From a bacterium (GTDB lineage: Bacteria; Joyebacterota; Joyebacteria; Joyebacterales; Joyebacteraceae), in assembly GCA_025774935.1 (NCBI GenBank), contig JALGZK010000015.1:1-54939 (forward strand): 54,939 bases of DNA, in the 5' to 3' direction. Position 1 is the first letter of the stretch, and every line of letters starts with the position of its first letter. Both the position numbers and the translations under genes were made by a program. The notes beneath the pieces were generated by a model. The model was not told the DNA's origin, ran no database searches, and saw only the letters and a list, made by a program, of their open reading frames with translations. Below are positions 1-54,939 of the stretch, in pieces.

Positions 1-324
1 CCACCCGATGATCCCGCCGACGATCGCCGTGGAGACCGAGACCGGCAGGCCCGAGCGCGTCATCCACAGGACGGCGAGCGCCGCTGCGAGCGCGACCATG
101 AACGAGCCGCCGAGGGCGTTCACGGCCCCGAGATCGCCGAGCGTGCCCGTGGTGCCTGCGCCCGAGACGACTGCGCCGAGGACCACGAAGACCCCGCAGA
201 CGATCGCCGCCGTCCGGAAGCGCACCATGCGCGTGGCGACGGCGGTGCCGAACACGTTCGCCGCGTCGTTCGCGCCTAGCGACCAACCCAGGAAGAGACC
301 ACTCGAGAGGAAGAGAACGAGCAT
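1..324 (-). CDS. PiT-family inorganic phosphate transporter (N-terminal part only)
   Basis: The reverse strand from an ATG at 324 reads as the N-terminus of a PiT (PF01384) low-affinity phosphate:cation symporter in the inner membrane. The visible 108 residues hold three hydrophobic segments and the family signature GANDAANVFGTAV at about residues 17-29. The C-terminal part lies beyond the left window edge. An AAGGTGG ribosome site precedes the ATG by 4-5 bases. The gene follows the DUF47 gene by 24 bases on the same strand, the usual pairing of a PiT permease with its cytoplasmic DUF47 partner, so both are probably one transcript. The frame was read by hand; it is open to the edge. Confidence 0.88.
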   Translation of the reverse strand, partial: MLVLFLSSGLFLGWSLGANDAANVFGTAVATRMVRFRTAAIVCGVFVVLGAVVSGAGTTGTLGDLGAVNALGGSFMVALAAALAVLWMTRSGLPVSVSTAIVGGIIGW

Positions 325-348
325 CCGACCACCTTCTGCAATGAACGA

Positions 349-993
349 CTAGATCGAGCGCTTGATCGCCGAGATGGCGAGGCGCTCGCTGACGTCCTCC
401 GCCTCGTCGGCCACCGCATCGATGTGCTGAACGAAGTTCGACAGGTGGATCTTCTGGCTGAGATCCAGGTCGTGCTCGAAGATCCTGCGCCTGAGCTTCT
501 CCCCGACCTGGTCTGCCTCCTTCTCCCAGAAGGAGACCTTGTGCGTGTAGTCGGAGACGGAGCTCCCGCTCCGGAAGAACGACCTGATCCCGCTGACGAG
601 CTCTTGGACCGCTCGGCTTCCGAAGTCGGCGAGCTCGAGGTAGTCGGCGTCGAGGTCGTCGGGGATGTCCGGCGCCTCGACCGAGAACTGCGTGAGCGTG
701 GCCTTCGCGCTGTTGATGACCTCATCGGTGTGCTCGAGGATGCCGAGGACGTCGCCACGAGACTCCGGGATGAGCGTCTCCAGATAGAGCTGCCGCTCGA
801 TCTCGTGCCTCAGATCGTCGGCGTGCTTCTCGAGCTCCGTCACCTGCGCGCACCGCGCCTCGAACTCCTCCGCCCTGCCTTCCAGGTAGTTCCTGATCCC
901 CTCGAGGAAGAGGAGGCCCACCTCGCTCGCGTGGCTGAGAAACTCGTCGATCTTGGCTTCCAGGTGTTTGGTCTTCCCGAAGAGAGTCGCCAT
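349..993 (-). CDS. DUF47 family protein (PhoU-like partner of PiT transporter)
   Basis: This 214-residue all-alpha protein matches the DUF47/TIGR00153 family in length and in its pattern of charged amphipathic helices. The start MATLFGKTKH is typical, as are the internal segments resembling E-x-x-AD (LEKHADDLRHEIE, WEKEADQVGEKLRR) that form PhoU-type metal-binding helices. Family knowledge: DUF47 proteins associate with or modulate PiT permeases. Here the gene is the promoter-proximal member of a two-gene operon ending in a PiT gene. A TTGAAC-N17-TATCCT promoter lies about 95 bases upstream. No signal peptide or membrane segment is visible, so it is cytoplasmic. Confidence 0.88.
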   Translation of the reverse strand: MATLFGKTKHLEAKIDEFLSHASEVGLLFLEGIRNYLEGRAEEFEARCAQVTELEKHADDLRHEIERQLYLETLIPESRGDVLGILEHTDEVINSAKATLTQFSVEAPDIPDDLDADYLELADFGSRAVQELVSGIRSFFRSGSSVSDYTHKVSFWEKEADQVGEKLRRRIFEHDLDLSQKIHLSNFVQHIDAVADEAEDVSERLAISAIKRSI

Positions 994-1086
994 GGCGTGT
1001 GTCCCCCAATCGAGTGACGCCCGAGTCCCGTGTGGTTCTAGCAGACCACGGGCCCGTCAGTTAGCCGCGGATGCATCAGATTGCCT

Positions 1087-1115
1087 AGGATAGCGGCGAA
1101 GTGACCCGCGTTCAA
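1087..1115 (-). promoter_or_regulatory. Sigma70-type promoter of the DUF47-PiT operon
   Basis: On the reverse strand, TTGAAC (1110-1115) and TATCCT (1087-1092) are separated by exactly 17 bases. The predicted transcript starts near 1080 and carries an imperfect hairpin at 1027-1052 (CCCGTG-T-GGT against ACCACGGG) ahead of the gene. Confidence 0.6.
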
Positions 1116-1219
1116 GAGGAGTCTGAACCTGCAAGACTCGGCCCGACTCCGGGGTCAAAGGTGGTAGACTCCGCCCTCGATGACGTGCGCGGACCGTCGA
1201 GGGCGCGGAGGAGGAACGA

Positions 1220-2380
1220 GTGGGAGCACCGAGCTGGGACCGGACGGGGGCGCGGGACATGAGCTGGTTCGCTCTGGCGAGACAGCCGCAGGAACCCCTC
1301 GCCCCGCACGGAGAGACCCTCACTGGCGACGCCCTCGCAGAGTGGAAGGCCCGCTTCCGTCCGTTTCTGAAGTACCTCCGGCGCAAGGAGGTCGTCCTCG
1401 CGCTCTCGGGCGGAGGCATGGCCATGCCCTGCCACGTGAGCGTGCTGAGGATTCTCGAGCTGCTGGAGGTCCCGATCTCGAGGATCTACGGGACTTCGGC
1501 CGGCGCAGTCGTGGGTGGACTCCACGCGGCAGGCCTCAGCGCCGTCGACATCGAGAGCGTCGTACTCTCGATCGAGTCGCCCGACCAGCTGTTCGGGTTC
1601 GCCGCGCGTCTGCCCGGCCTGCGGATGGTCACGGGCGCCGTGGTGAGGACGCTCACAGGACCATCACTTGAGCGCTCCGGCATCTATGACCTGAGCAGGG
1701 TGGAGCACTACATGGAGGAGGTGCTCGAGAAGTACGTCGGCGGCGTGCCGACGTTCGCGGACCTCCGGACGGACTTCTCGTGCGTCGCCCTCGACATCGG
1801 GACCGGAGGACCGGACTCGTCGCCGCGGGAGCTAGCACAGAAGACCGTCTTCTCGAAGCACACCACGCCCGATCTCCGGCTCTCGGAGGCGCTCGGCGCG
1901 TCCATGTCGATTCCCGGCGCACTCACCCCGAAGAGGATCGGCGAGCGCTTCTACCTGGACGGGGCAACGATCGAGCACCTGCCGATCACGACCGCGCTCG
2001 AGGACTGGCAACGCGTCGGGAGGCCGCTCAAGCGCAAGCAGGTCACGATCGCTGTCGACCTCGGTTACAGCGGCGAGGCCCCGCCCGAGAAGGAGGTGTG
2101 CACACCAGCCGACCTCGTCATGTACGCGAACAGCATCCAGTCGCTCGCGCTCACGCAGTACAGCCTTCTCAGGTGCCACCGGCCCCGGAAGGGAACGTCG
2201 GTCGTTCTCGTGAAGCCGAAGACATTCTCGATCAGCCTGTGCGACATCGAGAAGATCCCGTCGGCCCTCTTCACGGGGTACCGCGAGACGGTGAGTCAGC
2301 TGTCCGGTTCGGAGTTTCTGAAGAGAACCGAGGAGAGCATCGCGAAGGCGAAGGGGCTCCTCGGGGTGGGACAGGGCTGA
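1220..2380 (+). CDS. Patatin-like phospholipase family protein
   Basis: A 386-residue cytoplasmic patatin-fold hydrolase. The nucleophile elbow GTSAG sits at residues 91-95 (Ser93) and the catalytic dyad aspartate in LDGAT at 246-250 (Asp247). These are the Ser-Asp dyad of the patatin/RssA family, so acyl-ester hydrolysis of lipids is expected. The oxyanion-hole loop is unusual: SGGGMAMPCH (63-72) replaces the usual GGGxRG, losing the conserved Arg/Lys and following Gly. I chose the GTG at 1220 because GGAGGAGG lies just upstream at good spacing; an in-frame ATG at 1259 has no comparable site. The gene stands alone between a divergent phosphate operon and a convergent small gene. The substrate cannot be inferred. 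Confidence 0.85.
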   Translation: MGAPSWDRTGARDMSWFALARQPQEPLAPHGETLTGDALAEWKARFRPFLKYLRRKEVVLALSGGGMAMPCHVSVLRILELLEVPISRIYGTSAGAVVGGLHAAGLSAVDIESVVLSIESPDQLFGFAARLPGLRMVTGAVVRTLTGPSLERSGIYDLSRVEHYMEEVLEKYVGGVPTFADLRTDFSCVALDIGTGGPDSSPRELAQKTVFSKHTTPDLRLSEALGASMSIPGALTPKRIGERFYLDGATIEHLPITTALEDWQRVGRPLKRKQVTIAVDLGYSGEAPPEKEVCTPADLVMYANSIQSLALTQYSLLRCHRPRKGTSVVLVKPKTFSISLCDIEKIPSALFTGYRETVSQLSGSEFLKRTEESIAKAKGLLGVGQG

Positions 2381-2443
2381 GGCAGTTGTGGAGCAGAGGG
2401 CTCTGACGCGGAGGACACCCGGCTGTCCCTGGTCCTGTCGCCG

Positions 2444-2692
2444 CTACGCGGGCTGCCCGGGAAGCGCCGGTCTCTCCGGGGTGCCCCTGTCAAAGCAGTC
2501 CTCGCAGTACTCGTACCCCTCGTAGAACGCCTGGTCGAGCTCGTCCGGTTCGAAGCCGACAGCGTCCCCGCTGGCGACGATGTCGTCCATGAGACAGTCC
2601 TCGCAGTCCGGATGCCACCGGTCGTGGACGATCTTCTTCGCCGCGTCGCCGACGTATCGCCGGTCGCCGAGCTCCCGTATTGCTAACGCCAT
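2444..2692 (-). CDS. Small protein with two CEDC motifs (hypothetical)
   Basis: An 82-residue acidic protein beginning MALAIRELGDRRYVGDAAKK, preceded by a purine-rich GGGGGACAGGA stretch. Two copies of Cys-Glu-Asp-Cys occur (DCEDCL and YCEDCF), about 35 residues apart, suggesting one zinc or Fe-S site built from four cysteines. I do not recognise the family. It is convergent with the patatin gene. A longer frame upstream to 2737 exists but adds an N-terminus with no ribosome site. Confidence 0.6.
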   Translation of the reverse strand: MALAIRELGDRRYVGDAAKKIVHDRWHPDCEDCLMDDIVASGDAVGFEPDELDQAFYEGYEYCEDCFDRGTPERPALPGQPA

Positions 2693-2859
2693 TCCTGTCC
2701 CCCGGTGAAGAGACGACCCCTCCGGGAGCAGTGCCACCTTCCCCCGGGTCGGGTCGTGCTGGCAAGTCGCGCCTTTCGATGCACGCGGAAGGGGCAGGTT
2801 TCACCCAGCGAACGGGGTTTCATTATCGATTGTTTTGGGGCTTGTCATGGGCTACGTCC

Positions 2860-2888
2860 TTGCCCGACCCCCCGAAACCTGCTAGATT
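2860..2888 (+). promoter_or_regulatory. Sigma70-type promoter of the YHS lipoprotein gene
   Basis: TTGCCC (2860-2865) and TAGATT (2883-2888) with a 17-base spacer; predicted transcription start near 2895, leaving a leader of about 85 bases before the ATG at 2980. Confidence 0.5.
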
Positions 2889-2979
2889 CGTGGAGAGTTG
2901 AGGCTGAAATCGGCGGCGGTCGGGTCCGGGCGATGGGCTGGCCGCCGACCCATACGGAGTCCGGAGGAGGGCAGAGACG

Positions 2980-3501
2980 ATGAGAAGCGGAATCGCGTTC
3001 CTCGTTCTGATCGCGGCCTGCGCGATGCTGGTTCTGGCCGGTTGCGACGCACCGGAGGCGTCGGCCGATGCGGAGAGCACGACTGACGGAACTGAGGTCG
3101 TCCAGGCGTCCAACACCGCCGACAAGGCAGAGCAGAGTGGCTGCACCGAGGCGTGCGGCGACAAGAAGTCAGAGGAAGGGTGCATGCAGCCCATCTCCGC
3201 TACCGCCGCCGAGGGTGGCGCGGAGATGACGACCGCGGAGAACAAGGGCGGAGAATGCCCGTACGCGGAGAAGGCCGCGGCCGAGAAGGCATCGGCTGAG
3301 AAGAAGTGCGGCGGCTGTCCGGGCTCGGCGAAGCTGAAGACGAGCGCGGCGGACGCCGATGCGATGGTCGACCTCGTGTGCGGAATGACCGCGTCAGAGG
3401 ACTCCGAGTTCTCGACGCAGCACGCTGAGGCGACGTACTACTTCTGCTCCGGCGACTGCCGCGACAGCTTCGCGAGCGATCCCGGGAAGTACATCCAGTA
3501 G
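2980..3501 (+). CDS. Cys-rich lipoprotein with C-terminal YHS domain
   Basis: A 173-residue exported lipoprotein. The signal peptide ends in the lipobox LAGC, with lipidation expected at about Cys22. A low-complexity middle rich in Ala/Glu/Lys carries several cysteines (CTEAC, EGC, ECPY, CGGCPG). The C-terminal 45 residues form a YHS-type metal domain: VDLVCGM, then ATYYFCSGDCRDSFASDPGKY. Family knowledge: YHS domains accompany heavy-metal handling proteins such as copper ATPases and bind soft metals through the Cys residues. Role here is inferred as periplasmic or surface metal binding; no transporter is adjacent. It has its own promoter and a downstream hairpin, so it is monocistronic. Confidence 0.8.
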   Translation: MRSGIAFLVLIAACAMLVLAGCDAPEASADAESTTDGTEVVQASNTADKAEQSGCTEACGDKKSEEGCMQPISATAAEGGAEMTTAENKGGECPYAEKAAAEKASAEKKCGGCPGSAKLKTSAADADAMVDLVCGMTASEDSEFSTQHAEATYYFCSGDCRDSFASDPGKYIQ

Positions 3502-3857
3502 ACTCGCTCCGGGCACGCCGGAGACGCCGGCGCTCCCGAATGAGTTCCACGAGGCCGCCTGCCACTGCCCGCGAGGGCGGAGCGGCGGCCTCGCTGCGTC
3601 CCGCTACCCATCCTGCCTTTCGACTCGTTCCTGACGAACTGCACAGACGGCGATTCCGGCCGAACCGCCGGAACGATGCCGGTCGGCCCCCCTCCACGCC
3701 CTGAGACCCCCGCGAGGCAACCTCCAGGCCGTTGGCGCGCTCTTTGCACAGAACCTCCGCGGGGAAGTGCGGAGTGTCAGCTCGCGGCGGACTCCCCACC
3801 GTTTTGCGATTCGTCATGAACGAGAAGGCGCCCCGGCCGATCGGCCAGGAGGTAACC
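3502..3857. other. Intergenic stretch between lipoprotein and secreted protein genes
   Basis: A 356-base stretch without a credible gene. It holds the hairpin at 3551-3592 described separately and, at its right end, the AGGAGG ribosome site (3847-3852) for the gene at 3858. Reading frames through it on both strands are arginine/serine-rich shadows. I found no clear promoter for the gene at 3858. Confidence 0.6.
3551..3592 (+). terminator. Long GC hairpin after the YHS lipoprotein gene
   Basis: GAGGCCGCC (3551-3559) pairs with GGCGGCCTC (3584-3592), with an inner GCCC-gcga-GGGC stem. There is no T-run, so it is a possible rather than canonical terminator. Confidence 0.4.
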
Positions 3858-4433
3858 ATGAAGAGCTTCCTCACGCTCACGCTCGTCGGCGCGCTCGCGG
3901 TCGCCGCGCCGGCGTACGCGCAGGACGCCTCGATCTACCTCGAGCTGATGGGCGACCCCACGAGGGACGAGATCCCCGAGAACGGCGCCGCGTGGCACGA
4001 GCTCTGGCCGGAGTTCTGCGCCGTCCTCATCCAGGAGGACTACGGAGACAACGGCGACGGCGTCATCAGCGCGTGCGACTACATCATGTTCCAGCGCACG
4101 ACGTACCACGTCGAGTGGGCGGGCCCCACCTACTACATCGAGTCCGACTGCAGCGGCGAGGCCGGTTGGCTCGAACCGACGGAGCCTCCCTCCGGCGGAA
4201 GCCCCGTGTGCGAGGTGTGGCACTGGGTCTATCCCGACTTCTGCCGCGAGTCACACGTCGAGCACTGGATCGACCAGGGTGACGGCATCTTCGGGGTGGG
4301 CGACTCGGTCGAGATCGATGGCACGTGGTACGAGGTCATCGCGGTCGGAGTGAACATCACCGCGACCCCCAGCAGCCCGGTGGAGCAGGGCACGTGGAGC
4401 TCGATCAAGCACTTCTTCCGCGAGCTGTTCTAG
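3858..4433 (+). CDS. Secreted protein with two acidic calcium-loop-like repeats (paralogue 1)
   Basis: A 191-residue exported protein of a family I do not recognise. A clear signal peptide (MKSFLTLTLVGALAVAAPAYA) is followed by two related repeats. The first has WHELWPEFC, then DNGDGVISACD (a calcium EF/dockerin-like loop), then YHVEWAGPTYY. The second has WHWVYPDFC, DQGDGIFGVGD and WYEVIAVGVNIT. The protein ends in TPSSPVEQGTWSSIKHFFRE, a motif conserved in the neighbour at 4667. The ATG at 3858 is chosen because AGGAGG lies 6 bases upstream and the signal peptide begins there; the frame is open further upstream. A strong terminator follows. Function unknown; calcium binding is inferred from the loop pattern. 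Confidence 0.75.
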   Translation: MKSFLTLTLVGALAVAAPAYAQDASIYLELMGDPTRDEIPENGAAWHELWPEFCAVLIQEDYGDNGDGVISACDYIMFQRTTYHVEWAGPTYYIESDCSGEAGWLEPTEPPSGGSPVCEVWHWVYPDFCRESHVEHWIDQGDGIFGVGDSVEIDGTWYEVIAVGVNITATPSSPVEQGTWSSIKHFFRELF

Positions 4434-4475
4434 GACATCCGGAGACGGACGGCACAGGCCGTCCTCACGCCTCTG

Positions 4476-4505
4476 GCCGCCCGGCGCCCCCGCCGGGCGG
4501 CTCTT
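4476..4505 (+). terminator. Strong hairpin terminator between the paralogues
   Basis: GCCGCCCGGCG (4476-4486) and its perfect complement CGCCGGGCGGC (4491-4501) flank a CCCC loop, followed by TCTT. It separates the two paralogous secreted protein genes into separate transcripts. Confidence 0.7.
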
Positions 4506-4532
4506 CGTGAACGTTCATTCAGTCAGTCTAGG

Positions 4533-4561
4533 TTGACGTCCTCAGACGCGTGTGCTATCCT
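4533..4561 (+). promoter_or_regulatory. Sigma70-type promoter of the second secreted paralogue
   Basis: TTGACG (4533-4538), 17-base spacer, TATCCT (4556-4561). An in-frame ATG at 4550 falls inside this promoter, which argues that translation starts at 4667. Confidence 0.65.
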
Positions 4562-4666
4562 GCTCACGTCTACCTGGGGCGCCGTCGGCGCGTGGCCGTG
4601 TTCGGGTCAGGGCGCGCAGGGCGGAATCCCTTGGCAGCTCGGATGGAGCACGGAAGGGAGGGTGGC

Positions 4667-5227
4667 ATGAGAATGCGCATCGCTATGGCTGTGATCGTGA
4701 TGCTGGCCCTGACGATTCCCGCCAGTGGCCAGCTCTACCTCGAGCTCGGCGGTTCGCCCGTGAGGAACATCCCTCCGGACGGTTCGCCCTGGCATGAACT
4801 CTTCCCCAACTTCTGCGTCATCCACAACCAGGACGCCTACGGGGACAACGGCGACGGTGTCGTCAGCGTGTGCGACATGATCACGCTCGACGGCGTGCCG
4901 TACCACGTCACGTGGACGGGGCCGACGTACTACCTGTACGGCGACGCCCCGGCGTTCTACGAGCCCACCGGCGAGCATGGCGGCGACCCCGTCGGCCAGG
5001 TCTGGCACGAGGTCGCTCCGAACTTCTGCACGGAGCACCAGGTCACCGGCTGGGAAGACGCGGACGGCGACGGCGAGGTCAGCCAGTGCGACACGATCGT
5101 CTTCGAGGACGGGTCGGCGTGGCACGTCGAGGAGATTCGTCTCGACATCACGGTCACCCCGGGCAGCCCCGTCGAGCGCTCGACGTGGGGCAGGATCAAG
5201 GCTGCCGTCAGCCGCATGTTCAACTAG
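4667..5227 (+). CDS. Secreted protein with two acidic calcium-loop-like repeats (paralogue 2)
   Basis: A 186-residue paralogue of the protein encoded at 3858-4433. Signal peptide MRMRIAMAVIVMLALTIPAS-GQ, then LYLELGGSPVRNIPPDGSPW. Repeat 1 contains WHELFPNFC and DNGDGVVSVCD; repeat 2 contains WHEVAPNFC and DADGDGEVSQCD, the latter a nearly ideal EF-hand-type loop. The tail TPGSPVERSTWGRIK matches the tail of paralogue 1. The ATG at 4667 has GGGAGGGTGG directly upstream and lies downstream of the promoter. It is flanked by its own promoter and terminator. Paired cysteines per repeat would suit disulfides in an exported protein. I cannot assign a function. Confidence 0.75.
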   Translation: MRMRIAMAVIVMLALTIPASGQLYLELGGSPVRNIPPDGSPWHELFPNFCVIHNQDAYGDNGDGVVSVCDMITLDGVPYHVTWTGPTYYLYGDAPAFYEPTGEHGGDPVGQVWHEVAPNFCTEHQVTGWEDADGDGEVSQCDTIVFEDGSAWHVEEIRLDITVTPGSPVERSTWGRIKAAVSRMFN

Positions 5228-5262
5228 CCCGTCGGACAGCGAGGAACGCGCTCACCGAAGGC

Positions 5263-5300
5263 GAACCGCCCGGCGCTCACGCGTCGGGCGGTTCTTCATT
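5263..5300 (+). terminator. Hairpin terminator after the second secreted paralogue
   Basis: GAACCGCCCG (5263-5272) pairs perfectly with CGGGCGGTTC (5285-5294) around a 12-base loop, followed by TTCATT. Confidence 0.65.
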
Positions 5301-5341
5301 CCCGGTCCACTCGCCTCCGCTCGCCGCGGCGGTGGGTCCCG

Positions 5342-6628
5342 CTACTTGACGATCCTGCCCCCGATCCCCCGCCAGTCCTCCATACCGCCGTAGAACCTCT
5401 CGATCCGCAGGAACCCCTTCCTCCCCGCGACGCTGGAGGTGAGCCTGCTCCGGATGCAGTTCGACCCGTAGCAGTACGTGACGATCGGCGTCGTCGACCG
5501 GTCGATTCCGGGCCAGTGTCGCTCGAGGTAGACGTCGAGCGAGTCGGCGAAGAGCCGGGAGGTCAGGCTGACCGACCCGGGGACGTGCCCGCGCGACCAG
5601 TCGCTGTCGTGGCGGACGTCGAAGATGACGAACTCCGACGGGCGCGCGTCAGGCCGGAACCACCGGCGCGGCCCCGAGAGTCGGGCCTCGATCTCCTCTG
5701 CGGAGATGATCCTGACGACGGGGAGGCTCGTGTCGGCCAGCCACTGACGCCAGCCGTCGCGGAAGAGACGGACCTGCGCGAGGCCCGCGCGGCGAAGGAG
5801 GAAGTAGCCGACGGCGCCGTTCCCCGAGACGCCGTCGCCGTAGACGATGAACTCGTCCTGCAGGTTGACCGGACTCGTCGGCCTCGGGCCGAGCGCGGAG
5901 AAGATCTCCCGGGTCGACTCAGGGGCGCGGAGCGAGCCGTCGGCGTCCACGAACTCCGTGAAGTCGAACGGGAGGCTGTGCGGCACGTGTCCGGTCCTCG
6001 GAGGTTCGCGCCACTCCGCCTCGTCGATCATCGCCTCCCACGCGTCCCAGCCGCGGGCGTCGACGATCTCGTGCCCCTTCTCGCCGAAGTGGAGCCGCAC
6101 GTACTCCTGCGTCGCGACGAGTTCGGAACGGACGGCCGGAGTCCAGCTGGCAGGCCGCGGCTCGAGCGACTCTGTCGAGAGGACCTGCCCGCCCCCCGCC
6201 CACGCGTCGATCCCGCCCTCGAGGAGCGCGGGGTTGCCGCCGGCCGCCTCGAGGAACCAGAACAGGAGCGCGGCGTCGGCCGGAACGGGGTCCGGTCCTC
6301 CCCCGTAGCAGACGATGCGTCGTCGGCCGGAGAGTCCCAGGGCTCCGAGGACCTCTGCGGCCCGGTGCAGTTCGGGGAGTGAGGAGGCGGGAAGCGACAC
6401 GGCACCTTGGATGTGACCGGCTGCGAACGCATCGGGACCGCGCGCATCGACGACGGCTGTCCCCCGGCGGCCGAGATTGTCGGCGAGCCACGCCGCGTCG
6501 ACCGTGACGTCGGGGTATACCGGGTCGGGCGCCGGCTCCCTGTTGCCCCAGGGCCACTGCGCGCCTGCGCTCACGGCTCCCGCCGCGAGCACGAGCGCGA
6601 CGAACGCGGTTGTCAGTCGTGCCTTCAC
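5342..6628 (-). CDS. Exported triple-rhodanese (sulfurtransferase-like) protein
   Basis: A 428-residue protein with a signal peptide (MKARLTTAFVALVLAAGAVS-AGAQ) and three tandem rhodanese-homology domains at about 40-150, 170-300 and 305-425. Domain 1 has an active-site-like Cys107 in VCYGGG. Domain 2 has VYGDGVSGNG with no cysteine and is probably structural. Domain 3 has Cys386 in TYCYGSNCIRS, a full rhodanese loop. Family knowledge: rhodaneses pass sulfane sulfur from thiosulfate or persulfides to thiophilic acceptors. Export points to periplasmic sulfur handling. It is the last gene of an apparent four-gene operon with cysteine synthase and an amino-acid symporter, 33 bases after the small MetS-type gene. 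Confidence 0.82.
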   Translation of the reverse strand: MKARLTTAFVALVLAAGAVSAGAQWPWGNREPAPDPVYPDVTVDAAWLADNLGRRGTAVVDARGPDAFAAGHIQGAVSLPASSLPELHRAAEVLGALGLSGRRRIVCYGGGPDPVPADAALLFWFLEAAGGNPALLEGGIDAWAGGGQVLSTESLEPRPASWTPAVRSELVATQEYVRLHFGEKGHEIVDARGWDAWEAMIDEAEWREPPRTGHVPHSLPFDFTEFVDADGSLRAPESTREIFSALGPRPTSPVNLQDEFIVYGDGVSGNGAVGYFLLRRAGLAQVRLFRDGWRQWLADTSLPVVRIISAEEIEARLSGPRRWFRPDARPSEFVIFDVRHDSDWSRGHVPGSVSLTSRLFADSLDVYLERHWPGIDRSTTPIVTYCYGSNCIRSRLTSSVAGRKGFLRIERFYGGMEDWRGIGGRIVK

Positions 6629-6661
6629 AGGCCGTACCTCGATGAACGAGAGTCCGTGGGC

Positions 6662-6796
6662 CTACTGCCCGTACGGCTCTTGATGGGCGGCCTTCTCTTC
6701 CCTACCCTTACGGACGGCCTGCCGGATGCAGAGCGCGAAGCCGCCGTAGAGAACGACCGACACCACGATGATCGTGATCACGGCTGAGACGGGCAT
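6662..6796 (-). CDS. MetS-type small subunit of an NSS transporter (44 aa)
   Basis: A 44-residue protein with one N-terminal membrane helix (VSAVITIIVVSVVLYGGFAL) followed by a basic, hydrophilic tail (RQAVRKGREEK). This matches the MetS family of small subunits that accompany bacterial neurotransmitter:sodium symporters such as corynebacterial MetPS. The ATG at 6796 overlaps the TGA of the transporter gene by one base (TGATG on the coding strand), strong evidence for translational coupling. Position, size and topology all agree; the family assignment rests on these, not on a search. Confidence 0.8.
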   Translation of the reverse strand: MPVSAVITIIVVSVVLYGGFALCIRQAVRKGREEKAAHQEPYGQ

Positions 6797-8268
6797 CACT
6801 CGCCCTCCTTCCTGGCTCCCGGAAGCGCGGTGATGAACGCCGCGACCGCGATGATGGTGGCGACGACTCCCCAGCCACCGACGATGAGGGCCCACTTCGG
6901 GTACCCCTCGTACGGAATCTGGAACTCGTTGATGATGTTCGTCACGAGAGCCCACCCGAGGGCGAGCGGCGTGATCCACTTGACGAAGATGTCCCACCAG
7001 ATGCCGATCTTGAAGTCCGAGACCTCGTTGATGTAGTCCCTGAGTTTCTTCGTCCCGTAGAACCACCCGATCGCGACGCACTCGAGGAACCCGATGACGA
7101 CGAGGCCGTAGTTGTTCATCCAGTGGTCGACGATGTCGAGCCAGTAGAGCCCGGAGCCCGTCGCGAACACGAGACCGACGAGGAGTCCGAAGATGCAGAA
7201 CGCGCCCGCCGTGGCGCTCTGGGAGATGTTCCACTTGTCCCTGATGCCCGCGACCGCTCCCTCGACGATCGAGAACGCCGAGTCGATGCCGAGCGTGAGA
7301 AGCGTGATGAAGAACATCGCCGCGATGACAGGCGCGAAGGGCATGAGGCTCATCGCCGTCGGATAGATCACGAATGCGAGCCCGGGTCCGGCCTTGACCA
7401 CGCTGTCGACCGGGACGCCGGTCGACTGGGCGAGGTAGCCGAGGACGCTGAAGACCGCGAACCCCGCGAAGAACGCGAACCCGGCGTCCGCCAGGCTCGT
7501 CATGAACGCGTTGTTCGTGATGTCCGACCTCTTCGGGAGGTAGCTCGCGTACGCGGTGAGGATCCCGAACCCGAGGGAGAGCGAGAAGAAGACCTGCGCG
7601 TACGCCTGGAGCCAGGTCTCGGAGTTCGTGAGAGCGCTGAAGTCAGGCGTCAGGTAGTACGCGAGACCCTCCACCGCGCCCGGAAGCGTGATTCCTCTGA
7701 TGAAGATGAGGAGAAGGAGGACGGCCGGGAGCGGGACGGTGATCATCACGACCTTCCCGACCCTGAGGACGCCCTTCTTGATGATCCAGTAGATGAGCGC
7801 CCACGTGACGACGAGGCCGACGAGCACCGGCCACGAGATCGTCCCGATCTGGCCGGGGCCGTCGGTGAGCCTGAGGACGCGGTTGAAGAACGCCTGTGGA
7901 TCGTCGCACCACGGCTGTCCGAACGAGCACGCCAGGTAGTCCCAGCACCAGGCCATGATGACCGCGTAGTAGAACGAGATGGTCGTCCCGACGCCGAGCG
8001 CCCACCAGCCGATCATCTCGAACGGCGGTTTGACCGCCTTGAGCGCCCCCGGCGTCGCCTTCTGGAAGCGCTGACCGAGCGAGTACTCGAGGATCATGAG
8101 CGGAATGCCGGCGGTCGCGAGGGCGATGATGTACGGGATGAGAAACGCGCCGCCGCCGTTCCTGTAGGCCACCATCGGGAACCGCCAGAGGTTCCCCAAC
8201 CCAATGGCGCTACCGATGGCCGCCATGATGAACGCGGGCCTGCTCGCCCACCTGTCTCTATGAGCCAT
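6796..8268 (-). CDS. Neurotransmitter:sodium symporter (SNF/NSS) family transporter
   Basis: A 490-residue, roughly 12-helix membrane protein of the SLC6/NSS superfamily. The hallmark first helix SAIGLGNLWRFP lies at about residues 20-31, with GGGAFLIPY following; these form the Na+ and substrate sites in LeuT-type transporters. Family knowledge: such proteins import amino acids with sodium; those paired with MetS-type subunits include methionine/alanine carriers. It lies 36 bases downstream of cysteine synthase and is coupled to the 44-residue subunit gene, so a sulfur amino acid substrate is a reasonable inference but not shown. Confidence 0.92.
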   Translation of the reverse strand: MAHRDRWASRPAFIMAAIGSAIGLGNLWRFPMVAYRNGGGAFLIPYIIALATAGIPLMILEYSLGQRFQKATPGALKAVKPPFEMIGWWALGVGTTISFYYAVIMAWCWDYLACSFGQPWCDDPQAFFNRVLRLTDGPGQIGTISWPVLVGLVVTWALIYWIIKKGVLRVGKVVMITVPLPAVLLLLIFIRGITLPGAVEGLAYYLTPDFSALTNSETWLQAYAQVFFSLSLGFGILTAYASYLPKRSDITNNAFMTSLADAGFAFFAGFAVFSVLGYLAQSTGVPVDSVVKAGPGLAFVIYPTAMSLMPFAPVIAAMFFITLLTLGIDSAFSIVEGAVAGIRDKWNISQSATAGAFCIFGLLVGLVFATGSGLYWLDIVDHWMNNYGLVVIGFLECVAIGWFYGTKKLRDYINEVSDFKIGIWWDIFVKWITPLALGWALVTNIINEFQIPYEGYPKWALIVGGWGVVATIIAVAAFITALPGARKEGE

Positions 8269-8304
8269 GCGCCTGCCTCCCCATTGAAGACGTACGACCC
8301 TGGA

Positions 8305-9228
8305 TCACTCCGAGAATAGGTCCGTCGAAAGGTACCGCTCGCCCGTGTCCGGCAGGACGACCACGATCGTCTTCCCGCGCGTGTCCTCGCGTTCCGCCAC
8401 CCGTACCGCCGCCCACGCGGCGGCCCCGGAGGAGATGCCGCAGAGGAAGCCCTCCTCGAGCGCGAGCCTTCTGGCCATCGAGGCCGCGTCCTCGTTCTCG
8501 ACGGGGATGATCTCGTCGATGACGTCACGGTTCAAGACGTCCGGAACGAACCCTGCGCCGATGCCCTGGATCGTGTGCGGGCCCGGGTCGCCGCCGGAGA
8601 GCACCGGCGACGCGGCGGGCTCGACCGCGATCACGACGACGGACGGCTTGCGTTTCCTGAGCGCCTCCCCTACGCCTGTGATCGTGCCCCCCGTCCCCAC
8701 CCCCGCGATGAAGATGTCGACCTCTCCGCCAGAGTCCGCCCAGACCTCCTCCGCGGTCGTGCGACGGTGGATTGCGGGGTTCGCCGGGTTCCTGAACTGG
8801 TCGAGCATGACGGCGCCGTCGATCGACCCGACGAGCTCCTCGGCCTTCGCGCACGCCCCCTTCATCCCCTCGGCTCCGGGCGTGAGCACGAGCTCGGTGC
8901 CGAAGGCCTCGAGCAGCATCCTGCGCTCCACCGACATCGTGTCAGGCATGACGAGGACGACGCGGTAGCCCTTCGCCGCTCCGACGAAGGCGAGGCCTAC
9001 CCCAGTGTTGCCGCTCGTCGGCTCGACGATCGTCTTGCCCCCCGAGAGGAGACCGCGCTCCTCCGCGTCCCTCACCATCGAATAGGCAATCCGGTCCTTG
9101 ACGCTCGAGAGAGGGTTCGCGCTCTCGAGCTTGGCGAGGACTGTCGAACCGTCGGGGACGATGCGACGCAGACGCACTAACGGCGTCCCACCGATGGTCC
9201 CCAGAATGTCGTCGTGGATTCGCGCCAT
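8305..9228 (-). CDS. cysK: Cysteine synthase A (O-acetylserine sulfhydrylase)
   Basis: A 307-residue PLP enzyme converting O-acetylserine and sulfide to cysteine in the cytosol. Visible motifs are the PLP lysine in PLSSVKDR (Lys44), the substrate loop TSGNTG (71-76), the phosphate-binding GTGGTITG (178-185) and GISSGA near the C-terminus. Length matches CysK. It begins [20 protein letters not shown], as in the family. It is the first gene of the minus-strand operon that continues with an amino-acid symporter and a rhodanese. Cystathionine beta-synthase-like paralogues share the fold, but no extra domain is present. Confidence 0.93.
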
Positions 9229-9293
9229 GACAGGATTCTCCCAGCGAGGACTCGTCCCGGAGGCAGCCTGGCGAGCGGGTCTCCGGATGGGAG

Positions 9294-9302
9294 AATGTAG
9301 CA
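9294..9302 (-). promoter_or_regulatory. Possible extended -10 promoter for the cysK operon
   Basis: Reverse strand TGCTACATT has the TG-N-TANNNT form of an extended -10 element, about 65 bases before the cysK ATG. No convincing -35 accompanies it. Confidence 0.35.
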
Positions 9303-9377
9303 GTTACGCCGCGCGCAATCCAGAGGCAAGCGGGGGCGCGGGTGTGGGAGGATCCCGGCGAACGCCTGGGCACGAAG

Positions 9378-9408
9378 AAAGGGGCCCGAACCGTCCGGCC
9401 CGGGCCCC
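9378..9408 (-). terminator. Terminator of the C25 peptidase gene
   Basis: GGGGCCCG (9381-9388) and CGGGCCCC (9401-9408) form an 8-bp stem. In the minus-strand transcript it is followed by a U-rich tail (TTTCTTCG). Confidence 0.65.
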
Positions 9409-9450
9409 GTTCATTCTCTCGGCCTCAGCGCGACGGCCGAAGCGCCGCCC

Positions 9451-12400
9451 CTACTTGAGGAGCACCATCTTCGCCGACGAGTCGAAGCCCTCGGCTTCCA
9501 TCCTGCAGAAGTAGACGCCGGACGCCGCCTCGACGCCGCGGTCGTCCCTGCCGTCCCAGGTCGCCTCGTGGTAGCCGGCTTCCTCCGGACCGTCGACCAG
9601 CGTCCGAACCAGCCTGCCGGTCACGTTGTAGATGCGGAGGGACACCGGTCCGTCCTTCGGAAGACCGTACGACACCTTCGTCACCGGGTTGAACGGGTTC
9701 GGCGAGACGCCGCCGAGCACGTAGCGCGAGGGCACACCGAGCTCGCCCTCGTCGATCCCGGTCTGGACCGCGCCGGTCGCGCGAACGCACCAGTCGTTCA
9801 CCACGCCGAGATCGATCCCTGCGTTGTCGCTCACCCAGAGCTCCCACTCTCCGAGACAGCTCTCTCCGACGAAGTCGCTGAGAGAACCCGGACCGTCGAC
9901 CTCGAGCTCGGACGGATACCATCCGATGATGTTCTCGGCGGTCCCGCCTGTTCTGTTGTGGAGCCGAACGGTCGTGCCCTCGGGCGAAGTGAGCTCGACG
10001 ATGAGATCGCCGATGAACGTGTGCGTGATGTTCACGTAGACCTCCACCTCGTCCATCGGGAGGTCCTCGGTGAACACCATCGTGTCGTAGACGCCTCCTG
10101 GGTTGTTATCGGGAATCGAGATCCCCGGCGATTCGCAGATCTCACTGGAGGTCTGCGGGAAGAGCGTGAAGTTCACGCCGTAGGTGATCTCTCCCTCGGC
10201 GACGGCGACAGGCGTTTCGACGCCGGTCGACCAGTCGTCCATGGTGGCCGTCACCGTGTACGAGCCGGCGTACAGAGCTTCGAGCGAGTAGTGACCCGAG
10301 GCGTCCGTGTAGGCGGATGCTCCGCCAGGGCTGGCCGTCACCAGGACCCCGCTGTGGTTCGCCTGGCCCGAGAGCGTAACGTGCCCGTCGATGCCGCCGG
10401 TCGGCGTCGACTCCGGTGTCGTCAGGTAGACGATCGCGTTCTCGAGGAGGTCCATTCGGCCCGCGGCTGCGGCCGCGTAATTGAACTGGAAGAACACAAT
10501 CTGCCCGCTCGCGGGGTCCGGGTTGTCGTCGTAGACCTGAACGCCGGAGTCGCCGGGATAGCTCGACCAGTCACACACCACGTGCGCGTCGGGCGACGGG
10601 TCGTTCGCGTCCTGATCGCCGTAGCCTGAGTACGTGAACGTGATCGGCCCGATCGTGTTCGGGAAGCTCGCGACCGCGTGCGCCGGATCCTCGACCTGGA
10701 GCGTTCCGCTCGAGTCGTGGTTCCAGCCGGTGATGTGGAGCACGATGGCTGCGAACGTCGGGTAGCCGGGGTACGAAGCCGCATCGTAGCCGACCTCACC
10801 GCCCTCGACGATGATCTTCCCGCCGGCGGTCACGAAGCTCTCGAGAGAGGTTCGGTAGGTGCTGTTCGCGACCGGGCTCGTGTTGTCGCCGCTCGCCGAC
10901 ATGATGAGGTCGTAGTCGAGCCACGTCCCAGGATCGGACGACGCCGCGCTCTCGACGACCACGTCGTATCCGAGCGCCACGATGTCGGTCTGAAGCTCCG
11001 TGACGGACTTCGGGCGGTCGGTGCCGCCGTCTGTCGCGACGTCTATGACGTTCCCGGACTTGTCGATCTTGACCGCCTCCCGCGCGCCGGTCGTGTCGTC
11101 CAGGAGGAGGATGTTCGCGAGCGTCTCCTCGAGGACGAAGTCCTCGGTCTGCGCGGGAGCGCTGACCGCGACCCCTCGCGTCTGCGGTATGTGATGCCAT
11201 GCCCGCACCTTCATCTCGTAGTTGAAGTACGGGAGCGTCGCCTCGTAGTAGCCGCCGGCGGCGGCCGAAGACGTCGTCTCGTGGTAGAGCTCCATATTGT
11301 CCGAGCGGTAGATCTTGATCGTCGCGTCGAGCGGCGTGCCCGTCCCGACTTGCGTGACGGTGCCGGACACGACGCCGGCGGGAGCGAACTCCATGAAGAA
11401 GTCGACGTCGTTCGCGCCGTACTGGATGAACACCTCCTCGAAGTACGGGAGATAGCCGAACTTCGAGACGTAGACGTCGTAGTACCCGACCTCGAGATCG
11501 CCCTCGATCTCATACAGGCCAAACGCGCCGCTCACGGTCTCGAAGAGCGGCGTCGCGCCGGTCGTGTCGGCCCCGGCGGGGTATCCCTTGATCTTCGCGT
11601 CGACGATCGGCAGCCTGCTCGCCTCGTAGACCGCACCGGCCATCTGCCCGTAGACCGTGGCGACGGTGATGTCCTCGAGGTAGATGTTGAAACCCTTCTT
11701 GCCGATCGCTGCGTTGATCGTACCCGTCTCGCTCGGCGTGACGAGAAGGTCGACGCTCGTGCCTCCGGCGACCGTGCTCGCGTCGACTCCGCAGCCCGTC
11801 GCGAACAGCGTGAAGCCGGCGGTCGACGCCTCTCCGGTGATCGTGCCTTCGTAGTGGGGCGCGAGCATGCCGTAGAGGCCGATCGCGGGGACGTTCCCCT
11901 CGATGTCGGCGCTCGCGAACGACGTTCCGCCCGTTACCGGGAGGATGTCGCTGAACGCGTCGTAGTTCGTGCCGATCTCGCGTCCGACGACCGTCAGGTC
12001 CTCCCCATACTGGGGCAGCACCGTGAAGTGGGCCTCCCCCGAGCCGTCGGTCGTGTCGACGACCGGCATGATCGACCAGCCGTCGATCGTGATCGTGACG
12101 TCCGGCTTCGGGTAGCCCTCATCGTCCCAGACCGTGACCGTCACGTCCGACGACACGCTGATCGGGACGCTCGGCGGGTCGATGTCGTAGGTCACCGGGA
12201 CGATGACCTGCGCGGCCCCCGAGTACGGCTTGAAGTTGTGCTTGCTGACCCAGACCTCCATCACCCCGACCGACATCGGAGGGGTCGAGATCGTGATGTC
12301 GGCGTGCCCGGCTGCGTCGGTGTAGGCGGTCTCGTAGAACTCGCCGTCCATGTAGATGCAGACGAGAGCGCTCTCGACGGGGTCGCGCGTGAGCGTGCCC

Positions 12401-14211
12401 ACGTCGATCGAGAACGTGCTCCCGCCCACCGGGAACGCGTCGCCGAAGGTCACGTCGAACTCTCCGTAGGGGTCGGTCCAGACGTCGAGCGCAGGGTCGC
12501 CGAACAGGTTGTACATCTCGTAGTAGCGCCTTGTGGCTCCGCCGCCGGAGTAGGCCACGTAGACGTCCCACATGCCCTGGTTCAGGAATCCTCGGGTCCA
12601 GCGGTACTCGTCGCCGAACCACGCGTCGTAGACGCCCTTCTCGAGGATGTCGTCCTCGGTCCAGTACGAGTTCGCCGAAGAGCCGTAGAACGCCATCGAA
12701 CCGTACGGTGCCAGCGTCCAGGTCTCGCCGAAGCACTCGAGCGCGAAGTCGCCGGTGATACAAGCGTACGACTGGACGAGCGGCAGCATGTCGTCGTTCG
12801 TCAGAGCATTCACCTGCGACGCGTTCATCGGCGGACCGTCCGCCCACCCGTTGGTCGAGCCGTGGCCCGAGTAGGTGAGCTGGGAGATGCCGCCGTTGAT
12901 GTCGTCGATGCACTGCTGGGTCGTCGCGTTGTACGTCACCGAGTAGCGCTTGTAGCACGTGTACCCGTCCGGAATCAGCCACGTGTTGATGACGTAGTTG
13001 TGCGTGCCCTCTGAGACGTTGTAGTTGTCCTGAGAGGCCATGAACGTGGCCTCTTTGATCCAGCCGGTCCCGCTCGAGAGCGAGTAGCGGATGTAGTCGA
13101 TGGTCTTGTTCGCGAGGTGCGTGACCTGCCCCTCGGTCTGGCATGAGAAGCGGCCGATGTAGATGTCAGGCAGCCAGTCGCCTCCTCCGTCCATCGCCGT
13201 GTAGAGAAGGTCACTGGCCGACGATGACGACACGCCGGTGAAGCTCGGGATCTGCGGGTTGTCGCCGACGAGCAGGATGAACGTCGGTGGGACGGGCCAC
13301 GTGTCGTACGCGTCCTGGATGTAGTTCTTGATGGCGGTCGTCGAGACGCCGCCCGGGATCTCCGACGTCTTCGTCACGGTGACCTCGTAGCCGAGCCTGT
13401 GACGGAGACCCGCGAGCATCTGGATCTCCTCATAGAAGCTGTCGTGCGTGATGATGAGGTAGCCGATCGGGGGCTCGAGGAGGACCCTCGAATCGAAGTC
13501 GCCCGCGTTCAGGAAGTTCTTCCGGGCGAACGTGTCGAAGTCCGTCGAGGCGTAGCGCTCGAGGACCTCGTTCGTGCGGGCCCAGTCTGCTCCGTCGAAC
13601 GTGACCTCGAGCTCGATGCTCGTGAGGAGCCTCGCGGTCCCGTCCGCCGGGCTGTACTGGATCGGGCGGACCTCGAACTGGACGAACCGGTGCGCGCGAA
13701 CGCCACCGACGTCCCCGAGGATCGCCGACTCCTCAGGCCAGTACTCGGACCCCGAGTATGCTGAGCCATGAATCACGAACTCTGCGGCCTCCAGCGCCCC
13801 CTCGATCTTCTCGATCGGAGGCTGCACCGGGAGGATCGGATGGTCGATGCCGATGTCGGCGAGCGACACATCGCTGTAGGTCGCGTTCAGGACGCGGAGC
13901 ACTGGAGTTGCACCCTGCGGGATCTCGAGGTGCTCGCGGACCACCGGCAGCATGGGCCAGCCGATGTCGGTCGTGTATGCGTGGCCGTCGAGCGTGAGCC
14001 GCGTGAAGAGGCCGAGGTCGGTCTCGACGTCCTCGGCCTGAACCCCTGGAATCTCGACGGCAATCGTCGCACCCGACGGTCCGGACGACAGGACCCTCAC
14101 CTCGACGTCACCGTACGGCTCCATCGTGCCGAAGTCGACCGGGCGCGCCGAAGCAGACAGCGCAACCAGGACGAACAGCGCGCAAATAGCCGGCAATCGC
14201 GCGTACTTCAT
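9451..14211 (-). CDS. Secreted gingipain-like (C25) cysteine peptidase with P-domain and FlgD-like sorting domain
   Basis: A 1586-residue exported multidomain protease. The order is signal peptide (1-22); propeptide; caspase-fold C25 catalytic domain with FILLVGDNPQIP (311-322), catalytic His450 in YSGHGS and Cys484 in QSYACITGDF; Ig-like C25 C-terminal domain; several carboxypeptidase-regulatory-like beta domains; a glutamine-amidotransferase-like stretch starting LLLDDT; a proprotein-convertase P-domain (about 1372-1485, FIGDLIVELTSP, GEWELWVSD); and a FlgD-like sorting domain (last 100 residues: SPNPFNP, GVYFCRMEAEG, KMVLLK). The ATG at 14211 is chosen for the signal peptide and an upstream GGAGGG; the frame stays open to 14307. 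Gingipain-type proteins are exported by type IX secretion. A promoter and a terminator frame it as a single-gene unit. Confidence 0.9.
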   Translation of the reverse strand: MKYARLPAICALFVLVALSASARPVDFGTMEPYGDVEVRVLSSGPSGATIAVEIPGVQAEDVETDLGLFTRLTLDGHAYTTDIGWPMLPVVREHLEIPQGATPVLRVLNATYSDVSLADIGIDHPILPVQPPIEKIEGALEAAEFVIHGSAYSGSEYWPEESAILGDVGGVRAHRFVQFEVRPIQYSPADGTARLLTSIELEVTFDGADWARTNEVLERYASTDFDTFARKNFLNAGDFDSRVLLEPPIGYLIITHDSFYEEIQMLAGLRHRLGYEVTVTKTSEIPGGVSTTAIKNYIQDAYDTWPVPPTFILLVGDNPQIPSFTGVSSSSASDLLYTAMDGGGDWLPDIYIGRFSCQTEGQVTHLANKTIDYIRYSLSSGTGWIKEATFMASQDNYNVSEGTHNYVINTWLIPDGYTCYKRYSVTYNATTQQCIDDINGGISQLTYSGHGSTNGWADGPPMNASQVNALTNDDMLPLVQSYACITGDFALECFGETWTLAPYGSMAFYGSSANSYWTEDDILEKGVYDAWFGDEYRWTRGFLNQGMWDVYVAYSGGGATRRYYEMYNLFGDPALDVWTDPYGEFDVTFGDAFPVGGSTFSIDVGTLTRDPVESALVCIYMDGEFYETAYTDAAGHADITISTPPMSVGVMEVWVSKHNFKPYSGAAQVIVPVTYDIDPPSVPISVSSDVTVTVWDDEGYPKPDVTITIDGWSIMPVVDTTDGSGEAHFTVLPQYGEDLTVVGREIGTNYDAFSDILPVTGGTSFASADIEGNVPAIGLYGMLAPHYEGTITGEASTAGFTLFATGCGVDASTVAGGTSVDLLVTPSETGTINAAIGKKGFNIYLEDITVATVYGQMAGAVYEASRLPIVDAKIKGYPAGADTTGATPLFETVSGAFGLYEIEGDLEVGYYDVYVSKFGYLPYFEEVFIQYGANDVDFFMEFAPAGVVSGTVTQVGTGTPLDATIKIYRSDNMELYHETTSSAAAGGYYEATLPYFNYEMKVRAWHHIPQTRGVAVSAPAQTEDFVLEETLANILLLDDTTGAREAVKIDKSGNVIDVATDGGTDRPKSVTELQTDIVALGYDVVVESAASSDPGTWLDYDLIMSASGDNTSPVANSTYRTSLESFVTAGGKIIVEGGEVGYDAASYPGYPTFAAIVLHITGWNHDSSGTLQVEDPAHAVASFPNTIGPITFTYSGYGDQDANDPSPDAHVVCDWSSYPGDSGVQVYDDNPDPASGQIVFFQFNYAAAAAGRMDLLENAIVYLTTPESTPTGGIDGHVTLSGQANHSGVLVTASPGGASAYTDASGHYSLEALYAGSYTVTATMDDWSTGVETPVAVAEGEITYGVNFTLFPQTSSEICESPGISIPDNNPGGVYDTMVFTEDLPMDEVEVYVNITHTFIGDLIVELTSPEGTTVRLHNRTGGTAENIIGWYPSELEVDGPGSLSDFVGESCLGEWELWVSDNAGIDLGVVNDWCVRATGAVQTGIDEGELGVPSRYVLGGVSPNPFNPVTKVSYGLPKDGPVSLRIYNVTGRLVRTLVDGPEEAGYHEATWDGRDDRGVEAASGVYFCRMEAEGFDSSAKMVLLK

Positions 14212-14322
14212 CCAGTCCCTCCTTCGCTGGAGGGGGGCGTACCTGTCCCCCCCCGCGGGTGGTGTGTAACAGCCCTCGTTCGCGCAAGCGTACAAGTAGC
14301 GGGGCATGCGCCTCGCACATAA

Positions 14323-14351
14323 AGTATATCACATCGGTCAGAAGGTGGCAA
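14323..14351 (-). promoter_or_regulatory. Sigma70-type promoter of the C25 peptidase gene
   Basis: Reverse strand TTGCCA (14346-14351), exactly 17 bases, TATACT (14323-14328). This is one of the best promoter matches in the window; the start site would be near 14316. Confidence 0.7.
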
Positions 14352-14559
14352 CAATCGGGGCGCAGCGCGGTTCTCGGGAGGGCGGCAGTCGGCCCCGACG
14401 AACCCGATCGGGCCCGAGATCGCCCAATCGGCTCCGTTATTGCATGAAAGAGCGTCCGAGAGCGACCGAGGAGCTCGCATCGGACACGTGTGTCAGCGGC
14501 GGGATTCGGCGGAGTGCGCCCGTTCGCCGTAAGGCGGCGGCGGGAACCGCCGGAATGCG

Positions 14560-14589
14560 TTGACAGCCCGAGCGCGCGGCTCTTAGTTT
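14560..14589 (+). promoter_or_regulatory. Promoter of the nucleotidyltransferase operon
   Basis: A perfect TTGACA (14560-14565) followed after 18 bases by TAGTTT (14584-14589); the ATG lies about 60 bases beyond the predicted start site. The -10 match is weak. Confidence 0.45.
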
Positions 14590-14657
14590 CGACGGAACCG
14601 GCCGTGCGAGTGGAACGCCTCAGGGCGCCGCACGCGACGGCACTTCGAGGACCACGG

Positions 14658-15962
14658 ATGGAGCGACGCATCCACACCTCCGCCATCGCCGAGAACGACG
14701 CGTTCTACGCGTCGCTCGTCGAGACGGTCGTCGACGGCATCGTCGAGACCCTCGGCCCAGGAAGCCTCGAGGCCATCCTCATGATCGGCGCCCCCGCTCG
14801 CGGCGAGGCGACGATCATCTCCACACCCGATGGCTCGTACAGCCTGAGCGACATCGACCTCATCTGCGTCCACGCTCCGTCGGCCGACCGCAGGGCACTC
14901 GCGGCACGCCTCGGCCCGCGCATCCTGAGCCTGAACGAGGAGATCGGCGGTGTGTGCGTCGGTGTCGACGCTTCCTTCCGAACGCGTCGCGAACTCGAGA
15001 CCGTGCAGCCATTCATCTCGAGCCAGGAGATGCTCGCGTCGCCCGTCGTCGTCTGGGGCGATGAGCGCGTCGCCACATCGTTGCCCGAGCCGCGCATCGA
15101 CGACATCCCCCCGAACGAGAGCCTGAAGCTCGTCCACAACCGCATCGTTGAGCAGCTCCTCCTCTACCGCTCCGTCGCGAGCGCTCCCGAGGACTATCGG
15201 CCCGTGGCGTCGCTCCTCTACGGGACGGCCAAGCTCGGGCTGGACTCGGTGACTGCGATACTCTACCTCGAGAAGACCGTTCCCATGGGTTACCGCGAGC
15301 GAGTCGACGTCTTCCTGTACGACGTGCTCGAACGATCGCACGTACGCCACCTGCGGGATCGGCTCCACGCCTACCGCGAGGACCTCCAGGCGTGGGCGGC
15401 ATTCAAAGCGACCGGCAGCCTCGTCCCCATCTCCGACCGGTTCCGCGAGGAGCAGAGACCTCCCGAACTCGGGCGTATCGCGAGGGAGCAATGGTACCGG
15501 TACACGGAGTTCGCCGAGATCTGCTGGCGGTTCGTGCTCGGCGAGGTCGTTCGCACGAACCTTCTCGACGCCCCGCTCGACGACGTCGTGGCGTGTTACG
15601 CCGGGCTCGAGACGCCCGCCCGCAGCGGTGTGCGCGCGCTCAAGAGGCTCCGACCGGGCGCCTCCCCTCCGGGGCTCTTCTCGCCGGGTCGCGTCATACG
15701 ACGCAGCGCGTTCGCGTCGCCCCGTCTGCTGGCGTACGTGACCGGCATTCTCGCGTACGTCGCCATGGGCGACTCGTACGACTGGTGCACGGTCGGGCCC
15801 CCGATCAATGCGTACTGCCCGTTCCCGCTCCCGAAGGGCTTCGACGAGCTCGGCCTCGCCGGGAAACGGGAAATCCTTGTGGACAGGCTCTCGTTCTTCC
15901 ACGAGTCTGTGCTCCTCGGACGGGCCGTCGGTCGCGGCGATGGAGGCTCCGATGATGCGTGA
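14658..15962 (+). CDS. Nucleotidyltransferase-domain protein of unknown function
   Basis: A 434-residue cytoplasmic protein. The N-terminal third carries the polymerase-beta-type nucleotidyltransferase signature: GAPARGE (44-50) followed by LSDIDLI (63-69), matching the G[S/A]xxRGE...SDxDL pattern with two catalytic aspartates. The remainder is helical and unrecognised. The ATG at 14658 is chosen because GAGG lies 8 bases upstream and because it follows a TTGACA promoter; the upstream in-frame extension overlaps that promoter. Its stop overlaps the start of the phosphodiesterase gene, and a flippase follows. Nucleotidyl transfer to a sugar, lipid or protein in a surface-polymer pathway is an inference from context only. 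Confidence 0.75.
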   Translation: MERRIHTSAIAENDAFYASLVETVVDGIVETLGPGSLEAILMIGAPARGEATIISTPDGSYSLSDIDLICVHAPSADRRALAARLGPRILSLNEEIGGVCVGVDASFRTRRELETVQPFISSQEMLASPVVVWGDERVATSLPEPRIDDIPPNESLKLVHNRIVEQLLLYRSVASAPEDYRPVASLLYGTAKLGLDSVTAILYLEKTVPMGYRERVDVFLYDVLERSHVRHLRDRLHAYREDLQAWAAFKATGSLVPISDRFREEQRPPELGRIAREQWYRYTEFAEICWRFVLGEVVRTNLLDAPLDDVVACYAGLETPARSGVRALKRLRPGASPPGLFSPGRVIRRSAFASPRLLAYVTGILAYVAMGDSYDWCTVGPPINAYCPFPLPKGFDELGLAGKREILVDRLSFFHESVLLGRAVGRGDGGSDDA

Positions 15963-17103
15963 CCGCGTCACGCTCTGCTTCTTCGTGGACGCGCTCGGGT
16001 GGGAGCTCTTCCGGAAGCACCCGTGCTTCGAGGACGTCGCCCCCCACGCGTACCGCCAGCGCACCGTGCTCGGCTACAGCTGCGCGGCGCAGCCGACGAT
16101 CCTGACCGGGGAGATGCCGTCGACGCACGGCCACTGGGGGATGTTCTACCGTACCGAGCACTCGCAGCTCGCGTCGCTCAGGCACATGAGGCTTCTCCCG
16201 CCGGCCCTGAGCTCGCACTGGCGCGTGCGACGCCAGATCCTCAAGCTCCACAAGCGCTCGAGCGGCATCTGCGGCTACTACAACCTCTACCGCATCCCCT
16301 TCGAGCTCTTCAGCGAGTTCGATCTTGTGGAGAAGAATGACATCTACGCACCGAAGGCGTTCGAGTCCGGGACGCCGTCGATCTTCGACGACCTCACCGG
16401 AAGGAACGTCCCATACCGCGTGTGGACCTGGCGCACGCCGCTCGAAAGGGCGTTCCACGAGCTCGAGGAGTCGCTCTCCGCGGAGCCGGACCTTCGGTTC
16501 GCGATGCTCTACACGGCCTACCTCGACGCGTTCCTGCACGACAACATCGGGGACGAGGTGGCTGTCGACGCGGCGATCAGGAACGTCGAGCGTCTCGTCA
16601 ACCGCGCTGTCGAGCGGGCGCGCGAGACGAGCGGCCGGGTCGACGTCCTCGTCTTCTCGGACCACGGCATGGCGCCCACGACGGGAGAGCACGACCTCAT
16701 GGCGGAGCTCAGGGCTCTCGAGCTCGCGGCGCGGCGCGACTACCTCGTCTTCTACGACTCGACCATGGCGAGGTTCTGGTTCACGCACGGGGACGCGCGG
16801 ACGGAGATCGTGGGGCTCCTGCGAGAGCTCTGCTGTGGAACGATGCTCGAGAACGGATACCTGGAGGAAGAGGGAATCTACTTCGAGGACGGACGGTTCG
16901 GCGAGCTCGTCTTCCTCATGAACCCGGGCACGATCGTCGTGCCGAGCTACATGGGCGTGAAGGCGCCCGCCGGCATGCACGGGTTCAGCCCGGACCACGA
17001 GGACTCGTACGCGGTGCTCATGTCGAGCGAGGAGCTCGACCCGGCGCCTCAGCACATCAGGGACACGTACTCGGTGATGCGCAGACTTGCGGGGGTTGGA
17101 TAG
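15952..17103 (+). CDS. Alkaline-phosphatase-superfamily phosphodiesterase/nucleotide pyrophosphatase-like protein
   Basis: A 383-residue protein with the metal-site layout of type I phosphodiesterases: FVDALGWE near the N-terminus (Asp13), SCAAQPTILTGEMPSTHGHW (43-62) around the expected Ser/Thr nucleophile, LYTAYLDAFLHD, and FSDHGM (the second metal site). No signal peptide is visible. The start ATG at 15952 (or the adjacent ATG at 15955) follows GGAGG and overlaps the stop of the nucleotidyltransferase gene (TGA at 15960-15962), so translation is coupled. The enzyme may hydrolyse a nucleotide-linked or phosphodiester intermediate; with a nucleotidyltransferase upstream and a flippase downstream, a role in surface glycan or glycolipid metabolism is inferred. 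Confidence 0.75.
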   Translation: MMRDRVTLCFFVDALGWELFRKHPCFEDVAPHAYRQRTVLGYSCAAQPTILTGEMPSTHGHWGMFYRTEHSQLASLRHMRLLPPALSSHWRVRRQILKLHKRSSGICGYYNLYRIPFELFSEFDLVEKNDIYAPKAFESGTPSIFDDLTGRNVPYRVWTWRTPLERAFHELEESLSAEPDLRFAMLYTAYLDAFLHDNIGDEVAVDAAIRNVERLVNRAVERARETSGRVDVLVFSDHGMAPTTGEHDLMAELRALELAARRDYLVFYDSTMARFWFTHGDARTEIVGLLRELCCGTMLENGYLEEEGIYFEDGRFGELVFLMNPGTIVVPSYMGVKAPAGMHGFSPDHEDSYAVLMSSEELDPAPQHIRDTYSVMRRLAGVG

Positions 17104-17127
17104 GCGGAGCGCACGCAGGGAAGGACG

Positions 17128-18687
17128 ATGGAGCAGCCACTCGAGAACGGCACGCTGTCACACGACGTGACGGACCGGAACCTCCTCGGTGTCGCCAAGC
17201 AGGCGACCGGGGTGATGACGTTCCGGTTCGTGGGCACGCTCGTCGGGCTCGGGTCGAACCTCATCTTCGCGCGGTTCCTCGGAGCGGAACTCCTGGGTGT
17301 CGTCGTCATCGCCTCGACGGTCCTTCTCGTGGTGACCCTGATCGCATCGCTCGGATTCGGGAACACGTTCGTCCGGTACGTGCCGGTCAGTCTCTCGCGG
17401 GGAGATCGCGAGGGGGCCGCGGGCGTCTTCCGGCTGGGCGTCCGGTCGGTGCTCCTCGCGAGCATCGTGGCGGGGGTCATCGTCTGGTTCCTCCGCGACT
17501 TCCTCGCTTACACCGTCTTCAAGGAGCCTCTCCTCCTCGCAGTCATGCCGATCGTCGCTGTCGGTGCTGTGCCGGCGACCCTCTACATCCTCTTCGGGTT
17601 CGGGCTCCGTGCCCTCAAGCGGACGGCGATGGAGACCTTCTCGAAGGAGATCGTGTTCAAGATCGTAAAACTCGCGGCGTTCCTCGCACTCTTCTACCTC
17701 GGGTACAAGTTCCGGGGGCTCATGGTCGGGTTCGTCGGCGGGTATGCCGTCGCAATGGGCGTCATGCTCTTCCTCATGCTCCGGAACGCGCCGTTCCTCC
17801 TACGCGGCCGGTCGACGCTGCCCGCGCCAGCGCGAGAGCTCTTCGCGTTCAGTGGGATGATGCTCTTCGTCGGCGTCATGAACTACGGGATGAGCATCAC
17901 CGACCGTGTGATGCTCGGGATCCTCTCCACGTCTGAGGCGGTCGGCGTCTACAACATCGCGTTCCTGATCTCGAACATCCTCTCGCTCATCTTCATGGCG
18001 CTGAACGAGTCGTTCTCGCCAGTGATCTCGGAGCTCTACCACAACGACCGCCGCGAGGAGCTCAGGTCGCTCTACTCGTCCCTCACGCGCGCGGTCCTCC
18101 TCATCATCCTGCCGGCGTTCATCTGGCTCGTGGGCTTCGGGGACGACCTCCTGAGGTACTTCGGCGGGGACTTCGTGGCCGGCTACTGGGCGCTCGTCGT
18201 GCTCGGGATCGGCGTCATGACGCGATGCTTCGTGGGGACCGTGGGGCCGCTCCTCGTCCTCTCGGGACACGAGCGATGGAACGCGGCGAACATCGTGATC
18301 GTGACCGGCATGAACATCGGGCTCAACCTCTACTTCATCCCGCGCTACGGGGTCCTGGGCGCGGCGTTCGCGACCGCGATCTCGCTCGTCGCGATCAACA
18401 TCGTCGCTCTCCTCGAGGTGCGCGCGCTCCTGGGGCTCCTCCCGTACGCGCGCTCGTACTGGAAGCTCCTCCTCCCGTCGGCCGTGACGCTCGCGGGCGT
18501 CCTCTGGCTTCGCGCGAACACGCCGGATCTCCGGTTCTGGATGATCACGCTTCTCCTGTTCGCGGAGTTCGGGGTGTTCCTCGGGCTCACGGCAGTGCAG
18601 GGGTTCGAGCGGGACGACAAGCTGATCCTCGGGAAGATCTTCGCGAGGGTCGGGCTCGGAAGGGGCGGTGGCAACCCCGCCGGCTAG
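17128..18687 (+). CDS. Oligosaccharide flippase (MOP/PST family) 1
   Basis: A 519-residue integral membrane protein with about 14 hydrophobic segments and the layout of polysaccharide-type flippases (Wzx/RfbX, MOP superfamily). Typical segments are GLGSNLIFARFLGAELLGVV near the N-terminus, MNYGMSITDRVMLGILSTSEAVGVYNIAF in the centre and ERWNAANIVIVTGMNIGLNLYFIPRYGVLGAA in the second half. It is third in the operon, 24 bases after the phosphodiesterase gene. Family knowledge: these proteins move lipid-linked oligosaccharides across the inner membrane. It resembles the flippase at 22446-24002 in length and segment order. No polymerase or undecaprenyl-phosphate transferase is nearby. Confidence 0.88.
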   Translation: MEQPLENGTLSHDVTDRNLLGVAKQATGVMTFRFVGTLVGLGSNLIFARFLGAELLGVVVIASTVLLVVTLIASLGFGNTFVRYVPVSLSRGDREGAAGVFRLGVRSVLLASIVAGVIVWFLRDFLAYTVFKEPLLLAVMPIVAVGAVPATLYILFGFGLRALKRTAMETFSKEIVFKIVKLAAFLALFYLGYKFRGLMVGFVGGYAVAMGVMLFLMLRNAPFLLRGRSTLPAPARELFAFSGMMLFVGVMNYGMSITDRVMLGILSTSEAVGVYNIAFLISNILSLIFMALNESFSPVISELYHNDRREELRSLYSSLTRAVLLIILPAFIWLVGFGDDLLRYFGGDFVAGYWALVVLGIGVMTRCFVGTVGPLLVLSGHERWNAANIVIVTGMNIGLNLYFIPRYGVLGAAFATAISLVAINIVALLEVRALLGLLPYARSYWKLLLPSAVTLAGVLWLRANTPDLRFWMITLLLFAEFGVFLGLTAVQGFERDDKLILGKIFARVGLGRGGGNPAG

Positions 18688-18710
18688 CTCGACTCTGCCC
18701 GGTCAAGACA

Positions 18711-18747
18711 ACGTCCCCTCCCGGGGCATGCTCCTGGGAGGGGACGT
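18711..18747. terminator. Bidirectional terminator between flippase and fumarase genes
   Basis: ACGTCCCCTCCC (18711-18722) pairs with GGGAGGGGACGT (18736-18747), a perfect 12-bp stem with a 13-base loop, placed between two convergent operons. Confidence 0.7.
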
Positions 18748-18773
18748 CGGTGTCACGGCCGAGAGACTGTTCC

Positions 18774-19352
18774 CTACTTCCCCACCAGCCTCTCGTAGTT
18801 CTCTCTCGAGTCCCTCGCCACGTCGTCGTGGATCGACTTCCCGTGGCTGTCCATCGTGACGACCGCCGGGAAGTTCTCGACCCGGATGACCCACATCGCC
18901 TCCGGTACGCCGAACTCCTCGAGCTTGTGGACGTCGAGGACCTCGACCACCGAGCGCGCGAGCGTCGTCGCCAGGCCGCCGACGGCGGAGAGGTAGACGC
19001 AGCCGAACTTGCCGCAGGCGTCCAGGGTCTTGTCGAGCATGCCGCCCTTCCCGATGATGCCGCGGACCCCGTACTTTTCGATGACCGTGGCCTCGTACGG
19101 CTCCTCGCGGATGCTCGTCGTCGGACCCGCGGCCACGAACGAGTAGGTGTCACCGTCCTTCTTCACGACGGGGCCGCAGTGATAGATCATGCTGTCCTTG
19201 AGTACTTCCTGAACCTCCGGGGCGTCCGTCTCGACCATGTACTTGTGGGCGGCGTCCCGCGCGGTGATCATCACTCCGGTGATGGAGACCTCGTCGCCGG
19301 CCTTGAGCTTCCTGATCTCGTCAGCGGAGACGGGGAGCTTGATCTCAGTCAT
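18774..19352 (-). CDS. Fumarate hydratase class I, beta (C-terminal) subunit
   Basis: A 192-residue subunit of the two-component, 4Fe-4S fumarase/L-tartrate dehydratase family (fumarate + water to L-malate in the TCA cycle). Recognisable segments are GDEVSITGVMITARDAAHK near the N-terminus, the hallmark IYHCGPVV, AAGPTTSIREEPYE, and GIIGKGGM. Its start ATG overlaps the 3' end of the alpha-subunit gene by 8 bases, so the subunits are translationally coupled. Tartrate dehydratase (TtdB) has the same fold; fumarase is preferred because no tartrate genes are near. Confidence 0.9.
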   Translation of the reverse strand: MTEIKLPVSADEIRKLKAGDEVSITGVMITARDAAHKYMVETDAPEVQEVLKDSMIYHCGPVVKKDGDTYSFVAAGPTTSIREEPYEATVIEKYGVRGIIGKGGMLDKTLDACGKFGCVYLSAVGGLATTLARSVVEVLDVHKLEEFGVPEAMWVIRVENFPAVVTMDSHGKSIHDDVARDSRENYERLVGK

Positions 19353-20220
19353 AGGACACCTCCCCTCCCTTGACCATCATCGCGGCCTTGCGTGTCGCCC
19401 AGCAGAGGTAGCTCACCGACACGAAGAAGCTAGCCGGGACGCGGTGGCGCTTCCCGATCTTGACGCCGAGCACCGTGGTCTTCCCACCGAACCCGCTCGG
19501 CCCGACCCCCAGCTCGTTGAGCTCGGTCATGAGCCTGTCCTCGAGTTCTGCGAGCGTCGAATCGGGGTTCGTGTCGCCGAGGTCCCTCAGGAACTGCATC
19601 TTCGAGCTCGCGAAGCCGGAACCCCGGTCCCCGCCGATGCAGATGGCGATGACGCCCGGCGCGCAGCCCTTGCCCTGGGCGTTGTAGACGGCGTCGATCA
19701 CGCACTTCCGGACCCCGTCGAGATCGCGGCCGGCCTTGAGACCACCGTCCGGTAGCTTGTACTGGGCGCTCACGTTCTCCGAGCCGCCGCCCTTGAGAAG
19801 GAGCCTAACCCGGAGCCCGTCCTCGTCCATCTGATCGAAGTGGAAGTACGGCATCCCGATCCCGGTGTTGTCGCCGGAGTTCTTCCCCGTGACGGCGTCG
19901 ACGGCGTTCGGGCGGAGGTAGTACTTCGCGGTCGCCTCGGCCGCGGCCGTGCGGGCGGCCGCCTCGACCTCCTTCTGGCGGAAGTCGGGGCCGATGTCGA
20001 CGAAGAACAGGAGCGCGCCCGTGTCCTGGCAGATCGGGGTCGCGCCCTCCTTCGCCTGCCGGGCGTTCTCCAGAAGGAGCCTTAGCGTAGAGGCCGCCCC
20101 CGAGCCCTCGCCCTCGTTCTCGATGCCCCGCTCGATGGCCTCCTCGACGTCCCGCGGGAGCACCGTCGACGCCCGCCGGATGAGCTCGAGGAAGTGCTCG
20201 CTCAGCTTCTCGTGACCCAT
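19345..20220 (-). CDS. Fumarate hydratase class I, alpha (N-terminal, 4Fe-4S) subunit
   Basis: A 291-residue alpha subunit. All three cysteines expected to hold the catalytic 4Fe-4S cluster are present: Cys64 in PICQDTG, Cys186 in GKGCAPG and Cys273 in YLCWATRK. GDNTGIGMPY and GGSENVSA-type segments are also family hallmarks. Length matches the family. The enzyme is oxygen-sensitive, which fits the hydrogenase and Nfn genes in this window. It is transcribed from its own promoter at 20307-20335, back-to-back with the Na/Pi cotransporter promoter, and is followed by the beta subunit. Confidence 0.92.
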   Translation of the reverse strand: MGHEKLSEHFLELIRRASTVLPRDVEEAIERGIENEGEGSGAASTLRLLLENARQAKEGATPICQDTGALLFFVDIGPDFRQKEVEAAARTAAAEATAKYYLRPNAVDAVTGKNSGDNTGIGMPYFHFDQMDEDGLRVRLLLKGGGSENVSAQYKLPDGGLKAGRDLDGVRKCVIDAVYNAQGKGCAPGVIAICIGGDRGSGFASSKMQFLRDLGDTNPDSTLAELEDRLMTELNELGVGPSGFGGKTTVLGVKIGKRHRVPASFFVSVSYLCWATRKAAMMVKGGEVSYD

Positions 20221-20306
20221 GGACCCTCCTGTCTATCGGGGTGAGCGCGGCTCGGTCCCGGCCCGCGCCCGCGTTCGGAACGCGATGTGAACGTGACGAG
20301 ATTTCC

Positions 20307-20335
20307 ATTCTATCGGCCGCGCGCCGGAGGGTCAA
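20307..20335 (-). promoter_or_regulatory. Sigma70-type promoter of the fumarase operon
   Basis: Reverse strand TTGACC (20330-20335), 17-base spacer, TAGAAT (20307-20312). Its -35 lies only 28 bases from the -35 of the divergent plus-strand promoter, so a shared regulator could reach both. Confidence 0.7.
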
Positions 20336-20363
20336 AGGCAAAGCCCGGAGTCCCACGGCGAGC

Positions 20364-20391
20364 TTGACATCGACCCTGTCGGTGTTAGAAT
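20364..20391 (+). promoter_or_regulatory. Sigma70-type promoter of the Na/Pi cotransporter-PhoU operon
   Basis: TTGACA (20364-20369), 16-base spacer, TAGAAT (20386-20391). The first in-frame ATG of the downstream gene (20390) lies inside this -10 element, which excludes it as the start and supports 20447. Confidence 0.7.
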
Positions 20392-20446
20392 GCGCCCGCG
20401 AGAACCAGGAACACGCGTACCGCCGCACGCGGCCTGGGAACCACCA

Positions 20447-21691
20447 ATGCCACCGCAGACGCAGGCTCTTCTCGAGCCCGAAACGGACGACCCGGTGCCC
20501 GAGCCCGTGACTCAGGACACCCAGTGCGCGCCGAGCGGACCAACGTCCGACCCTCCCGCGACGTCGGGTGGCGATCGCACGAACCCGTTCGAAGTCATTC
20601 TCCGCATACTCGCAATCGCGATCCCTCTCTACGCCTTCCTCGTGAGCGTCAAGCTCATGGGCGAAGGGTTCGAGCTGTTCGGTTCGGGGTTCGCCGAGAA
20701 CCTCATCGCGACGACGTCGAACCCGCTCGTCGGTCTCTTCATCGGCATCCTCGCGACGAGCATCGTGCAGAGCTCGTCGACGACGACGTCGATGACGGTC
20801 GGGTTCGTGGCGGCCGGCATCCTCTCGATCGAGAACGCGGTCCCGATCATCATGGGTGCGAACATTGGGACCACGGTCACCTGCGCGATCGTCTCGCTCG
20901 GACACATCGGCCGAGGCGAGGAGTTCAGGCGCGCGTTCGCCGCGGCGAGCGTGCACGACTTCTTCAACGTGTTCGCCGTTCTGCTTCTCTTCCCTCTCGA
21001 GATGCTGACCGGGTTCCTCTCGAAGTCGGCGCGAGCGCTCTCCGGCCTCCTCGTGGGCGGCCAGGCGATCACGTTCGCGAGTCCCGTGAAGCGCGCCGTC
21101 GCACCGGCGGTCGACGCGCTCATGCGCGGAATCGAGGCGATCGCGGGGAGCCACGCGGCGATCGTGATCGCTGTTTTCGGATTCGCGCTGCTGCTGATCT
21201 CGCTCTACTTCCTCGTGAAGGCGACGAAGAGACTCGCGCTCTCCCGCGCGGAGGTCGCGATCGACCGGCTCATGGGGAGGAACGGCATCACAGGAATCGC
21301 GGTCGGAGCGGGCGTGACGGCGGTCATCCAGTCGAGCTCGGTGACGACGTCGCTCCTCGTTCCGTTCGCGGGCGCGGGCATCATGCGACTCGAGAAGATC
21401 TTCCCGATCGCGCTCGGCGCGAACATCGGGACGACCGTGACCGCGCTCCTTGCGTCGCTCGCCGGCAACGTCGATGGGCTCACGATCGCGCTCGTCCACC
21501 TGTTGTTCAACATCTGCGGGATCCTCCTTATCTATCCCTACAAGCCGGTGAGGCGGATCCCGATGAACCTGGCGACGCGCCTCGGGGACGCCGCCGTCCG
21601 CTCGAAGAAGAACGTCGCATTCTTCGTCATCGGGCTCTTCTACGCCCTTCCGGGTCTTCTCATATTCTTGGACAAACTGATCAGGAGGTGA
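20447..21691 (+). CDS. Na+/phosphate cotransporter family protein (NptA/SLC34-like)
   Basis: A 414-residue inner-membrane protein with the inverted repeat of Na/Pi cotransporters. Each half carries a QSSS motif (QSSSTTT at 108-114 and QSSSVTT at 295-301) followed by GANIGTT (137-143 and 324-330), which form the substrate and sodium sites in the family. The first ~45 residues are Pro/Asp/Glu-rich and cytoplasmic. The ATG at 20447 is chosen because the only earlier ATG sits in the promoter. The TGA stop overlaps the region of the PhoU gene start. The expected role is sodium-driven phosphate movement; in bacteria some homologues are thought to export phosphate. Confidence 0.88.
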   Translation: MPPQTQALLEPETDDPVPEPVTQDTQCAPSGPTSDPPATSGGDRTNPFEVILRILAIAIPLYAFLVSVKLMGEGFELFGSGFAENLIATTSNPLVGLFIGILATSIVQSSSTTTSMTVGFVAAGILSIENAVPIIMGANIGTTVTCAIVSLGHIGRGEEFRRAFAAASVHDFFNVFAVLLLFPLEMLTGFLSKSARALSGLLVGGQAITFASPVKRAVAPAVDALMRGIEAIAGSHAAIVIAVFGFALLLISLYFLVKATKRLALSRAEVAIDRLMGRNGITGIAVGAGVTAVIQSSSVTTSLLVPFAGAGIMRLEKIFPIALGANIGTTVTALLASLAGNVDGLTIALVHLLFNICGILLIYPYKPVRRIPMNLATRLGDAAVRSKKNVAFFVIGLFYALPGLLIFLDKLIRR

Positions 21692-21696
21692 TGCAG

Positions 21697-22410
21697 GTGT
21701 TCAGGGAGTTCATCGAAGCACTGAGGAAGCGTCCGCTGCTCGATCAGATGTACGCCGAGATGGAGCAGATGCTGACGCAGGCCGTGGAGATGTTCCGGCC
21801 GGTGTCGGAGGTGCTGCGGGGGAAGAGGGAACTCACGAAGGAGACGCACGACGAGGTCTACGCGATGGACCGGAAGATCAACCGGATCCAGCGCCGCATC
21901 CGGAAGCAGCTCGTCGAGCACCTGATCGTGTCGCCGGGAACCGACGTCCCGATCAGCCTCGTCCTCATGAGCATCGCGAAAGACGCGGAACGGGTGGGAG
22001 ATCTCTGCAAGAACATCCTCGAGGTGACGGAGGAGCTCGTGCATCCCCTCAGGCACGGACCGTACGGGACACGGTTCCGCGACCTCCTCAAGCGGACGGA
22101 GGACCTGTTCGAGCCCACGGTCCGGGCTTTCCTCGAGTCCGACTGCGACGTCGGACAGGACGCCATCGTGACGGGCAGGGCGCTCGCGAAGGAGTCCGAC
22201 CAGATCATCATGGACCTTCTCGAGGACGACCGCCCGTGCCGTGAGGCCGTTCTCTACGCGCTCCTCGCGAGGTACCTGAAGCGTATCGCGCTCCACCTCA
22301 CGAACGTCGCGTCGAGCGTCGTGATGCCGCTCCATATGATCGACTACTACGACGACGAGGGACAGGCCAGGGAGGAACAGAAGCCGGAGAGCGCGGAACC
22401 GACGTCCTAG
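21697..22410 (+). CDS. PhoU-domain protein partnered with Na/Pi cotransporter
   Basis: A 237-residue helical protein beginning MFREFIEALRKRPLLDQMYAEM. It carries two PhoU-type helical repeats with metal-site-like segments (MSIAKDAERVGDLCKNI, ALLARYLKRIALHLTNVAS). The ribosome site AGGAGG (21683-21688) lies within the last codons of the upstream transporter. An ATG at 21691 overlaps that gene's TGA but is only 2 bases from AGGAGG; the GTG at 21697 has an 8-base spacing, so I prefer 21697. Family knowledge: PhoU proteins tune phosphate transporters. It is cytoplasmic and translationally linked to the cotransporter, a second phosphate permease-regulator pair besides the PiT-DUF47 pair. Confidence 0.85.
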   Translation: MFREFIEALRKRPLLDQMYAEMEQMLTQAVEMFRPVSEVLRGKRELTKETHDEVYAMDRKINRIQRRIRKQLVEHLIVSPGTDVPISLVLMSIAKDAERVGDLCKNILEVTEELVHPLRHGPYGTRFRDLLKRTEDLFEPTVRAFLESDCDVGQDAIVTGRALAKESDQIIMDLLEDDRPCREAVLYALLARYLKRIALHLTNVASSVVMPLHMIDYYDDEGQAREEQKPESAEPTS

Positions 22411-22431
22411 GTACGGCGTTGGTACGGCGTT
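22410..22431. repeat. 11-bp perfect tandem duplication
   Basis: GGTACGGCGTT occurs twice head-to-tail directly at the stop codon of the PhoU gene, between two convergent operons. No obvious terminator hairpin is present in this gap. Confidence 0.7.
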
Positions 22432-22445
22432 CGGCGCGTCACATC

Positions 22446-24002
22446 CTAAACGCCGGCGTCCCGCCTGAGGAACTTCCCCATCACCGACGAGAGGACCGTC
22501 CGGTCCTCGTCGCTCACCCCCATGAGAGACGTCAGACCCGCGGCGACCGCGTAGCAGGCGACGAGCGCGACCGCCGCCTCGTACCACCGGTCCGGCGCGC
22601 CCCAGAATCTGCGCACGACCCAGACGAGGACGAGGAGCACCGCGCCGGTCGCGACCGACTTCAGGGTCGAGCGGTCGTACGGCACGACGCCGAGGAGCGC
22701 CTTCCCCTCGACGAGCCGCGCGACGTTCACGAGGACGATCGACACGCTCGTGGCGACCGCCGCTCCGACGATTCCCATGCGCGGGATGAGAATGACGTTC
22801 AGGGTCACACCCACGATCGCCATCGCGATGGTGTTCCACACGTTGTAGCGCTGGTACTTCGTCATCGCGAGGCAGCTCGCGACGGATGCGGCGGAGCTGT
22901 CCACGATCTGCGCGGTCGCGAGGACCGCGAGGGCAACGTACCCAGCGACGAACTCCGCCCCGAAGATCCCGAGCACCGCCTCGCCCGCGAGCAGGAGCCA
23001 CGCGTAGACAGGGAGCGTCAGGAGCAGGATCCACCGCGTGATCGTGACCAGGAGGGACCCCATGAGCTCGGTCTTCCCGCGGTGGTAGACGTCCGCGATG
23101 ATCGGCGAGAAGATCGCATTGAACGAGAACGTGAAGAGCGTGGCCAGCATCGCGAGGAGGACGACGATGTTGTAGATCCCGACGCTCGCCGACTCGAGGA
23201 AGTACCCGAGTATGAGGCGCCCGCCCTCGAGGAGCGCGAACGCGGTGGCGGTTTCGGAGAGCATCTGGCCCGAGTACGAGAAGACCTCCCGGCGGGAGAT
23301 CGAGCCGGGCGCTGCCGGTGGCTCTCCGTCGGGGCCGGGCCGGCCGAAGAGGAACGGTCCGACCCTTCTCAGGTACCGGGCGGTCGCGACCGCGGATACC
23401 GCGCACGCGAGGACCGCCGCCGTCACGATCGCGTTCACGCGCATACCCGCGTAGAAGAGAGCGAGGAAGACGACGAGCCGAGGGATGCGAAACCAGAACT
23501 CGGAGCCCAGAATGCTCCGCCGCATGTCCTTGAGCGCGCGGAGCCCCGCCGCGTACAGCCTCGTGAGCGTGTACGGGAGGATGGCGAAGCTCATGCGCAG
23601 GAGCGCTGACTCGAGCCTCGGCTCTTTGAAAAGCCCGATCGCGATCGGACGGCGGAGGAGGATCACGACCACGGTCGCCACGACCGCCGCGAGCGTTCCG
23701 AAGAGGATCCCGAACGTGAGGACCGAACGCGCCTCCCCGCGCTTGCCCTGTCCGACGTACATCGCGATGAACCGAACGAACCCTCCCTCGAACCCGAAGG
23801 TCGTGAGGATCGTGACGGCCATGACGACGGTCCAGGCGATGACGTAGACACCGAGGAGGTCGGCGCCGAGGAGCCGGGCGATCACCGCCTGGGCGGCGAA
23901 CCCGAACGCGAGCGCGAAGACGCGGCCCGAGAACGTGAAGCCGGCCTCCTTCGTCGCGCGAGACAGGTAGCCTTCGTACTCGGAGCGGCCGGTCTCGCTC
24001 AT
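22446..24002 (-). CDS. Oligosaccharide flippase (MOP/PST family) 2
   Basis: A 518-residue membrane protein with about 14 hydrophobic segments. The N-terminus (GFTFSGRVFALAFGFAAQAV, IARLLGADLLGVYVIAW) and the C-terminal region (YQRYNVWNTIAMAIVGVTLN, IPRMGIVGAAVATSVS) match polysaccharide flippases and align in order with the flippase at 17128-18687. Its ATG overlaps the stop of the upstream acyltransferase gene in an ATGA arrangement (23999-24002). It is the last gene of the M24-FAD oxidase-acyltransferase-flippase operon. The lipid-linked substrate is unknown. Confidence 0.88.
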   Translation of the reverse strand: MSETGRSEYEGYLSRATKEAGFTFSGRVFALAFGFAAQAVIARLLGADLLGVYVIAWTVVMAVTILTTFGFEGGFVRFIAMYVGQGKRGEARSVLTFGILFGTLAAVVATVVVILLRRPIAIGLFKEPRLESALLRMSFAILPYTLTRLYAAGLRALKDMRRSILGSEFWFRIPRLVVFLALFYAGMRVNAIVTAAVLACAVSAVATARYLRRVGPFLFGRPGPDGEPPAAPGSISRREVFSYSGQMLSETATAFALLEGGRLILGYFLESASVGIYNIVVLLAMLATLFTFSFNAIFSPIIADVYHRGKTELMGSLLVTITRWILLLTLPVYAWLLLAGEAVLGIFGAEFVAGYVALAVLATAQIVDSSAASVASCLAMTKYQRYNVWNTIAMAIVGVTLNVILIPRMGIVGAAVATSVSIVLVNVARLVEGKALLGVVPYDRSTLKSVATGAVLLVLVWVVRRFWGAPDRWYEAAVALVACYAVAAGLTSLMGVSDEDRTVLSSVMGKFLRRDAGV

Positions 24003-25060
24003 CGGTTCCGGAGCCTCCGTGCGAGCGGCTTGAGCTTCGTGTCAGTGAGGTGCTTCGTGAGTCCGGAGAGGCCCTCAGGGTAGTAGGTGAGGTCGACGTG
24101 CCCGAGCGTCCCGGTCGCCCACTCCTCTTTCCACCTGGCGGTCTGTCCGACGAAGTCGAAACGCGAGAGACGGAGCCGGAACGCGTCGCTCACGGCCTCG
24201 TGGAAGAGCCGGACGCCGGGTGCGAGCTTGGTATGGGCCTGGTCGTACGACGTCTTGAGCGCGAAGTAAGTGCCTCCGAAGACGGCGCCGAAGATGAATC
24301 CGATCATCTTCCCGTCGAGGTTGAGCCAGAACGGTCGGAACCACATTTCGCCCGCGAGCGCGTGCGTGATGTCCCGATAGAACTCCTCGACCCCGCGAGC
24401 GGAGATCGAAGTGCCCGTGTCCTCCTTCCAGCTCACCTCATCGACACGGACGAACTCCGCGACGAGCCACTTGAGATCGGTCTCGGCGTCGACCGAGCGG
24501 ACCTCGGTCTCGCCGGCCCGCCCGAGCTTCCTCATCTTCCGCTCCCACTCGTGCGTGACCTTCCGCTTCCGGCCGGCGTAGTAGTCGTCCCACGACTCGC
24601 CGATGTCGACGTAGGGCGAGAGGCGCGCGGTGGCCTCGGTACCGCGGAGTCCCAGGTCCTCTGCGGTCCCTGTGACGTGCCGATGCGTGAGCGACCCGAC
24701 GGGGACGCCCTTCAGGACGGGCGTCAGGCCGCGCTCCCTGAGGTGCTCCAGAACGGCCCGCGTGAACCCCTCCGCGTGCTCCGGGAGCACCGAGAACTCG
24801 CCCCGGTGCGAGAGGAAGTTCACGGGGAACCGGACCTCACCGCTCTCGAACGCGAGGAGAGGCGCCACGCCGACCGCGGCGTCGCAGTCGTAGCCGACCA
24901 GCACCAGGGGCCTCTTTCCGCGGGCGAAGTGGCGCACCCAGGTCGAGACCCAAGGATGGCTCATGAAGAGGTTGGGAACGGCGCCCGAGGGCTCGAGTCC
25001 CCGCCACGCCGTTGCGAGGTCTTCGCTCGTGAGGTCCTCGAACTCTCGGAGCTCGATCAA
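23999..25060 (-). CDS. GNAT/CelD-like (Acetyltransf_6) acyltransferase
   Basis: A 353-residue cytoplasmic protein of the CelD/BcsL (Acetyltransf_6, FemAB-like double GNAT) type. Typical segments are LFMSHPWVSTWVRHFARG near the N-terminus, YVDIGESWDDYYAGRKRKVT in the centre, and FRPFWLNLDGKMIGFIFG with KTSYDQAHTKLAPGVRLFHE at the C-terminus. The start is a TTG at 25060-25058: GGAGG lies 7 bases upstream and the TTG shares two bases with the TGA of the FAD oxidase gene. The frame is open further upstream but only as a shadow of that gene. Family members modify exopolysaccharides or peptidoglycan precursors; the adjacent flippase supports a surface polysaccharide role. Confidence 0.8.
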   Translation of the reverse strand: MIELREFEDLTSEDLATAWRGLEPSGAVPNLFMSHPWVSTWVRHFARGKRPLVLVGYDCDAAVGVAPLLAFESGEVRFPVNFLSHRGEFSVLPEHAEGFTRAVLEHLRERGLTPVLKGVPVGSLTHRHVTGTAEDLGLRGTEATARLSPYVDIGESWDDYYAGRKRKVTHEWERKMRKLGRAGETEVRSVDAETDLKWLVAEFVRVDEVSWKEDTGTSISARGVEEFYRDITHALAGEMWFRPFWLNLDGKMIGFIFGAVFGGTYFALKTSYDQAHTKLAPGVRLFHEAVSDAFRLRLSRFDFVGQTARWKEEWATGTLGHVDLTYYPEGLSGLTKHLTDTKLKPLARRLRNR

Positions 25061-26724
25061 AGGAGTTCCTCCGGGAACATCACGCCGCGGTTCAGGACGC
25101 AAGCGGGGTCGAGCGCCTTCTTGACCGCAGCCATCTCCGCGAGCCCGCTGTCGCCGTAGAGGATCCTGAGGAAGTCGTGCTTGAGCTTCCCGATACCGTG
25201 CTCGCCGGAGACCGTGCCGCCCAAGCCTACAGCATGCTCCGCGAAACGCAAGGCGAGTTCCTTCCCCCTCCGGAGCTCGTCCGGGCTCCTGGGAAGGATG
25301 TTCACGTGTAGGTGCGAGTCCCCGACGTGGCCGAAGACGACGTACTCGAGTCCCGTTCCGTCGAAACCCTCGCGGTAGACGCCGAGCATCTCCTCGAGCG
25401 ACTCGGCGGGAACGGCGATGTCGGTCCCGATCTTGTGGATTTCGGGGTGCGCGGCCTTCGTCCGCGCGATGGTGCCGTTCACCTGCTCCGGGAGGCTGTG
25501 GCGGAGCGCCCGGAGCGGCTCGAGGTCCGCTTCCTCCATACCGCCCCACGTCTGCTCCATCGACGAGCCGTGCGCGGCGAGGAGCTCCTCCCAGCCCTCG
25601 TAGACCTCCATGAGAGCGTCCTCGTCGGCGAAGTCCTGCTCGAAGAGGACGCCGGCGCCTGCGTCGCCGGGGAGTTCGGGTATCTGCGACGCGGCCCCCT
25701 CGTCGTTCTTCCGCGTCCTGAGGAAGTCGAGGCTCCTCGAGTCGAATAGCTCGAGCGCGATGGGATCAACCGCCCCGGGGCGCGGCGCGTCTGCGAGATC
25801 GCCGCGGGCGTGTCGGACGAGGGCGATCGCATCCGCGTCCGTGGGTAGGAACGCGAGCGCGCTCAGGATGCCTGCCGGCCTCGGCGAGAGGACGATCTCG
25901 ATCTCCGTCACGACCCCGAGCGTGCCCTCCGAGCCGATGAAGAGGTCGATGAGGTCCATCCCGCGAGCGGCGAAGAGCCCCGCCGCGTTCTTCGTGGCGG
26001 GCATCTCGTACGAGGGGACCACAACCTCCGCGGCGCTCCCGTCAAGCCTCCGGACCGTGAACGCCCGGCCGTCGGCCGTCACGGCCCCGCGCTCGACCGC
26101 GAGCACGCCGCCCGTCGTGAGCGCGACGCGGATGCCGTTCACGTGCGCCCGGGTGGCGCCGTACCGGAACGTGCGGGCGCCGGACGCGTTGGTAGCGACC
26201 GTTGCGCCCAGGTGCGCCGCGTCCTCGGTGGGGTCGGGAGGATAGAACCAGGACGTCTGGTCAGCGCCGAAGGCCTCGAGGTCGCGCGTCCCGTCGTCCA
26301 AGAGCGTCGACGCGTCGATGCTGAGGTCTCTCGTTCGAATGCGCTCGCCGAGGTCCGCGATCGAGATCCCGGGCTCGGCCCGGAGCGCCCACCGGCCGTC
26401 CGGGAGCCTCCGGACACCCAGAATCCGCTGCATCATCGAGACCGAGAGGAGCGTGCCGCCCAGCGGGACGGCGCCTCCCGCGATCCCCGTGCGCCCGGCC
26501 GAGACCGTCACGGGATCCCCGCGCGACGCGGCGTCGACGAGCACGTGCGAGACCTCGGCCTCGTCTCCCGCGAGGACCAGACGGTCCGCGGAGGGAGGAC
26601 CGTACCCGGACTCGTCGGTGAGGTAGTCGGCATACGACTCCGCGATCCTCTCCGCGGAGTCGATGATGGTGGCAGGCACGGTCGCGCCCCTCACGGGCTC
26701 GACCGCGGTGATGTCGTTCGGCAC
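25057..26724 (-). CDS. FAD-linked oxidase (GlcD/D-lactate dehydrogenase-like)
   Basis: A 555-residue flavoprotein with a PCMH-type FAD-binding half (about 40-230; VSAGRTGIAGGAVPLGG and HLGATVATNASGART) and an FAD-oxidase C-terminal half ending in the hallmark VSGEHGIGKLKHDFL. Family knowledge: such enzymes oxidise 2-hydroxyacids such as D-lactate or glycolate and pass electrons to a quinone, flavoprotein or cytochrome. No separate Fe-S subunit (GlcF) is adjacent. The start is GTG at 26724 with AGGAG 6 bases upstream. It lies 58 bases after the M24 peptidase gene and its stop overlaps the acyltransferase start. Confidence 0.85.
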   Translation of the reverse strand: MPNDITAVEPVRGATVPATIIDSAERIAESYADYLTDESGYGPPSADRLVLAGDEAEVSHVLVDAASRGDPVTVSAGRTGIAGGAVPLGGTLLSVSMMQRILGVRRLPDGRWALRAEPGISIADLGERIRTRDLSIDASTLLDDGTRDLEAFGADQTSWFYPPDPTEDAAHLGATVATNASGARTFRYGATRAHVNGIRVALTTGGVLAVERGAVTADGRAFTVRRLDGSAAEVVVPSYEMPATKNAAGLFAARGMDLIDLFIGSEGTLGVVTEIEIVLSPRPAGILSALAFLPTDADAIALVRHARGDLADAPRPGAVDPIALELFDSRSLDFLRTRKNDEGAASQIPELPGDAGAGVLFEQDFADEDALMEVYEGWEELLAAHGSSMEQTWGGMEEADLEPLRALRHSLPEQVNGTIARTKAAHPEIHKIGTDIAVPAESLEEMLGVYREGFDGTGLEYVVFGHVGDSHLHVNILPRSPDELRRGKELALRFAEHAVGLGGTVSGEHGIGKLKHDFLRILYGDSGLAEMAAVKKALDPACVLNRGVMFPEELL

Positions 26725-26782
26725 TGTCCGTCTGCTCCTGCTGCGCGTGGGCGACGCCCCGCGAAGGCGGTGCGGACCGTCG

Positions 26783-28012
26783 CTACATCTCGATCACGAG
26801 GTCCCGCGGGAAGTTCGTGAGGTTCTCGATCTCGTTCGACTCGGTCACGTAGCAGACGTCCTCGATGCGCATCCCGAACCCGCCCTTGTCGGGGTAGTAG
26901 AGCCCCGGCTCGAACGTGAACACAGAACCGGGCTCGAGTACGTCCTTGACGCCCGGGAAGTCGGAGAGCCGCGGCTTCTCGTGCACGTCGAGCCCGAGGC
27001 CGTGACCGAGGCCGTGCACGTAGCCGTTTCTGACCTGCGGGTTCTGACGGATCGTCTCGTGGCCGAACCTCTCGAAGATGTCGCACGTCATCTGCTGGTA
27101 GCGGCCGCCCCACTCGTTCGCCTTGAGCTCGGCGTAGACCGTGTCGAAGCACTCCTCGAGCTGCGCGTAGGTGTCGAGGATCTCCTTCGACGCCTCGCCG
27201 ACGACGAACGTGCGCGTGAAATCGAAGAAGTAGCCGCCGCCCTGCTCCTGCGGGAAGATGTCGAAGACGATCGTCTTCCCCACCTGGATCGGATCGGGGT
27301 CGTTCCCGCGGCTGTGCGGGATGCCGGCGTCGCGCCCGATCGCGAAGATCGTGTCGACCTCCTCGATGAGCTTCCGACCAGCGAGCGCGAGACGGATCTC
27401 GCACTTGCAGTCGCCGATCGTGAGAGGGCTACCGTCGCTCTTCACGAGCGTGTCGCCCTTGAGCTCGTGCGACTTCACGAAGTCGACGAGATGCTGCACG
27501 GTCTCGCAGGTGAGCTTCCCCACCTCCCTGATCCGCGCGACCTCGTCCGTGTCCTTCGTCATGCGGGCATTGATGAAGATGTCGTCGTCGTACTCGCCCA
27601 TGACGTTGAGGCCCGGAATGCCCTCTTCGAGAGCCTTCAGGAGCACCCAGTTGGGGCCGACCCCGGCCTGGCCGTAGAACGCAACGTTCCCCGTCACGCC
27701 GAACTCGGTGAAGATCGTCTCGTAGTACCTGACGGCCGCCTTGATCTTGTCGCCGCCCACGTCCTTCATGATCTTCCTGTAGTCGTACTTCGCGGTGTCG
27801 ACCGTCTTGAGCCCGCTCTCCTCGGCCTCCTCGCGCTCCATCGAGCCCACGAGGAGGATCGGGTCCTCGCCCCGCTTCTTGATCACGAGGGCGTGTGACA
27901 TCTTCGCCCCGTTCACGATGTAGAACATCGTGGAGTTGCCCTTCACCACTCCCCGCACCACCGCGACGTCGATGCCGCGCTCCTGCATCAGTCTGTCGAG
28001 GTCCTTCTTCAC
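26783..28012 (-). CDS. M24-family metallopeptidase (Xaa-Pro aminopeptidase-like)
   Basis: A 409-residue creatinase/aminopeptidase P-fold protein. The five-ligand dimetal site is visible: Asp in IVFDIFP, Asp in FFDFTRTF, His in GLGHGLGLDVHE, Glu in FTFEPGLYY and Glu in MRIEDVCYVTE. The GTG at 28012 is chosen because AGGAGG stands 9 bases upstream; the upstream extension overlaps the promoter at 28059-28087. It removes N-terminal residues ahead of proline in the usual family role, in the cytosol. It is first in the operon with the FAD oxidase, acyltransferase and flippase. Confidence 0.88.
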   Translation of the reverse strand: MKKDLDRLMQERGIDVAVVRGVVKGNSTMFYIVNGAKMSHALVIKKRGEDPILLVGSMEREEAEESGLKTVDTAKYDYRKIMKDVGGDKIKAAVRYYETIFTEFGVTGNVAFYGQAGVGPNWVLLKALEEGIPGLNVMGEYDDDIFINARMTKDTDEVARIREVGKLTCETVQHLVDFVKSHELKGDTLVKSDGSPLTIGDCKCEIRLALAGRKLIEEVDTIFAIGRDAGIPHSRGNDPDPIQVGKTIVFDIFPQEQGGGYFFDFTRTFVVGEASKEILDTYAQLEECFDTVYAELKANEWGGRYQQMTCDIFERFGHETIRQNPQVRNGYVHGLGHGLGLDVHEKPRLSDFPGVKDVLEPGSVFTFEPGLYYPDKGGFGMRIEDVCYVTESNEIENLTNFPRDLVIEM

Positions 28013-28058
28013 AGGTTGTGCCTCCTGTCGGTCAGTGGCTCCGAGTTGCCTCAGCGCA

Positions 28059-28087
28059 ATGATACCCGCCCGCGGGCCCCTTGCCAA
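28059..28087 (-). promoter_or_regulatory. Sigma70-type promoter of the M24 peptidase operon
   Basis: Reverse strand TTGGCA (28082-28087), 17-base spacer, TATCAT (28059-28064). It begins just after the methyltransferase gene stop, separating the hydrogenase and M24 transcription units. Confidence 0.65.
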
Positions 28088-28093
28088 CGCCCT

Positions 28094-28876
28094 CTAGATC
28101 GCCCTCAGGACGTGATAGCAGTTCCCGAGCTCCCCCGTGATGTCGGTGTCGAGCGGGAGGCGCTCGAACGACTCGCTGTACACGGCCGCGTACTCGAGGG
28201 CCCCCGACGCGCGCACGAGCCCCTTGAGCTCATCGTAGATCCAGAGCCTGAGCACGTGCCGGTCGACGAGCACCTGCTTCTCGCCGTGGTCGTCGATCTC
28301 CATCGTGTTGATCTGGTGCGAGCGCTTCGTCTCGTAGTCCTCACGCTCGACGTCCCACGTGGTCTTGACACGGATGCCGCCCCGCTCCATCTCCCAGGTC
28401 CCGCCGGAGGGGCCGTCCCGTCCGGTCTCCCCGGCGCAGGCGATGTGGACGATGTAGACGCCGCCCGGCCTGAGCGAGAGGCCGGTGTTCCGGAGGTGCG
28501 AGACGATCTCGTCGTCCTCGCGCAGGTAGCCGATGCTGTTGATCGAGTTGAGCGCCGCGTCGAACTCGCGCTCGAACCGCGCGGTCACCATGTCCGCCTC
28601 GAGGGTCTCGACCATCTCCGCGACTCGCGCCTCCTCGACGCGCTTCCCCGCGTAGGCGAGCATGCCGGGAGAGATGTCGTAGCCGGTCACTCGGTAACCG
28701 TGCTTCGGGAGCGTGACCAGGAACCTCCCGCTGCCGCAGGCGGGCTCCAGGATGCGCTCGACCTTGAACGGCACCTGCTCGTCGAAGACGCGCCCGAAGA
28801 ACCCGATCTCCTCGGTAAGGTCCCACGTGAACGCGATGTCGTAGATCTCGGGAAGAGCGTAGAGCTCCTCAGCCAC
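28094..28876 (-). CDS. Class I SAM-dependent methyltransferase in the hydrogenase cluster
   Basis: A 260-residue Rossmann-fold methyltransferase. Motif I is ILEPACGSGRFLVTL (about 42-56), followed by VTGYDISPGML (motif II) and FDAALNSINSIGYL (motif IV region). The GTG at 28876 is chosen for AGGAGG 5 bases upstream. It overlaps the last 8 bases of the maturation protease gene, so the two are translationally coupled. The substrate is unknown; a small molecule is likely from the fold. Its placement in a hydrogenase cluster may be functional or incidental. Confidence 0.82.
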   Translation of the reverse strand: MAEELYALPEIYDIAFTWDLTEEIGFFGRVFDEQVPFKVERILEPACGSGRFLVTLPKHGYRVTGYDISPGMLAYAGKRVEEARVAEMVETLEADMVTARFEREFDAALNSINSIGYLREDDEIVSHLRNTGLSLRPGGVYIVHIACAGETGRDGPSGGTWEMERGGIRVKTTWDVEREDYETKRSHQINTMEIDDHGEKQVLVDRHVLRLWIYDELKGLVRASGALEYAAVYSESFERLPLDTDITGELGNCYHVLRAI

Positions 28877-29393
28877 TCGGGCCTCCTTCCGCGCCGGACG
28901 TCCGAACCGCGCCGGATGCGCCCGCACCCCCGGCTTCCTCCGGGAAGACCTCCGCGACGATCTCTTCGACGACGGCGTCGACCCTCGCGGCGAGTTCGGG
29001 CGTCAGCTCCTCGCCGAACGTCAGGACGTCGACGGCCTCGATCGCGTAGATCATGACCTCGTCCGGCACGTCCATGTCCTGCGTCCGGCCGAGCTCCATC
29101 ACGGTCGCGAGGTTCATGCCGTGGGGCGAGTTCGAGTGGATCGTCCGGCCGAGGTCGGAGAGGTCGTATCTGAGCACCGTCCCCGGCTCGGCTCCCGTCA
29201 GGATCGAATCTACGACGACGAGCCGGTCGTACCCCAGGGACTCCTCGAGGAGCGTGAACCCGGCCTCCTCGTTCTCGCCGAAGTCGACGTCGTCCCGATG
29301 CGCCAGCCTCTCGCCGATCTTCCGCGCGACGACGAGCCCGACGGAGTCGTCCGTCAGTATCGAGCTGCCGACCCCCAGGATGAGTGTCTTCAT
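28869..29393 (-). CDS. Hydrogenase maturation protease (HycI/HybD family)
   Basis: A 174-residue endopeptidase that removes the C-terminal tail of the [NiFe]-hydrogenase large subunit after nickel insertion. The start MKTLILGVGSSILTDDSVG fits the family, and the putative nickel-sensing ligands are Asp16, Asp62 (VVVDSILTG) and His91 (SPHGMN), matching the spacing of E. coli HybD (Glu16, Asp62, His93). The C-terminal 25 residues are Ala/Gly-rich. It lies 136 bases after its likely substrate gene, with a hairpin between. The ATG at 29393 is chosen on family alignment; GGGAGG is close to it, and an upstream frame to 29495 lacks family sequence. Confidence 0.9.
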   Translation of the reverse strand: MKTLILGVGSSILTDDSVGLVVARKIGERLAHRDDVDFGENEEAGFTLLEESLGYDRLVVVDSILTGAEPGTVLRYDLSDLGRTIHSNSPHGMNLATVMELGRTQDMDVPDEVMIYAIEAVDVLTFGEELTPELAARVDAVVEEIVAEVFPEEAGGAGASGAVRTSGAEGGPSG

Positions 29394-29468
29394 GGCCTCC
29401 CGCGCCCCCGCGGGGACGGTGTCGGGACCGCGTCCGAATGGCGGCCCCCCTGCGGCGTCCCAAGAGAA

Positions 29469-29502
29469 CACCCCGGCGCGTTCGTCGGACGACACCGGGG
29501 TG
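29469..29502 (-). terminator. Hairpin between hydrogenase large subunit and maturation protease
   Basis: CACCCCGG (29469-29476) pairs with CCGGGGTG (29495-29502), with an inner self-complementary TCGTC/GACGA portion. In the minus-strand RNA it is followed by TTCTCTT. It could attenuate expression of the downstream protease and methyltransferase. Confidence 0.5.
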
Positions 29503-29529
29503 CTCGGTTCTGCGTTCGTGCTGCTCGTC

Positions 29530-31002
29530 CTATCCGTCCACGAACTGCGAGAGCCTCTCGACTACCTCGCCGTCCTGGTTCTTCACCTCGACAACGAGCG
29601 GCATCTCGCCGGGCACCGAGTGCGTCGCGCACCCGAAGCACGGGTCGTAGGCCCTGAACGCCATCTCGACCATGTTCAGGAGGCCTTCGTTGACGTTTCC
29701 GCCCTTGATGAGCCCGCGCGCCGCGCGCTCGATCGACATGCAGATCGCAGCGGAGTTGCCGACGGTCGCGACGATCAGGTTCGCCATCGTGATGACACCG
29801 CGCTCGTCGGTCTTGTAGTGATGGATGAGCGTGCCCCGGGGCGCCTCGACGATGCCGACGCCTTCGGTCGGCGTCTCCGTCGGGATCGTCCGGATGTTGT
29901 CGCTCATGATGTCGTCGTCCTCGAGAAGCTCCTTCATGCGCTCGGCCGAGTAGAGGAGCTCGACGAGCCGCGCCCAGTGGTACGCGAGCGTGTTGTGCGC
30001 CGGCTTCCCGCCGAGCGTCTCGTACATTTTCTCGTACTCGACCTGAGCCAGCGGCGTCGCCATGCCGTCGGACGCGTTCAGGCGCGCGAGCGGCGCGACG
30101 CGATAGACCCCGCTGTCGGGACCGTCGACGAAGCCCTTCCAGCCGACGTTCTTGAGATACGGGTACTTGATGTACGACCAGGGCTCCACGTGCTCGGCGA
30201 TGTGCTCGGTGTACGCCTGCGGCTTGAACTTCGCGAACTCCTCGCCGGTCGGCGTTACCACACGGACGTCGCCGTCGTAGAGGTTCACCTTGTTGTTCTC
30301 GTCGACGAGGCCCATGTAGTACGTCTGGTGCTTGTAGACGTCCCCGACGATGAGGTTCACGTAGGTGTCGTTCTTGAGAACGACGTCCCCGAAGATCCCG
30401 AGGCTGAACTTCGCGAACTCGATCGCGTCCTCCGCGGTCTTCAGGAACTCCTCGCGGTCCTCCGCGGTGAGGCCCTTCGAAACGCCGCCCGGAAGCCCGC
30501 AGACCGGGTGGATCACACGACCGCCGAGAACGGTGATGATGTTCCTGATGCGCTTCCGCATCTCGATGACATAACCGCCGATCTCGAGCCCGACCTTCGC
30601 CACGACCCCGAGGATGTTCCTCTCCCCCGCGGGGGCGTCGGGACCCACGACGAAGTCCGGGCCGCCCAGGAAGTAGAAGTGGAGCGCGTGGTCCTCCGTG
30701 AGGAACGCCGAGTTGATGAGCTCGCGAATGAGCTTCGCCGGTCTCGGCGGGTCGACGTGGAAGAGGTCGTCCAGGGCCTTCGTCGATGCCAGGTGATGAG
30801 TCGTCGGGCACACCCCGCAGATCTTCGGAGTGATCCGCGGCATCTCCTCCGCCATCCGCCCCTCAGCGAACTTCTCGAACCCGCGAAGCTCCGGCACCTG
30901 GAAGTACGCGTTCGCGACGTCGCCCTTGTCGTCCAGGAAGATCTCGATCTTCCCGTGACCCTCAAGGCGTGTGATCGGATCGATCGTGATTCTCTGTCCC
31001 AT
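29530..31002 (-). CDS. [NiFe]-hydrogenase large (catalytic) subunit, group 3 (MvhA-like)
   Basis: A 490-residue subunit carrying the NiFe(CN)2CO site. The four nickel cysteines are present: Cys62 and Cys65 in KICGVCPTTHH and Cys455 and Cys458 in DPCFGCATH (453-461). The 29 residues after His461 are the expected cleavable tail for the maturation protease downstream. No signal peptide is present, so the enzyme is cytosolic. The sequence style (MGQRITIDPITRLEGHGKIE, LTEDHALHFYFLGGPDFV) fits group 3 bidirectional or methyl-viologen-reducing hydrogenases. It is 16 bases after the small subunit gene. Usual group 3c partners HdrABC and MvhD are not in this window. Confidence 0.93.
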   Translation of the reverse strand: MGQRITIDPITRLEGHGKIEIFLDDKGDVANAYFQVPELRGFEKFAEGRMAEEMPRITPKICGVCPTTHHLASTKALDDLFHVDPPRPAKLIRELINSAFLTEDHALHFYFLGGPDFVVGPDAPAGERNILGVVAKVGLEIGGYVIEMRKRIRNIITVLGGRVIHPVCGLPGGVSKGLTAEDREEFLKTAEDAIEFAKFSLGIFGDVVLKNDTYVNLIVGDVYKHQTYYMGLVDENNKVNLYDGDVRVVTPTGEEFAKFKPQAYTEHIAEHVEPWSYIKYPYLKNVGWKGFVDGPDSGVYRVAPLARLNASDGMATPLAQVEYEKMYETLGGKPAHNTLAYHWARLVELLYSAERMKELLEDDDIMSDNIRTIPTETPTEGVGIVEAPRGTLIHHYKTDERGVITMANLIVATVGNSAAICMSIERAARGLIKGGNVNEGLLNMVEMAFRAYDPCFGCATHSVPGEMPLVVEVKNQDGEVVERLSQFVDG

Positions 31003-31018
31003 TGTTCCTCCGCGACAC

Positions 31019-32002
31019 CTATGCCTTCACGGTCTCCCGCTCGAACCTCTTCCGAGCGAGCAGTGACGAAGCGAGGCTGTACATGTATGACAGTCCGGAC
31101 GGATCCGGGATCGACTCGACGAGTCGGTCCATCTCCTCCGGGTCGTTGATCTCGATGATCGACGCGAGCGCGGAGAGGAACTTCGCGCCGTGGTCCTTGA
31201 CGTCGTCCGTCGGGCCGAAGCAGCCGCGGCAGGGCATGTTCGCGTTGATGCACCGCTGCCCGCAGCCGGCGCGCGTGGCCGGTCCCATGCAGATGACGCC
31301 CTCCGCCAGGAAGCACTTCTCCGGGTCCATGAACGTCAGGTGCGGGCGCTTCAGCTCCGTGATCTCCATCTTGTCGGGCTTGCTGTCGTTCCGGTCGCAC
31401 TCGTCGCAGAGCGACTTCGACGGCGCGAGGACGCTTCCCTTGGGAGGAAGCTCGCCCTTGAGGACCGCCGTGACCGCTTCCATGATGAGGTCCGCGGGCA
31501 CAGTGCAGCCGGGGATGTAGTAGTCCACGTCGATGATCTGGTCGAGCGGATAGACCGTGTCGTAGATCTCGGGGAGCTCGAGCTCGCCCTCGGGCATCTT
31601 CGTCGTGAGCTGGGGGGTCGTGCCCTCCTTGTTCTCCACGGTCGGCAGGTAGCCGTAGGCCGCCTCGAAGATGTCGTCCTTGGTGTAGAAGTTCGCGAGT
31701 CCGGGGATGCCGCCCAGGTGGGCGCACGCACCGAAAGCGATGATGAGTCCCGACTTCCTCCGGAGAAGGTGCGACCACTCCTCCTGTTCCGACGTCCGCA
31801 CGCCCCCGTTCAGGAACGAGACCGCGATCTCACCGTCGTCGAGCGCCTCCACGTGGGACTTCTTGAAGTCCAGTGCCACCGGCCACAGCACGATGTCGAC
31901 GGCGTCCGCGACCGCGAGGATGTCCTCGTTGAGGTCGACCCACGCCTCCTCACAACCACCGCACGATGCGTTCCAGTAGATCGCTACCTTCGGCTTTGCC
32001 AC
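31019..32002 (-). CDS. [NiFe]-hydrogenase small (electron-transfer) subunit, MvhG-like
   Basis: A 327-residue small subunit without Tat signal. Proximal-cluster cysteines are Cys14 and Cys17 (YWNASCGGCEEAW), the Cys of FGACAHLGG and the Cys of IPGCTVP. The C-terminal half adds CDECDRN and a cysteine-dense stretch (CFLAEGVICMGPATRAGCGQ and RCINANMPCRGCFGP) that would hold further Fe-S clusters, as in MvhG. The GTG at 32002 is chosen because GGAGG lies upstream and the subunit's first beta strand (KVAIYWN) follows; the longer frame to 32464 is an Arg-rich shadow. The promoter is at 32221-32250, giving a ~210-base leader with a hairpin at 32054-32076. Confidence 0.92.
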   Translation of the reverse strand: MAKPKVAIYWNASCGGCEEAWVDLNEDILAVADAVDIVLWPVALDFKKSHVEALDDGEIAVSFLNGGVRTSEQEEWSHLLRRKSGLIIAFGACAHLGGIPGLANFYTKDDIFEAAYGYLPTVENKEGTTPQLTTKMPEGELELPEIYDTVYPLDQIIDVDYYIPGCTVPADLIMEAVTAVLKGELPPKGSVLAPSKSLCDECDRNDSKPDKMEITELKRPHLTFMDPEKCFLAEGVICMGPATRAGCGQRCINANMPCRGCFGPTDDVKDHGAKFLSALASIIEINDPEEMDRLVESIPDPSGLSYMYSLASSLLARKRFERETVKA

Positions 32003-32220
32003 TTCGTGACCCCTCCGCTTCAGGAGACTCCCGTTGGTTTCGATGTCTCGTGACCCCCCGGCTTTGCGCCGGAGGGCGCACCGGCACGCAGCGCTCCACA
32101 GAACGGGGGATGGACCTTCGGTTCGGAGGCCCGTCCCCTTCCCGTTGGGAGCGACCCGCAGCGCGCGGAGCGTATGGCGGCCACCGAGACCGGTGCTCAG
32201 GCGCCGGCGACCAAGTAGAG

Positions 32221-32250
32221 AGGATATCACTCGAGGTGGCCCGAAGGCAA
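32221..32250 (-). promoter_or_regulatory. Sigma70-type promoter of the hydrogenase operon
   Basis: Reverse strand TTGCCT (32245-32250), 18-base spacer, TATCCT (32221-32226). Start site near 32213. Confidence 0.55.
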
Positions 32251-32291
32251 GCGAAACTCGCCGTCTGCGGGGGGTTTGTGGGCGATTCCTG

Positions 32292-32321
32292 TTGAACCGC
32301 ATCGTCCCGATATAGTACGAT
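32292..32321 (+). promoter_or_regulatory. Sigma70-type promoter of the regulator-NfnAB operon
   Basis: TTGAAC (32292-32297), 18-base spacer, TACGAT (32316-32321). A TATAGT at 32311-32316 is an alternative -10 but lacks a well-spaced -35. Confidence 0.5.
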
Positions 32322-32390
32322 TTACAGCTTGAGGCCCGCCCCGGGCGGGCCCGTTTCCCTGTCCCGGCGCGAGGCTGAACGGGGGTAGGA

Positions 32391-33548
32391 ATGACCGACC
32401 GGCATGCCATTCTGGTGGTCGACGACGAGGAGGCGATCAGGGACTCCTGCCGCCAGGTCCTCACGAAGTCGGGCTACGAGTGCCACACGGCGGTCGACGG
32501 GGTCGAGGGGCTCCACATGTGCCACCAGATCGAGCCCGACGTGCTCCTGCTCGACCTCATGATGCCGGGGATGGACGGTCTCGAGGTCCTCGGCCAGGTC
32601 AGGAAGACCCACCCCCACCTCGTCTGCGTCGTCATCACGGGGTACGCCACGATCGAATCCGCGGTCGACGCGATGAAGGCCGGCGCCTTCGACTTCCTCC
32701 CGAAGCCGTTCACGCCCGACGAGCTCAGGCTCATCGTCAACCGGGGCATCGAGCAGCACGAGCTCCTCAAGGAGACGGCGGCCCTCCGCGAGGAGAAGGA
32801 GCGGATGAAGCAGTACTTCATCACCATCGTGGCGCACGAGCTTCGGTCGCCGCTCCTTCTGGTGAAGCAGTACATGGATCTCATCCTCGGCAAGAAGATG
32901 GGGCAGATCGACGAGACGGCAGAGGAGATGCTTGGCGGGGCGCACGGCACGCTCACCGGCCTCCTGGACATCATCGCCGACTGGCTCAAGCTGGCGCGCA
33001 CCAACGCGGGAGACATCGCCGGCGGCCTGGAACCCACTAAGATCATGCCCGTTCTCGACAAGGTCGCCCGGGACCTCCAGCCGTTCGCGGACGACAAGGG
33101 CGTCACGTTGAGAATCGAGCGGCTGAACGAGATGTGCCTGATCAACGGACACGCCGAGTCCCTCGAGGTCGTCTTCAAGAACCTCGTGTCGAACGCCATC
33201 AAGTACAACCGGCCGAACGGGTCGGTCATAGTGGAGAGTCTGTGCGCCGAAGGGACCCTCAAGGTCGAGGTGCGGGACACGGGGATCGGAATCCCGAAGG
33301 ACGAGATGCCGTTCATCTTCGAGGACTTCTTCAGGGTTAAGAGCGGGAAGACCGCGGAGATCCCGGGAACGGGGCTCGGTCTCTCGATCGTTCAGAAGAT
33401 CGTCGACGGTCATCACGGCTCGGTCGAGGTCGAGTCGACCGAGGGCGATGGAACGGTCTTCACCGTCTACCTCCCCACCGTGGAGGTGCGCGAGGGTGAA
33501 TCGAGGGCGACCCCGGAGCACGGAGAGACAGAGAAGGAGCCGGCGTAG
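32391..33548 (+). CDS. REC-histidine kinase hybrid (N-terminal receiver)
   Basis: A 385-residue cytosolic signalling protein. An N-terminal receiver (1-115) has Asp11/Asp12, phospho-acceptor Asp55 (LLLDLMMPG), Thr83 and Lys105. It is joined to a dimerisation domain with His149 in VAHELRSPL and a HATPase domain with N-box NLVSNAIKYN, G1 DTGIGIP and G2 GTGLGLS. No sensor or membrane segment is present, so its input must come through the receiver or a partner. It heads the plus-strand operon divergent from the hydrogenase genes. Receivers downstream (33875, 34338) are possible phosphotransfer partners, as is the kinase at 37223 upstream in the relay. These links are inferred. Confidence 0.9.
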   Translation: MTDRHAILVVDDEEAIRDSCRQVLTKSGYECHTAVDGVEGLHMCHQIEPDVLLLDLMMPGMDGLEVLGQVRKTHPHLVCVVITGYATIESAVDAMKAGAFDFLPKPFTPDELRLIVNRGIEQHELLKETAALREEKERMKQYFITIVAHELRSPLLLVKQYMDLILGKKMGQIDETAEEMLGGAHGTLTGLLDIIADWLKLARTNAGDIAGGLEPTKIMPVLDKVARDLQPFADDKGVTLRIERLNEMCLINGHAESLEVVFKNLVSNAIKYNRPNGSVIVESLCAEGTLKVEVRDTGIGIPKDEMPFIFEDFFRVKSGKTAEIPGTGLGLSIVQKIVDGHHGSVEVESTEGDGTVFTVYLPTVEVREGESRATPEHGETEKEPA

Positions 33549-33577
33549 ACCGGTGCAACGAGAAGGGAACGAGCGAC

Positions 33578-33862
33578 ATGCCGAAGAGCGGGAAGTTCAA
33601 ACACGTGCAGGTCTTCTGCCCGGAGTGCCAGAGGATGATCTCGCCGGGGGAATACCTGATGTGTCCGTACTTCGAGGGTGGCCAGCTGGATCTCTCGGAC
33701 GCCGAGGCGGTGTTCACGCAGATCTTCAACTGTCACGTCAAGTGCGGGACCAAGATCGAATACCATTATTACAAGGACGGCGAGCGCGTCACGACCACCA
33801 TCGACCCGGTGGAGAACGAGTCGATGCTCATCGAGATCCTGAAGCGCGTCGTGGAGCACTAG
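33578..33862 (+). CDS. Small Cys-rich protein between signalling genes (hypothetical)
   Basis: A 94-residue protein. Cysteines at 14, 17 (FCPEC), 29 (MCPYF), 52 and 56 (NCHVKC), with His53, suggest a zinc- or Fe-S-binding site in the first 60 residues; the C-terminal part ends in an amphipathic helix (ESMLIEILKRVVEH). I do not recognise the family. It lies 29 bases after the REC-kinase gene and 12 bases before the first stand-alone receiver gene, so it is almost certainly co-transcribed with them. A redox- or metal-sensing role in the relay is a guess from cysteine content and context. Confidence 0.7.
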   Translation: MPKSGKFKHVQVFCPECQRMISPGEYLMCPYFEGGQLDLSDAEAVFTQIFNCHVKCGTKIEYHYYKDGERVTTTIDPVENESMLIEILKRVVEH

Positions 33863-33874
33863 GAGGAGAAAGCG

Positions 33875-34261
33875 GTGGCAGGGAAGCACGTACTCATCAT
33901 CGATGACGACATGGAGTTCGTGAAGCTCTACTCCCTGTTCCTGAGGAACAAGGGACTCGAGGTCTCAGCCGCGTACGGCGCGACCGAGGCCGTGGAGGCG
34001 ATCGAGAGCGTGAATCCCGACCTCGTCGTGCTCGACGTGATGATGGAGCACTTCGACTCGGGGTTCAACGTGAGCAAGACCATCAAGAGCAAGTACCCGG
34101 ACCTGCCCATCATCCTCATGACCGCGATCAGCGAGGAGACCGGGCTGGACTTCCGACCGAAGAACGACGAGGAGCGCGATCTCATGCACGCCGACGCCTT
34201 CCTCGACAAGGCCGCGAGTCCCGACGACCTCTTCGCGAAGATCCAGCAGATACTCGGCTGA
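33875..34261 (+). CDS. Stand-alone response regulator receiver with alpha4-region insertion, copy 1
   Basis: A 128-residue single-domain receiver. Phospho-acceptor Asp54 (VVLDVMMEHFDSG), acidic pair Asp10-Asp12, Thr83 (LMTAIS) and Lys112 (DAFLDK) are all present. The Thr-Lys spacing is 29 residues instead of the usual ~22, owing to an inserted stretch around ETGLDFRPKNDEERD. No DNA-binding output domain is present. GTG start at 33875 preceded by AGGAGGAG. The partner copy follows at 34338. Confidence 0.88.
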   Translation: MAGKHVLIIDDDMEFVKLYSLFLRNKGLEVSAAYGATEAVEAIESVNPDLVVLDVMMEHFDSGFNVSKTIKSKYPDLPIILMTAISEETGLDFRPKNDEERDLMHADAFLDKAASPDDLFAKIQQILG

Positions 34262-34337
34262 CGGCCTCAGGGATCGGCCGCGCCTCGCAGTCGTGAGCGG
34301 ATGACTCACAGGGTGAGTCAAGAAGGGGGCACAGGAG

Positions 34338-34754
34338 TTGGGTGACAAGAAGAGAGTCCTGATCATCGACGACAACATCCACTTCGTGAAGATGAACTCG
34401 GCAGCGCTCGAGGCGGCGGGCTTCGAGGTCGAGGCGGCCTTCAACGCGGACGAGGGCTTCACGAAGGTCGAGTTCGGCCAGCCGGACGCGATTGTGCTCG
34501 ACCTCATGATGGAGCGACACGACTCTGGCTTCACCCTCGCCAAGAAGCTCAAGACGCATCCCACCTACAGGACGATCCCCATCCTCATGCTGACCGCCGT
34601 CGGCGAGGCCACCGGGTTCAGCTTCTCGATGGAGACTGACGGCTACTGGATGAAGACGGACGACTTCGCCGACAAGCCCCTGGAGCCGGACGACCTCGTG
34701 AACAGGGTCACCGCGCTCCTCAAGAGGGCCGCCGAGGTCGCGGACGAGTCCTGA
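34338..34754 (+). CDS. Stand-alone response regulator receiver with alpha4-region insertion, copy 2
   Basis: A 138-residue receiver related to the preceding one. Asp11/Asp12, Asp55 (IVLDLMMERHDSG), Thr86 (LMLTAVG) and Lys113 (DFADKPLEP) are present; the Thr-Lys spacing is 27 and the inserted stretch reads ATGFSFSMETDGYWMKTDDF. The only usable start is a TTG at 34338: the next Met lies beyond the first beta strand and its aspartates. A GGGGG purine run sits about 8 bases upstream. No output domain. A GC hairpin separates it from the NfnAB gene. Confidence 0.87.
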   Translation: MGDKKRVLIIDDNIHFVKMNSAALEAAGFEVEAAFNADEGFTKVEFGQPDAIVLDLMMERHDSGFTLAKKLKTHPTYRTIPILMLTAVGEATGFSFSMETDGYWMKTDDFADKPLEPDDLVNRVTALLKRAAEVADES

Positions 34755-34802
34755 TCCCCGCCGACTTGCGGGACCGGGGAGCCAGGGCCAGATTGGGACG
34801 TG

Positions 34803-34828
34803 CGGCCCCGCAGACGGGGCCGTCCTTT
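34803..34828 (+). terminator. GC hairpin ahead of the NfnAB gene
   Basis: CGGCCCCG (34803-34810), loop CAGA, CGGGGCCG (34815-34822), then TCCTTTC. It could be a partial terminator between the receiver genes and nfnAB. Confidence 0.5.
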
Positions 34829-34852
34829 CGCTCAGACACCCAGGAGACACAC

Positions 34853-37138
34853 GTGGCCACGAAGGCAACCACGAAGAAGACGCAGAAGACCTGGACCCAG
34901 AACGAGATCGTGGAGATCCGCGATCTCTCCGCAGACGTCAAGCTCTTCAAGACCTACTGCCCCGAGATCGCGGCCGCGGTGTCACCCGGCCAGTTCGTGG
35001 TCTTCCGCGGCGACGACTACGCCGAGCGCATCCCGCTCACCGTCGCGGACTTCGACCGCGAGACCGGTCTCATCACGACCATCTTCCAGACCGTCGGTGC
35101 CTCCACGAAGAAGCTCGCCATGCTCAAGCTCGGCGACTCGATCATGGACGTCGTGGGGCCGCTCGGGCACAAGAGCGAGATCGAGAACTTCGGTACCGTG
35201 GTCGCCATCGGCGGCGGCATCGGCGTCGCCCCCGTCTACCCCATCGCCCGGGCCCTCCACGAGGCCGGGAACAAGCTCATCTCGATCATCGGCGCGCGCA
35301 CGAAGGACCTTCTCATCCTCGAGGAGGAGATGGGCGCGATCTCCGACGAGCTCATCGTGACGACCGACGACGGCTCCTACGGCATGCACGGGTTCGTGAC
35401 GAACGCGCTCGACACGCTCTACGAGCGCGGCGAGAAGATCGACCGCGTCATCGGGATCGGCCCGATCGTCATGATGCGCGCCGTCGCGCAGTCGACGGCG
35501 AAGAAGAACATCCCCACGATCGCGTCCCTGAACTCAGTCATGATCGACGCCACCGGCATGTGCGGCTGCTGCCGCGTCGACGTCGGTGGCGAGACGAAGT
35601 TCGCGTGCGTCGACGGTCCGGAGTTCGACGCGCACCAGGTAGACTTCGAAGAGCTCCTGCGTCGACAGGAGATGTACCGGCGCGAGGAGTACCGCGCGCT
35701 CTGGCACCACGAGTGCATGCTGGCCGCCGACTCCGAAGACGTCGAGAAGGCGAAGGAGCGCACGCCGATGCCGAAGCAGGACCATCGCGCGAGGCGCTTC
35801 AACTTCAACGAGGTCGCCCTAGGCTACACGCGCGAGATGGCGCGGAAAGAGGCGCTCCGCTGCCTCCAGTGCAAGAACGAGCCGTGCGTCGCCGGGTGCC
35901 CCGTCGAGATCGACATCCCCGGGTTCATCAAGCTCATGCAGGTCGGCGACTTCCTCGGCGCCGTCAGGAAGATCAAGGAGAAGAACAGCCTCCCGGGCGT
36001 CTGCGGAAGGGTCTGCCCCCAGGAGGAGCAGTGCGAGCAGGTCTGCCTTCTCGCCAAGAAGGACCAGCCGATCGCGGTCGGCAGGCTCGAGCGCTTCGCC
36101 GCCGACTACGAGCTCGAGCACGGCGAGATCCGCGCCCCGGCGATACCTCCGAAATCCGGGCACAGGGTCGCCGTGGTCGGCGCCGGTCCCGCCGGGCTCA
36201 CGGTCGCCGGCGAGCTCGCGAAGCTCGGGCACGACGTCACGATCATGGAGGCGCTCCACAAGCCCGGAGGCGTCCTCGTCTACGGCATCCCCGAGTTCCG
36301 CCTCCCGAAGTCGATCGTACAGACGGAGTGCGACTACGTCATGAAGCTCGGTGTGGAGTTCAAGACGAGCTACGTCGTCGGCCAGCTCGGAACGCTCGAC
36401 AGCCTCTTCGAGGACGGATACGAGGCCATCTTCGTGGCCACCGGCGCGGGCCTCCCCTACTTCCTCGGGATCCCCGGCGAGAACCTGAACGGCGTCTACT
36501 CCGCGAACGAGTTCCTGACGCGGACCAACCTCATGAAGGCGTACCTCTTCCCGGAGTTCGACACGCCGATCCGGATCGGGAAGAACGTCGCGGTCGTGGG
36601 CGGCGGCAACGTGGCGATGGACGCGGCCCGTTGCGCGGTCAGGCTCGGCGCGGACAACGTCTACATCGTGTACCGACGCTCGGAGAAGGAGATGCCGGCC
36701 CGCGACGAGGAGATCGAGAACGCCGTCGAGGAGGGCGTCATCCTCATGACCCTCCGGAACCCGGTTCGTCTCATCGGCGACGAGAACGGCTGGGTGAAGC
36801 AGATGGAGGTCATCGAGATGGAGCTCGGCGAACCGGACGCGTCCGGCCGCCGGAGGCCCGTCCCGAAGGAAGGCAGCGAGTACAAGATCGACGTCGACGT
36901 CGTCGTCCCATCCATCGGCCAGGGCCCGAATCCGCTCCTCACGACCCAGACCCCCGACCTCGAGCTCAACAAGTGGGGCAACATCGTCGCGGACGAGGAG
37001 ACGGGCAGGACGAGCAAGAAGGGCGTCTTCGCAGGCGGCGACATCGTCACGGGCGCCGCTACCGTCATCCTCGCGATGGGAGCGGGCAAGAAGGCCGCCC
37101 GCTCCATGGACGAGTACCTCCGCACGGGCGAATGGTAG
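34853..37138 (+). CDS. Fused NfnAB: NADH-dependent ferredoxin:NADP+ oxidoreductase (single polypeptide)
   Basis: A 761-residue fusion of both subunits of the flavin-based electron-bifurcating transhydrogenase. Residues 1-~290 match NfnA (ferredoxin-NADP reductase fold): NAD/FAD segments VVAIGGGIGVAPVYP and GIGPIVMM, and a [2Fe-2S] site of pattern D-x4-C-x2-C-x11-C (Asp232, Cys237, Cys240, Cys252), the Asp-ligated form known for NfnA. Residues ~300-761 match NfnB/GltD: two 4Fe-4S sites (Cys337, 340, 345, 349; Cys384, 388, 394, 398), VVGAGPAGL (441-449) and VVGGGNVAMD. GTG start at 34853 with AGGAG 6 bases upstream; the earlier frame crosses a hairpin. NfnAB couples NADPH, NADH and ferredoxin pools in the cytosol. 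Glutamate synthase small-chain activity is unlikely because no large subunit is near. Confidence 0.9.
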   Translation: MATKATTKKTQKTWTQNEIVEIRDLSADVKLFKTYCPEIAAAVSPGQFVVFRGDDYAERIPLTVADFDRETGLITTIFQTVGASTKKLAMLKLGDSIMDVVGPLGHKSEIENFGTVVAIGGGIGVAPVYPIARALHEAGNKLISIIGARTKDLLILEEEMGAISDELIVTTDDGSYGMHGFVTNALDTLYERGEKIDRVIGIGPIVMMRAVAQSTAKKNIPTIASLNSVMIDATGMCGCCRVDVGGETKFACVDGPEFDAHQVDFEELLRRQEMYRREEYRALWHHECMLAADSEDVEKAKERTPMPKQDHRARRFNFNEVALGYTREMARKEALRCLQCKNEPCVAGCPVEIDIPGFIKLMQVGDFLGAVRKIKEKNSLPGVCGRVCPQEEQCEQVCLLAKKDQPIAVGRLERFAADYELEHGEIRAPAIPPKSGHRVAVVGAGPAGLTVAGELAKLGHDVTIMEALHKPGGVLVYGIPEFRLPKSIVQTECDYVMKLGVEFKTSYVVGQLGTLDSLFEDGYEAIFVATGAGLPYFLGIPGENLNGVYSANEFLTRTNLMKAYLFPEFDTPIRIGKNVAVVGGGNVAMDAARCAVRLGADNVYIVYRRSEKEMPARDEEIENAVEEGVILMTLRNPVRLIGDENGWVKQMEVIEMELGEPDASGRRRPVPKEGSEYKIDVDVVVPSIGQGPNPLLTTQTPDLELNKWGNIVADEETGRTSKKGVFAGGDIVTGAATVILAMGAGKKAARSMDEYLRTGEW

Positions 37139-37222
37139 TCCCAGCATCCCGTCGAACACCGTTTCGCGCGTGAGCATCACCCGTGAGCCTCCACCCGGGA
37201 ACTCTCCCGTGGGGTGACCCGC

Positions 37223-39145
<1,923 letters not shown>

Positions 39146-39180
39146 GCGTCAGAGGACCAGACCGGCGAGAATGAAGCAGA

Positions 39181-39206
39181 ACCCCCGGGAGCGAACTCCC
39201 GGGGGT
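39181..39206. terminator. Bidirectional terminator after the histidine kinase gene
   Basis: ACCCCCGGGAG (39181-39191) and CTCCCGGGGGT (39196-39206) form a perfect 11-bp stem with a CGAA loop between two convergent genes. Confidence 0.65.
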
Positions 39207-39236
39207 CCGTGTATCGGTGTCGCATGCTCCGGTCAC

Positions 39237-39890
39237 CTACTCCCCCGCCGGCATCTTCTCGAGACCGATCGCGAGGGCCTCGGTGTACGTCATGACGGCG
39301 GTGTCTCCGATATTGAGACGCTCGAGCCTTGTCGGATCGACCACGTCGACGACGAGGTAGTTCCCGAGGGGGCCTTTCACCGTCACCGTCTGCGTGGGAC
39401 GGTCGATGCCCTCGACCGTGACGACCGCACGAATCATCGAGAGCGCGCCACCCGCGGGGGCGGATTCCGGCGGGGCCTTCGCCTCGACGTCGAGGATGGC
39501 GAACGGCGTCGCCTCCTCCTCGGGCGTCGGGGCGCGGATCTCAGCCGCGAGCGAGACGAAGTACTCGGCGACGATCTTGTCGCCGACCTCGATCTCGTCG
39601 AAGCGCTCAACCTGCTCGTCGACCTCGAAGACGACGACGTTGCCGGCCTCGTCGCGCAGGGAGATCTCGCGCGTCTCCTTGTTGACGGCCTCGACGGTGC
39701 CGCTCGCGCTCACGGTCTGCCAGCGCTCGACGGTCTCGAACGGCTCCGCCGCGGTCTCCTCGGCGGCATCGGTCGCCATGTCCTCTGCCGGCTCCGTGTC
39801 GGTCTCGGCGCCGTTCGAGCTGCAGCCGACGAGGAACGCCAGCACACAGATCCCCAGGAACGCTGTGAGCATGATCTTCGTCCGTCTCAT
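39237..39890 (-). CDS. Exported lipoprotein, hypothetical
   Basis: A 217-residue lipoprotein: signal peptide MRRTKIMLTAFLGICVLAFL followed by the lipobox LVGC. A Glu/Ala/Asp-rich linker precedes two similar beta-rich halves: VSASGTVEAVNKETREISLR with DEIEVGDKIVAEYF, and RAVVTVEGIDRPTQTVTVKG with LNIGDTAVMTYTEAL. This resembles a duplicated small barrel of the kind seen in periplasmic proteins of unknown function. AGGAGGAG precedes the ATG. It is monocistronic with its own promoter. No function can be assigned. Confidence 0.75.
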   Translation of the reverse strand: MRRTKIMLTAFLGICVLAFLVGCSSNGAETDTEPAEDMATDAAEETAAEPFETVERWQTVSASGTVEAVNKETREISLRDEAGNVVVFEVDEQVERFDEIEVGDKIVAEYFVSLAAEIRAPTPEEEATPFAILDVEAKAPPESAPAGGALSMIRAVVTVEGIDRPTQTVTVKGPLGNYLVVDVVDPTRLERLNIGDTAVMTYTEALAIGLEKMPAGE

Positions 39891-39963
39891 CGCACACTCC
39901 TCCTCTTACCCGGGCCGCGCGTCGGCCCGGATGGTCCCTGATGTGCCTTTCGTGGGGCGCGGG

Positions 39964-39992
39964 ATTCTACCACGGAGCGGAGGTTCCGGCAA
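39964..39992 (-). promoter_or_regulatory. Sigma70-type promoter of the 39237-39890 lipoprotein gene
   Basis: Reverse strand TTGCCG (39987-39992), 17-base spacer, TAGAAT (39964-39969). The leader carries a CCGGGCC/GGCCCGG hairpin at 39910-39930. Confidence 0.65.
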
Positions 39993-40043
39993 CCGGGAGA
40001 AGGCGGGCCGTCAGTGGCCAAGTGCGTGGAAACCGGGGCACCC

Positions 40044-41390
40044 TCAGCGCCTCAGGAGCCGCCTCATGAGCTCTCCGTAGAGGGCGAAGTCCTCGCCCCG
40101 GAGGAAGACCGTCTCGGCCATGCCCCGGCCGGAGAGCCGCTTGAAGAAGACGAGCATGATCACGGCCTGGAGGGCGTAGGCCGCGGTCGACGCCCACGCT
40201 GCCCCGACGATTCCGTACGAGGGGATCCAGAGCAGGCAGAGCACGACGTTCACGGCGAAGGCGATTCCGGTACCGAGCGTGTAGTAGAGCCGCTTGTCCC
40301 GGCCTGAGAAGTCGGTCGACAGGATCTTCCCGACGGCCAGGAAGACGACTCCTGGGATGAGGATCTGGAACGCCCTGAGCGACTCGATGAACTCGGTCCC
40401 GTAGAAGAGGATGAGAAGAGGCCGCGAGAGGAGGTAGAGGACGAGCCCGGCGACGGCCGTCAGGAAGAGCGAGTTCCGCGTGACCCGCGGCGTGAGCGCG
40501 TTCGCGTCCTCGGTCTCGAGCGACGCGAGCTTCGGGAAGAGCACGACCTTCACGGAGTCCGGGATGTGCGAGAGCTTCTCCGCGAGGATGACGGCGATGG
40601 AGTAGAGCCCCTGTGCCCTGAGACCGGCGATCGAGAGCACGAGGAACATGTCGAAGCGGTACGTGAAGAGAACGAGGATGTTCCCGACGTGGCCCTGGAG
40701 TCCGTAGATCGCCGAGCGTTTGAAGAGGCCCGGCGGCGGCATCTCGATGAGCGCCCCCGAGCCGGCCTCGCGGCGCGCCACCAGGAACGCGATCAACGTG
40801 ACCGTCACTTCGCTCGCGAGGTAAGCCACCACTGCGCCCTTCGCCCCTCCCCTCACGACGAACAGATTCACGCACATGAACAGGAGGAGCGTCCCGGCCT
40901 GGACGAAGTTCGCGAGGTTGAAGTGCTTGATGCGCTGGAGGCCGAGAAGGAACGCGATCCCCATGTACTTCAGAAGAAGCACCGGGATGAGAAGAACGGC
41001 GAGCGTGAGGATCGAGCCGAGCTCCGGCTCGCGCGCCGGCTCGTAGAACCGGAGGAAGACGAGGTACACCGCGGCGACGGCGAGCGAGAGGACGCAGGCC
41101 AGGATGAGAGCCTGGCCGTTGATCTGCGACGGGCGGTACTCCTTCTTCGAAAGGAGGTAGGTGTGCGCGGCATCGATGCTGAGCAGCCCGGCGAACGCGA
41201 AGAGGGTCGGCATGATGATGCCGGAAGTGTAGAGCCCCTGCCCCTCGACTCCCAGGAGCCGGGCGACAAGAATCGAAGTCGGGATGTTCACGAGGACGAT
41301 CGCGAGCCTCGTCCCGAACGTCATGAGACCGCCGCGGAACACTGCCCGCCCTGGACTCTCGACCGGCCGGCCCTCGAGCTCTTCTTCCAT
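40044..41390 (-). CDS. Oligosaccharide flippase (MOP/PST family) 3
   Basis: A 448-residue membrane protein with 12-14 hydrophobic segments. Typical features are TFGTRLAIVLVNIPTSILVA, RLLGVEGQGLYTSGIIMPTL near the N-terminus and IPSYGIVGAAWASTAAYALQ near the C-terminus. It is a lipopolysaccharide/O-antigen-type flippase, shorter than the other two in the window and lacking their extended C-termini. GAGG precedes the ATG by 5 bases. It follows the glycosyltransferase gene by 39 bases and is presumably co-transcribed, suggesting assembly and export of a surface glycan. Confidence 0.87.
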   Translation of the reverse strand: MEEELEGRPVESPGRAVFRGGLMTFGTRLAIVLVNIPTSILVARLLGVEGQGLYTSGIIMPTLFAFAGLLSIDAAHTYLLSKKEYRPSQINGQALILACVLSLAVAAVYLVFLRFYEPAREPELGSILTLAVLLIPVLLLKYMGIAFLLGLQRIKHFNLANFVQAGTLLLFMCVNLFVVRGGAKGAVVAYLASEVTVTLIAFLVARREAGSGALIEMPPPGLFKRSAIYGLQGHVGNILVLFTYRFDMFLVLSIAGLRAQGLYSIAVILAEKLSHIPDSVKVVLFPKLASLETEDANALTPRVTRNSLFLTAVAGLVLYLLSRPLLILFYGTEFIESLRAFQILIPGVVFLAVGKILSTDFSGRDKRLYYTLGTGIAFAVNVVLCLLWIPSYGIVGAAWASTAAYALQAVIMLVFFKRLSGRGMAETVFLRGEDFALYGELMRRLLRR

Positions 41391-41429
41391 CGATACCTCG
41401 CTGCCACGGTGGGAACGGCTCGCCGGGGT

Positions 41430-42707
41430 TCAGTTCCCTCTTCGTGCCAGGAACTCGGCGACGGCCTGCTCGACTATCCCCACCTCCATCGCCTGCCGTT
41501 CCTCGACGGTGGGGAGCCTCTCGTCGGCGTTCCTGTGGGCGGCCGCCCCGAGCCTCGCGCGGCGTTCGTCGTCCTGGAGGAGGTCCAGGAGGACGCGCCC
41601 GAGGTTCGGGAGGTCAGCCATCTCGAGGAGGACGCCCGTCTCCTCGTTCTTCACGACGTCCGCCGTCTTGCCGGTGTTCAGCGCCACGACCGGGAGCCCT
41701 GACATCATCGCCTCATCGAGCGGGTTCCCCATGTTCGTGCGGTCCGAGACCGTGACGAAGACGTCGGCGAGAGCGTAGACCAGCGGCATCCTCTCGCGAG
41801 GGAGCGACCCCGCGAACAGAAATCGGTCGGCGACGCCGTGCGACACGGTGCTCGCGACGAGGTCGTCCCTGAGAGGACCCTCCCCGACCACGACGAAGAC
41901 GACGTCCTGCCGCTCGGCGAGTACGTCGGGCGCAGCGGCGATGAGCCGGTCGAGGCCTTTCTCTGGATGCAGACGGGCGACGTTCAGGACTACGCGATGG
42001 CCCTCGGGCACGCCGAGCTCCGCGGCGAGCGCCGTCGCGCTGCTCCGAACGGCTCCACGATCGGCCGAGTACGCCGACCTGTCGTTCCCGTTCGGCCAGA
42101 ACCGGAGCTTCTCATCGGGAACGCCCTGGCTTCTCGCGATCCCGTCCCCACCGGAGCCGTCGTTGTGGAGAATGAGGTAGCTCGTGGGCGTGCGGAACGC
42201 CTTGATCTCGGGGTAGCGGAGCGAGTACCTGAAGCGGTCACCCACGACCTGACCGAGTCCCTGGCCGAAGAGCCGGGTCACGTTCGGCACCCCGACCGCG
42301 CGCGCGACGATGCGGGCGGTGGGCGTGGCGACGGCGCCCATCCCGAACACGACGTCCGGTCGGAGTCTCCTTGCTAGAGCGATGCCCGCCGGCACCACAC
42401 GCAGGTACCAGTAGAGATACGAGAGGAAGATCTTGAGGTGCTGTATGAGCTTGCTGGGGCCAACGTCCGGGTTGAAGTCGACGTTCGTCCTGAAGCGGTG
42501 GAGCCGGACTCCGTGGTAGTCCTCCTCGGCGGGCCTGTCGCGTCCGCCGGGCATGAGGACGTGCATCTCGTGCCCGTGCTTAGGGAACGCCGTGACCGAC
42601 AGGAAGAAGGAGGGCGCGCCGCTCCCCTCGCCCATCGACCAGAAGGCGGGCCACGAGTACAGGGCGAGGACGGTCATCGGGGAACCGGGCTCTCGCGAAT
42701 CGGTCAC
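41430..42707 (-). CDS. Glycosyltransferase family 4-like protein
   Basis: A 425-residue cytoplasmic or peripheral GT-B enzyme. The N-terminal domain starts MTVLALYSWPAFWSMGEGSG from residue 11. The C-terminal domain has VLNVARLHPEKGLDRLI, VVVGEGPLRDDL and SDRTNMGNPLDEAMMSGLPV, the donor-binding loop of group 1 transferases; the first Glu of the common EX7E motif is replaced, as in a GN-containing subgroup. The GTG at 42707 is chosen because AGGAG lies 7 bases upstream; the ATG at 42677 has no ribosome site. Paired with the flippase at 40044, it likely adds sugars to a lipid-linked glycan. Confidence 0.85.
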   Translation of the reverse strand: MTDSREPGSPMTVLALYSWPAFWSMGEGSGAPSFFLSVTAFPKHGHEMHVLMPGGRDRPAEEDYHGVRLHRFRTNVDFNPDVGPSKLIQHLKIFLSYLYWYLRVVPAGIALARRLRPDVVFGMGAVATPTARIVARAVGVPNVTRLFGQGLGQVVGDRFRYSLRYPEIKAFRTPTSYLILHNDGSGGDGIARSQGVPDEKLRFWPNGNDRSAYSADRGAVRSSATALAAELGVPEGHRVVLNVARLHPEKGLDRLIAAAPDVLAERQDVVFVVVGEGPLRDDLVASTVSHGVADRFLFAGSLPRERMPLVYALADVFVTVSDRTNMGNPLDEAMMSGLPVVALNTGKTADVVKNEETGVLLEMADLPNLGRVLLDLLQDDERRARLGAAAHRNADERLPTVEERQAMEVGIVEQAVAEFLARRGN

Positions 42708-42768
42708 GTGCGCTCTCCTGACAGCTGCCGCGCACCCCGTCCTGGGAACGGCCGGCGGGGACACGTGA

Positions 42769-42797
42769 AGGGTAGCACGCGGAACGGGACTCGACAA
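42769..42797 (-). promoter_or_regulatory. Putative promoter of the glycosyltransferase-flippase operon
   Basis: Reverse strand TTGTCG (42792-42797), 17-base spacer, TACCCT (42769-42774). Confidence 0.45.
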
Positions 42798-42836
42798 CCG
42801 GCGGACGTCCGGCTGGACTCACGCCAGACGGCGCCT

Positions 42837-42865
42837 TTGACTCGAGGCCCGCGGACGGGTAGCAT
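42837..42865 (+). promoter_or_regulatory. Sigma70-type promoter of the DMT transporter gene
   Basis: TTGACT (42837-42842), 17-base spacer, TAGCAT (42860-42865). The GTG start at 42905 lies about 35 bases beyond the expected start site. Confidence 0.6.
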
Positions 42866-42904
42866 GGCCGGATTCCCGAATCCGCAGCAGGAGAACCGGA
42901 ACCC

Positions 42905-43771
42905 GTGTGGCTCAGCCTCTCCATCGTCACGGCGATCACCTTCGCCCTCTCGTCGAGCTACGCAAAGGCCCTCACGAAGCGCGTGCACATCTTCGTCCTG
43001 ACGTGGGCGATGATGGTCCTGGGGCTCCCGGTCTCGGCGGCGGTCCTCGCCGCGCAGGGCGTTCCGGAGGTCGGCGACGGGTTCATGAAGGCCGCCGTCA
43101 TCTCGATCGTCCTGAACACCGTCTCCGCGACGATCTCCATCCAGGCCGTTCGGCTCTCGCCCCTCTCGCTCACGATGCCGTTCCTCGCATTCACCCCGAT
43201 CTTCATGCTGGGAACGAGCGCGCTCATACTCGGGGAGTACCCGGACGCGAAGGGGCTCGCCGGGATCATTCTCGTCGCCCTCGGCGCCTACGCGATCAAC
43301 CTCGAGAAGATCAGGGGTGGGTTCCTCGCGCCGATCAAGGCGATCATCAGAGAGCGCGGCAGCATCCTGATGATCCTGACCGCGTTCATCTGGAGCTTCA
43401 CGGCCGTCTACGACAAGGTCGCGAGCGTCGAGAGCTCCACAGCGTACTACACCACGTTCTTTGGAATCGGCTTTGCGGTTCTGTATCTTCCGGCGCTCGT
43501 GATCGGCCTCCGGAAGACTCGGAACGTGCGGGGTGAGACGCCGCGCCTCTGGCCGAGGCTCTTCCTCCTAGGGCTCCTGTCGGTGATCATGATTCTCGCG
43601 CAGTTCACCGCGATCCAGCTCACCGTCGCGAGCTACGTGATCGCGATCAAGCGTTCGGGGCTCGTCCTGAGCGTGGTCCTGGGGTACTTCGTCTTCGGCG
43701 AGAAACACATGCGCGCCCGGCTGGCGGGCGCGCTTCTGATGACCATCGGTGTCGTCCTGATCTCACTCTGA
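42905..43771 (+). CDS. EamA/DMT-superfamily transporter
   Basis: A 288-residue membrane protein with about ten helices in two EamA-like halves (about 1-135 and 150-288). Segments such as AVRLSPLSLTMPFLAFTPIF and IAIKRSGLVLSVVLGYFVFG are typical of drug/metabolite exporters. The substrate cannot be inferred. GTG start at 42905, with AGGAG about 10 bases upstream. The 3' end overlaps the convergent kinase gene by 9 bases. Confidence 0.85.
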   Translation: MWLSLSIVTAITFALSSSYAKALTKRVHIFVLTWAMMVLGLPVSAAVLAAQGVPEVGDGFMKAAVISIVLNTVSATISIQAVRLSPLSLTMPFLAFTPIFMLGTSALILGEYPDAKGLAGIILVALGAYAINLEKIRGGFLAPIKAIIRERGSILMILTAFIWSFTAVYDKVASVESSTAYYTTFFGIGFAVLYLPALVIGLRKTRNVRGETPRLWPRLFLLGLLSVIMILAQFTAIQLTVASYVIAIKRSGLVLSVVLGYFVFGEKHMRARLAGALLMTIGVVLISL

Positions 43772-46700
43772 TGGCGTCTCGTCCCCCTCGTCGCCGGCTT
43801 CTCCGTCGGTCGTACCTCCACCTCCGCAGCTCCCGCCGCGAAGCACCCCGAACCGCTCGACGTCCTCGCCACGGCCGCAAGCCTCGAGGATGTCACAAGA
43901 CGCCGCGACAGCTCCCGAGATGGTCGGGCGCGAGAGGAACGACTCACTGGAGTCGCCCATCTCACCGGAGAGCCCGGCCGCGAGCTCGAGGCAGGCGAGC
44001 GCCTGCTCCTGGGAGCCCTCGCCGTCCCCGCTCGCGTGGGAGAGCTCGGCGCGAAGGCAGTGCGCCCGCAGCATCACCTCGCGCTCGCCCATTGCCTCGG
44101 CGGCCTCCGCTGCCTCGGTCACGGCCGCCAGCGCCTCGTCGTGCTCGCCCATCCTGAGGAGAACCTCGGCCCTCCGGAGATCGGTCCTCGCGAGGATCGT
44201 CCCTAGGTCGAGCTTCCGGGCCTCGTCGGCCGTCTCCTTGAGCATCGTCCGCGCCTGCTCGAGCTCGCCGCTCTCGCCAAGCGCGCGACCGAGCGCCGAC
44301 TGCACCATGAGGAGCGTCACGCGGCCGCCGCAGCGTTCGCCGAACTCCCGCGCCTCGGCCAGGTGCTCGAGCGCGCGCTCCCCTTCCTTCCTCATGAGCT
44401 CGACGCGCCCCATCGCCAGGAGCACGTCCGCAACGAGCTCCTGGTTCCCGATCTCGCGGGCGAGCGCCAGAGCCCGCTCCGTCGACGTCAGGGCGTTCTG
44501 GCAGTGACCGAGAGCGCACTGGACCTTCGAGAGGCCGGCCAGCGTCGTGGCGATCCCGTTCTTGTCCTCGAGCTCGTCGTAGATGCGCAGCGCCTCGCTC
44601 CACGACTCGTGCGAAGCCGGGTATCGTCCCTGCGCAGACATGACGGCCGCCATGTACCCCCGAGTCTCGGCCTCGCCGTTCTTCCACCCGCTCTCGCGTG
44701 TGATCTTGAGCGCCTCGAGGTACCGGGACATCGCCTTCTCGTATCGGCCGCGCAGCCGCTCGATGTTCCCGAGGTAGTTGAGCGTGACCGCCATCCCCTT
44801 CTGCTCGCCGAGCTGTCGTCGCGCGTCGAGGGCGCGGTCGAAGTAGACCTCGGCGTCGTCGAGCTTCGCCTGCTTGAGATAGATGTTGCCGATGTCGTTC
44901 AGGCAGAGGATCTCAGCCATTCTGTCGCCGAGGTCCTGTTCGAGTTTGAGCGCCCTCTTGTAGCTCGTGAGCGCGTCGTCGAGGAGGCCCTGCTCCTCGT
45001 AGACCGTACCGATGTTGATCAGGTTCTCCGCGGTGCCCTGGTCGTCGCCCTGGTCCTCGCTGATCTCGAGGGCTTCCTTGTAGGTGGCAACCGAGCGCTC
45101 GTAGTCGCCCTTGACCTGGAAGACGACCGCCATGTTCGAGAGCGTCGCGCTCTCTCCGCGGCGGTCGCCGATCTTGCGTTTGATCTCCAGGGACTCGTTG
45201 TAGAACTTCACGGCCTCGTCGTACTTGTCCATCCAGAAGTGCGCGAGGCCGATCGCGTTCAGGACGGTCGCGCGGCCCTCCTCGTTGCCGAGGAGCGTGT
45301 TCAGCGAGAGGGCGCGGTACAGGAACTCGAGCGCCTCCTGACAGCTCCCCCGCTTGATGTGGACGCGCCCGAGCGCGAAGAGCGCGCCGACGAACTTCGG
45401 GTCGAGCTCGATCACGCGCTCGAGGTTCTCGAGGGCCTCGTCCCACTGCCCCTCGCGCTCGTACGCCTGCGCGAGCTCGTAGAACGCGCCGAGGTTGTTC
45501 GGAAGGAGCTCGGTCAGCTGCTCGAGCGACTCGATTGCTCGCGAGATCTCGCCCGACATCATCGCGTCCCGCGCCGTCACGAACAGCGCGTCGGGACGCG
45601 AGAGGTTCCCGATCCTCTCGAGCGCCGTGTGGACCTTCTCCTTCGCTTCCTGAATCCGTCCGGAGTTCGCGAGCGCCTCCCCGAGGTACGTGTAGGCGAG
45701 GGCGAACCCGCTGTCTTCCCCGATCGCCTCGTTGAACTGGTTGATCGCCTCGATGTTGTTCCCCTCGTGCAGCCTCGAGAGCCCGTCGATGTACGCCCGG
45801 ATCGCTCCGGGACTCTGCGAGCCTCTCTCGCCGACCATCGTCGTGACGAGATCGCGCGCGCCCTCTGCCTCGACGGCGCGCCGCACCTCTGCGGTGAGGT
45901 GCGAGATGACGTTGAGGAGGTCGGCCTCGTCCTTCGCCTCCGCCTTGACACCGACGTCCTCGCCCGTCGCGGGACGCCGGATCGACACGTCGATCCTCGA
46001 GGCGGGCCCGAGCTTGACGAAACTCCCGCTCACGATCGTGTCGACCGAGAGGAACTCCCCCACCGTCTTGAGAGTCGGCTCGTCGAAGGTCGACTCCGGA
46101 CCGAGCTTGAGGTCGGTCATGAGCTCGGCGAGGCGCTCGGACGGGACGACGCGCAGCGTGGCGACGCGCGCGAGGTCGCTCGTGAGCATCTCGGGGATAC
46201 CGGCACTCATCCAGTCGGCGTCCGGGTTCCTGGTCGTGTTCTTGAACGGCAGGACCACGATCGCCGTGACGGGTTGCTCCGCGCCCGGCTTCGCGGCGAC
46301 CGGCCCCGAGACGACGCCCGTCGCGCTCTCCCACACGGTGTCGTGTGTGGCGGCTCCGGTGGGCGCGCCCGGAGCGCCTCCGTCCGGCACCGGCGAGATG
46401 CTCGTGGTGCCGGGGACCGCTCCCGCTCCCGTGCCCGCCCCCGCGAACTGCGAGAGGTCCTCAGCGAGCGCCCCGCAGTCGGGGTACCGGTCGGCGGCCG
46501 TCTTCGCGAGTGCCCGCGCCACCACGCCCTGGAAGTCGCGCGGGACGCCCAGCTCGTCAGGGATCGGCTGCGGCGGGGAGTTCACGACCGAGTAGAGGAT
46601 CTCGAAGTGATTGCTCCCGGGGAACGCGGGCCGCCCGGTCGTCATCTCGTAGAGGATCGCACCGACGGAGAAGACGTCGGTCGCCGCGTCGACCGCCTTC

Positions 46701-47272
46701 CCCCTCGCCTGTTCGGGAGACATGTATCGCGCGGTGCCCATCACGACACCCTCGGCCGTGAGGGCCACGACCGTCGCGTCCTCCTCCTGGCCCGACGCGC
46801 CCGGCATCAGCTTCGCGAGGCCGAAGTCGAGGATCTTGATGAGGCCGTCCGGGCGGATGCAGATATTCTCGGGCTTGATGTCGCGGTGGATGATCCCGAG
46901 TTCGTGCGCCTTGCCGAGGGCGGTCGAGAGCTGGGCCGCGATCTCGACGATCTCCCGGAACGGCATCGCCCCCACCGCCATTCTGTCGCGGAGGGTGCCG
47001 CCCTCGACGAACTCCATGGCGATGAACGTCGTGCCTTCGGATTCGTCGATCTCGTAGATCGTGGCGATGTTCGGGTGGTTGATGGCGGAGGCGGCCTGCG
47101 CCTCCCTTACGAAGCGCTGCACCCGCTCCTCGTCGGACGCGACCTCCTCTGAGAGCACCTTGAGGGCGACCTTCCGGCCGAGCTTGGTGTCCTGGGCAGC
47201 GTAGACGGTCCCCATCCCGCCGCGACCGACCTCTTCGATGATGCGGTAGTGCGTGATCGTCTGCCCGACCAT
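43763..47272 (-). CDS. Serine/threonine protein kinase with TolB-like domain and TPR array
   Basis: A 1169-residue cytoplasmic protein without a membrane segment. The Hanks-type kinase domain (8-~275) has GRGGMG (16-21), Lys38, HRDIKPEN (129-136), DFG (149-151) and MSPEQ. A Pro/Ala/Gly linker (275-335) precedes a TolB/FlgO-like domain (~335-470; AIVVLPFKNTTRNPDADWMS, VDTIVSGSFVK). Residues ~490-1110 form a long tetratricopeptide array. This kinase-TolB-TPR layout is common in large-genome environmental bacteria. The ATG at 47272 begins the kinase fold (MVGQTITHYRIIEEVG); the frame upstream is a Pro/Arg-rich extension. No ribosome site is obvious. Substrates are unknown. Confidence 0.9.
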   Translation of the reverse strand: MVGQTITHYRIIEEVGRGGMGTVYAAQDTKLGRKVALKVLSEEVASDEERVQRFVREAQAASAINHPNIATIYEIDESEGTTFIAMEFVEGGTLRDRMAVGAMPFREIVEIAAQLSTALGKAHELGIIHRDIKPENICIRPDGLIKILDFGLAKLMPGASGQEEDATVVALTAEGVVMGTARYMSPEQARGKAVDAATDVFSVGAILYEMTTGRPAFPGSNHFEILYSVVNSPPQPIPDELGVPRDFQGVVARALAKTAADRYPDCGALAEDLSQFAGAGTGAGAVPGTTSISPVPDGGAPGAPTGAATHDTVWESATGVVSGPVAAKPGAEQPVTAIVVLPFKNTTRNPDADWMSAGIPEMLTSDLARVATLRVVPSERLAELMTDLKLGPESTFDEPTLKTVGEFLSVDTIVSGSFVKLGPASRIDVSIRRPATGEDVGVKAEAKDEADLLNVISHLTAEVRRAVEAEGARDLVTTMVGERGSQSPGAIRAYIDGLSRLHEGNNIEAINQFNEAIGEDSGFALAYTYLGEALANSGRIQEAKEKVHTALERIGNLSRPDALFVTARDAMMSGEISRAIESLEQLTELLPNNLGAFYELAQAYEREGQWDEALENLERVIELDPKFVGALFALGRVHIKRGSCQEALEFLYRALSLNTLLGNEEGRATVLNAIGLAHFWMDKYDEAVKFYNESLEIKRKIGDRRGESATLSNMAVVFQVKGDYERSVATYKEALEISEDQGDDQGTAENLINIGTVYEEQGLLDDALTSYKRALKLEQDLGDRMAEILCLNDIGNIYLKQAKLDDAEVYFDRALDARRQLGEQKGMAVTLNYLGNIERLRGRYEKAMSRYLEALKITRESGWKNGEAETRGYMAAVMSAQGRYPASHESWSEALRIYDELEDKNGIATTLAGLSKVQCALGHCQNALTSTERALALAREIGNQELVADVLLAMGRVELMRKEGERALEHLAEAREFGERCGGRVTLLMVQSALGRALGESGELEQARTMLKETADEARKLDLGTILARTDLRRAEVLLRMGEHDEALAAVTEAAEAAEAMGEREVMLRAHCLRAELSHASGDGEGSQEQALACLELAAGLSGEMGDSSESFLSRPTISGAVAASCDILEACGRGEDVERFGVLRGGSCGGGGTTDGEAGDEGDETPSE

Positions 47273-47345
47273 GTCGACGGAATCCAGCTCGTGTCCTGGT
47301 GAGCGTCCCGGCGGGAGCGGCGCCCGGCGGCGGATTTGAACCCCT

Positions 47346-47354
47346 AGGCTAGCA
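47346..47354 (-). promoter_or_regulatory. Possible extended -10 promoter of the kinase gene
   Basis: Reverse strand TGCTAGCCT has the TG-N-TANNNT form, 74 bases before the ATG; a poor -35 (TGGTCT) stands 17 bases upstream. Confidence 0.25.
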
Positions 47355-47460
47355 GATGAGGGGTCTCGAGACCACAGCCTTCCCGGCGACCGCCTCCCGG
47401 TGCCCCCTGAAGGCCGCGGCGCGACCCCCGGCCCCGGGGGGAGCGCTCCGCACTCCCCCC

Positions 47461-47496
47461 TAAAGACGGTGCCGGCGGGAGAGCCCGCCGGCACCG
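47461..47496 (-). terminator. Strong terminator of the first beta-propeller-like gene
   Basis: A perfect 13-bp stem (CGGTGCCGGCGGG at 47467-47479 with CCCGCCGGCACCG at 47484-47496) and AGAG loop. In the minus-strand RNA it is followed by TCTTTAGG. Confidence 0.75.
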
Positions 47497-47525
47497 GTGC
47501 AGAGTCGTCAGAGTGTGGATCTCGA

Positions 47526-49403
47526 CTAGCGGATCAGGACGACCTTCGACGACCTGGACTCGCCCTCCGACTCGAGGCGCACGAAGTAGACGCCGGACGA
47601 GACCCGCTGCCCGTTGCTGTCCGTCCCGTCCCAGATGATCCGCTCGCTGCCTCCGTGGAGCCGTCCTTCGAACAGCGTCGAGACGAGGCGGCCGCTCGCG
47701 CTGTAGACGCGTGCAGCCACTTCCGCTCCGGCCGGACCGGTGAGCTCGATGAGAGACCGATCGTCCATCGGGCTCGTCGCAGAGAGCGCGAGCGTCGCCG
47801 GTGCCACGACCGGTCGGTCGCGTCCCATCGGGGACATGATCCGCTCCAGACTGAACATGAGCGTCTTCGACAGCGCGAGGATCTCACCGGCGAGGTTGTT
47901 CGGATAGGTGTCCGGGGTGCACCACCCGGCGAGAGAGCGGACCGTGAGATTAAGACGCTCGAGGACCCGGTGAGCCTCGCCCACGCGGCCTTCGTCGTAG
48001 AGCGCCTTCGCCTGCGTCGCGTACTTGCGGTACCGGGAGAGCCCTCCGTCCGGACAGAACTGGGTCCCCATCGGAATGGGGGCCGTGACCTTGGCGATGA
48101 GGCGCTGGAATTTGTACTCCGCGACAGTCGGGAGCGGGCGCATGTCCTCCACGAGGACGACCTCGCTGAACCGCCCGATCGTGCCGCGCGCGTCCTCGAT
48201 CGGCCCCTCGATGGTCACGTCCCGGAAGGTGTCCTGCGTTCCGTGCGCGTAGAACATCCGCGCCCCTTCCATCCAGATCTCGACCTGGATGAGGCGGCTG
48301 TAGATCGACTCGGTGTCGACGTCGAAGAAGATGAACTCGCCTCTCCCTCCTGGCGGTTCGACGTAGGCCGGCACGAAGTTCCCGCCCGGGCTCACGAACT
48401 GTGTGCTCGTCTGGGCCGTGGCAGTCGTGTACCCGCCCTGCACGATCTCTTCGAAGATGATGTCAACGTTCTCGGTGGGGCTCGTCGGTACGTTCTGCCC
48501 CGGAGGGGACGGCGTGAACCCCGCCGCCACGACCGCGCGCGGCGTCACGAGCTGCCCCTCGCCCATGGGCGGCAAGACAAGATTGCCGTCCGCGTCGAAG
48601 CGATGGATCACGTTGTCGTAGGAATCGGTGACGTAGGTCGCTCCGTCGGCGCCGACCGAGATGTCCTGGAGTCCGGGACCGATCGGCTCTCCGTACGGGA
48701 CCAGCTCCCCATCCTCGACACGGAAGACACCGTCATTGAAGTCGATGACCAGAATCTCGCCCCCGGGAGTGATCGAGAACGCACGGAGGTTCATGCGATC
48801 GGAGTCGAAGACGTTGTCGAGCCGCTCGAAGGTCGTCGGTCCCGTCCGCTCGACCTCTGCCATGAACGGAGGTGACACCGACAGCACAAGGATGTTCCCG
48901 GCCGTGTCGCCGAACGGCCAGACCTGGACGTCGCGGAGCTTGTCGCTGTCCTCGAAGACGACGGCGGTCTCCGCCGGTCCCGTGCCGTCGGGGAGATACT
49001 GGAGCTCGGGATCTCCATAGACGCAGTCGACGGTGTCACCCTCCACCCCGACCGTCCGGACGAGGTAGATGTCGCTCGAAGCGGCGTCCGGGTACGTCGC
49101 GTACGTCGGCGAACACCATCCGGCTTCGTCGAGGAGAGACACCGACTGGTCCTCGGGGTCGAAGAGGACGACGTTCCCTCCCCGGGCCAGTAGAAGCCTC
49201 CCCTCGCCGTCGAGTTCCATGTCCTCGATGCCCGGCTGCGGCATGTCGGGATTGACAAGCTCGCCCACCGTCTCGCCGAGGCTGAACTGGAAGATGTAGT
49301 GGCGGAACTGGTCGCTGACGTAGACCTGCGCCGTGGCCGCGGATGCCGTCAGCAGGGCTGCGACCAGAACCGCAGTCGCCGTCATTAAGCGTGGGCGTCG
49401 CAT
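47526..49403 (-). CDS. Secreted beta-propeller-like protein with FlgD-like sorting domain (paralogue A)
   Basis: A 625-residue exported protein: signal peptide (MRRPRLMTATAVLVAALLTA, cleaving before QVYVSDQF), then a repetitive beta-rich region with NHL/propeller-like repeats (DGEGRLLLARGGNVVLFDPE, GEILVIDFNDGVFRVEDGEL, GATYVTDSYDNVIHRFDADG). A middle helical part contains KALYDEGRVGEAHRVLERLN. The last ~80 residues are a FlgD-like sorting domain (VYSASGRLVSTLFEGRLHGG, GVYFVRLESEGESRSSKVVL). It is a clear paralogue of 49767-51647 in length, order and motifs. The ligand or substrate is unknown; surface display by type IX-like secretion is inferred. Confidence 0.82.
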   Translation of the reverse strand: MRRPRLMTATAVLVAALLTASAATAQVYVSDQFRHYIFQFSLGETVGELVNPDMPQPGIEDMELDGEGRLLLARGGNVVLFDPEDQSVSLLDEAGWCSPTYATYPDAASSDIYLVRTVGVEGDTVDCVYGDPELQYLPDGTGPAETAVVFEDSDKLRDVQVWPFGDTAGNILVLSVSPPFMAEVERTGPTTFERLDNVFDSDRMNLRAFSITPGGEILVIDFNDGVFRVEDGELVPYGEPIGPGLQDISVGADGATYVTDSYDNVIHRFDADGNLVLPPMGEGQLVTPRAVVAAGFTPSPPGQNVPTSPTENVDIIFEEIVQGGYTTATAQTSTQFVSPGGNFVPAYVEPPGGRGEFIFFDVDTESIYSRLIQVEIWMEGARMFYAHGTQDTFRDVTIEGPIEDARGTIGRFSEVVLVEDMRPLPTVAEYKFQRLIAKVTAPIPMGTQFCPDGGLSRYRKYATQAKALYDEGRVGEAHRVLERLNLTVRSLAGWCTPDTYPNNLAGEILALSKTLMFSLERIMSPMGRDRPVVAPATLALSATSPMDDRSLIELTGPAGAEVAARVYSASGRLVSTLFEGRLHGGSERIIWDGTDSNGQRVSSGVYFVRLESEGESRSSKVVLIR

Positions 49404-49634
49404 AGTCCTCTCCTCTCGGGGGCGCCGTTTCGCATGTTCGGGCCGCGGCCCGATCTCAGATGCGGAAATGTCGCCTCCGACACCGCCCGACCGCGGGGCA
49501 TCCCCGTGCCGAGCAACGCCGGTACCCGTGGCGACATCCGCCCGTCACCAAATCGCCCTGTACTGCCCTACGGCAACCACCTGACGATCTGGCGCGGCGC
49601 GGTGTGTGACCAACTATTGTCCTGACACCTCACT

Positions 49635-49663
49635 ATGATACGTGCAACTACTCATGTTGTCAA
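49635..49663 (-). promoter_or_regulatory. Sigma70-type promoter of beta-propeller paralogue A
   Basis: Reverse strand TTGACA (49658-49663), 17-base spacer, TATCAT (49635-49640): the best promoter in the window. Its flanks share TCATTGACAA and AGTTGC with the promoter of paralogue B. Confidence 0.75.
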
Positions 49664-49705
49664 TGACCTACATTCATGAGCGCTTGCTCATCTTCTGATG
49701 AGGAG

Positions 49706-49730
49706 ACCGGGCCTGAGATGCAGGCCCGGT
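49706..49730 (-). terminator. Terminator of beta-propeller paralogue B
   Basis: ACCGGGCCT (49706-49714) pairs with AGGCCCGGT (49722-49730) around a 7-base loop; the minus-strand tail is CTCCTCATC. Confidence 0.55.
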
Positions 49731-49766
49731 CCCTTGCTAAACGCGCAATCTGGGGCAATTCGTGGC

Positions 49767-51647
49767 CTACCTCAGAAGCACGACCTTCGCCGTCACGTTC
49801 TCGTCCTCCGACTCCACGCGAACGAAGTAGACACCCGCGGCGACGCGACGGCCGGAGCTGTCCGTGCCGTCCCAGACGATTCTCTCGACTCCGCCTGTCA
49901 GTCGGCCATCGTAGAGTGACGCGACGAGTCTCCCCGAGACGCTGTAGACGCGCGCTGTCACGCCGGCGTCCGCCGGACCCGAGAACTCGATCGTCGAAGA
50001 GCCCACCGCCGGGCTCTTCGCGGAGAGCGCAAGGCGCGCGATGCCCTCATCCAGACCGTCCCGCTGCCCGCTGGCCGCGCCGGGGACGAGCCCGAGGCTG
50101 AACATGAGCGTCTTGGAGCGAGCCAGGATCTCGCCCGAGACGTTGTCGGGCGTCGTGTCCGGTATGCACCAGTTCGCCTGGTCCCTCACGAGGCCGTTGA
50201 GACGCGCCAACTGCTCCAGCGCGTCGTCGACCTCGCCGAGGTCGTAGAGCTGCTCCGCCCTCAGCGCGAGCTGCTGGAGATGCAGGATCGATCCGAAGGG
50301 GCAGTAGCTGTTGTCGACGGGAGGCTGAATCGTGAGCAGGTTGAGAAGCCTCTCGAACTTGTACGCGATCACGGTCGTGAGCGGTCGCGTGTCCTCCGCC
50401 AGCACGACCTCGCTGAAGCGCGAGATCACGCCTCGCGCGTCCTCGATCGACCCGACGACGGTCCTGTCCCGGAAAGTGTCCTGCGTCCCGTGCGCGTAGA
50501 ACAACCGGCTCCCCGGGAAGTACACGTCGACCTGGATGAGCATGCTGTAGACGCTCCCCGTGGAGATGTCGACGTAGGTGAAGTCCTCGCGTCCGCTCGC
50601 CGGGGACGCGAAGCCCGGGAGGTAGTTCCCGTTGGGGCTCGTGTGGCTGTCGCTCGGGGTGAGCGCGGCGGTCGTGTAGCCGCCTTCCTCGACAATCTCG
50701 AAGAGAATCTCCACGCCATCGGCCGGACTGACCATCACGTTCTCGCCCGCATGCGTCGGAGTGAACGCGGTGGCCTCGACGAGCCCCGGGAAGTTGACGC
50801 CGTCGGTGAGCGACGGATAGATGATGTTGCCACTGGGGTCGAGTCGCCACGTCACGTTCGTATACGAGTCGGTGACGTAGATCGTTCCGTCCGAGCCGAC
50901 AGACACCTTCTCGTACGCGCCCTCCTGGAAAGGCAGCTGCCCGAACGGGACCAATTCACCGTCGTCGAGGACGTGGAGGCCTGTGCTGCTCTCCAGAACC
51001 ACGATGTCCTCGTCCGGCGAGATCCCGAAGCTTATGAAGGACGACTCCTCGCCGCTGAAGAGGTCGTCGAGGCGGTCGAAGGTGGTCGGACCAGTGCGCT
51101 CGAAGTTCGCGAGGAAATACCCACTCCCTGTGTTGAAGCCGAGAACAAGGATGTTCCCCTCGCTGCTGCCGAACGGCCAGACCATCACCTCTCTGGGGAT
51201 CTCGGCGGCGCCGAAGTAGTAGGCGGTCTGTCCCGGCCCGGTCCCCCCCGGCAGATACTGAAGTTCGGGCTCCTGCCTCGCCTGGGCATCCTCCCGCTCG
51301 CCGATGTACCTCCGGAGTACGTAGATGTCCTCGCTCAGCGCGTCGGGGTAGACGTCGCTCGCCTGCCAGTACCAGGTCGTGTCCTCGAGAACCGTCTCGA
51401 ACTGCTCCACCACATCGAACAGGATGACGTCCCCGCCGTTCGCGAGGAGGAGGTTCCCGTCCTCGTTCAGAGCCATTCCATTGAGGGACCAGTACTGGTG
51501 CTGGGGATTGACGATCGTCCCGACCGTGTCCGCGTAGCTCCAGATGTATCCGCTGTAGTAGTCGCTCACGTAGACCTGCGCCGAGCAGAGTGCCGGCGCG
51601 GAGAGAATGATCGCAATCAGGAACAGCGCTCGATAGCAGACTCGCAT
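49767..51647 (-). CDS. Secreted beta-propeller-like protein with FlgD-like sorting domain (paralogue B)
   Basis: A 626-residue exported paralogue of the 47526 protein. Signal peptide MRVCYRALFLIAIILSAPAL, mature start QVYVSDYYSGYIWSY. The same repeats appear (EDGNLLLANGGDVILFDVVE, DGTIYVTDSYTNVTWRLDPS), as do the helical LRAEQLYDLGEVDDALEQLA segment and the C-terminal FlgD-like domain (YSVSGRLVASLYDGRLTGG, GVYFVRVESEDENVTAKVVL). The ATG at 51647 has GGAGAGGAG just upstream; the frame to 51824 extends into the promoter and is not used. The two paralogues lie in tandem with separate promoters and terminators. Function unknown. Confidence 0.82.
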   Translation of the reverse strand: MRVCYRALFLIAIILSAPALCSAQVYVSDYYSGYIWSYADTVGTIVNPQHQYWSLNGMALNEDGNLLLANGGDVILFDVVEQFETVLEDTTWYWQASDVYPDALSEDIYVLRRYIGEREDAQARQEPELQYLPGGTGPGQTAYYFGAAEIPREVMVWPFGSSEGNILVLGFNTGSGYFLANFERTGPTTFDRLDDLFSGEESSFISFGISPDEDIVVLESSTGLHVLDDGELVPFGQLPFQEGAYEKVSVGSDGTIYVTDSYTNVTWRLDPSGNIIYPSLTDGVNFPGLVEATAFTPTHAGENVMVSPADGVEILFEIVEEGGYTTAALTPSDSHTSPNGNYLPGFASPASGREDFTYVDISTGSVYSMLIQVDVYFPGSRLFYAHGTQDTFRDRTVVGSIEDARGVISRFSEVVLAEDTRPLTTVIAYKFERLLNLLTIQPPVDNSYCPFGSILHLQQLALRAEQLYDLGEVDDALEQLARLNGLVRDQANWCIPDTTPDNVSGEILARSKTLMFSLGLVPGAASGQRDGLDEGIARLALSAKSPAVGSSTIEFSGPADAGVTARVYSVSGRLVASLYDGRLTGGVERIVWDGTDSSGRRVAAGVYFVRVESEDENVTAKVVLLR

Positions 51648-51795
51648 AGGTCTCCTCTCCTTCCGACCTCCGCCGGGTAGACGAAGGCCCGCGGACAGCA
51701 TCCTCCGGCACCTCGGACGGTGTCGACGCACACCACACCGTCGACGCGGCCCGAGGCCGGACTCTCTTCTCGCACTATGACGTTCACACAACACA

Positions 51796-51824
51796 ATGGT
51801 ACGCAACTTTGCCCTGCTTGTCAA
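51796..51824 (-). promoter_or_regulatory. Sigma70-type promoter of beta-propeller paralogue B
   Basis: Reverse strand TTGACA (51819-51824), 17-base spacer, TACCAT (51796-51801). An in-frame ATG at 51824 overlaps the -35 and so cannot be the start. Confidence 0.68.
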
Positions 51825-51919
51825 TGATCTTCACTCAGGTGGAGTCGACGGGGAGGTCTGCGCGAGGTGAGAAGGGAAGCGAGAGACGCGCCCCGTGTCG
51901 CCGGGCGTAAACGTAGAGC

Positions 51920-51945
51920 GCCCCCGCGGCATGGGCCGCGAGGGC
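51920..51945 (-). terminator. Terminator of the papain/beta-helix gene
   Basis: GCCCCCGCGGC (51920-51930) and GCCGCGAGGGC (51935-51945). On the minus-strand RNA all 11 positions pair (one as G-U); on the plus strand one position is a C-A mismatch, which supports minus-strand use. Confidence 0.6.
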
Positions 51946-51979
51946 GTCCGTGAGTTCCTGATGGTGCCAGGCCGGTGTC

Positions 51980-54939
51980 CTACTTGAGCATGACCATCTT
52001 CCGCTGAATCTGATACTCGCCGATCGTGAGGCGATAGAAGTAGACGCCCGACCCGAGCGCTCTCCCCTCGTCGTCGCGGCCGTACCAGACCGTCACGTGA
52101 GCCCCGGGTGCCTGCTGCCCGTCGACCAGCGTCTTCACCTTGCGGCCGGCGAGGTCGTAGATCGTCAGACGCACGTGACCTCCCGACGCCGGCACGGTGT
52201 ACCTGATCGCCGTCGAAGGATTGAACGGATTCGGGAAGTTGTAGCTCGCGAAGGACTTGTCCTGGCCGTCCTCGGGCACCGAATTCCCGCAATCCGTGTA
52301 CGTCCCGGTGTGGTCCGCGTCGGTCCAGGGCAGGTAGTCGACCGGCCCGAAGAACCACGCTTCGTCGACGCAGACGTCGCCCCAGTAGTTGTAGTCCGCG
52401 TCGACCTCGGCCGTGCTCAGGTTGAAGACGTGATACAGCCCTATGTCGACGAAGTCGTTCGCATCCGCGAGCGTCCTTCCGACCTCCGGCCCGGGATCCC
52501 CTGAGTTGTAGAGGCCGCTGAACGTGTTCGCGCTGAACGTGTTGCCCGACAGGAATGGCATGCACGTGTCAGCCACAGACACGCCGTTCTGGTTCCCCGT
52601 CAGCGTGTTCCCGAAGAGGAGCGGCGCTCCGCCGAACTGGCAGCTGATTCCGGTCTGGGCGTTCTGAACCACGCAGTCGGAGATCCGGACGTATGTCCCC
52701 CACGCGGCGATGCCGCTCGTGGCGAGACCGCCGCCGTCGATCGTAAACCCCTCGAACAGCGAGAGGTCGCTCAGGCCGCCTCCCGTGACGACCGTCCCGC
52801 CGGGCCACGCGATCGTGGTGGTTGCGGAGCCATCGGTGCTCATCACGAAGACGCCGTCCTTGAGAGTGATCGCCTCGTTGTAGGTGCCTGGGTCGACGAG
52901 CACGGTATCGAGCGCGGCCGAGGCGTCGATCGCTTCCTGGATCGTCCCGTACGGCGAGGGAACGGTGAGAACGTCGCCCGAACCGAGGTAGATCTGTTCC
53001 GAGTATCCGCTCCTCTGCGCCTCCGCGTCGCTCGCGGCGAGGCGATAGAAGTACGTCACCTCGGGATCGAGACCCTCGTCGACGAACATGGTGTCGGGCC
53101 CGAAGCCGACGAGGAGCACGGAGCTCAGAGGGGGCGCAATCGGAACCGTGTCGCGGTAGATCCAGTACCGGCGGAAGTCGCTCTCGCAGTTCGGATCCCA
53201 CGCGAGGTGCACGTCGTTCCCGACCCACTCGGCCGTGATGCCCGACGGCGGCGACGGCGCGGGGTCGACCGTCACCTTCTCCGACCTAGCGCCCCGCCAG
53301 CCGGAGTCGTAGACGGGCAGAATCTCATAGGAGTAGTTGTCGCGAGGGCACTCGGTCGTCGACATGTCGATGAACTCCGTCACGCCAGCCGGAACCGAGC
53401 CAATTGAGTCCGGCGGATCGACGATCGTCGAGCGCTCGATGACGTAGTAGTCGATCGGGCCATCGCCGACGGTCCACGTCATCTCGTTGGCTCCCTCGAC
53501 GAACGTAACGTCGAGGTCAGTCGGGCCGAGGTAGCAGAGCTCGCTGGGCACCTTGTTCGACGGCGCTCCCTCGAGCCCACCGGTGTCCACAGCGGAGACC
53601 CAGTAGTTGTGCGGAATGCACGCCGGAATCGTGATGTCGTTGAAGATCGTGTCCGGAGCGGCGACGGTGCCGATCTCGGTGGTAGGAACCTGCGTGGTGT
53701 CACGGTACACGATGTAGTAGTCGACCTCCGCCCTCTCCTCGGGTGGCGGCGGGCTCCACGACAGCTCGAGCGAGGCCCCCAGCTGGGCCACTTCGAGCTC
53801 CTGCGGACCGATGGGACACCCGATGCCGAGGGCGCCCATGTCGGTACCGAACTCGCCCGCCCCGAGCGTCTGGGACGTCGCGTGAACCGAGACGTCGCCG
53901 CCAGGTGCGTCGCAGAAGATCGGGTCGATCGAGATCGAACCCTCGCCGCCCGAGCACCCGCTGTACATCCCGGCGGTGTTGTCCCAGACGTCGTTGTAGG
54001 TAATGGTCGGGGTAGTCGTCATGCAGCCGATGCCGTAGCCCGTGTTCGACGCGACGATGTTGTTCTTGATCGTGGTGTCGAGGCTCGAAACGACCCGGAT
54101 GCCGTCCCCGCCGTTCATTGCGATGGTATTGTTCTCGATGGCGTTGACCGTGATCTCGGAGTGGATCCCGTCACCGCCGTTCCCATAGATCGCCGTGTAG
54201 TACACCTTCACCACCGGGTTCGTGGCGTCGTTCATGAAGATCCCGTGGCTGGTGTTGTTCGCGACCTTCGTGAACTCGATCATCACGTCGCCGTCCGTCG
54301 CGCCCGTCGTCCCCGGCACCACGCCGATGCCCCGCCAGCAGTCGTGGATGTAGCAGTTCTGGACCTTCGCCTCGGTGTTCCTGAGGTAGATGCCGTAGCC
54401 GATAGGACCGGAGTTCCTGATCTCGAACCCGTCGATACGCATGTTGTCGTGGTTCAGTGCGCTGATGACGTGCCCCACGCCACCGCCGTCGATGATGGTC
54501 GGATAGAGCGAGGGATCGCGGACGGTGAACGTGGGATCGTAGCCACCGAGGATCGTACGGTAGTCCTCGAGGGTGAGCGCCCCAGTGTAGGTCCCGCCCG
54601 CGACGCGGATCACGTCGCCTCGGTTCGAATTGTCGATCGCGTCCTGGATCGTCGAGAACTCGTCAGGAACGTAGCGATCCGTGGGGGCGTGCGCGTTGAT
54701 CGGTCTCAGCGCGCCCGTGCCGATGCGGCAGGTGCCGTACTTGACCCAGCCGAACCCCGCGAATCCCCACCCCGGACCCCAGCTGTTCTTGATGAGCCAC
54801 GCCCCGCTGCCGCCGCACAGCGAGTCGTCCCAGCCGATGATCACCACGGCGTGATTCGTGGGGTCGCTCCCGGCGTGCTGGTAGCAGCCGCCGGTGTAAC
54901 CGGAGAGGTCATCGTACGCGGTGATCGAGACGGAGATGG
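51980..54939 (-). CDS. Papain-like (C1) peptidase fused to beta-helix domains and FlgD-like sorting domain (5' truncated)
   Basis: The minus-strand frame is open to the right edge; about 985 residues are visible. The start of the visible part is the C-terminal half of a C1A cysteine peptidase: catalytic His in [12 protein letters not shown] (His codon at 54851-54853) and Asn in [12 protein letters not shown]. The catalytic Cys lies beyond the window. It is followed by a right-handed parallel beta-helix domain ([40 protein letters not shown]), fibronectin-III-like domains ([28 protein letters not shown]-like), a second beta-helix region ([20 protein letters not shown]) and a FlgD-like C-terminal domain ([39 protein letters not shown]). 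It is expected to be secreted and surface-anchored by a type IX-like route. Confidence 0.88.

Follow-up and report, generated by a model that had tools for sequence, protein, structure and literature searches.

Bacteria use C-terminal sorting tags, among them LPXTG, PEP-CTERM and the T9SS C-terminal domain (CTD), to determine which proteins are displayed outside the cell. The PEP-CTERM motif is often adjoined by Ser-Thr-Trp. The T9SS occurs in several FCB phyla (PMC11285876). Its CTDs are about 70–100 residues long, and reviews distinguish types A, B and C, type A being an Ig-like domain (PMC10202324).

The two tandem genes described here encode exported proteins that end in a tail of about 20 residues with the core TWGxIK (TWSSIK in gene 1). 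Like a T9SS CTD, this tail is C-terminal, is found on Sec-exported proteins, occurs in the same genomes and serves as an alternative ending of homologous protein bodies. Unlike the CTDs of type A (TIGR04183/PF18962), B and C, it is short and matches no CTD model. It may work in the manner of T9SS CTDs, of PEP-, MYXO- and GlyGly-CTERM tags or of sortase signals, and is a member of none of these families. That it is a sorting or targeting tag of some kind is, on the sequence evidence set out below, very probable.

Two exported paralogues with a duplicated WHE repeat

The genes lie near the start of the window, meaning the whole analysed stretch of 54,939 nucleotides. The features of the region are as follows.

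3858–4433 (+): gene 1, exported two-repeat WHE protein, 191 aa, N-terminal signal peptide; a relative with 85% identity was found
3966–4193 (+): gene 1 repeat 1 (alignment), acidic loop at 4044–4079
4194–4379 (+): gene 1 repeat 2 (alignment), degenerate acidic loop IDQGDGIFGVGD at 4269–4304
4374–4430 (+): gene 1 C-terminal tag SPVEQGTWSSIKHFFRELF, core TWSSIK at 4392–4409
4533–4561 (+): promoter-like site upstream of gene 2, consensus match only
4667–5227 (+): gene 2, exported two-repeat WHE protein, 186 aa, N-terminal signal peptide; AlphaFold2 model
4766–4978 (+): gene 2 repeat 1 (alignment; single-repeat AlphaFold2 model), acidic loop at 4841–4876
4979–5170 (+): gene 2 repeat 2 (alignment), acidic loop DADGDGEVSQCD at 5057–5092
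5165–5224 (+): gene 2 C-terminal tag SPVERSTWGRIKAAVSRMFN, core TWGRIK at 5183–5200; low-confidence predicted helix at residues 173–185
5274–5290 (+): terminator-like hairpin downstream of gene 2, consensus match only
5342–6628 (−): convergent gene, exported protein with three rhodanese domains (Pfam Rhodanese E=3e-36 over three stretches; synteny)

Both open reading frames were verified and start with ATG, and the two proteins are about 46% identical. Each consists of a Sec-type signal peptide, two repeats of the form WHE-x2-P-x-FC...GDG...CD, and the tail. The initial annotation had described two secreted paralogues at 3858–5227, built from a duplicated repeat with a calcium-type acidic loop and belonging to no described family, and these points have stood. 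The range is exact, both signal peptides are present, and each protein contains two copies of the repeat that can be aligned. The residues W, H, C, D, D, G, C, D and H show a conservation of at least 90% across 40 repeat copies drawn from relatives, and one Pro is invariant. The loop can be recognised in every repeat, in degenerate form in the second repeat of gene 1, and that of gene 2 repeat 2 is compatible with an EF-type calcium loop; that the WHE repeat contains a calcium-binding loop is, going by these residues, somewhat favoured. The annotation had also listed a conserved tail as a feature of the pair; it is present in both proteins, but it is not particular to them, as the motif occurs genome-wide.

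Searches of Pfam, NCBIfam, PADLOC and the PDB sequences gave no significant family match for the WHE repeat, and when the models (entire protein and single repeat) were compared with the PDB by Foldseek, no similar fold was found. The lack of a PADLOC match also led us to reject a role as defence proteins. Dockerins and EF-hand proteins, which had been proposed as a counter-test, share with the WHE proteins a duplicated repeat (in the case of dockerin type I) and a DxDxDG-type acidic loop of, by sequence, the 12 residues known from EF-hands. In a five-repeat relative, Dockerin_1 and EF-hand_5 are matched at E=0.0038 and E=0.0051, both sub-threshold, and dockerin chains appear in the PDB sequence search at E>0.05. 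Against this, nothing rises above any cut-off, and the similarity is limited to the loop, whereas the conserved WHE, FC, CD and YH positions lie outside it. AlphaFold2 moreover predicts the two-repeat body of the gene 2 protein to be all-beta (mean pLDDT 84), as it does the first repeat of gene 2 on its own (pLDDT 87). The models have neither the two F-hand helix-loop motifs of dockerin type I nor the helices that flank an EF-hand loop. We therefore reject membership in either family and consider it very improbable that the pair are simply calcium proteins of the dockerin or EF-hand type.

Separate promoter and terminator signals had been taken as a sign that the two versions are expressed independently. 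This is borne out around gene 2, which is preceded by a sigma-70-like site (one match, against 0.1 in shuffles) and followed by a terminator-like site (one match, against 0.5 in shuffles), but the consensus scan found no such sites for gene 1. Independent expression of the two genes is thus weakly suggested.

Distribution of the WHE family and its rhodanese neighbour

Two further WHE paralogues are found in the same genome, on contigs C18 and C21, and of the 20 genomes from its phylum, 19 have the family, including all 13 of good quality. Together with the residue conservation, this shows that the pair is not due to chance. A first sample of 41 genomes from other families contained no member, and two members outside the phylum (in G153 and G213) came to light among the loci fetched for their tails. 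The MAGs in which relatives occur are labelled Ca. Effluviviaceae, Eisenbacteria, Gemmatimonadetes or simply 'bacterium', which makes Ca. Effluviviacota the probable phylum of the window. In one genome a protein of 487 aa has five repeats (L053:1605-3068, contig G008:C428), so the WHE repeat can be regarded as a module. This protein has an extra Cys before every WHE and a TWG-type tail, DSSWGRIKSEFR, and its gene also adjoins a rhodanese gene.

Gene 2 and the triple-rhodanese gene are arranged tail to tail. In phylum genomes that contain the family, one WHE copy is nearly always convergent with a triple-rhodanese homologue at a distance of ∼80–340 bp, and the same pair occurs in the DeMMO4_6 MAG (L043) and in G213; in G153 a triple-rhodanese neighbour of the WHE gene was not found. 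The conserved convergence suggests a functional link between the WHE family and the exported triple-rhodanese protein. Whether this link would extend to the sulfur chemistry of rhodaneses is doubtful from gene order and sequence, and sulfur transfer via the conserved Cys residues is speculation. Another exported protein, at 2980–3501 (+) of the window, is Cys-rich and lipoprotein-like, and its C-terminus resembles YHS, with a match (E=1e-6) that narrowly misses the Pfam cut-off; a homologue adjoins WHE genes in G002.

A C-terminal tail on unrelated exported proteins

The tails of both window proteins matched other open reading frames by themselves. The consensus is roughly [ST]-P-V-E-x-[ST]-T-W-G-x-I-K-x-[LF]-[YF]-R-stop, and ∼50 exported proteins of this genome close with such a TWGxIKxLYR-type tail, a number that is a lower bound based on pattern searches and fetched stretches. 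Searched at the DNA level, T-W-[GSR]-x-I-K has 45 matches in the genome, compared to one for the reversed control pattern. In the fetched stretches, 47 of 48 matches to T-W-[GSRAN]-x-[IVL]-K lie 4–8 residues ahead of a stop codon, 41 of them at exactly four residues, as in SPVEDATWGTIKALYR-stop. The ending in the WHE family is longer (IKxFFxxLF). A slightly wider pattern gave 49 full-length tagged proteins, all 49 with a hydrophobic N-terminus and a Sec-type signal peptide. With both ends removed, the remaining bodies fall into 26 unrelated clusters.

Some of the tagged genes are tandem duplicates, and 10 of the body clusters have more than one member, which could point to a chance motif or to a DNA repeat that has spread through the genome. 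The 45 core matches, however, represent 42 different DNA strings in which Thr and Gly codons are mixed, so that conservation is at the peptide level. The count of 45 to 1 and the placement at the C-terminus likewise led us to reject such an origin, to which the unrelated bodies and the recurrence of the tail in other families leave next to no probability. Across all loci, 166 distinct tails were collected, most of whose four-residue endings are [ASG]-L-[YF]-R. As T/S, W, G/S/A, I/V/L/M and K were conditions of the search for this set, independent evidence of conservation comes from the flanks and endings only.

Homologous bodies with the tail or with a T9SS CTD

Several of the tagged bodies belong to NCBIfam families, namely choice-of-anchor V, X and J, MXAN_6652, and the rhombosortase- and myxosortase-dependent M36 families. 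The family names record C-terminal anchors that vary by lineage, and here the TWG tail occupies the place of the anchor. One tagged beta-helix protein has homologues in the same genome (E down to 1e-55), some closing with a TWG tail and others with a T9SS type-A/FlgD-like domain; the TIGR04183 cut-off was reached by three of the five such CTDs that were scanned and missed by the other two. On contig C27 the two kinds are neighbours, a TWG-tailed copy at 85454–86611 adjoining a CTD-ended copy that starts at 86818. The window proteins themselves gave no match to TIGR04183 or PF18962, and none is listed for the 49 tagged proteins either. This swap of tail and CTD suggests that the tail acts at the step at which the CTD acts.

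An FN3-like domain often precedes a CTD, and in other families TWGSIKAMFR-stop and comparable endings occur on small exported proteins of FN3-like type. In L242 and L245 (genomes G233 and G092) the gene for the single TWG-tailed FN3-like protein immediately follows a patatin-POTRA-Omp85 fusion gene. The window also contains, at 9451–14307 (−), the gene for a 1618-aa gingipain-type C25 peptidase with carboxypeptidase-regulatory, P-proprotein and FlgD/T9SS-type C-terminal domains, likely a CTD-type T9SS substrate.

The tail across genomes and its association with SprA

A survey of 290 genomes was used to follow the tail, genomes being called enriched with at least 5 pattern matches and at most 1 control match. 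All 20 phylum genomes carry the pattern, with 3–45 matches and 0–1 in the control. Outside the phylum, nine genomes from eight families are enriched (G058, G117, G122, G139, G153, G213, G226, G258 and G276), and most of the matches checked in these lie 1–9 residues before a stop. Tail endings are lineage-specific and include LYR, TVF, ADF and RLYK among others. G116 has 5 matches and a control of 2. In G283, with 5 raw matches, no match ends a long open reading frame; the matches look like chance, and it was dropped as a tagged genome.

Individual genomes show further arrangements of the tail. In G139, six matches lie on one strand within 7 kb (C20:5375-12394), and inspection of some of these showed TWG-type C-terminal endings, for example TWGMIKSDF and TWGAIKAGN. 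In G058 (L143, L148, L153, L164) KLATTWGxIK-type tails follow an ALSEEEV-like motif, in proteins that we take to be reminiscent of Poribacteria LamG proteins.

SprA, the translocon of the T9SS, is encoded in all nine tag-rich genomes outside the phylum, compared to 75 of 261 other non-phylum genomes (p=2e-5). It is also found in 16 of 16 tag-positive genomes tested and in none of 14 control genomes. For tag-poor genomes, 20 matches each were inspected from those with and those without SprA; C-terminal placement (counted where the frame is open for at least 48 codons upstream) was seen for 11 matches in the first set and for 1 in the second (p=0.001). Because thresholds were set post hoc, the inspected matches are not a random sample and the genomes are related, these p-values are indicative only. 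The tail is so far almost confined to SprA-encoding genomes, an association that is correlative only, and the majority of SprA-encoding genomes are not tag-rich. The one SprA-negative genome with a C-terminal match, G121, belongs to the same genus as the tag-rich, SprA-encoding G258. G258 has 18 pattern matches; in G121 a single tag looks genuine, and there are 34 matches to TIGR04183 but none to SprA at 1e-15.

How the tail might work

The presence of the tail on ∼50 mostly unrelated exported proteins, and its recurrence in other bacterial groups, make it probably an address label for the cell surface. PEP-CTERM, MYXO-CTERM and GlyGly-CTERM are likewise short C-terminal tags on many unrelated exported proteins, with some body families in common, but they carry a transmembrane helix and a basic end. 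The last 40 residues of the 49 tagged proteins contain no transmembrane helix, the highest 17-residue hydropathy being 1.51 and none exceeding 1.6. Exosortase is present in 8 of 16 tag-positive genomes and hence not generally required; on these grounds the tail is not a PEP-CTERM/exosortase signal. Substrates of sortase also carry a C-terminal tag on exported proteins. The TWG-tailed proteins, in contrast, have no LPXTG motif, and sortase was found in 0 of 17 genomes searched, so identity with this system was rejected too.

The tail might still be a sorting or processing tag for a dedicated receptor or transpeptidase that works independently of the T9SS, by analogy with exosortase, rhombosortase or myxosortase. 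Tens of tagged proteins per genome would fit an enzyme with many substrates, and some of the body families bear tags of such types elsewhere. The lack of a transmembrane helix near the end and the enzyme survey, which covered sortase and exosortase, speak against it, and we regard it as unlikely. A further possibility is that the tail has no part in export and serves afterwards to dock the protein on a surface receptor, a membrane or a scaffold, or to hold it there as a short amphipathic anchor. The Trp and basic residues of the tail would suit this, as would the C-terminal helix that AlphaFold2 predicts with low confidence. The helical moment of the tail is 0.49, compared to 0.36 for shuffled sequences, but it is nearly the same at the beta angle (0.47) and so weakly informative. 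With the swap between tail and T9SS CTD on homologous bodies also counting against it, a docking role seems quite unlikely.

Delivery by the T9SS is the reading that we prefer. The window proteins would be passengers of a short C-terminal sorting tag that cross the inner membrane by Sec. The T9SS, or a receptor linked to it, would then recognise the tail in the periplasm and deliver the cargo across the outer membrane to the cell surface or the medium; the tail would be a minimal substitute for a CTD of some 75 residues. The WHE repeat would be one cargo module among others, a small extracytoplasmic beta-repeat that is probably calcium-stabilised, and the WHE protein would perhaps act together with the adjoining exported triple-rhodanese protein. 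Against the T9SS, the tail shares neither size nor sequence with known CTDs, and in G121 a genuine-looking tag goes with no SprA match at the cut-off. For the reading as a whole, sorting tag and T9SS mechanism together, we put the probability at about 0.5, and the chances that T9SS/SprA is the machinery behind the tail appear evenly balanced. More tentatively, at slightly worse than even odds, TWGxIK would form a further class of minimal T9SS signal, ∼20 residues long and without a folded CTD, that exists in parallel to type-A CTDs in many T9SS lineages.

Implications

The motif strings of the tail were not found in the open-access literature, a paper on Effluviviacota makes no mention of C-terminal sorting or anchoring, and among curated models none for the tail came up. 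Provisionally, then, and with respect to the open-access literature, the tail is undescribed. The WHE repeat with its conserved triple-rhodanese neighbour is a smaller lead, on extracytoplasmic chemistry in seep bacteria.

The tail is a compact tag free of any membrane helix, carried by dozens of exported proteins per genome, and would give a predicted destination for hundreds of uncharacterised proteins. At least eight families outside the candidate phylum have it as well, and it could be written as a simple profile. It also bears on the question of which part of the C-terminal signal is read in the T9SS, and whether a folded CTD is needed. If the tail is indeed a minimal T9SS signal, the translocon or an adaptor would read a linear C-terminal peptide.
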